From assembly GCA_034096865.1 (NCBI GenBank), contig JAWQFJ010002855.1, forward strand, positions 51,001 through 115,000: 64,000 nucleotides of DNA. The letters run 5' to 3'. Shown here one piece after another: positions 1 to 64,000 of this stretch (the first letter of the stretch is position 1; every line of letters begins with the position of its first letter). This DNA is from Theodoxus fluviatilis. Lineage: Eukaryota > Mollusca > Gastropoda > Cycloneritida > Neritidae. Both the position numbers and the translations under genes were made by a program. The notes under the pieces were generated by a model. It was not told the DNA's origin and did not search any database. It saw only the letters and a program-made list of their open reading frames with translations.

Positions 1-249
1 GAATAAACCAACAAACGAATGAAACATTTTATTGCTTAGGCCTCGAGCCTGTTTCAATTACAATCGCGCGAGAAACATTAAAGATGAAACACTTTACAAA
101 ACTGGTAGCCCGTCTTGTTTTGGTCACAGAACACAAAACAGAACCAGAGTCTCAAGCAAAGCACCACAAATCTATTTTCCGTTCTGCCTACCTTGGTGTT
201 GCTGTCTCATGGTTGGTCTTTCCCCTCCCACTGATGCTGTGCCCTGGGT

Positions 250-424
<175 letters not shown>

Positions 425-559
425 GATTTGTAAACTTTTCTCCTCTGCTGGGCAATCAAACCTTAAGTTTCTCTTCTTTACCCTAACACTGGACTGAAAA
501 CTATCAGCATCTCATGTACACTGATAACCAGCAGAGGATGCTTCAATCCATAAGTATCA

Positions 560-2530
560 CCAAATCATAGGCAAGAAGCTCAGCTGTCACATGAACAATA
601 CTCAACCCTCAGTTCCACCAAATCATAGGCAAGAAGCTCAGCTGTCACATGAACAATACTCAACCCTCAGTTCCACCAAATCATAGGCAAGAAGCTCAGC
701 TGTCACATGAACAATACTCAACCCTCAGTTCCACCAAATCATAGGCAAGAAGCTCAGCTGTCACATGAACAATACTCAACCCTCAGTTCCACCAAATCAT
801 AAGCAAGCAGCTTAGCAGTCACATGAACAATACTCAACCCTCAGTTCCACCAAATCATAAGCAAGCAGCTTAGTAGTCACATGAACAATACTCAACCCTC
901 AGTTCCACCAAATCATAGGCAAGCAGCTTAGCAGTCACATGAACAATACTCAACCCTCAGTTCCACCAAATCATAAGCAAGCAGCTTAGCAGTCACATGA
1001 ACAATACTCAACCCTCAGTTCCACCAAATCAAAAGCAAGCAGCTTAGCAGTCACATGAACAATACTCAACCCTCAGTTCCACCAAATCATAAGCAAGCAG
1101 CTTAGTAGTCACATGAACAATACTCAACCCTCAGTTCCACCAAATCAGAAGCAAGCAGCTTAGTAGTCACATGAACAATACTCAACCCTCAGTTCCACCA
1201 AATCAGAAGCAAGCAGCTTAGTAGTCACATGAACAATACTCAACCCTCAGTTCCACCAAATCAGAAACAAGCAGCTTAGCAGTCACATGAACAATACTCA
1301 ACCCTCAGTTCCACCAAATCATAAGCAAGCAGTTTAGCAGTCACATGAACAATACTCAACCCTCAGTTCCACCAAATCAGAAACAAGCAGCTTAGCAGAT
1401 ACATGAACAATACTCAACCCTCAGTTCCACCAAATCATAGGCAAGCAGCTTAGTAGTCACATGAACAATACTCAACCCTCAGTTCCACCAAATCATAAGC
1501 AAGCAGTTTAGTAGTCACATGAACAATACTCAACCAGACCTGCCAACCCACCACCATGCCAAAGAGTAGCATCCAGAGCTATTTGGAGTAGCATGGAAGG
1601 AACAGGCGTAGCGGGGGTGGGGGGGTGAGGGGTTGGGAGAGATAAAGCTGTGATAAGCTGACCCGGTGGCGTGAAAGCGGGGGGGGGGGGGGGGGGGGGG
1701 GGGGGGAGATAAGGCTGTGAAGGCGGCGAGATAAGCTGCACTGGCGGCGTGAAAGGGGGGGGGGGGGGGGGATTCTCCATCGCGGTCAAAAGTTCAAGCA
1801 GGCAGGGAAAGCGTAGTTTTTATGAAAAAGCGTAGCAGCGTAGCAAGCATGTCGAAAGCGTAGTATGCTACGCCTAAAGCGTAGCATTTGGCAGGTCTGC
1901 TCAACCCTCAGTTCCACCAAATCATAGGCAAGAAGCTCAGCTGTCACATGAACAATACTCAACCCTCAGTTCCACCAAATCATAGGCAAGCAGCTTAGTA
2001 GTCACATGAACAATACTCAACCCTCAGTTCCACTAAATCATAGGCACGCAGCTTAGCAGACACATGAATAATACTCAACCCTCAGTTCCACCAAATCATA
2101 GGCAAGCAGCTTAGTAGTCACATGAACAATACTCAACCCTCAGTTCCACCAAATCAGAAACAAGCAGCTTAGCAGACACATGAACAATACTCAACCCTCA
2201 GTTCCACCAAATCAGAAACAAGCAGTTTAGCAGTCACATGAACAATACTCAACCCTCAGTTCCACCAAATCATAGGCAAGCAGCTTAGTAGTCACATGAA
2301 CAATACTCAACCCTCAGTTCCACCAAATCATAGGCAAGAAGCTCAGCTGTCACATGAACAATACTCAACCCTCAGTTCCACCAAATCATAGGCAAGCAGC
2401 TTAGTAGTCACATGAACAATACTCAACCCTCAGTTCCACCAAATCATAGGCAAGCAGTTTATCACTAGCAGACACATGAAGTTGAACAATACTTAACCCT
2501 CAGTTCCACCAAATCATAGGCATATACAAC
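560..2530. repeat. 58-bp minisatellite, about 27 copies, interrupted
   Basis: A 58-bp unit containing CAACCCTCAGTTCCACCAAA repeats head to tail; successive copies start exactly 58 bases apart (for example 603 and 661). At least two variants alternate: 'AGAAGCTCAGCTGTCACATG' and 'AGCAGCTTAGYAGTCACATG' types. The array is split at 1535-1899 by an inverted-repeat element. The last copies before 2530 degenerate. Confidence 0.96.
1535..1899. mobile_element. Small TIR element (CAGACCTG family), 6-bp target duplication
   Basis: The element begins CAGACCTGCCAA and ends with the reverse complement TTGGCAGGTCTG. It is flanked on both sides by CTCAAC, six bases that occur once in an uninterrupted 58-bp repeat unit, so the empty site can be inferred. 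It has no coding capacity; the inside is rich in GCGTAGC-like steps and two poly(G) runs (about 1680-1706 and 1756-1770). Related copies occur at 7375, 14838 and 16174. Confidence 0.88.
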
Positions 2531-3216
2531 ACTGGACCCTCAGTTCTCACAACTCACAAGGTTTTCACAAAATTTGTAGAAAAATTTCCCATGGGGAAGT
2601 ACAACCTGGTTTTCGGCTCTTCCAAAAGAATGTAAGTTTCCCAACAAGAACAATTTGAAACAGTAGGAATAGTAACAGAATATTATAAACATTCTCATTT
2701 GAACGATAATGGAAAATGGTGCCGCTGAGGCATTCACTTCAAGCACACTTGAAGCAAGCACTTATTGTGTCCACAGAAAGCAGAGAGTGTTCTTGTCAAT
2801 ATCACTGTCAGATCCCCCCTCATAAGCAGCACAGCACAATAATGGTGATTTTATAATAGTCATAACAAAACTTGGAAAAGTACACTCCAGCTGCCACTCA
2901 TGTATTGACAGGATTTTAAGGTAAATGCTATTCACTGACACCATTTTAATTTTTCCCACTAGCATTAACATAGACAATAGTGGCCATTCAGCTCTCACAT
3001 CTCAAAAGCAAGCAGTTTGCAGTTCAAGGCAAATGTTTCTTCCTACTGTGGAGGCTTTGTGCGTTGTTTTCAATGCTTTAATCTACTTCTTGGTCACAGG
3101 CAACATGGATCAAGCATTTATATGAATCACTCTGGAACCAGTACACTTCAAACTCATTAGCTTTATCATCAGCAAAATTACAAATTGCTCAAAGATCGAC
3201 AGATTGGACTGAGAGG
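2531..3216 (-). other. Probable 3' UTR/flank of the protease-zinc finger gene
   Basis: No ORF of interest. It lies directly downstream of the stop codon of the minus-strand gene ending at 3217. ATTAAA-like polyadenylation hexamers occur on the minus strand (around 3078-3083 and 2945-2950), but no clear processing site can be assigned. Confidence 0.4.
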
Positions 3217-16747
<13,531 letters not shown>

Positions 16748-17277
16748 TTTGAGCCAAAATGCAGCGAGAGTGGCGACGAGTAGAGCGGCGAGAAGCGTCT
16801 GCTTTCACTCAGGAAGAAACTTTTCTGCACACTAGTGAAGCGCTTTTCCAAAAGGCGCGAAATCTAAATCGGCGCGAAAACCAGCGAGAGAGATTTACCT
16901 CCGATCTCAGAGAGCTACTTCCGGCGGAAAGATGACGGATGACATGACGAGAAATGCGTCAACAAAGGGAGGTAATTCATCGTGCACTAGTTTCTCCATT
17001 CAAATGGTTCGTTCTAGCATGGATAATGTCCATGGTTCTAGAATACCATAAAAAATGGAGTGGAAAAATCAAATCAAAATATAATATTGTGCTGTGTTTG
17101 TGTGCAAAAAGATATTTTCTAGGGGCTTGGATTAGAATTAGACTGGAGTTTATCCAATTAAACTTTCTGGATGAATTCACTACCGAGCATCCGGATAGTC
17201 ACGTGATAAAACACGCCATTTTGGCTGCCTGAGCCGAACATAAGTCCTCCCCAGCCAATTTCATACAGAATCACAGA
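16748..17277. promoter_or_regulatory. Divergent promoter region between the protease gene and BuGZ
   Basis: About 530 bp separates the two start codons. It contains an ETS-type core ACTTCCGG (about 16917-16924) and an AAAATGGCG YY1-like site on the minus strand (GCCATTTTGG at about 17215-17224), both typical of TATA-less housekeeping promoters. The motif functions are inferred, and transcription start sites cannot be placed. Confidence 0.5.
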
Positions 17278-33880
<16,603 letters not shown>

Positions 33881-34175
33881 TCCCTTCCAAAGGAAAAGAC
33901 CTCCACCACCAAGCATGTGTTTGGCACAGGCCTCTCGTTCCAATATCAGGGAAGACTATCGCACTGTGCATGCCATGTTTTATTTTCAGTCTAGCAGTTA
34001 TGATTTTTGTTTTTATCATCCAAGGTAAGGGCCTTTTGTGGGCTTTCACTTCAAGAATAGCATCGTGCGGTAAGTGTTGCTGTTTCATCGTTGGAGTCAT
34101 CATGCTATGTAGCTGTCATTATGTGAAGAGGAACCATGTAAAGTGAAATCAAATAAAAGTTGGGAAATCATTTTT
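33881..34175 (+). other. BuGZ 3' UTR with polyadenylation signal
   Basis: Follows the TGA at 33878-33880. A canonical AATAAA is at 34152-34157, so cleavage is expected about 15-25 bases later. Confidence 0.75.
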
Positions 34176-35806
34176 AATCTCTGTGTTGTCAGCTTGAATG
34201 TTCACTAGAGTCAGTCTAGTGTGTCCCTTGTAATCTTTGAGTTTTGTGGCAGCGCAGAATTGTTGTAGTTGATGTCATCATGGGTGCAAGTTGCAGGCAA
34301 GAAAAAACAACCCTTTGAAATCTGTTATTTTCTGTCTTGGTGAAACTTGTCTAAATCCCAGTGCTTAAGCTGTGAAGTTTTCCTTTTTGCTGGGATGTTT
34401 TGTGTGTGGACTGCCCCATGTAAGAAAGAAACCCAAATCCAGCAGTTTTATTATGTTTGTGCATGTTTGCTACTTGCAATATTTAGCTCTGCTGCAACAT
34501 TGCACCAGATTCATAGGGGGAGACATGGTGGAAGAGTAATATTGCTCACACCCCACCTGATAGACATCTGCCAGACTGAAAAGAGTAGCAGACACATGCA
34601 TGTTTATATCTCACTTATTCGCTGTTTCAAATGATACAAATGAGAACAGCTAAAAACTTGGTCTATCTTGTAAACTACAGTATATAGCAACTACATGTCG
34701 GCTTTGAAGTAGAATTAATCATGCCACACATGATAGACATCCATGAGTCTTTGCAAAATGATCAAGGAAACATGTAAGTTTGTCTCGCTTGTATATAAGT
34801 CGAAGCAGAAGACCCACTGCGTTTCCCTACGCGTTTTGTAAGAGGTGAATAACTAGGGACACCGTGACTTGTTTGCGTTTACTCTAAACTGTTGTAGTGA
34901 TTTTCGTGCTCAATGGCCTTACATAGCCTACACAGGCTGATAGGCAGTAAAACACCATGCATCCATCCATCCATTGAAGCAGAATTAAGGAGATCTGGCA
35001 ACTTGCAAAATAGTAGATTTTCGCGCTCGGCTTAGTAATGGAAAATTGAATTTCTCTTGCAACTGGTGCTTATCGCTGTTCTTGGACATGCACATCTGAA
35101 TACTTTTTTTTTAATGAGAGAAAAATTCACCCTGTGCGACTATCATGTCTCCCCTTCATTTCATAGTGCTCCATGAGAAGTCTTGCTTGCATGTAGTGGC
35201 TGTGTAAATCAAAAGATTTCATTTGATTTTGTATGTGCTCCACGAAATTGCTGCTGCTTGCTTTGCTGGGCTGTGTGAGATGGTGAGATGTGCACCGCGC
35301 AGGCAAGTGCAACATCACAGCAGTCTGCTGCTGTTGGGCCGCTGGGCCCCCAACTGTGGTTGGCGATGTTTTTTCCCTCCCTCCTCCCTGGCGCTCGGTA
35401 GTGCACAGCCTGGACAATCGCCACGGACAGGCACTAGTCAGGCAAGTGAACGTCACAGCAGTTGTGCTGTTGGGCTCTCTGTGGAGCCCCCAACTGACGT
35501 TGGCGATGTTTCTCCTCTCTTGCTCCTCATTTGGGCTAGGCTAAGTGGACACTGGCTTCTAACAAGGCAAGTCTGGTCACAGCGGGCAGTCTCGCTGTTG
35601 GGCTTCCAGCCCCCAACAGACGTTGGCGACACTTTCTTATGGTCATTCATTGTTGATGATTGTTACTGTTCCCCACTTCATCCACATTACCTACTAAATC
35701 TGTACTGGTGATTGACCATTTGCTAAGAAAGTTGTCTTGCCTGCTGCTGCCTTGTATACAGTAGGGTTCCAACTGCTGAATGGGCTCTTTTTCTCCATCT
35801 TTCCAG
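34176..35806. other. Intergenic or intronic region with one dispersed repeat and structured repeats
   Basis: A 'GTGAATAACTAGGGACAC' family copy lies at about 34825-34975, ending in (CATC)n. Three loosely repeated units at about 35290-35640 each hold GTTGGGC...GCCCCCAAC stem-loops followed by TTGGCGA. No exon recognised. Confidence 0.55.
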
Positions 35807-37107
35807 TTGCCAGTCGCTAAGTTAGATAAGTTGCGGAAGCGAGACGTCGGTCTGGTGAGTACCTAGTGGTAGGTACTTCACACTGTCTGGATGGTGATTT
35901 GGTGGAGCTTTTGCAGTTTTTCTTTCTTTCTTTTTTGTTTGTTTGTAGCCAATAGCCAAATAGCTTTCTTCCAGTGTAAGCTGCAGTTTAAAAAGGGAGT
36001 GTGTGATCCTGTTTCATGTAGTTTAATAATGGGGTTTGATGTTCCTCAGTGACAAACATCATTCAGTAACAGTTTAGACTGAAAAACCAGCCACATGTAT
36101 CTTATCTAAGTGGCCCGAACCACTGAGGAAATTGTTCTAACCTTTGCTTGTAACTTCATGTTAGAGGCGTGTGACTTTATTTTTGTTTTTAACTTGTGGG
36201 CTGTCCTGTCAGTTGGTGTCTTGGGTGAGGGTGGGATGGCGAACTTGGGCGTGGGAGGGGTGTCCACTGAATAAACTTTTCACTTTGGCAGCTGCTCTCC
36301 AGGCTTCTTGGTGGAATTTCCAGTGTTGATGACTTGGATGGCCAAAGGTGAGGAGATGGTAGTGTCTGGGCATGTCTCTCTAAATCCTTGTGACACAACT
36401 GTAACTGCACTTGTTTGTTGGATGAGGGGAAATGCACCCTCCTACAGCAGGGCTTTTTGGTAGGGAATGGGGTTGGGGGGGAGGGAGTCCACTACGAAGT
36501 TGAAGCAGGGTCCAAGCAAAGGATCATTTTCCATAGGTTGTTTATACTATGTGTACTGTCGGTACTCTTGCGAGAAGAAATGTGCATGTGTACTTCCTCG
36601 GTACTTGTTTACAGTAATACGCATGGATGTGTGTTACCATTGTATTGTGTGGAAAATTAAATGATCCAACTTCGTTGTGGCCTACAAAATGTAATAAAAA
36701 ATTTAAATGTCACTGTTTGGATTTTTTTTTCTGTACCTGTTGGTTTTGAGTCTTGATGAGAGGAAATGGCTCAGTGTGATGAACCTCCCTGTGGGTTTGG
36801 GGTAAGAATTGACCCACCGCGTCTCTACGCGATTCTTAAGAGGTGAATAGGGATACCAGGACTTGATTTGCATTTAAACTCTTCTAGTGATCATCATGCT
36901 TAATGACCTTGTGTAGCCTACAATGGCTGATGAGAGAAGTGGTTGGTTGTGGGATGACGACACTGCATGCTGCCTATCCTTAGCCACGGAGAATCCCTCC
37001 TTCAGTGGCATTGGCGTTTTTTGTCCAGGTGGAAGGAGTTGGCCGAAAAGGCACTACCCTCCTTGAGGGCAAGTCAAGAGCAAGGCAAGCATCGAAAGAA
37101 CATCTAA
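35807..37107 (+). CDS. Last three exons of an unrecognised gene (5' part not found)
   Basis: Three plus-strand exons with good splice borders and matching phases: 35807-35854 (LPVAKLDKLRKRDVGL; acceptor CCATCTTTCCAG, donor GTGAGTAC; only phase 0 is open), 36292-36347 (LLSRLLGGISSVDDLDGQ; acceptor CACTTTGGCAG, donor GTGAGGAG, ends in phase 2), and 37029-37107 (RWKELAEKALPSLRASQEQG..., stop TAA at 37105-37107). The C-terminus is basic and probably helical. I do not recognise the family. Upstream exons were not found between 34.2 and 35.8 kb. They may lie beyond, or this could be an alternative 3' end spliced from the phase-0 BuGZ exon ending at 30287. Confidence 0.5.
36787..36940 (+). mobile_element. 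Dispersed repeat of the 'GGTAAGAATTGACC' family
   Basis: CCCTGTGGGTTTGGGGTAAG, AATTGACCCACCGCGTCT, GATTCTTAAGAGGTGAATAG, GTAGCCTACAATGGCTGATG in the same order as the other copies. It lies in the last intron of the unrecognised gene. Confidence 0.75.
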
Positions 37108-38421
37108 GTAACATCTAGACAATCTTGTCCACAATGTGTGCCTTGATACATCAATTCAAGGGACATAATTCAGAGTGGACATGGATGATGATTTAGAAAT
37201 AAGCTATACACACAAAATATGCAAATGAACAGCAATTACTTCCATGTAGTACACTTTTCCATTTTAAGTGAGAAGCACATTGCAGGTACTCCCGTCTATC
37301 AGTGGCAAACCAATTGGATTGTCTCTGCTATTTTGGATTATCTGGGCCTCTGCAGCTAGACACGGCGAGGTATCTCCAGAGCTTGGCCACCCTCCACTGC
37401 AAGTGCTTCCTTGTGAACGAGATCCCATAAGCTGTGCCTAGCCTTAGAGTTCTGCGAGATTCCTCATCTAAGAAACGCGCCCCATGTTGCTATCCGACTA
37501 GGATTTTGAGAGGGTAGACGTAGTAGTGAGCAGGAATGGACTACAGAGTGCCCCAAGAGGCAATTGGCAGTCTTGATTTCTGTGAAAGACCTTGATAAAG
37601 GAACTTGACATGTATGCTAAGCTCAGCTGTGGCAATTTCCTTTGCAAGCAGGAAGCTAGGGCTGGAGAGCTGAAATTGTTACTGATCCCGACACCAACTT
37701 GAGCTCTATGAGTAGCTCCGGAGTGACTGGTCAAGAACTCCTGCATTTGCATCAGTTTGAACATGGCATTAATATGCATATCATAATGAATAGTGCCTCC
37801 TAGTGAGTTTTTTTACTGCCTTGGTGCCACCTTAGGCTAAGCAATGGAGCAGACCCTGAAAACCCAGTAGCTAGGGGTTCCAGCTGCCGAGGTGTACAGT
37901 GAACAGCTGTAGGTGCATGTCTGTATTTTAGGTATGTCAGTCATAAACTGGATATTTTGGTCTTGGTTAACAATTACAAGAAATTCAGACAGTCTGCAAT
38001 TGCTTGCATACTCCTTCCCTGGTGGCCTCCTTGCCCCCCACCTTCCACAATGGAATTTACCTTGCAGGTGTGGTGGCTGGAGCTTGCATGGCCAGTTCTT
38101 GGCAGATTGCAGTTTCATATCTTACGTTGCCCTCAATGTTTCCAAGAAATGTATCCATTTCAGACTAGCCATTTGCTCAACAATGGCTCAGGCAATGATA
38201 ATAATCATGCATCTATTAAACATTTGTTTTTCACGTGTTGCAACATTTTCTGGTCAGACTTGCATACAAAACAAATCTCGAGGCACGTGCACTTGACCAG
38301 TAGAGCTGGGTAGACCATGTACTGATCTATGAAATTGGTCATCCTTCCATGGCTAAAATCCTATGTACTCGTTTCATTTGTTTTAATACACATTTTTACT
38401 ATGCCAATTTACTGCTTGGAT
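37108..38421. other. Intergenic region, nothing recognised
   Basis: Short ORFs only, no splice-flanked coding segment or repeat that I can support. Confidence 0.45.
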
Positions 38422-38422
38422 A

Positions 38423-38499
38423 TATCTAAGTGCCGGGGTCGGTTGCTTGTCTTCTACTCTTCTTTTCAGTAACTGCAACCGACCCCGGCACTTAGATAT
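38423..38499. repeat. Perfect 24-bp hairpin
   Basis: TATCTAAGTGCCGGGGTCGG TTGC and its exact reverse complement are separated by about 29 bases. The loop text GTCTTCTACTCTTCTTTTCA recurs about 85 bp downstream, and CAATTTACTGCTTG flanks the whole block on both sides (about 38406 and 38552). Confidence 0.85.
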
Positions 38500-39049
38500 C
38501 AGACATGCTCATGAAAGAAACAGTCGGTTGCTTGTCTTCCACTCTTCTTTTCAATTTACTGCTTGCACACTCTTCAATTCACTAAGATTACTGCAGGGAT
38601 AAAAACATGCATTGGAAATGGCTACATCATGGCTGCAACCATTTGTATCTTAGACCAATGCTGAGAGAGCAAGTGCTAATATTGTTAGGAACACCTAATC
38701 TCAAAACCTAAAATTGACTAATGGTTTCCCAAGGAATTGTGCAAATAATTTGTTTTTAGTCAAACAAACTTTCTGTCTAGTTTACTTTCATGAGACTTAA
38801 TGCTGCCAACATATCAAAATCTTCCCACTGTCAAAGCCAATGTCCCTTCTAAGTTCTAGTGGAATGCACGCACAGTGCATTCCTTGCACCAACACAGTTC
38901 TTCACATGACTGAGTTTTCAGAGATTGGCTCTCTTGAGATTTGTGAATTCTAGAGAGATTTGTCAATTGACTTAAAAAAAAAACTGGTGTCTCATCAACT
39001 ATTGACTTATCAAAGGTCACACAGCAGTTTGCACACAGCAGATCCCTCT

Positions 39050-39155
39050 GAGTTCAAGAGAAGTAAATGCCCCACCCAAATCCTGTACAATTCGTAGGTG
39101 AAGAATTGGGGAACTTATGGCTTGACTTAATGGCTTGTCTTGCCCTTACTCTAAC
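39050..39155 (+). mobile_element. Left half of a dispersed repeat split by the palindromic element
   Basis: Shares GTGAAGAATTGGGGAAC and GCCCTTACTCTAAC with the dispersed family. The right half (AGCTCATG...AAAGGCTGATAGGC) resumes at 42379-42440 after the insertion. Confidence 0.65.
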
Positions 39156-39690
39156 CAAAGACCGTCTACAATAAGATGGTTCATCCGGCACTCGGCCTAT
39201 ATAAAACATGATGACGGCGCCGACCGTGGCGCCCCAAGCGGAAACGGTGTCCCTCGAGTCCAGGAAGACAACTTCCACATACCGCGTCAGCATAACAATT
39301 TACAGTGGATCGTGGAATCCTCTTATTGTGAACTTCAATTGAGGGACAGGAAAAAATGTTCACACTAAGCGGAATGTCACATTAAGAGGGTTGATTTCAG
39401 TCATACGATGAACTGAAGGGAAATTAAAAGGTTGTGGCTATTTCAGACACTGACTATACTCTATAGAGCGAGCGCACTGCTTAATATTACATTACTCGTT
39501 CGTCGTACCTCGAGCTTTTTCTGAACTCATCTTGAACAATTTTTATGCGAGATTTTAAATCAGACAAACATGAAAACCTTACTCCAACTAACTTTCAAAG
39601 GCAAGGAGGTGACCATTGCAGTGCGAATAACTGTGTTAACTCGCGCTATGCCTGTCCACAGAAGTCGTAGTCGTGATTAGCCGGTCAAAA

Positions 39691-39815
39691 ATGTCGACCA
39701 CGAAGAAGAAATCAAGGCAAGGAGGTGTCCATTGCAGTGCGATTAACTGTGTTAACTCGCGCTATGCCTGTCCACAGAAGTCGTTTTTTAGTTTTCCGTG
39801 GAAAAATAAAGAGAG
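39691..39815 (+). pseudogene. THAP-domain first exon, left arm
   Basis: ATG at 39691 (context CAAAAATGT) reads MSTTKKKSRQGGVHCSAINC then VNSRYACPQKSFFSFPWKNKER, with donor AG|GTAAGTAAT after 39815. HCSAINC and FFSFP match the start of a C2CH THAP domain; the later Trp, Cys and His ligands would be on a missing second exon. A partial 70-bp duplicate of this segment lies just upstream at 39598-39668. Confidence 0.7.
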
Positions 39816-41730
39816 GTAAGTAATGATTATATAAATGTGTTTTGAGCTAAGCGCAATAAAATACAGAACTTGAAGTGTAATCTAAATCTGCTGAACTGGT
39901 TGAGGAAGCTTGTGGCTTTTGCTTTTGTAGGTGTGCCGATATTTGTTTTCGAAAATCTGCTGATTTAGTCACGTCAGCACCTCAGCAAATCAGCAGTCTT
40001 GATAATGAATGATTCACGTTACATGATAAATATCGCCTTGAGGCTTGATCACAATTGAGTGATTCTGAATCAGAGTTGAAGAGTTTTGGCAACTCTTGCC
40101 TTGGTCATCTCTTGAAAAAATATTTGTTCATACGCTGATGTTGTAATGCATGAAAACAGAATTCATTCAGTGTGAGTGTAACTAGCATTTTCCTTTATCT
40201 TGATAGGATTTTTTTTCAGCTCGTGGTTGGGTTTTTTTCCATTGTGCTTATTGGTTGTTGATGGGGGGAACTTCAATTACTTCAACAGAAACTAAATTCC
40301 AGTAAACTGTTCAACAAATGCACTTTTGCTGATTTATTCTGGTTCATAACACATCCAAAATAAATTCTATGGCCAAGAACAATCCACAAACAGACTTGAA
40401 AGGAATACTTACATACAAAATCTTCCAATTAATATTATATTACATACAAGAATACTTAAGTTAATGATTTTCTTATCATGAAAGCAAGGCAAATCAAGTC
40501 AGCATCTTCATAACTGGCAAGTAAATGGCTCACATGATACAGTTGCTCCATACATAAAAGAAGACTATTAGTTCTTTGCACAATCTTTCTATAAATGCCT
40601 TAGCTTAATGCTATGAGAATTTGTGATTCTTAACTTCAAGTTATACAGAGCTTTGAAATATCACAGTGACACACACATGGGCAGATCATGCCCTGCTATT
40701 GAATATAAATGAGTGTTTTTGAAGTTGCTGAAGTTTGAAAAAAAAGGTGAAAGCACTGATGATTTGTTTTTATTAATGACATTAATGTACTTGGGTAACT
40801 TCTAGTCTGTATTATTTTCTTCTCCGGATTGCATAGTTCACAGCAATTTCCTCAATCTTTGTTTCATGATCATGGTAATGGAAATTTTTTTAATGATCGG
40901 TCAGTGATTACCTACACCACCAGACATGCAGAGGGCATTAAGCTAAGGCATTTATAGAAAGATTGTGCAAAGAACTAATAGTCTTCTTTTATGTATGGAG
41001 CAACTGTATCATGTGAGCCATTTACTTGCCAGTTATGAAGATGCTGACTTGATTTGCCTTGCTTTCATGATAAGAAAATCATTAACTTAAGTATTCTTGT
41101 ATGTAATATAATATTAATTGGAAGATTTTGTATGTAAGTATTCCTTTCAAGTCTGTTTGTGGATTGTTCTTGGCCATAGAATTTATTTTGGATGTGTTAT
41201 GAACCAGAATAAATCAGCAAAAGTGCATTTGTTGAACAGTTTACTGGAATTTAGTTTCTGTTGAAGTAATTGAAGTTCCCCCCATCAACAACCAATAAGC
41301 ACAATGGAAAAAAACCCAACCACGAGCTGAAAAAAAATCCTATCAAGATAAAGGAAAATGCTAGTTACACTCACACTGAATGAATTCTATTTTCATGCAT
41401 TACAACATCAGCATATGAACAAATATTTTTTCAAGAGATGACCAAGGCAAGAGTTGCCAAAACTCTTCAACTCTGATTCAGAATCACTCAATTGTGATCA
41501 AGCCTCAAGGCGATATTTATCATGTAACGTGAATCATTCATTATCAAGACTGCTGATTTGCTGAGGTGCTGACGTGACTAAATCAGCAGATTTTCGAAAA
41601 CAAATATCGGCACACCTACAAAAGCAAAAGCCACAAGCTTCCTCAACCAGTTCAGCAGATTTAGATTACACTTCAAGTTCTGTATTTTATTGCGCTTAGC
41701 TCAAAACACATTTATATAATCATTACTTAC

Positions 41731-41855
41731 CTCTCTTTATTTTTCCACGGAAAACTAAAAAACGACTTCTGTGGACAGGCATAGCGCGAGTTAACACAGT
41801 TAATCGCACTGCAATGGACACCTCCTTGCCTTGATTTCTTCTTCGTGGTCGACAT
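41731..41855 (-). pseudogene. THAP-domain first exon, right arm
   Basis: Mirror image of the left-arm exon: start and donor coordinates of the pair sum to the same value (81546), so no net insertion or deletion separates them. The predicted peptide is the same. Reads inward toward the loop. Confidence 0.7.
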
Positions 41856-42439
41856 TTTTGACCGGCTAATCACGACTACGACTTCTGTGGACAGGCATAG
41901 CGCGAGTTAACACAGTTATTCGCACTGCAATGGTCACCTCCTTGCCTTTGAAAGTTAGTTGGAGTAAGGGTTTCATGTTTGTCTGATTTAAAATCTCGCA
42001 TAAAAATTGTTCAAGATGAGTTCAGAAAAAGCTCGAGGTACGACGAACGAGTAATGTAATATTAAGCAGTGCGCTCGCTCTATAGAGTATAGTCAGTGTC
42101 TGAAATAGCCACAACCTTTTAATTTCCCTTCAGTTCATCGTATGACTGAAATCAACCCTCTTAATGTGACATTCCGCTTAGTGTGAACATTTTTTCCTGT
42201 CCCTCAATTGAAGTTCACAATAAGAGGATTCCACGATCCACTGTAAATTGTTATGCTGACGCGGTATGTGGAAGTTGTCTTCCTTGACTCGAGCGTCACC
42301 GTTTCCGCTTGGTGGCGCGCGTGACCCTAATTTCGCCGGAAGTGACCGGATGAACCATCTTATTGTAGACGGTCTTTGCTCTAACTAGCTCATGTGAAAA
42401 ACCCCACAAAGGCTGATAGGCAAAAAAACTCCATCTTGC

Positions 42440-42874
42440 ACAGGATATGCAAACTGTTGAACCTTTTCAATACTTTTTTCGCAAAAGCCAATGAACATCT
42501 ATGACATGTTTTTGTTGGTGGAAAACTCCATTGCCTGTAATCCCCTCTGTGGAAAAGCAGTCAAATTTGCTTACTGTCGCTGCATACATAAGAATACATT
42601 CAGCATGCCCTGATATTTACCCTGGAAAAACTCCTGACAACTAAATCAAACAACACAACCTTCTGACTTAAGTGCATTTAATGACTTAAAAACAGATCAA
42701 TTTTATTTGTAACACTGGAATGAGGATTAACTCCAAACAATGCATTCTGCACTGGGAAACGTAAAAGAAAAATGCTTCATCCACTCTGCAGTTATTGAAT
42801 TCCATGTACACACATGCAAGCATGCACGCACACAGATCTTCATCCTCTCTCACTGCCATGAATGTCACAAATAC
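42440..42874. other. No recognisable feature
   Basis: AT-rich spacer between the split dispersed repeat and the telomere-like palindrome; only short ORFs. Confidence 0.4.
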
Positions 42875-43034
42875 AGGACGTTTCGCACCCTAGATGTTTC
42901 GTACCCTGGCCGCAACTTACCCTGGTCGTTGTGTACCTCATTTAGTTGATACCCTAACCCTAACCCCTAACCCTAAGTCGTTTCGTACCCTAATCGACTA
43001 GGTACGAAACATCCAGGGTACGAAACGACCTGCA
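42875..43034. mobile_element. Palindromic MITE-like block with telomere-like core
   Basis: Arms are repeats of GTTTCGTACCCT: the left arm starts CAGGACGTTTCGCACCCT, and the right arm ends in the imperfect reverse complement AGGGTACGAAACGACCTG. The core is CCCTAACCCTAACCCCTAAC CCTAA. No target duplication could be assigned. Confidence 0.65.
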
Positions 43035-43789
43035 CCCAAATGTCACACCATCAATGACATGAGCATTAAAAATGGAAAGAAAATAACAAATGAAAGATCA
43101 GGCAATTGATGTAGTCAGTTTCCAGCTTTTTGAAGCTGGGGAAGATGACTTACACTTTATATAATTATATACTCTTGTGAAGAAGATTTAAAAAGTGGAA
43201 ACACAATAAACGTTGCATATTTCAACAAATCTGTGCAAATGGTTCAGTGTACAATTAAGGGGGGATACGGCAGTGCAAACTCACTATTTTCTTGATTTTC
43301 GTCGATGTTGGGATTATTGCAGATTTGAGTTGCATAACCATCCTACTAACCAGCGCCGGTCTTTATAAGTGTGAAATGTGCTCGAAAATATTTATAAAAT
43401 ATTAAAACGTACACTACCTGTCACCGAAATAAATTGTTTCTTTGCTTTTTGGGGCTGACGGTGTCATTGTTTTCCACTTGACAACATACACGATCGAAGC
43501 TTGAATGCCGACATGTTTGGTATCATTTTGTAGCTCTTTCCATTAGGAGAATGCTGCAAGGGAGAGAACTCCTCTATACTAACTTATGATAGAGTGGTTG
43601 ACCTCAATAGGAGAGCCTATTTTGCGGGAGAACAAAGGAAATGGTCACGTGGGCCAATCAGAAGCTTAGGATTCCTCCCACAATTCTCCACTGCATGACG
43701 ACAACATGGCGCCTCAGGTTGATTGCAGAATCTACTCGTAACTCTTCGCGTGTATTATTATTGTGATTTTGGTGCACTGAAGAAGCCAA

Positions 43790-44879
43790 ATGCCGAGGAA
43801 AGGAAAACTAGTTAGAAGCAGGCAGAGAAGCTGCCAGGGCTGCAAAACGGCAGGATCTACCTCCTGCACCGATGTCAACGGATTCTCCGCGGCACGATCG
43901 ATCGGTTATTTCGACTCCTGCACCGATGTCAACTGATTCTCCACGGCACGAGCAATCAGTTATTTCACCTCCTGCACCGATGTCAACAACAGATTCTCCA
44001 GTCCCATCCACTTCGTCGACTGATTGTGCAACTCAAGAACCGTTTCCATCCACTTCCCAAGCTGGAATTAGTGAATCAACTTCGGTTTCTGCATCTCGGA
44101 AGAAATTGGACATAGCAGCAAGCAGAAGTGCAGACACTGCCTGTGGAGATGCTCAGTCTCAGAAGTGGCTGATTTCCCACGTGGATCAGTTGACGAAACT
44201 GCTGGCACAAGTTCCTTGCCCAGAATGTTTTGAAAATGAACTGGAAGTAGGCATCTGTGAAGGTGGAAATCAAGGATTTTCCACAAAATTGGAGCTCCTG
44301 TGTCACAAATGCGGCTTCAGAGCCGATGAACTGAGTTCTCCAAGAGTGGGAGGGTCCACAAAGAAGAACGTGGCATTTGAAGTCAACAGACTGATGACTC
44401 TGTTTAGTCATGAGGTTGGGACAGGCCATCGGGTTCTAGAGAAATTCAGCACCATCTTCGGATTGCCAGGAATGCACAAGAAGACCTTCCAGCGCCACGA
44501 CCGGCTACTGACAGGTAAGAAAAACAATCATCTTGCTCAATTAAATTCCTTACATTGATCTGTGTATAATTATTGGTATTTTGTCGCGTTCTGACATGAT
44601 TCTAAATCCATGAATACTGCTTCCTATGAATTGATTATTGCAGTCATCTAAGCTTTGTTTTCAGTTAGTATTTATGAATATGATCATATATTTAGTCCAT
44701 GTCTTGCAATTTGCAGAAGTTGAAGTTCAGGAGGGTGCAGAGGTCCTGGAGCGTGCTGCTGCTGCTGTCAGAGAGGCCTACTCAGCAACTGATGCAGACC
44801 TTCAGGAGAGCCTTGGTGGAGGAGAGATTCCCATCATAGACATTAGTGTATCTTATGATGGGACCTGGCACAAAAGAGT
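43790..44879 (+). pseudogene. Transposase-like fragment, two exons, frameshifted
   Basis: Exon 1 starts ATG CCG AGG AAA GGA AAA (43790), but continues in frame with the main reading only after a one-base shift near 43818 (then REAARAAKRQDLPPAP-like). The main part, 43872-44514, has a Ser/Thr/Pro-rich stretch with two near-identical STDSPRH repeats, a CPEC...CHKC zinc-like pair (about residues 115-150), and FGLPGMHKKTFQRHDRLLT before donor ACAG|GTAAG. Exon 2 (44717 to about 44879) reads EVEVQEGAEVLERAAAAVRE to IDISVSYDGTWHKR. DGTW is the start of the catalytic part. Everything after is missing. Confidence 0.68.
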
Positions 44880-45640
44880 CATTGTGCTGATAAGCATTTA
44901 GTTTGCATTTTGTCCAACTCGGTTTTGAAGTGTCTGTAATTTTTTATAAATAGTTTCAGGAAAGATTTTGTCTAGATATTAGCTGTGGAGGTTGTTCAAG
45001 TTTCATAATGAGGGGCCAGCAATGCCATATGACTGGAGAAGTTTGATTATTGAATACTAGGACATTGAATCTTTTTCCCTTGATTTCTCAAAATACGGTT
45101 TTTGCTATATTTGAAAATACAAGGGAAAAAAGGGGACATGATACAGCCCTGAAATTTACAGGTCTTATTCTTTCTTATGTTTCCTTCATTATTACAGAAT
45201 AATATTGAGACTTTCATGCATGAATCTGCTGTAGTTATTCATCCAGTTGATTTCTTCAGTCTAATCAGTCATTGTGCTGATAAGCATTTATTTTGCGTTT
45301 TGTCCAACTCGGTTTTATAGTGTCTGTAATTTTTTATAAATAGTTTCAGGAAAGATTTTGTCTAGATATTAGCTGTGGAGGTTGTTCATATGTTTCAAAA
45401 TGAGGGGCCAGCAATGCCATATGACTGAGGAAGTTTGATTATTGAATACTAAGACATTGAATCTTGTTTTCCTTGATTTCTCAAAATACGGTTTTTGCTA
45501 TATTTGAAAATACAAGGAAAAAAAGGGAAGCATGATACAGCCCTGCAATTTACAGGTCTTATTCTTTCTTATGTTTCCTTCATTCTTACAGAAGAATATT
45601 GATATTTTCCCATTCTTCTTGTTGTAATTGTCTAAAATGT
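44880..45640. repeat. 390-bp tandem duplication
   Basis: The segment from CATTGTGCTGATAAGCATTT (44880) recurs at 45270 with few changes through TCTTATGTTTCCTTCATT. The first unit starts exactly at the end of the DGTWHKR coding segment, so the deletion and the duplication share a breakpoint. Confidence 0.9.
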
Positions 45641-46059
45641 GTCTGGGAAACAGGGTTTTCACAGCATAGCTTATGGGATAGTGGACCTCAAATTCAGAAA
45701 ATTGGTTAGACTGCATAGAAATTGATGCCCTTCTGTAAAAGGTTTGAGTTGATGTGTATCTTGCTGAATAAAAAAAATGGTGTAGTTATGAGTTGTAGTT
45801 TTTGAGTTTTGTATTTTTAAATATATTGCATGTGGCGGCCATCTTGGAAGGTTTCCATGGCAACAGAAGGTTAAAAAAATTTTATCTTCGCAGTTTTTAA
45901 TACCCAACATGTGTACCTTTGATATGAAAATAATTATGTATTTAGAAAAGAACTGCTTTACTCCAGCCCTATAGGCACTGCCATATCCCCCCTTAACAAG
46001 GCAGAATTAACAACTGATCTAAAATGGCCCCCCACATTCCAGAAGTCAGGGGTTGCAGC

Positions 46060-46262
46060 TGTTGAGATGAACATGAGTGGCTAGGGTCACTGCCAACTCT
46101 TGTCTACTGCAGCGTGATGTCTTGCCAGGGGTTGCAGCTGATGAGATGGACATGAGTGGCTAGGGTCACTGCCAACTCTTGTCTACTGCAGCGTGATGTC
46201 TTGGAGATGGACATGAGTGGCTAGGGTCACTGCCAACTCTTGTCTACTGCAGCGTGATGTCT
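46060..46262. repeat. Triplicated block in the carboxypeptidase 3' UTR
   Basis: Three copies of a block containing GTCACTGCCAACTCTTGTCT and ACTGCAGCGTGATGTCTTG. The copy nearest the gene includes the last codons and stop of the carboxypeptidase, so the terminal coding bases are repeated twice more in the 3' UTR. Confidence 0.85.
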
Positions 46263-49200
46263 TGAAGCATTCTCAGTGCTCCAGGACCATTGTCACTTGG
46301 CACCTGTAAGACAAACAGGATCCTGTCATGGTGAGATTATGCCTCCCCTACCCCGCCTTCATTGGCTCCCATTGCACCGCCACATCCAACACAAGATCCT
46401 TGATATTGTCTGCTAAACAACATCCATCCATCCATCTGCTAAGGCCTAAAAAAAAGTATATATACATACACACACACAAAATCATAAATAATTCATCAAC
46501 ATCTAACTTGACACAAAATGAAAAAGTGATGCAATAAAAACACCAAAATAATTATGTCTAAAATCATCTGTACTGTAGCATCTTCACTGGAAAAATTCAT
46601 GCTACCGCAACCCCACACAAAAAATTCACACTGCCCCAACCCCACAGGAAAAATCCACACTGCCCCAACCTCACAGGAAAAATCCACACTTCCCAACCCC
46701 TCAGGAAAAAAGCACACTGCCTCAACCCCACAGGAAAAAACCACACTGCCCCAACCCCACAGAAAAAATCCACAGTGCCCCTACCATATGGCCTGCATCC
46801 AGGACCCAGTAGAAACAGAAGTTCTTGAAGCACTTGCGGAAGTAGACGGGGCTTGCATTCACCTCCACCTTCTGTCTGGCAGCCGTGGTGAAGCCTCCTT
46901 CCAGGGACTTCAAGGCATACACCCAGGCCTCAGTGCCTGAAAGTTTAAATCTACGTTAGATACCACTTCAAATCTCGTTGGACATTTCAATAGCAGTTCT
47001 GCTAGTCCAGATACATTTCTCTGTGAGAAACGGTAAAGAGCACAGCAATTCACAACTGCAGATGTCTCATTACTGATGTGATACTATTGGAAACAACATG
47101 CCTATCACACCTCCCCACAGAATCTTTTTCCCTTTTCACCCAACCTATCCGCCTATCACACCTCCCCACAGAATCTTTTTCCCTTTTCACCCAACCTATC
47201 CGCCTATCACACCTCCCCACAGAATCTTTTTCCCTTTTCACCCAACCTATCCGCCTATCACACCTCCCCACAGAATCTTTTTCCCTTTTCACCCAACCTA
47301 TCCGCCTATCACACCTCCCCACAGAATCTTTTTCCCTTTTCACCCAACCTATCCGCCTATCACACCTCCCCACAGAATCTTTTTCCCTTTTCACCCAACC
47401 TATCCGCCTATCACACCTCCCCACAGAATCTTTTTCCCTTTTCACCCAACCTATCCGCCTATCACACCTCCCCACAGAATCTTTTTCCCTTTTCACCCAA
47501 CCTATCTGCCTATCGCACCTCCCCACAGAATCTTTTTCCCTTTTCACCCAACCTATCCGCCTATCACACCTCCCCACAGAATCTTTTTCCCTTTTCACCC
47601 AACCTATCCGCCTATCACACCTCCCCACAGAATCTTTTTCCCTTTTCACCCAACCTATCTGCCTATCGCACCTCCCCACAGAATCTTTTTCCCTTTTCAC
47701 CCAACCTATCCGCCTATCACACCTCCCCACAGAATCTTTTTCCCTTTTCACCCAACCTATCCTGAGAGTAAAGAAGGCAAGTTTTAACGTGCAGAGCAGA
47801 AGTCCTGCAAGGGACAGACAGGGGGGGGGGGAATGTGGGATCACAGGCAGGGGACTGAACCCACAACCTTTCCACTAGTGCCCAAAATGTTCTACCGGCT
47901 GAGCTGCCATGGTCCATGTCGTTTTCTCCTGCCTACACTGCCCTGTATCAGCAGCTGCTGTTTGGGTCTGACATACCCACCTTCCCACAGAAGTGAATAT
48001 GATTGAGACACAGCACAACAGATTTTCATCATCAGATAATTATATCAAATGCCTCACTTTCCAGATGAACAATTCTAAACAATCAAGTTTTAGGTGAGTC
48101 TGAGTAGCTGTGCCTGCCTGCTTTCTAACAGTTTTTCTACTTTGTGGAAATGTGACTGAACATGCAATGAAGAAAAACAAGGAAAGGAGTTGATGATAAT
48201 TGTCACTATTGCTTGGATGGGTGGGAGTGTCACGATGAGTCAAACATTCAATGTGCAATTCCTCTGCAATTCTGGACTTGTATATCAGTGGACTTGTGTC
48301 AGCATGCCATTTCATCAATGAACATTCGGTTAGAGCTTTCAATAGACTTATGAGACAGATCCTCAAACAAGAACTGGTTATAACTCTTAAACATTTATGA
48401 ATTAAGGCTGACCTATTCTTTAGTATTCTTCTCGTGCATGCTTGATCCATGCATGAAGATTTCATGTTATGCACTTATTTGATTAAATCTATTAATTGAA
48501 TTCTCAAGACCTCTTCTGGTTTTGAGAGAAAGAGATAGCGCTAATGATAGGCAGTGACTGTTATGTGTGCAAGTCAGGCCTCATCATATGACTGATTAAT
48601 CTACATACCCCCAGATGTAGAGGAAGACTTGTAGCATATGTAGGTCCGTAATTTGTACAGAAACAAATCTGGACTAGTCTTACCTAGGACATCAACGATG
48701 AGGTCCAACTGTCCACTGTAGACCACCACCTGAAGCGATGTCTCCTGAATCAGGCTGTCCACTGCAATGACAACCCACCCCACCAGTCACATCTCCTGGG
48801 CAGGATCGGGGGAAAAAATTAACTGCAGGTTCTGTGACTCAGACAGAATTGGCAAGAAACCTCAAACAGAGCAAGACAACAGAAATGTCTTCACTGGATT
48901 TTTCTAAAAGCCTCAGCCTTGGGAGGGAAAAAACCCCTAACCCTACTTGTTTTTCCCCTGACCACATGAACGAATTAAATGCTGGTTTGTTTAAAATAGC
49001 AGAAAAGGCAAATTTAAATATCTTACTTTCTCATTTCAGATTGAAGAAGTTTATTTCTATGTAATAAATCTAAGCATTCAACTTGAAGTGATTTTGTGAT
49101 CATCTTTAAATAATCCCGACTCCCAAAACATCAATTTGGGGCACATTTATGTAACTCTGAGATGAAATTGACAAATCTATGACTGACAGCTAGTAATAAT

Positions 49201-52200
49201 TACCTATGTCAGTCACTGGAACCATGAAGTCACGCTGCTGGGCTACCATGACATCACCTGACTGCCCTGAAAGCAACAAAACTCAATTGCATTCATAGCT
49301 CCTTTACTACAAAAAGAGGCACTCACAACCATGGTTGATTTTCTAGGTGCACATGCCTGATAATGCAATAGAAGCCATTTACCTGGTTTCTAATTCCTTC
49401 ATTATGAAGTTCATCTGATGTAAAAACAAAAAGGGTTTGTCTTGTGGAAGTGATAAAGTCAAGGCTTAAAAACAAAAAGGGTTTGTCTTGTGGAAGTGAT
49501 AAAGTCAAGGCTTAATGACCAAAACATGAAGAACAATTATATGCCATGCAATCTCCTGTGATAAAACAAGTTTTTTTTCTTACCTCTGCAAGTGGTACTG
49601 ATGACATTATTAGATGTTGGCATCATTGAAAATGAAGATTTTTGAATACCTACAATCTTTTCCCAGGAGACATCTTGCATGAAACTTTTGTATGACAACA
49701 CATCCTAGTTCAACACCTGATGTGCAGCCACCAAAAAGAAAGCTACCAACCTCCCCACGTGACGCTTTCTGGAATGATCTTCAGCATCTTTTTGATGGGG
49801 CCATTCATCAGTGCAGACAGATCATCTGCATGGAGTCGGCCCAGAAGTCTCTCCTGCGCAGCAGCTGAAATACAGAAAGATGCTTCTGTCAGTCAGTCTG
49901 ATGCAACAGATTCAGATTAATTAAAGCACCTCTGACTTTGACTTCACAGTCATCCATCAATGTCAACAGTGAGAAAAAAATCTGAGTTTTCTCTTAAATG
50001 CCTTAAAAGAGATACAAAAAGGCTAATATGTACTGAATGCAATCAAGAAGAGTAATTTAAAGTTAAACAATGGGTTAGATAGTTTTGATTTGCATCAAAT
50101 GAGAACTCGATACTGGATGCAAGATTTGTAAATGGAGAAAAATTCTTTGCCTCACTGATGGAATAAACTTGTAACTATTTTCAGCTCCATCCATCAAGCA
50201 CCATCACCAGCCAATCTGCACCCGTGTGTTTGTCATCATTTGGACTAGTGGACTGATGAGAAATAATCAGTGCTTACACTCCAGAGGAAAACACTGCTAT
50301 GGTCAATACATGTGCATGGACTAGTGGACTCATGAGAAATAATCGGTGCTTACACTCCAGAGGAAAACACTGCTATGGTCAATACATGTGCATGGACTAG
50401 TGGACTCATGAGAAATAATCGGTGCTTACACTCCAGAGGAAAACACTGCTATGGTCAATACATGTGCATGGACTAGTGGACTGATGAGAAATAATCAGAG
50501 CTTACACTCCAGAATACATGTGCATGGACTAGTGGACTCATGAGAAATAATCAGAGCTTACACTCCAGAATACATGTGCATGGACTAGTGGACTCATGAG
50601 AAATAATCAGTGCTTACACTCCAGAGGAAAACGCTACTATGGCCAATACATGTGCATGGACTAGTGGACTCGTGAGAAATAATCAGTGCTTACACTCCAG
50701 AGGAAAACACTGCTATGGTCAATACATGTGCATGGACTAGTGGACTGATGAGAAGTAATCGGTGCTTACACTCCAGAGGAAAACATTACTATGGTCAATA
50801 CATGTGCATGGACTAGTGGACTGATGAGAAGTAATCGGTGCTTACACTCCAGAGGAAAACATTACTATGGTCAATACATGTGCATGGACTAGTGGACTCA
50901 TGAGAAATAATCGGTGCTTACACTCCAGAGGAAAACACTGCTATGGACAATACATGTGCATGGACTAGTGGACTGATGAGAAATAATCGGTGCTTACACT
51001 CCAGAGGAAAACACTGCTATGGTCAATACATGTGCATGGACTAGTGGACTCGTGAGAAATAATCAGAGCTTACACTCCAGAGGAAAGCACTACTATGGTC
51101 AATACATGTGCATGCGGCGAGTGTGGGTCAGACAACTGATATATCCCAGATGATTGTCACAGGAAACAGTTTATGATTGCTGTTTTCAACAGTTTTCAAT
51201 ACCTCAGTACAGTGCTGTTTGTCGAAGGTTCAGCTGGAGCAAAGCATCACCAGCCAATCGGCACACACACATTTGTCAACACTGCATACAGTTTCCACAT
51301 GGCGTAACAACCTTTTTTATTTGTTAACATGTGGGTTCATTTCAAGGAACAATGATAACGCTCCAGGGAAAAGAAGACGGCTATGGTCAGAAAGTGTGCT
51401 GAGGGGGTGGAGGGGCTGGAGTTGTACATCAGATGCCTGATATCCCAAAAGGATTGCAGGTGGAGTAATGTCTTTGCATTCCCCAGATGGAGAAAATCAC
51501 AGTCCAGCAATCATGAAAAATGCATGTGTTGGATCAAGGCCTCCGATTCTGCTGCTGATGCATGCGCACCCAAGTGGGAGGAGTAAAGCAAGGAGTGTTT
51601 GTCTCGGGTACGGCTGTGGGCAGAGTGATGTGAACAGTTATAACAACCATTTCACAATTGCATGAACATCCGGGATTAGAAGTCTTGGGCAAGTGGTTAA
51701 CTGTAATTGCAAAACACGCATATCTATAGGTAGTGGACTTCATGGAAAGCCACAACACATGCACAGGAAACCAAAGCAACATACTTCAACAACAAATCTT
51801 GCCATAGAGTGCAAATGCACATCTGTGAGCCTCAAAGCACTCACTTTTGAAGGCAATGAACTTCCGCTTGAGTTCCGAACCGTTCCATTCCAAGATATTG
51901 TAGAAGTTGACGCCACCGGTCTCCTCTCCCACAGTAGACTCTAGAGCACTCCATTGCTCAAAGGCCTCCTCAAACTTGCCCTCCTTCACCGCCGCCTCCA
52001 CCTTCTTGGCCACACTGGTCACTTCTGTGTAGCCATGCAGGTCCACCAGTGACTGCAGCCAGTCAAGACATAAATCTGCAGTGTCTTGTAAAGAACAGCA
52101 CTTTTTAAACCACAAATCTGCATGATCTACATAAACCAAGTAAAGTCTTAGGTATGATCTGCCATGTTTGGAATTTTTTTTTACTCTTAAGGTCCTGTAA

Positions 52201-55200
52201 GTTGTTGTTGTTGTTGTTGTTGCGTACCTGGGCTAAACACTCCCAGGATCACCCAAGTGGGTGAGATGATTGCGTATGTGACTGTTTTTGAACACCCCGC
52301 CATATAGGCAGCCACACTCCGTCTTCAGGGGATTTGATCTCTGTCTCCAGAGAATGCCAGTTGTTATGTTAGGAGCTTACCACGGCTGAAGATAATCCCC
52401 ACATAACAGTACAACATAACAACATTTTGCTGTAACCTTGGTTTTTGGCTGGAGTCAACAAATAACAACAGCCTTTGCCCAAGGCATGGTCCTGTAAGTC
52501 ATTCACGTGCCATTCCCCAGTCCTGTAAGGATTCTGCAATTTGTATAAAAAATCAGTCAAGTAACAGCCACGTGGGGTGGGCGGCTAGGGGTGGTACAGG
52601 ATTGAGCAAGGTGGGCAGTAATACTAATAGGTGGTACAGGTTTGAGCAGGGTGGGCAGTAATAGGTGGTACAGGATTGAGCAGGATGGGCAGTAATAGGT
52701 GGTACAGGATTGAGCAGGGTGGGCAGTAATGGGTGGTACAGGATTGAGCAGGGTGGGCAGTAATAGGTGGTACAGGTTTGAGCAGGGTGGGCAGTAATGG
52801 GTGGTACAGGATTGAGCAGGATGGGCAGTAATAGGTGGTACAGGATTGAGCAGGGTGGGCAGTAATAGATACAGGGTGGGCAGTAATGGGTGGTACAGGA
52901 TTGAGCAGGGTGGGCAGTAATACTAATAGGTGGTACAGGATTGAGCAGGGTGGGCAGTAATGGGTGGTACAGGTTTGAGCAGGGTGGGCAGTAATAGGTG
53001 GTACAGGATTGAGCAGGGTGGGCAGTAATAGGTGATACAGGGTGGGCAGTAATGGGTGGTACAGGATTGAGCAGGGTGGGCAGTAATAGGTGATACAGGT
53101 TTGAGCAGGGTGGGCAGTAATAGGTGGTACAGGATTGAGCAGGGTGGGCAGTAATGGGTGGTACAGGATTGAGCAGGGTGGGCAGTAATAGGTGGTGCAG
53201 GTTTGAGCAGGGTGGGCAGTAATAGATGGTACAGGATTGAGCAGGGTGGGCAGTAATAGGTGATACAGGTTTGAGCAGGGTGGGCAGTAATATGTGGTAC
53301 AGGATTGAGCAGGGTGGGCAGTAATAGGTGGTACAGGATTGAGCAGGGTGGGCAGTAATAGGTGGTACAGGATTGAGCAGGGTGGGCAGTAATAGGTGGT
53401 ACAGGATTGAGCAAGGTGGGCAGTAATAGGTGGTACAGGATTGAGCAGGGTGGGCAGTAGTAGGTGGTACAGGATTGAGCAGGGTGGGCAGTAATAGGTG
53501 GTACAGGATTGAGCAGGGTGGGCAGTAATAGGTGGTACAGGATTGAGCAGGGTGGGCAGTAATAGGTGGTACAGGATTGAGCAGGATGGGCAGTAATAGG
53601 TGGTACAGGATTGAGCAGGGTGGGCAGTAATGGGTGGTACAGGATTTTAAGAGTTAATGTCATTTGTGTTCTTGAGAATTTATTAAAAGAATCTAAGATT
53701 TGGCACACTTTTGTTTGTTTACATGTTCCAATTAGTTAAAAGAATTTTCTTTGGGATATAAACACAATATAAAAAGCAATGTATTAGACAAAGACTGTAT
53801 GGTGATCTGCAGGAAGTTGTCAAGGCTGCACAGTAGAGAATGAACGCCGGCATGCAACTTTGCATGCAAATCAGTCTGGGTCTGTCGTCACCCTCTGCAC
53901 TGACAAGCATCCATAGACAGATCACCCAACCTGATGCCAATCACCACAACAACACAGCAGAGTCCAAGAGTGCCCACTGCCCTTACTGTGCTGTAGAGGA
54001 ATGGTGCCCAGGAATTGGTGGAGTCCACCGGAGAGATCCAGGAATCACCCATGGCCAGCCCCTTGAAGTTGCACTCCACCGACCCCGACTTGATTGCCTG
54101 TCATTACAGTGCAAACAGACATCAGGCTGCAATCAGTGCCGTTTTCAACAAAACAACAACAACAACAACACAAAGATTGTGCCTCCTCTGCAGTGATATA
54201 ATAGGTTCGTTACTGTCATAAAATGAAATCACAACGTAGATTGTTGTCAGTCAAAACCACCTAACACCAGATGGGTAGGACAAATTGAGATTCATGGCCA
54301 ACCTGCCTGACTTTCACACCAAAAGCACCTTTTACTCCAGAAGATTTACACTGCAACTCGGCTGTGTCTTATTGCACATCTACCAATAAAAACCCACCGA
54401 GTTTTTGGCCAGTTTTCACAAAGAGTGTTTCAAAAAGGGATTAAACATGTCCACTATATAACCAAGTGTTCCCAAGGGTACAGTTCAAAATACCAAACAC
54501 ACAGACTGTGGCAAAAGACTCAAAAGCAAAGAAGTTGATGAGATAACTAGTAAATAACCAAAAATGAAAGTCACCTTATACAGGACTTGGCTAAATGCAG
54601 CGGTCATTTTCCCTCCGTAAGACTCAGAGAAAATGTAAAATGGTACATTCTGCAAATGAAACAAACTAAATTAAATTTTTTTAAGAGTGAAAGAAATAAC
54701 ATTCATTGGGAGTAAATGTGAGACATCTTATAAAACCAGTGAGTTCTAGTAACCTGTTACCCAAAGGTATGAAGATACTCTAACTTCTGCAGATTGATTC
54801 TACAATGCAAGACTCTCATGGTCAGAGAAATTTCAACACAATAAGAAACACTTTTGATGCTCATAAAGCATGATAGAAAAGAAAGCTGGAACATTTTCAT
54901 CATCAAGAGTATTCCTAATAGCCATCAAAATTCCTATTTCACAAAAATGTTTTAGATTGAAAGGTTGTGGCTGTATATGTATATTGTACTTCTTTCAAAA
55001 TAATAAATATTCAAGCTTCAACTTTTACAGTTACAAGTGCCCTACTACCCACCTTGAACTCGGGATTTTTGTCCAAGAAGGCGCTGAAGAGAGTCAGGAG
55101 GTCGGCAGCAATGCCAGAGACGTTGGTGGTCAGTTTGCTTCGGTCGTCCACGTAGCTGAAGCCTGTCCCCACTGGGTTGTCCACAAACAGCAGACTGGCA

Positions 55201-58046
55201 ACACTCAGCTGTACACAGCACACATGCAAACGTACAACATCAAGAACAGTGTCTGACTGGAATGCACATGAAAACACACACACACACACTATCACACCAC
55301 ACATACATACACACACACACACACACAGAGACACACACAGACACGTACACACACAGACACAGATAGACACACACACACAGAGACAGACACACACACAGAG
55401 ACAGACACACACACACACACACACACACATACACAGAGACACATACACTATAATACACACACTATCACACCACACACACCCACAGGCCAAACAAACAAAA
55501 ATTGTGGTTACTGTAAAATGCCTCCCCCCCCCCCACTTACACACACACACACAGACACAGACACACACACAAAGGCCAAACAAACAAAAATTGTGGTTAC
55601 TGTAAAATGGCCACACACACACAAAAATAGAGCCAGTAAGTCGGCCTGAACTTTTTTTTAATTCAAATTTTTGTTTCAGAAAATCTCTATGTCAAATTTA
55701 ACGTAAACCATGTTTTCTCCTTTGCTGAAAAAGCTTTAAAAATGTAAATAGGGGATTCACTGAGTGCTCGTAGGGCAGGGGAAATGGGAAAGCATGCAGT
55801 TTATTGTATACCATCAAATTTTTCTTTCTTCTTTTTTTTTGCAATCAAAAGAAGAGTTTAGGGTCGGAAGGAAAAAATTTTGTTGGTAGAGTTACCGTAA
55901 CCACAACCTTATTTTTAGTCTTTTTTGCCTAACTACAAACACACATGCAACATATGTTACTGACTTTTAAATTCTTATCTGGCTATTAAGATAAATGATT
56001 ATTTTTACTGTCTGATTTTAGAACTAAGTTCTTGACTCTGTCATGAAACGAGGACACACTTCCTCATGTACGTAATCATGCGGTGGACAATTTTCCTTAT
56101 TGGAAAAATGGTTTCAAAAGGTTGTTCACTACATATCTAAATTTAAGTGCAAATAAAATCTCTCAAGGTCAAATAATGCAGGAAAGACACGTAAAACAAG
56201 GGCATGTTTAAGTGCTTGGTGACCTCAGGTCACCATATTTCTTCCTCTGACTTTCGACCAAAAGAAAATCAGCTTGAGGTAGGACACATTTTGCTTTTGT
56301 CATTGAGACACATACACAGTGACTTCACTGAATGCATCACTCTTTCCCATGATAAACTATGTGTTTTGTCACACTCTTTGCCCTCTGAATACTGTTTCTG
56401 TGATCACACTGTAGCGTGTAATACATGGCTCAGTTGCAAAAACAGGAGGTTCGGCACCTCTGAGAGAGCAGATAAAGCAAATCCATGTCACATCCATCGT
56501 TACTGAGAGATGAGAAGCAGGAGTCACTACCGGCAGGAATGGGTTAACTGTCTGAAAGAAAATTGGCTGATCACTTACCCAAGTGGTGTTCCTTGGCTTC
56601 AGGTTCACATCCAGAGGTCCGATCTCCTCAAAGTTTCCAAAACCAGTTGAAGAGCCTCCTGGCCCACCCTGGCAATGAAATGGTAGGCTGTCCTACATTC
56701 CACTCCACTTTGATTAACAGTGTCTGTGCTGTAGTTGAAACATCTTCACACTTTTAACAACTGAAAATATTCCTTCCTTTCAAGTGCACACAGAAGACAT
56801 CAATTGTTCAACAGAAACTTCCTGCAAATCAGACAGAATGAAATTAATCATTTGACTTCTAGAAAGAATGCCAGACTACAGAGTCCAGTCTGCTAGATTC
56901 AAGAATGAAACTGTAAAATTGTATATATGTGACCAGCCACGACAAAACCAGTGCTAAGTCCATTTTTGGACAAAATGGGGTTTTAATACTTTTGAATTCT
57001 GCATTCATTTCTGTTTGTTTTGATATAAGAATGAACAATGTGAGTTAGTTAGAATAGGAGTTACAGGCATTTCAAGTTGGGTACTGAAGCAGCGGTCATT
57101 TTGAAAAAACGGTTTCAGAAGATTTACTCTCTTCAGACATTAAACACCTCAGCAACGGTATTTCAAACTCCGTTTCCAAAAATAGCTGACCTTATTTTTC
57201 TTCGACATCCACAGAGCGGGAACGCTGAGAGAGCAGCCTTTCTAACGGTATATAACATGAAGGGGTTCTGCAAGGGTTTAGGTGTGTTTATTGCGGCTAA
57301 AATGAGGCAATTAACGCTAATTACAGGGAGCTTTTGAAACAATACATAACACAAAAGTCTTTATTTTACCATCAAAATATAATTCTTCAAAATGTTTCCC
57401 TTACTGGCATGATAGTTTGAACCATGTAGAATCTATTTTCATCAAAAAGTGAAAATCACCCAGAGTGACCCTCCCCGCCTTTTCTCAGTCGTAGCGCAAA
57501 ATAGTGCCGCGCGACTTAGCACTGGTTTTGTCGTGGCTGGTCACATATACATGTATGTACCAGTGACCACTGAACAACTACTATCAGCAAAGCTAACATG
57601 ACTTGCATTATGACTGAAGATCAAAGCAAAGATTGATCATGTCTATAATGATCAAAGCATCACCTTTATGAAATGACCGACATTTTGCAAGTGCTGACTT
57701 TTGCAGTAGATGATACATGATAGTGCAGAATACTTCATTTACTTGAACTGTAACAAAACTATTCTGCATCATTCAACAAATTATATGTTGATTTTAAAAG
57801 TGGAATGTTTGCAATTAAACAAAAATACATGCTATTACATTAAGAAATTAATGCTCATTTTGTGTACAGGTAGAACTGCTTTGGGATGCAAAAACTGAAA
57901 TGGTAGAAGAGATTGATAAATGCATTATTTTGAAAATGAAAAAAAAAATGAATGAGTAAATAAAAGGAAGAAAACTACATAAAAACTGAACAAGGGAATG
58001 CACTCAAACCCACCAACTGAATGCATGAACTGAAAACACATAGCTC

Positions 58047-58129
<83 letters not shown>

Positions 58130-58302
58130 AAAAAGAACAGACACTACTGCACAGACCTGAAGCCACATGACAAGGGGGCTGTCCTGAGCCCCGCGGGGAC
58201 TGGTGGTGTGGTACAGCCAGTAGAACATGTGTGCCCCAGGCCTCACTGTCACATAGTCCCACTTCTGCTGGCTGCTGCCCTCTGTCTTAGACGAGTCTCC
58301 AT
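46244..58302 (-). CDS. SCPEP1: Serine carboxypeptidase, SCPEP1-like (5' exon missing)
   Basis: Eleven minus-strand exons, phases all consistent: 58302-58157, 56668-56579, 55208-55053, 54649-54575, 54097-53987, 52052-51845, 49864-49751, 49266-49204, 48761-48684, 46936-46785, 46303-46244; 416 residues plus stop. Human SCPEP1 is about 450, so only about 35 N-terminal residues (signal peptide) are missing. Peptidase S10 marks: WDYVTVRPGAHMFYWLY; oxyanion-hole segment MWLQGGPGGSSTGFGNFEEI; LFVDNPVGTGFSYV; catalytic Ser in FSESYGGK; GDSWISPVDS; VNFYNIL; LMNGPIKKMLKIIPE; catalytic Asp in YSGQLDLIVD; catalytic His in AGHMVPSD. An active secreted/lysosomal carboxypeptidase is inferred. Introns contain 51-, 76- and 34-bp arrays, two SINEs and a TIR element. 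Confidence 0.95.
46320..46415 (+). mobile_element. 3' scrap of a non-LTR retrotransposon
   Basis: One plus-strand frame reads LHWLPLHRHIQHKILDIVC, close to the LHWLPV-x-RI-x-(F/Y)KI motif near the C-terminus of LINE reverse transcriptases, followed by a short (CATC)n run. Only this fragment is present. Confidence 0.55.
47095..47762. repeat. 51-bp minisatellite, 13 copies
   Basis: The unit holds CCTATCACACCTCCCCACAG and AATCTTTTTCCCTTTTCACC in strict 51-base register, nearly identical between copies. Because 51 is divisible by three and the unit lacks stops in several frames, 230-266-codon ORFs appear on both strands; these are not treated as genes. Located in the intron between the last two large carboxypeptidase exons. 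Confidence 0.96.
47765..47918 (-). mobile_element. tRNA-derived SINE
   Basis: On the minus strand the head reads GGCAGCTCAGCCGGTAGAAC (A-box-like) and, about 35 bases on, GGTTGTGGGTTCAGTCCCC (B-box-like: GGTTCRANTCC), the spacing of a tRNA-type RNA polymerase III promoter. It is followed by a body with a poly(C) tract, and abuts the 51-bp array. Confidence 0.72.
50226..51115. repeat. 76-bp minisatellite, about 12 copies
   Basis: The unit GGACTAGTGGACTCATGAGA continues AATAATCRGTGCTTACACTC and CAGAGGAAAACACTGCTATG; starts at 50317 and 50393 are 76 bases apart. A few copies lack the middle third. In the intron between the 114-nt and 208-nt carboxypeptidase exons. Confidence 0.95.
52198..52330 (-). 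mobile_element. Short SINE-like repeat with (AAC)n tail
   Basis: On the minus strand: CGGAGTGTGGCTGCCTATAT, GGCGGGGTGTTC, AAAACAGTCACATACG, GGGAGTGTTTAGCCCAGGTA CG, then (CAA)n. I recall this order of segments from short repeats common in mollusc genomes; that attribution is from memory. Confidence 0.6.
52575..53645. repeat. 34-bp minisatellite, about 30 copies
   Basis: The unit GGTGGTACAGGATTGAGCAG continues GGTGGGCAGTAATA, with GTTTGAG and TGGGTGG variants and a few truncated copies (ATACAGGGTGGGC). The 261-codon minus ORF is the 34-residue three-phase cycle of the repeat. In a carboxypeptidase intron. Confidence 0.96.
55277..55570. repeat. (CA)n-rich microsatellite cluster
   Basis: CA runs with GA and TA interruptions, and a copied 30-bp segment (AGGCCAAACAAACAAAAATT GTGGTTACTG) at about 55483 and 55573. 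Confidence 0.92.
55572..55935. mobile_element. Copy of the GTTACNGTAACC-ended TIR family
   Basis: The left end AAAGGCCAAACAAACAAAAA TTGTGGTTACTGTAA is matched by an imperfect inverted right end GTTACCGTAACCACAACC..TTTTGCC. The core GGGGATTCACTGAGTGCTCG TAGGGCAGGG is shared with the 20-kb copies. Confidence 0.7.
56926..57548. mobile_element. 620-bp TIR element in a carboxypeptidase intron
   Basis: Starts GTGACCAGCCACGACAAAAC CAGTGCTAAGTC (32 bases) and ends with its exact reverse complement (about 57512-57543), inside TATA-type flanks that fit a TA duplication. It contains an 86-codon ORF without recognisable motif. Probably a mariner-type MITE. Confidence 0.8.
58052..58128. repeat. (GA)n microsatellite
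   Basis: Pure GA run about 30 bases downstream of the first visible carboxypeptidase exon's donor, within the intron. Confidence 0.96.
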
Positions 58303-58311
58303 CTGTCATCA

Positions 58312-58500
58312 TCAATGATGATAATGATAGTGATAGTAGTATAATGATAAATATAAAGATGATGATGATGATGATGACGATGATGATGATGATGATGACG
58401 ATGATGATGATGATGAGGATGATGAGGATGAAGATGAGGATGATGATGATGATGATGATGATTGATGACTGATGATTGATGACGACGACAACAACGACGA
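58312..58500. repeat. (GAT)n microsatellite
   Basis: GAT/GAC/GAG trinucleotide run starting about 10 bases upstream (minus-strand sense) of the first visible carboxypeptidase exon. A shorter (ATC)n run lies at about 58715-58750. Confidence 0.95.
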
Positions 58501-58821
58501 TAGTACAAGAAATGGTGATGTTGCTGCAGCTGCTGCTATTTAAATACACTACATACTGGATATACTTTAGGCAAAGCCCTCCTCAGCAGCATTTGGAGAA
58601 GAAAGCATCTCCCAGAAATTGGTAAAATTTTGAGACCATGGCGCAAAACATCACCAACCAACAAAAGAGTTGTGGATAAAGATACTAACTACTACTACTA
58701 ACACCCCTACTACTTATTCTCATCATCATCATCATTGTCATCATCATCTACTGCATCTACTATAATTGTCCACAGCATGAATATATTTGGCAAAGCTATA
58801 CAGGTCAAGTAATATCTATAT

Positions 58822-60346
58822 TGTGACGGTCCTACCCAATGTATTATATTTTTGTGCTGTTTCGAGACACTTATCTTACGCTATATTCTCTGTGCTATTT
58901 GAACGTGAAGTTTGGCGTTCTACTTTTCTGTTGTTTAAAATGCCAGAAGCGAGAGTTTGGCAGGGAGCGGCAGAAACCGTTAACAGGGCGAAGGAGAACG
59001 CCTAGGTGACGAGCTGGCGTCCTATTTTTGGGCTGTGGGAAGCTGGACGTCTGGCTGGCTCGCAGCTCGACCTCTGCTCTATTGTCTGGGCTGTTTTGAG
59101 ATGCCAGACCGTTGTTCTCATTTTCTGTGCTCTATTTCCAATGTTGCTTAAAATATAAGGTCTGGCGGTAATGACCCTTTTGGCCTATTCGTCTGGGTGA
59201 TTTTGAAATTACGAAGTTTGGCGCACTGCTAGAAGCCGTTGCTACGGTTAAATGGGACAATGACGCTACTCCTGACGATTTGATTGGCTGGGGCTGATCA
59301 AGAGTAAGTTTGCTGTGGTTCTTTAGACGACGTGCGGGGAGGGGAAATTCAGTGTGCGCGTAACCTGCGGGTTGTGGAGACGTGAATGTCTAAAGAGTAA
59401 AAGCCACACTCCGTGTGCGGAGAACACGTAAAAAGAATCTCTCAAGAATCATGTACTAAGAACGTACCGTATCCCCATGTGCGATCGCGCACAGCCTGCT
59501 GTACTAGTACTACTACGACTCGTACGAGGCCAGATCGAATCGACGCAACTGTACGTGTAGTCGATCGAGGTATAGGGAGAAGAAATCCTTTCAAGACTGA
59601 TTCCCCATCATCTGAGTGATGATTGAAGAAGGAACGATCCTCATTGAATCCCGCTATCATTTTCGTCTCAAGACGTTTATACCCTCAGTCAAAGAGGAAA
59701 TTCTGGCTGAGTGATTTGTGCAAGTGTTTGTGTCGAGTGTTGTGTGTGGATACACAACCAATGTTTATGGCCTGTTTAATCTCTCTCAAAGGATTAGCCT
59801 TGTGAGAGAGATTGTGTGTGATGGTCTGAGTGACCAGAATTCTGTGGATAGAATTTCATCAGTGACGCACTCCCGAAATAGCGTCGCACGTACGTCAGCG
59901 TGAAAAAGACTCGCTCGTAAGTACTGTTGTTCATTCAGAGGAAGCATATTCCTCTATGTTCAGTCTGAGAGTAGACTGACAAAGATAAGAGACTGAACTG
60001 ATATGATTTATCTACAGTGACATTATTTTCTTCAGTCAAGTAGTTGGGGTTAGAGGAAGCATTCCTCTACATTCAGTTTAAGATTATGTAGGCTGACCAG
60101 CCTAATTGATTTAATCCATTTTGCCTTTCTATAGTATTCTCGTTTCTTTTGTCATGAATTAGTCATATTAAAGAATATCATTAATGCTCATGGTGTCATG
60201 TCAACTATACGAGCCTTGAGTTGAGAGTGTGAGAGAATTAATTAGTGACACCCTCCACGTATATACCCCTAGACCAAAAGAAAAGAAAGAAAAATTTACA
60301 AATTGAGAAAATTAAAGTGGAAAATTAAAGTGGAAGGTCAGTCACA
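58822..60346 (+). repeat. 5' LTR (1525 bp)
   Basis: Bounded by TGTGAC...GTCACA, a 6-bp perfect inverted pair. The first 97 bases are repeated at 63904-64000. Contains four or so short repeats of GAGGAAGCATATTCCTC-like hairpins at about 59935-60085. Confidence 0.88.
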
Positions 60347-60952
60347 TTTGGGGGCATCGTCCGAAATTATTTTTGTTTCATGAAAAGAAGCAAAAATGTC
60401 GAAATGAATTCATGACAAATTGAGTTGGTTATAAGCCATTGTCAGTGTCTACGATTGACGTGATGTGATTTCTTTTGAGAAATTCTGAGTACCAGTGACA
60501 GATCATTTGTTGTACTGGTGTTTGAATGAATTAATTTTATGATAACCTGTTTTCTTAAAACAAGAAAGTGCATAGACCTCGCAGAAACATAATTATTGTT
60601 GGCAAAGTATGGTCTTTGATGTTGGTTGAAATCTGCGAGTGAAGATTCAAGGGACGCAACTCTGCTTACCATAGCAGTTGATATGATGCGTTGACAGCGT
60701 GTTTTCCATTACTTGCATGTGAATGAGTTAGATTGACTGTTAACTCATGCATATTGATTCTTTTACCCTTTTTGATGATTGTGGGTTACTGACTTTTTGG
60801 GGGAATTTCTTTGTTTGATTGACCCTTGCTCTCGTGATCTGCCACCGTGCGATCCTGTTTGGCATTCTTGTTTGGGCTTGATGGGGATTGTGCAGCCTGC
60901 GATTTTCGGATTTGTGTTGATTCCTTGGTGGTTGCGACGGTAGCACATTTTT

Positions 60953-63016
60953 ATGATGGATGAAGACGAATTGCCAACGATTGATTTGATCTACTTGTTA
61001 GATAGGGCAGGGTTGGAGTTTTTTATCGAGAAGTTTGGTTTGAGTGCAGGCGAAGGGGCTACTGAATATGATTTGCGAGGGATTTTGTGCAAATTCAGAA
61101 GAACGGAGTTAGTGAGGATGGACGAAGAGAAGTGGGAGAGAGAGAGACAGGAAAAGGAGAGAGAAAGACAAGAGAGAGAAGAGAAGTGGGAGAGAGAGAG
61201 ACAGGAAAAGGAGAGAGAAAGACAAGAGAGAGAAGAGAAGTGGGAGAGAGAGAGACAAGAGAGAGAGAAGATGTGGGAGAGAGAGAGACAAGAGAGAGAG
61301 AAGAAGCGGGAGAGAGATCTGGAGTTAAGGAGAATAGAACTATTAGAAGCTGCTGAGAAAGCCAGGGAGGCTGCGGACAGAGAGGAAAAGGAGAAAGTGT
61401 ACAGATTGATTGAAAAACAGAGGGAGATGTTCAGAGAGGAGAGGCGGAGAAAGATAGAGAGAGAGAAGGATAGAGAGAGGGAGAGAGAGATGAATGTCAC
61501 ATGCTACAGGTGTTTTGAGAGAGGACAAAGGAGTTGTGGTTGTCGAGTCCAAGGGAATGGATGGAAGAGAGATGAGCGACGAGGTGTGAGACGATCGCAC
61601 AGGAATGTCAGATGCTTTCGATGTTTAGGAATGGGACACTTGGCAGACGATTGTAGAGTGAGGTTGGCTCACGAGAGTAAAGCACGAGTGGCCTTAGTGA
61701 GAAGTCCAGGCATGACGCCAAAGGAGAGGGGACCAGTGTGTGAGATAGTGGATGTCCTGATAGGAACCGATTTGGATGGGGAAGAAGTGGCAACAGGCAG
61801 CATCCAAGGTTATGCTGTTGAGACATCTATGAGGGAGATGTCTAGCTCAGTGGGTGTTGATCAACACTCGACCAATCAGATGAGTTTTGATGGCGAGCTG
61901 GTTGTGGGCTGTGAAAGCAGCACGGCATTCTCGAAAGAGATGTCAAACCCCACTGTAGCGGAGTGCCCTTCTACAGAAAATAGTGATCAGATGGATAGTA
62001 GGGGAATGGGTTGTGCGTCAACCAAGATGTCGAGGGAAATGACATCAGGCCCTGTGATGGGTGAAATTCCCCATGAAGAGTCAGCAGAAGATGGAAATCT
62101 GACTCTGTCTGATCGAGAGAAGCTGAGCGCTTCTGAGGTGGACATAGGAGATCCACTGGTGGAGAATCTGCGCGATGACTCCACGGACACAACGATAGTG
62201 TCGGAAGATAGGGGAATGGGTTGTACGTCAACCAAGATGTCGAGGGAAATGACATCAGGCCCTGTGATGGGTGACATTCCCATTGAAGAGTCAGCAGAAG
62301 ATGAAGAACTGACTCTGTTTGATCAAGAGAAGCTGAGCGCTTCTGAGGTGCATGTAGGAGATGCACTGGTGGAGAATCTGCGCGATGACTCCACGGACAC
62401 ATTGATAGTGTCGGAGGTAGGTGCTAGTCAGCGTAGTGACGCATCTACGCTCGTTAAAGAGCAGCAAGCTGATAGTAGCCTGGCGTGCCTCTATGCTGAG
62501 GAGGAGGAGGAGGAGAGAGATGAAATTTTGCTAGGATCGTTTCTGGGAGAGAAGGAAGAGAAGACAGATGAAGAAATGAGAGAAGTACTCCAGCCCCATG
62601 TTTCCATGGAGGACTGCAAGATAGAAGGGAGGCCTGAATCTTGTGTGGAAACAAGTATGGAAGGGCTAGATGAAAGAGAAAGACAAGAAGGAAAGGAAGA
62701 TGTGAGTTTGCCATTCAGGGCTGAGTTCAGTGTGACTCCAGGTGGCAGTGAGTCAGTGTATGTTGCTGAGTGTCTGAGAGACGTGAAACAGGGAATGACA
62801 ACCTGGTATGACTGGAAGAAGAGAAAAAGGAAGCTTGAACCAAGAGAGGTGATGTGCATGAGTGACCCTCTTGATGGGAGAAGAAAGACAAAGATGAGTC
62901 ATATGACTAGGCTGAAGAAGTACCATGGGACCAACAGTGGTGAGAAAATCATGCCTGTGTGTGTGACAGTGGGTGGTGAACAAGATCTGGATGAGGAGAG
63001 AGAGTGGGAGATATGA
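60953..63016 (+). CDS. Gag-like protein of the LTR retrotransposon
   Basis: 687-residue ORF. The N-terminal segment MMDEDELPTIDLIYLLDRAG is followed by a highly charged Glu/Arg/Lys coiled-coil stretch (about residues 60-175) built from WERERQEKERERQEREE-type repeats. Two Cys knuckles come next: a degenerate one (CYRCFERGQRSCGC, His missing) and a perfect CX2CX4HX4C (CFRCLGMGHLADDC). The rest is acidic and includes a 70-residue tandem duplication (from RGMGCASTKMSREMTSGPVM, about 61999 and 62209). The nucleocapsid-type knuckle and LTR context support gag. No protease, reverse transcriptase or integrase is fused. Confidence 0.82.
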   Translation: MMDEDELPTIDLIYLLDRAGLEFFIEKFGLSAGEGATEYDLRGILCKFRRTELVRMDEEKWERERQEKERERQEREEKWERERQEKERERQEREEKWERERQEREKMWERERQEREKKRERDLELRRIELLEAAEKAREAADREEKEKVYRLIEKQREMFREERRRKIEREKDREREREMNVTCYRCFERGQRSCGCRVQGNGWKRDERRGVRRSHRNVRCFRCLGMGHLADDCRVRLAHESKARVALVRSPGMTPKERGPVCEIVDVLIGTDLDGEEVATGSIQGYAVETSMREMSSSVGVDQHSTNQMSFDGELVVGCESSTAFSKEMSNPTVAECPSTENSDQMDSRGMGCASTKMSREMTSGPVMGEIPHEESAEDGNLTLSDREKLSASEVDIGDPLVENLRDDSTDTTIVSEDRGMGCTSTKMSREMTSGPVMGDIPIEESAEDEELTLFDQEKLSASEVHVGDALVENLRDDSTDTLIVSEVGASQRSDASTLVKEQQADSSLACLYAEEEEEERDEILLGSFLGEKEEKTDEEMREVLQPHVSMEDCKIEGRPESCVETSMEGLDERERQEGKEDVSLPFRAEFSVTPGGSESVYVAECLRDVKQGMTTWYDWKKRKRKLEPREVMCMSDPLDGRRKTKMSHMTRLKKYHGTNSGEKIMPVCVTVGGEQDLDEEREWEI

Positions 63017-63529
63017 GACTGAGCAACATGCAGTAGAAAGTGAAGCCAGAGCTCAGTAAATTCCCTACCACCCTTCAGAATTGCTTTAGGACACCTGAGA
63101 AAGAAAGATAGAATACAGTAAAGGGTTGTTTGTCAGACATCAGGGTTTGTTCTCAGATGTGCCTAGGAAAACTCATTCCTCACCCCCATGAGATAGAGCT
63201 GTCAAATGGTGACTTAATTATGCCTAACCCCTTAGCATGCTTAGGGAGTGAATGAAGAAAAGATTTTCTGTGTAAGTGATCAAGCACTACAGAAAGATCT
63301 GTTGTAATTTAGCTGAAGTAGTTTTGCCATTGGCAAACTTGTTAAAAGTCAAAATGTTGACATGAGCTAATCAATGTCAGTGAGCTCTAAAAGGCCAGAG
63401 TTGTTTTGTTTTTGTGTGTGAGTGTAATTGTTTTGGTGGTATTAGACTGTAACAAACAGTTCATTGTTCATTGGATCAAACTATGAGAGCATTGTTGGTG
63501 CAGTGTGGAGATGTCAAGCATCTAATAGA

Positions 63530-63830
63530 CTACTGTTCCAAGAAGTTTTGCAGTATCAGAGATGTTATCCCATTGTGGAAGAAGAAGTTTTGGGTTTATT
63601 GAGTGTAAAGATTACATTTTGAGGTGTATCTGCATGAGACACCCTGTACATGAGGTGATTGTATATAGTGATCACAATCTGTTGTTGTTTCCTAAATTAC
63701 ACGAAAAGGGAAGAACCAATGGTGGTTGAGATGGAGTGTAATTCTCCAGGAATTCCATTGTGTACTGAATATATCCCTGGTCAAGGGAATGTGTTGGTCG
63801 ATGCTGTGTTCTGTGTACAATTTTGCTGAG
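63530..63830 (+). pseudogene. Degenerate RNase H remnant of pol
   Basis: Short motifs typical of the RNase H segment of Ty3/Gypsy-type pol occur in order but in different frames (SKKF, YPIVEEEVLGLL, VIVYSDHN, LRWSVILQEF, IPGQGNVLVDA), so several frameshifts are present. Reverse transcriptase and integrase are not seen. Confidence 0.65.
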
Positions 63831-63889
63831 TTCATATTATTCTTTGCTTAGAGAAAATTTCTTATTAAAATCATAAGAAATTTTCCATT

Positions 63890-63903
63890 GAACAATGGGG
63901 GAG
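63890..63903 (+). promoter_or_regulatory. Polypurine tract
   Basis: GAACAATGGGGGAG lies immediately before the 3' LTR start TGTGACGG, the expected plus-strand primer position. Confidence 0.75.
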
Positions 63904-64000
63904 TGTGACGGTCCTACCCAATGTATTATATTTTTGTGCTGTTTCGAGACACTTATCTTACGCTATATTCTCTGTGCTATTTGAACGTGAAGTTTGGCGT

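Follow-up and report, generated by a model that had tools for sequence, protein, structure and literature searches.

A long palindrome with THAP exons in the snail Theodoxus fluviatilis is one copy of a dispersed P-superfamily family with two kinds of end

The closest known system to the palindrome described here is Galileo, a long-TIR transposon of the P superfamily found in Drosophila, with which we compared it by published description. In the excerpts available of two accounts (PMC3573991, PMC4168063), Galileo has a THAP-containing P-type transposase, mostly 7-bp duplications and long TIRs that recruit internal, even coding sequence, as seen in the '2RT' copies and in copy 147 of D. willistoni, whose TIRs take in >500 bp of ORF; chimeric copies without matching duplications are also described there. 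An extract of a footprinting study places several THAP binding sites in the Galileo TIR (PMC3688188). In the Drosophila P element, TIR and transposase site are separated by 9 bp at one end and by 21 bp at the other, and the portion consulted of a review likens this asymmetry to V(D)J recombination with its 12 and 23 bp signals (PMC7776569). Pdre2 / THAP9 of zebrafish has a P-type transposase, TIRs plus subterminal repeats and deleted copies (PMC10983969), and Mu killer of maize is an inverted duplicate of part of a transposase gene, with TIRs (PMC3440606). No description of a P element of such type in molluscs was found among the open-licence papers listed.

The palindrome, from the gastropod Theodoxus fluviatilis, is one copy of a dispersed, non-autonomous family of the P superfamily. 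Like Galileo, this family has a P transposase (in a relative), 7-bp duplications and long TIRs that have recruited internal, coding sequence. Unlike Galileo, which belongs to Drosophilidae, it lives in a gastropod, its arms hold a THAP exon 1 with its splice donor, and its left and right ends differ in sequence, with a 12-nt offset and a TATA box. Unlike ends with a 12-bp spacing difference and the same catalytic domains (in the relative) are shared with the Drosophila P element, although the latter has 31-bp TIRs, 8-bp duplications and no long arms, against 33 bp, 7 bp and long arms here. Pdre2 / THAP9 differs by its 13-bp TIRs and 8-bp duplications, and Mu killer is a plant locus of the Mutator superfamily able to silence its parent element.

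The window, i.e., the whole 64,000-nt stretch of DNA analysed, comes from contig C2831 of a 965-Mb assembly with 19668 contigs. Self-alignment located a near-perfect palindrome of about 3.2 kb at 39156..42378, where the preliminary description had put it, between two copies of CTCTAAC read in the flanks (39149..39155 and 42379..42385), the 7-bp duplication reported there. Immediately inside are two identical 33-bp TIRs (39156..39188, plus strand; 42346..42378, minus strand), followed by end-specific subterminal blocks delimited by the arm alignment, one of 45 nt at the left (39189..39233, plus), with TATATAA at 39198, and one of 33 nt at the right (42313..42345, minus). The arms found by self-alignment are 1378 nt each (39234..40611, plus; 40935..42312, minus) and enclose a loop (40612..40934) measuring 323 nt, close to the approximately 320 bp first given, and about 333 nt in many other copies. 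An inner motif, AAGCGGAA, is common to both ends; its offset is 80 at the left tip (39236..39243, plus) and 68 at the right tip (42303..42310, minus). Relative to the inner arms, the outer ends are thus shifted by 12 nt. Only 6 mismatches per 1378 nt separate the arms (99.6% identity). The earlier value of >99% stands for this length, but not for arms of 1.46 kb, for which the whole alignment of 1459 columns gives 97.9% because it takes in the poorly matching 45 nt (left) and 33 nt (right).

Each arm carries an inward-reading THAP exon 1 of 125 nt, at 39691..39815 on the plus strand (donor GTAAGT at 39816) and, as a mirror copy with its own GTAAGT donor, at 41731..41855 on the minus strand, the coordinates of the pair sharing one sum (81546) as had been observed. 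The exon start is also duplicated in tandem in each arm, as a 71-nt partial duplicate at 39598..39668 (plus), repeating 39714-39784, and at 41878..41948 (minus). AATAAA signals occur at 39805, 39855 and 40359, all ahead of the second arm. No inverted repeat was found beyond the TIRs in the flanks of the window copy. Chance is excluded as the source of the palindrome, given its length and the many dispersed copies.

Elsewhere in the window, 1.4 kb from the palindrome, there is a Mutator-like transposase frame fragment (43812-44555; PF20700, E 5e-8), and the motif GGTACGAAACGACYTG has three matches at ≤2 mismatches within 42874-43032, against 0.01 expected. A 26-bp tandem unit similar to GGTACGAAACGACYTG is present on contig C12797, outside the left end of a relative with a transposase that is described below. 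The window also holds a 1256-aa frame (3217-6987) with several C2H2 fingers in a tandemly repeated stretch, long minisatellites (558-2461, 21069-21932, 23078-23751, 27274-29409, 47100-47762, and 52590-53646), several of them open in more than one frame, and a serine carboxypeptidase exon on the minus strand (55014-55622; PF00450, E 4e-11), probably of a host gene.

The TIR, searched with ≤3 mismatches, has 615 matches in the genome (305 forward and 310 reverse), with none in either orientation for the reversed control, and the arm has at least 71 matches with the best 40 of 635 candidates scored. For the top-ranking arm matches, loci on 29 contigs were merged, with two ends visible in 20, and six two-ended copies were added: C605 for its length, C993, C871, and C2909 for their deviant look, and C453 and C819 to represent size classes. 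The 7-bp duplication is exact in 22 of these 26 two-ended copies read with flanks and agrees at 6 of 7 bases in C99, while three copies lack it (C7010, with 4 of 7 bases; C14733 and C2909, with 2 each). By end type, the same 26 copies comprise 23 with one left and one right end (LR), two with two right ends (RR) and one with two left ends (LL). The short forms, of 314 bp (C819) and 1965 bp (C453), retain an LR pair of ends and are flanked by exact duplications. No empty site of the window copy was found in the assembly.

The 4543-bp member on C605 (L054) sits in the arm of another copy with an exact 7-bp duplication. In C15739 (L040:2346-3201), about 0.86 kb of another repeat, resembling the one that adjoins copy C16664, breaks the left arm near arm position 630. 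C605, C1520, and C10927 were considered as complete elements and rejected, since reading them showed no P-transposase frame. An ORF in copy C7908, considered as an unrelated catalytic gene of the family, was also set aside; it sits at a TTAA of the arm and has the look of an inserted piggyBac remnant.

With a strict TIR pattern, 53 ends in 32 contigs were typed as 25 left and 28 right. AAGCGGAA lies at offset 80 in all 25 left ends, 23 of which also have TATATAAAA; among the right ends it lies at offset 68 in 26, at 70 in one and is absent in one. Allowing ≤2 mismatches genome-wide, the left pattern has 316 matches and the right one 367, with none in the controls. Pairs were then defined as convergent neighbours <7 kb apart among the matches listed (first 100 places per end type), the ends in this count being all exact matches within C3-C6686, with mismatched ends and contigs past C6686 left out and the remaining listed ends having no listed partner. 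There are 74 such pairs (72 LR, one LL, and one RR), which do not represent 74 independent events, as the copies share ancestry and both haplotypes may be present in the assembly. The new observation is LR pairing in 72 of the 74 counted pairs, with the inner motif offset by 12 nt between the two ends, and AAGCGGAA is a candidate transposase site.

Both RR copies read (C14733 and C2909) lack a duplication, which is the expectation for recombination products, and C7010 is an LR palindrome whose two flanking 7-mers differ, as expected after ectopic recombination between copies. The LL copy C993, on the other hand, has an exact duplication, so that the LR rule has exceptions unless one end of this copy was converted once it had been inserted.

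With its 42 aa, the lone window exon does not have the length needed for a secure domain assignment: it matched no Pfam family at E up to 10, a structure search found no THAP structure, and only when trimmed to 29 aa did it match Pfam THAP at E=0.038. Its identity as a THAP first exon, proposed from the beginning, was confirmed through a relative. Used as a protein query (150 of 1215 candidates scored), the exon has a 90% copy on contig C15265, where a PF21787 frame follows 3.4 kb downstream. This exon 1 is identical to the window exon at 118 of 125 nt, has the same donor, and is followed by an exon 2 that completes the THAP domain (exon 1 + exon 2, Pfam E=1.6e-15), the choice of exon 2 donor being provisional. 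The catalytic exon of 781 aa matches PF21787 (2.3e-35), PF21788, PF21789, and PF12017, as well as the structure of the Drosophila P transposase (6p5a, 1.7e-40).

The right-type end of C15265 has 93.9% identity over 114 nt, with its outermost 7–11 nt replaced by flank. Contig C12797 is identical to C15265 over the 443 nt compared and continues with a 60-bp minisatellite and a left-type end having 31 of 33 TIR bases, which gives an element of about 10.4 kb if both contigs represent one locus. This is a transposase-bearing, P-like relative with the same kinds of end, for which a search had been suggested, although with an eroded right tip, read over two overlapping contigs and with no target-site duplication readable; an intact source element was not seen. 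Homology to the window arms ends near arm position 940. Exon 1 lies behind the right end in this relative, which suggests that the left-hand copy in the palindrome is the recruited one.

P transposases are abundant in this genome, where the PF21787 profile has 111 matches, many of them in long open frames. At the 10 other P-transposase loci read, the THAP starts have 47–58% protein identity to the window exon. One locus (L045) has a long frame that matches the structure of the P transposase of Drosophila at 8e-39; the best named protein match of this frame is from the marine snail Batillaria attramentaria (63%, with 79% of the query covered), behind three unnamed ones. The ends are also similar, as the 3′ tip of the P-transposase element C16335, whose 5′ tip is not intact, scores 14.0 against the window TIR (shuffle mean 4.1, 1 of 2000 shuffles as high) and 14.5 against the TIR of subfamily B (0 of 2000), and the 5′ tip of C13579 scores 16.0 against the palindrome tip (shuffle mean 3.9, 0 of 2000 shuffles as high).

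The palindrome is thus very probably a foldback-type, non-autonomous DNA transposon of the P superfamily, the P-like affinity first suggested being borne out. The family has a 7-bp target-site duplication, where the superfamily has 7 or 8 bp, and unlike left and right ends as in the Drosophila P element, and its TIRs resemble those of elements in this genome that encode a P transposase (C15265/C12797, C16335, and C13579); THAP and TNP-like RNase H domains are combined in the transposase of C15265/C12797, the palindrome itself holding exon 1 only. Judging from the anatomy, a P-type transposase encoded elsewhere in the genome would cut at both 33-bp tips and the element would reinsert with a 7-bp duplication. 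The palindrome itself would have arisen by inverted-repeat extension, in which inner sequence of the right end, including transposase exon 1, was copied behind the left end, presumably by recombination or gap repair and in that direction. The last ~78 nt at the left and ~66 nt at the right would have been kept distinct, probably because transposition requires an end of each type.

An inversion made by the assembly from a fold-back read, a concern raised in the preliminary description, would be an alternative explanation, and the same assembly does contain a probable case: on C13579 (L048/L049), arms of about 2.5 kb each form a palindrome of 99.1% identity around a T/C homopolymer. That one, however, extends 177 nt past each tip, as far as the sequence was read, whereas the window palindrome ends at its TIRs inside a direct 7-bp duplication, its flanks differ and are not inverted, and similar palindromes are dispersed over many other contigs, all of which makes an artefact here practically inconceivable. 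The near-identity of the arms had been attributed to recent origin or to gene conversion between them. The former needs rewording, as the palindrome is not unique to this site and has been transposed as a unit. In 14 of 17 two-armed copies the arms differ by 0–0.45% (arm positions 110–1272), and in C10015, C6451, and C1654 by 1.3–1.8%, with the right arm, which has a rearrangement common to all three, compared over 770–777 columns only. It is rather unlikely that palindromes formed once and then spread with no later exchange between arms, as arm ends and loop common to many copies would suggest. We listed variable columns for 31 long arms, including 11 copies with both arms: subfamilies A and B differ at 12 columns (133–204), at which left and right arm agree in all 11 copies. 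Three further alleles are found in both arms of the window copy and in none of the other 29 arms listed. Both results speak against a single formation with no later exchange. Such private alleles in both arms were seen in this copy only (1 of 11), which favours a single formation of that kind and leaves arm-to-arm gene conversion with partial support. C15739, considered as an A/B chimera, was dropped, as A and B barely differ in that part. Overall, the pattern points to exchange between arms or to independent formation of palindromes. The end-specific blocks have not been homogenised, and the inner arms look homogenised while the terminal blocks stay unlike.

The preferred reading, a mobile foldback element, has also to be weighed against a role in silencing, in which a hairpin locus would be retained since read-through dsRNA would yield siRNA against P-like transposases, as proposed for Mu killer, whose layout is of the same kind in the part of PMC3440606 available. 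The 1.38-kb arms with a transposase exon 1 in each, the TATA box at the left end and the many long open P-transposase frames in the genome would suit such a locus, and 118 of 125 identical nt would be close enough for targeting C15265; nevertheless, the 47–58% protein match to the 10 other P transposases is too distant for siRNA targeting of those, and the known coding part is limited to exon 1 (125 nt). The three AATAAA signals before the second arm also speak somewhat against full read-through of a transcript from the left TATA box, and the structure is a dispersed transposon family instead of a single kept locus, so that we consider retention for silencing decidedly improbable. Hardly more probable, by analogy with the same maize locus, is that the palindromic copies act as mobile silencers: the family would time and again form new inverted copies of the transposase exon it carries, and dsRNA transcribed from these would limit the parent element. 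If true, mobile silencers would be an animal counterpart of Mu killer, itself able to transpose.

These data document a P lineage that extends its TIRs much as Galileo does, but in a gastropod, remote from Drosophila, and provide a natural count of the pairing of left and right ends, making the end asymmetry of P-type transposases testable outside flies.
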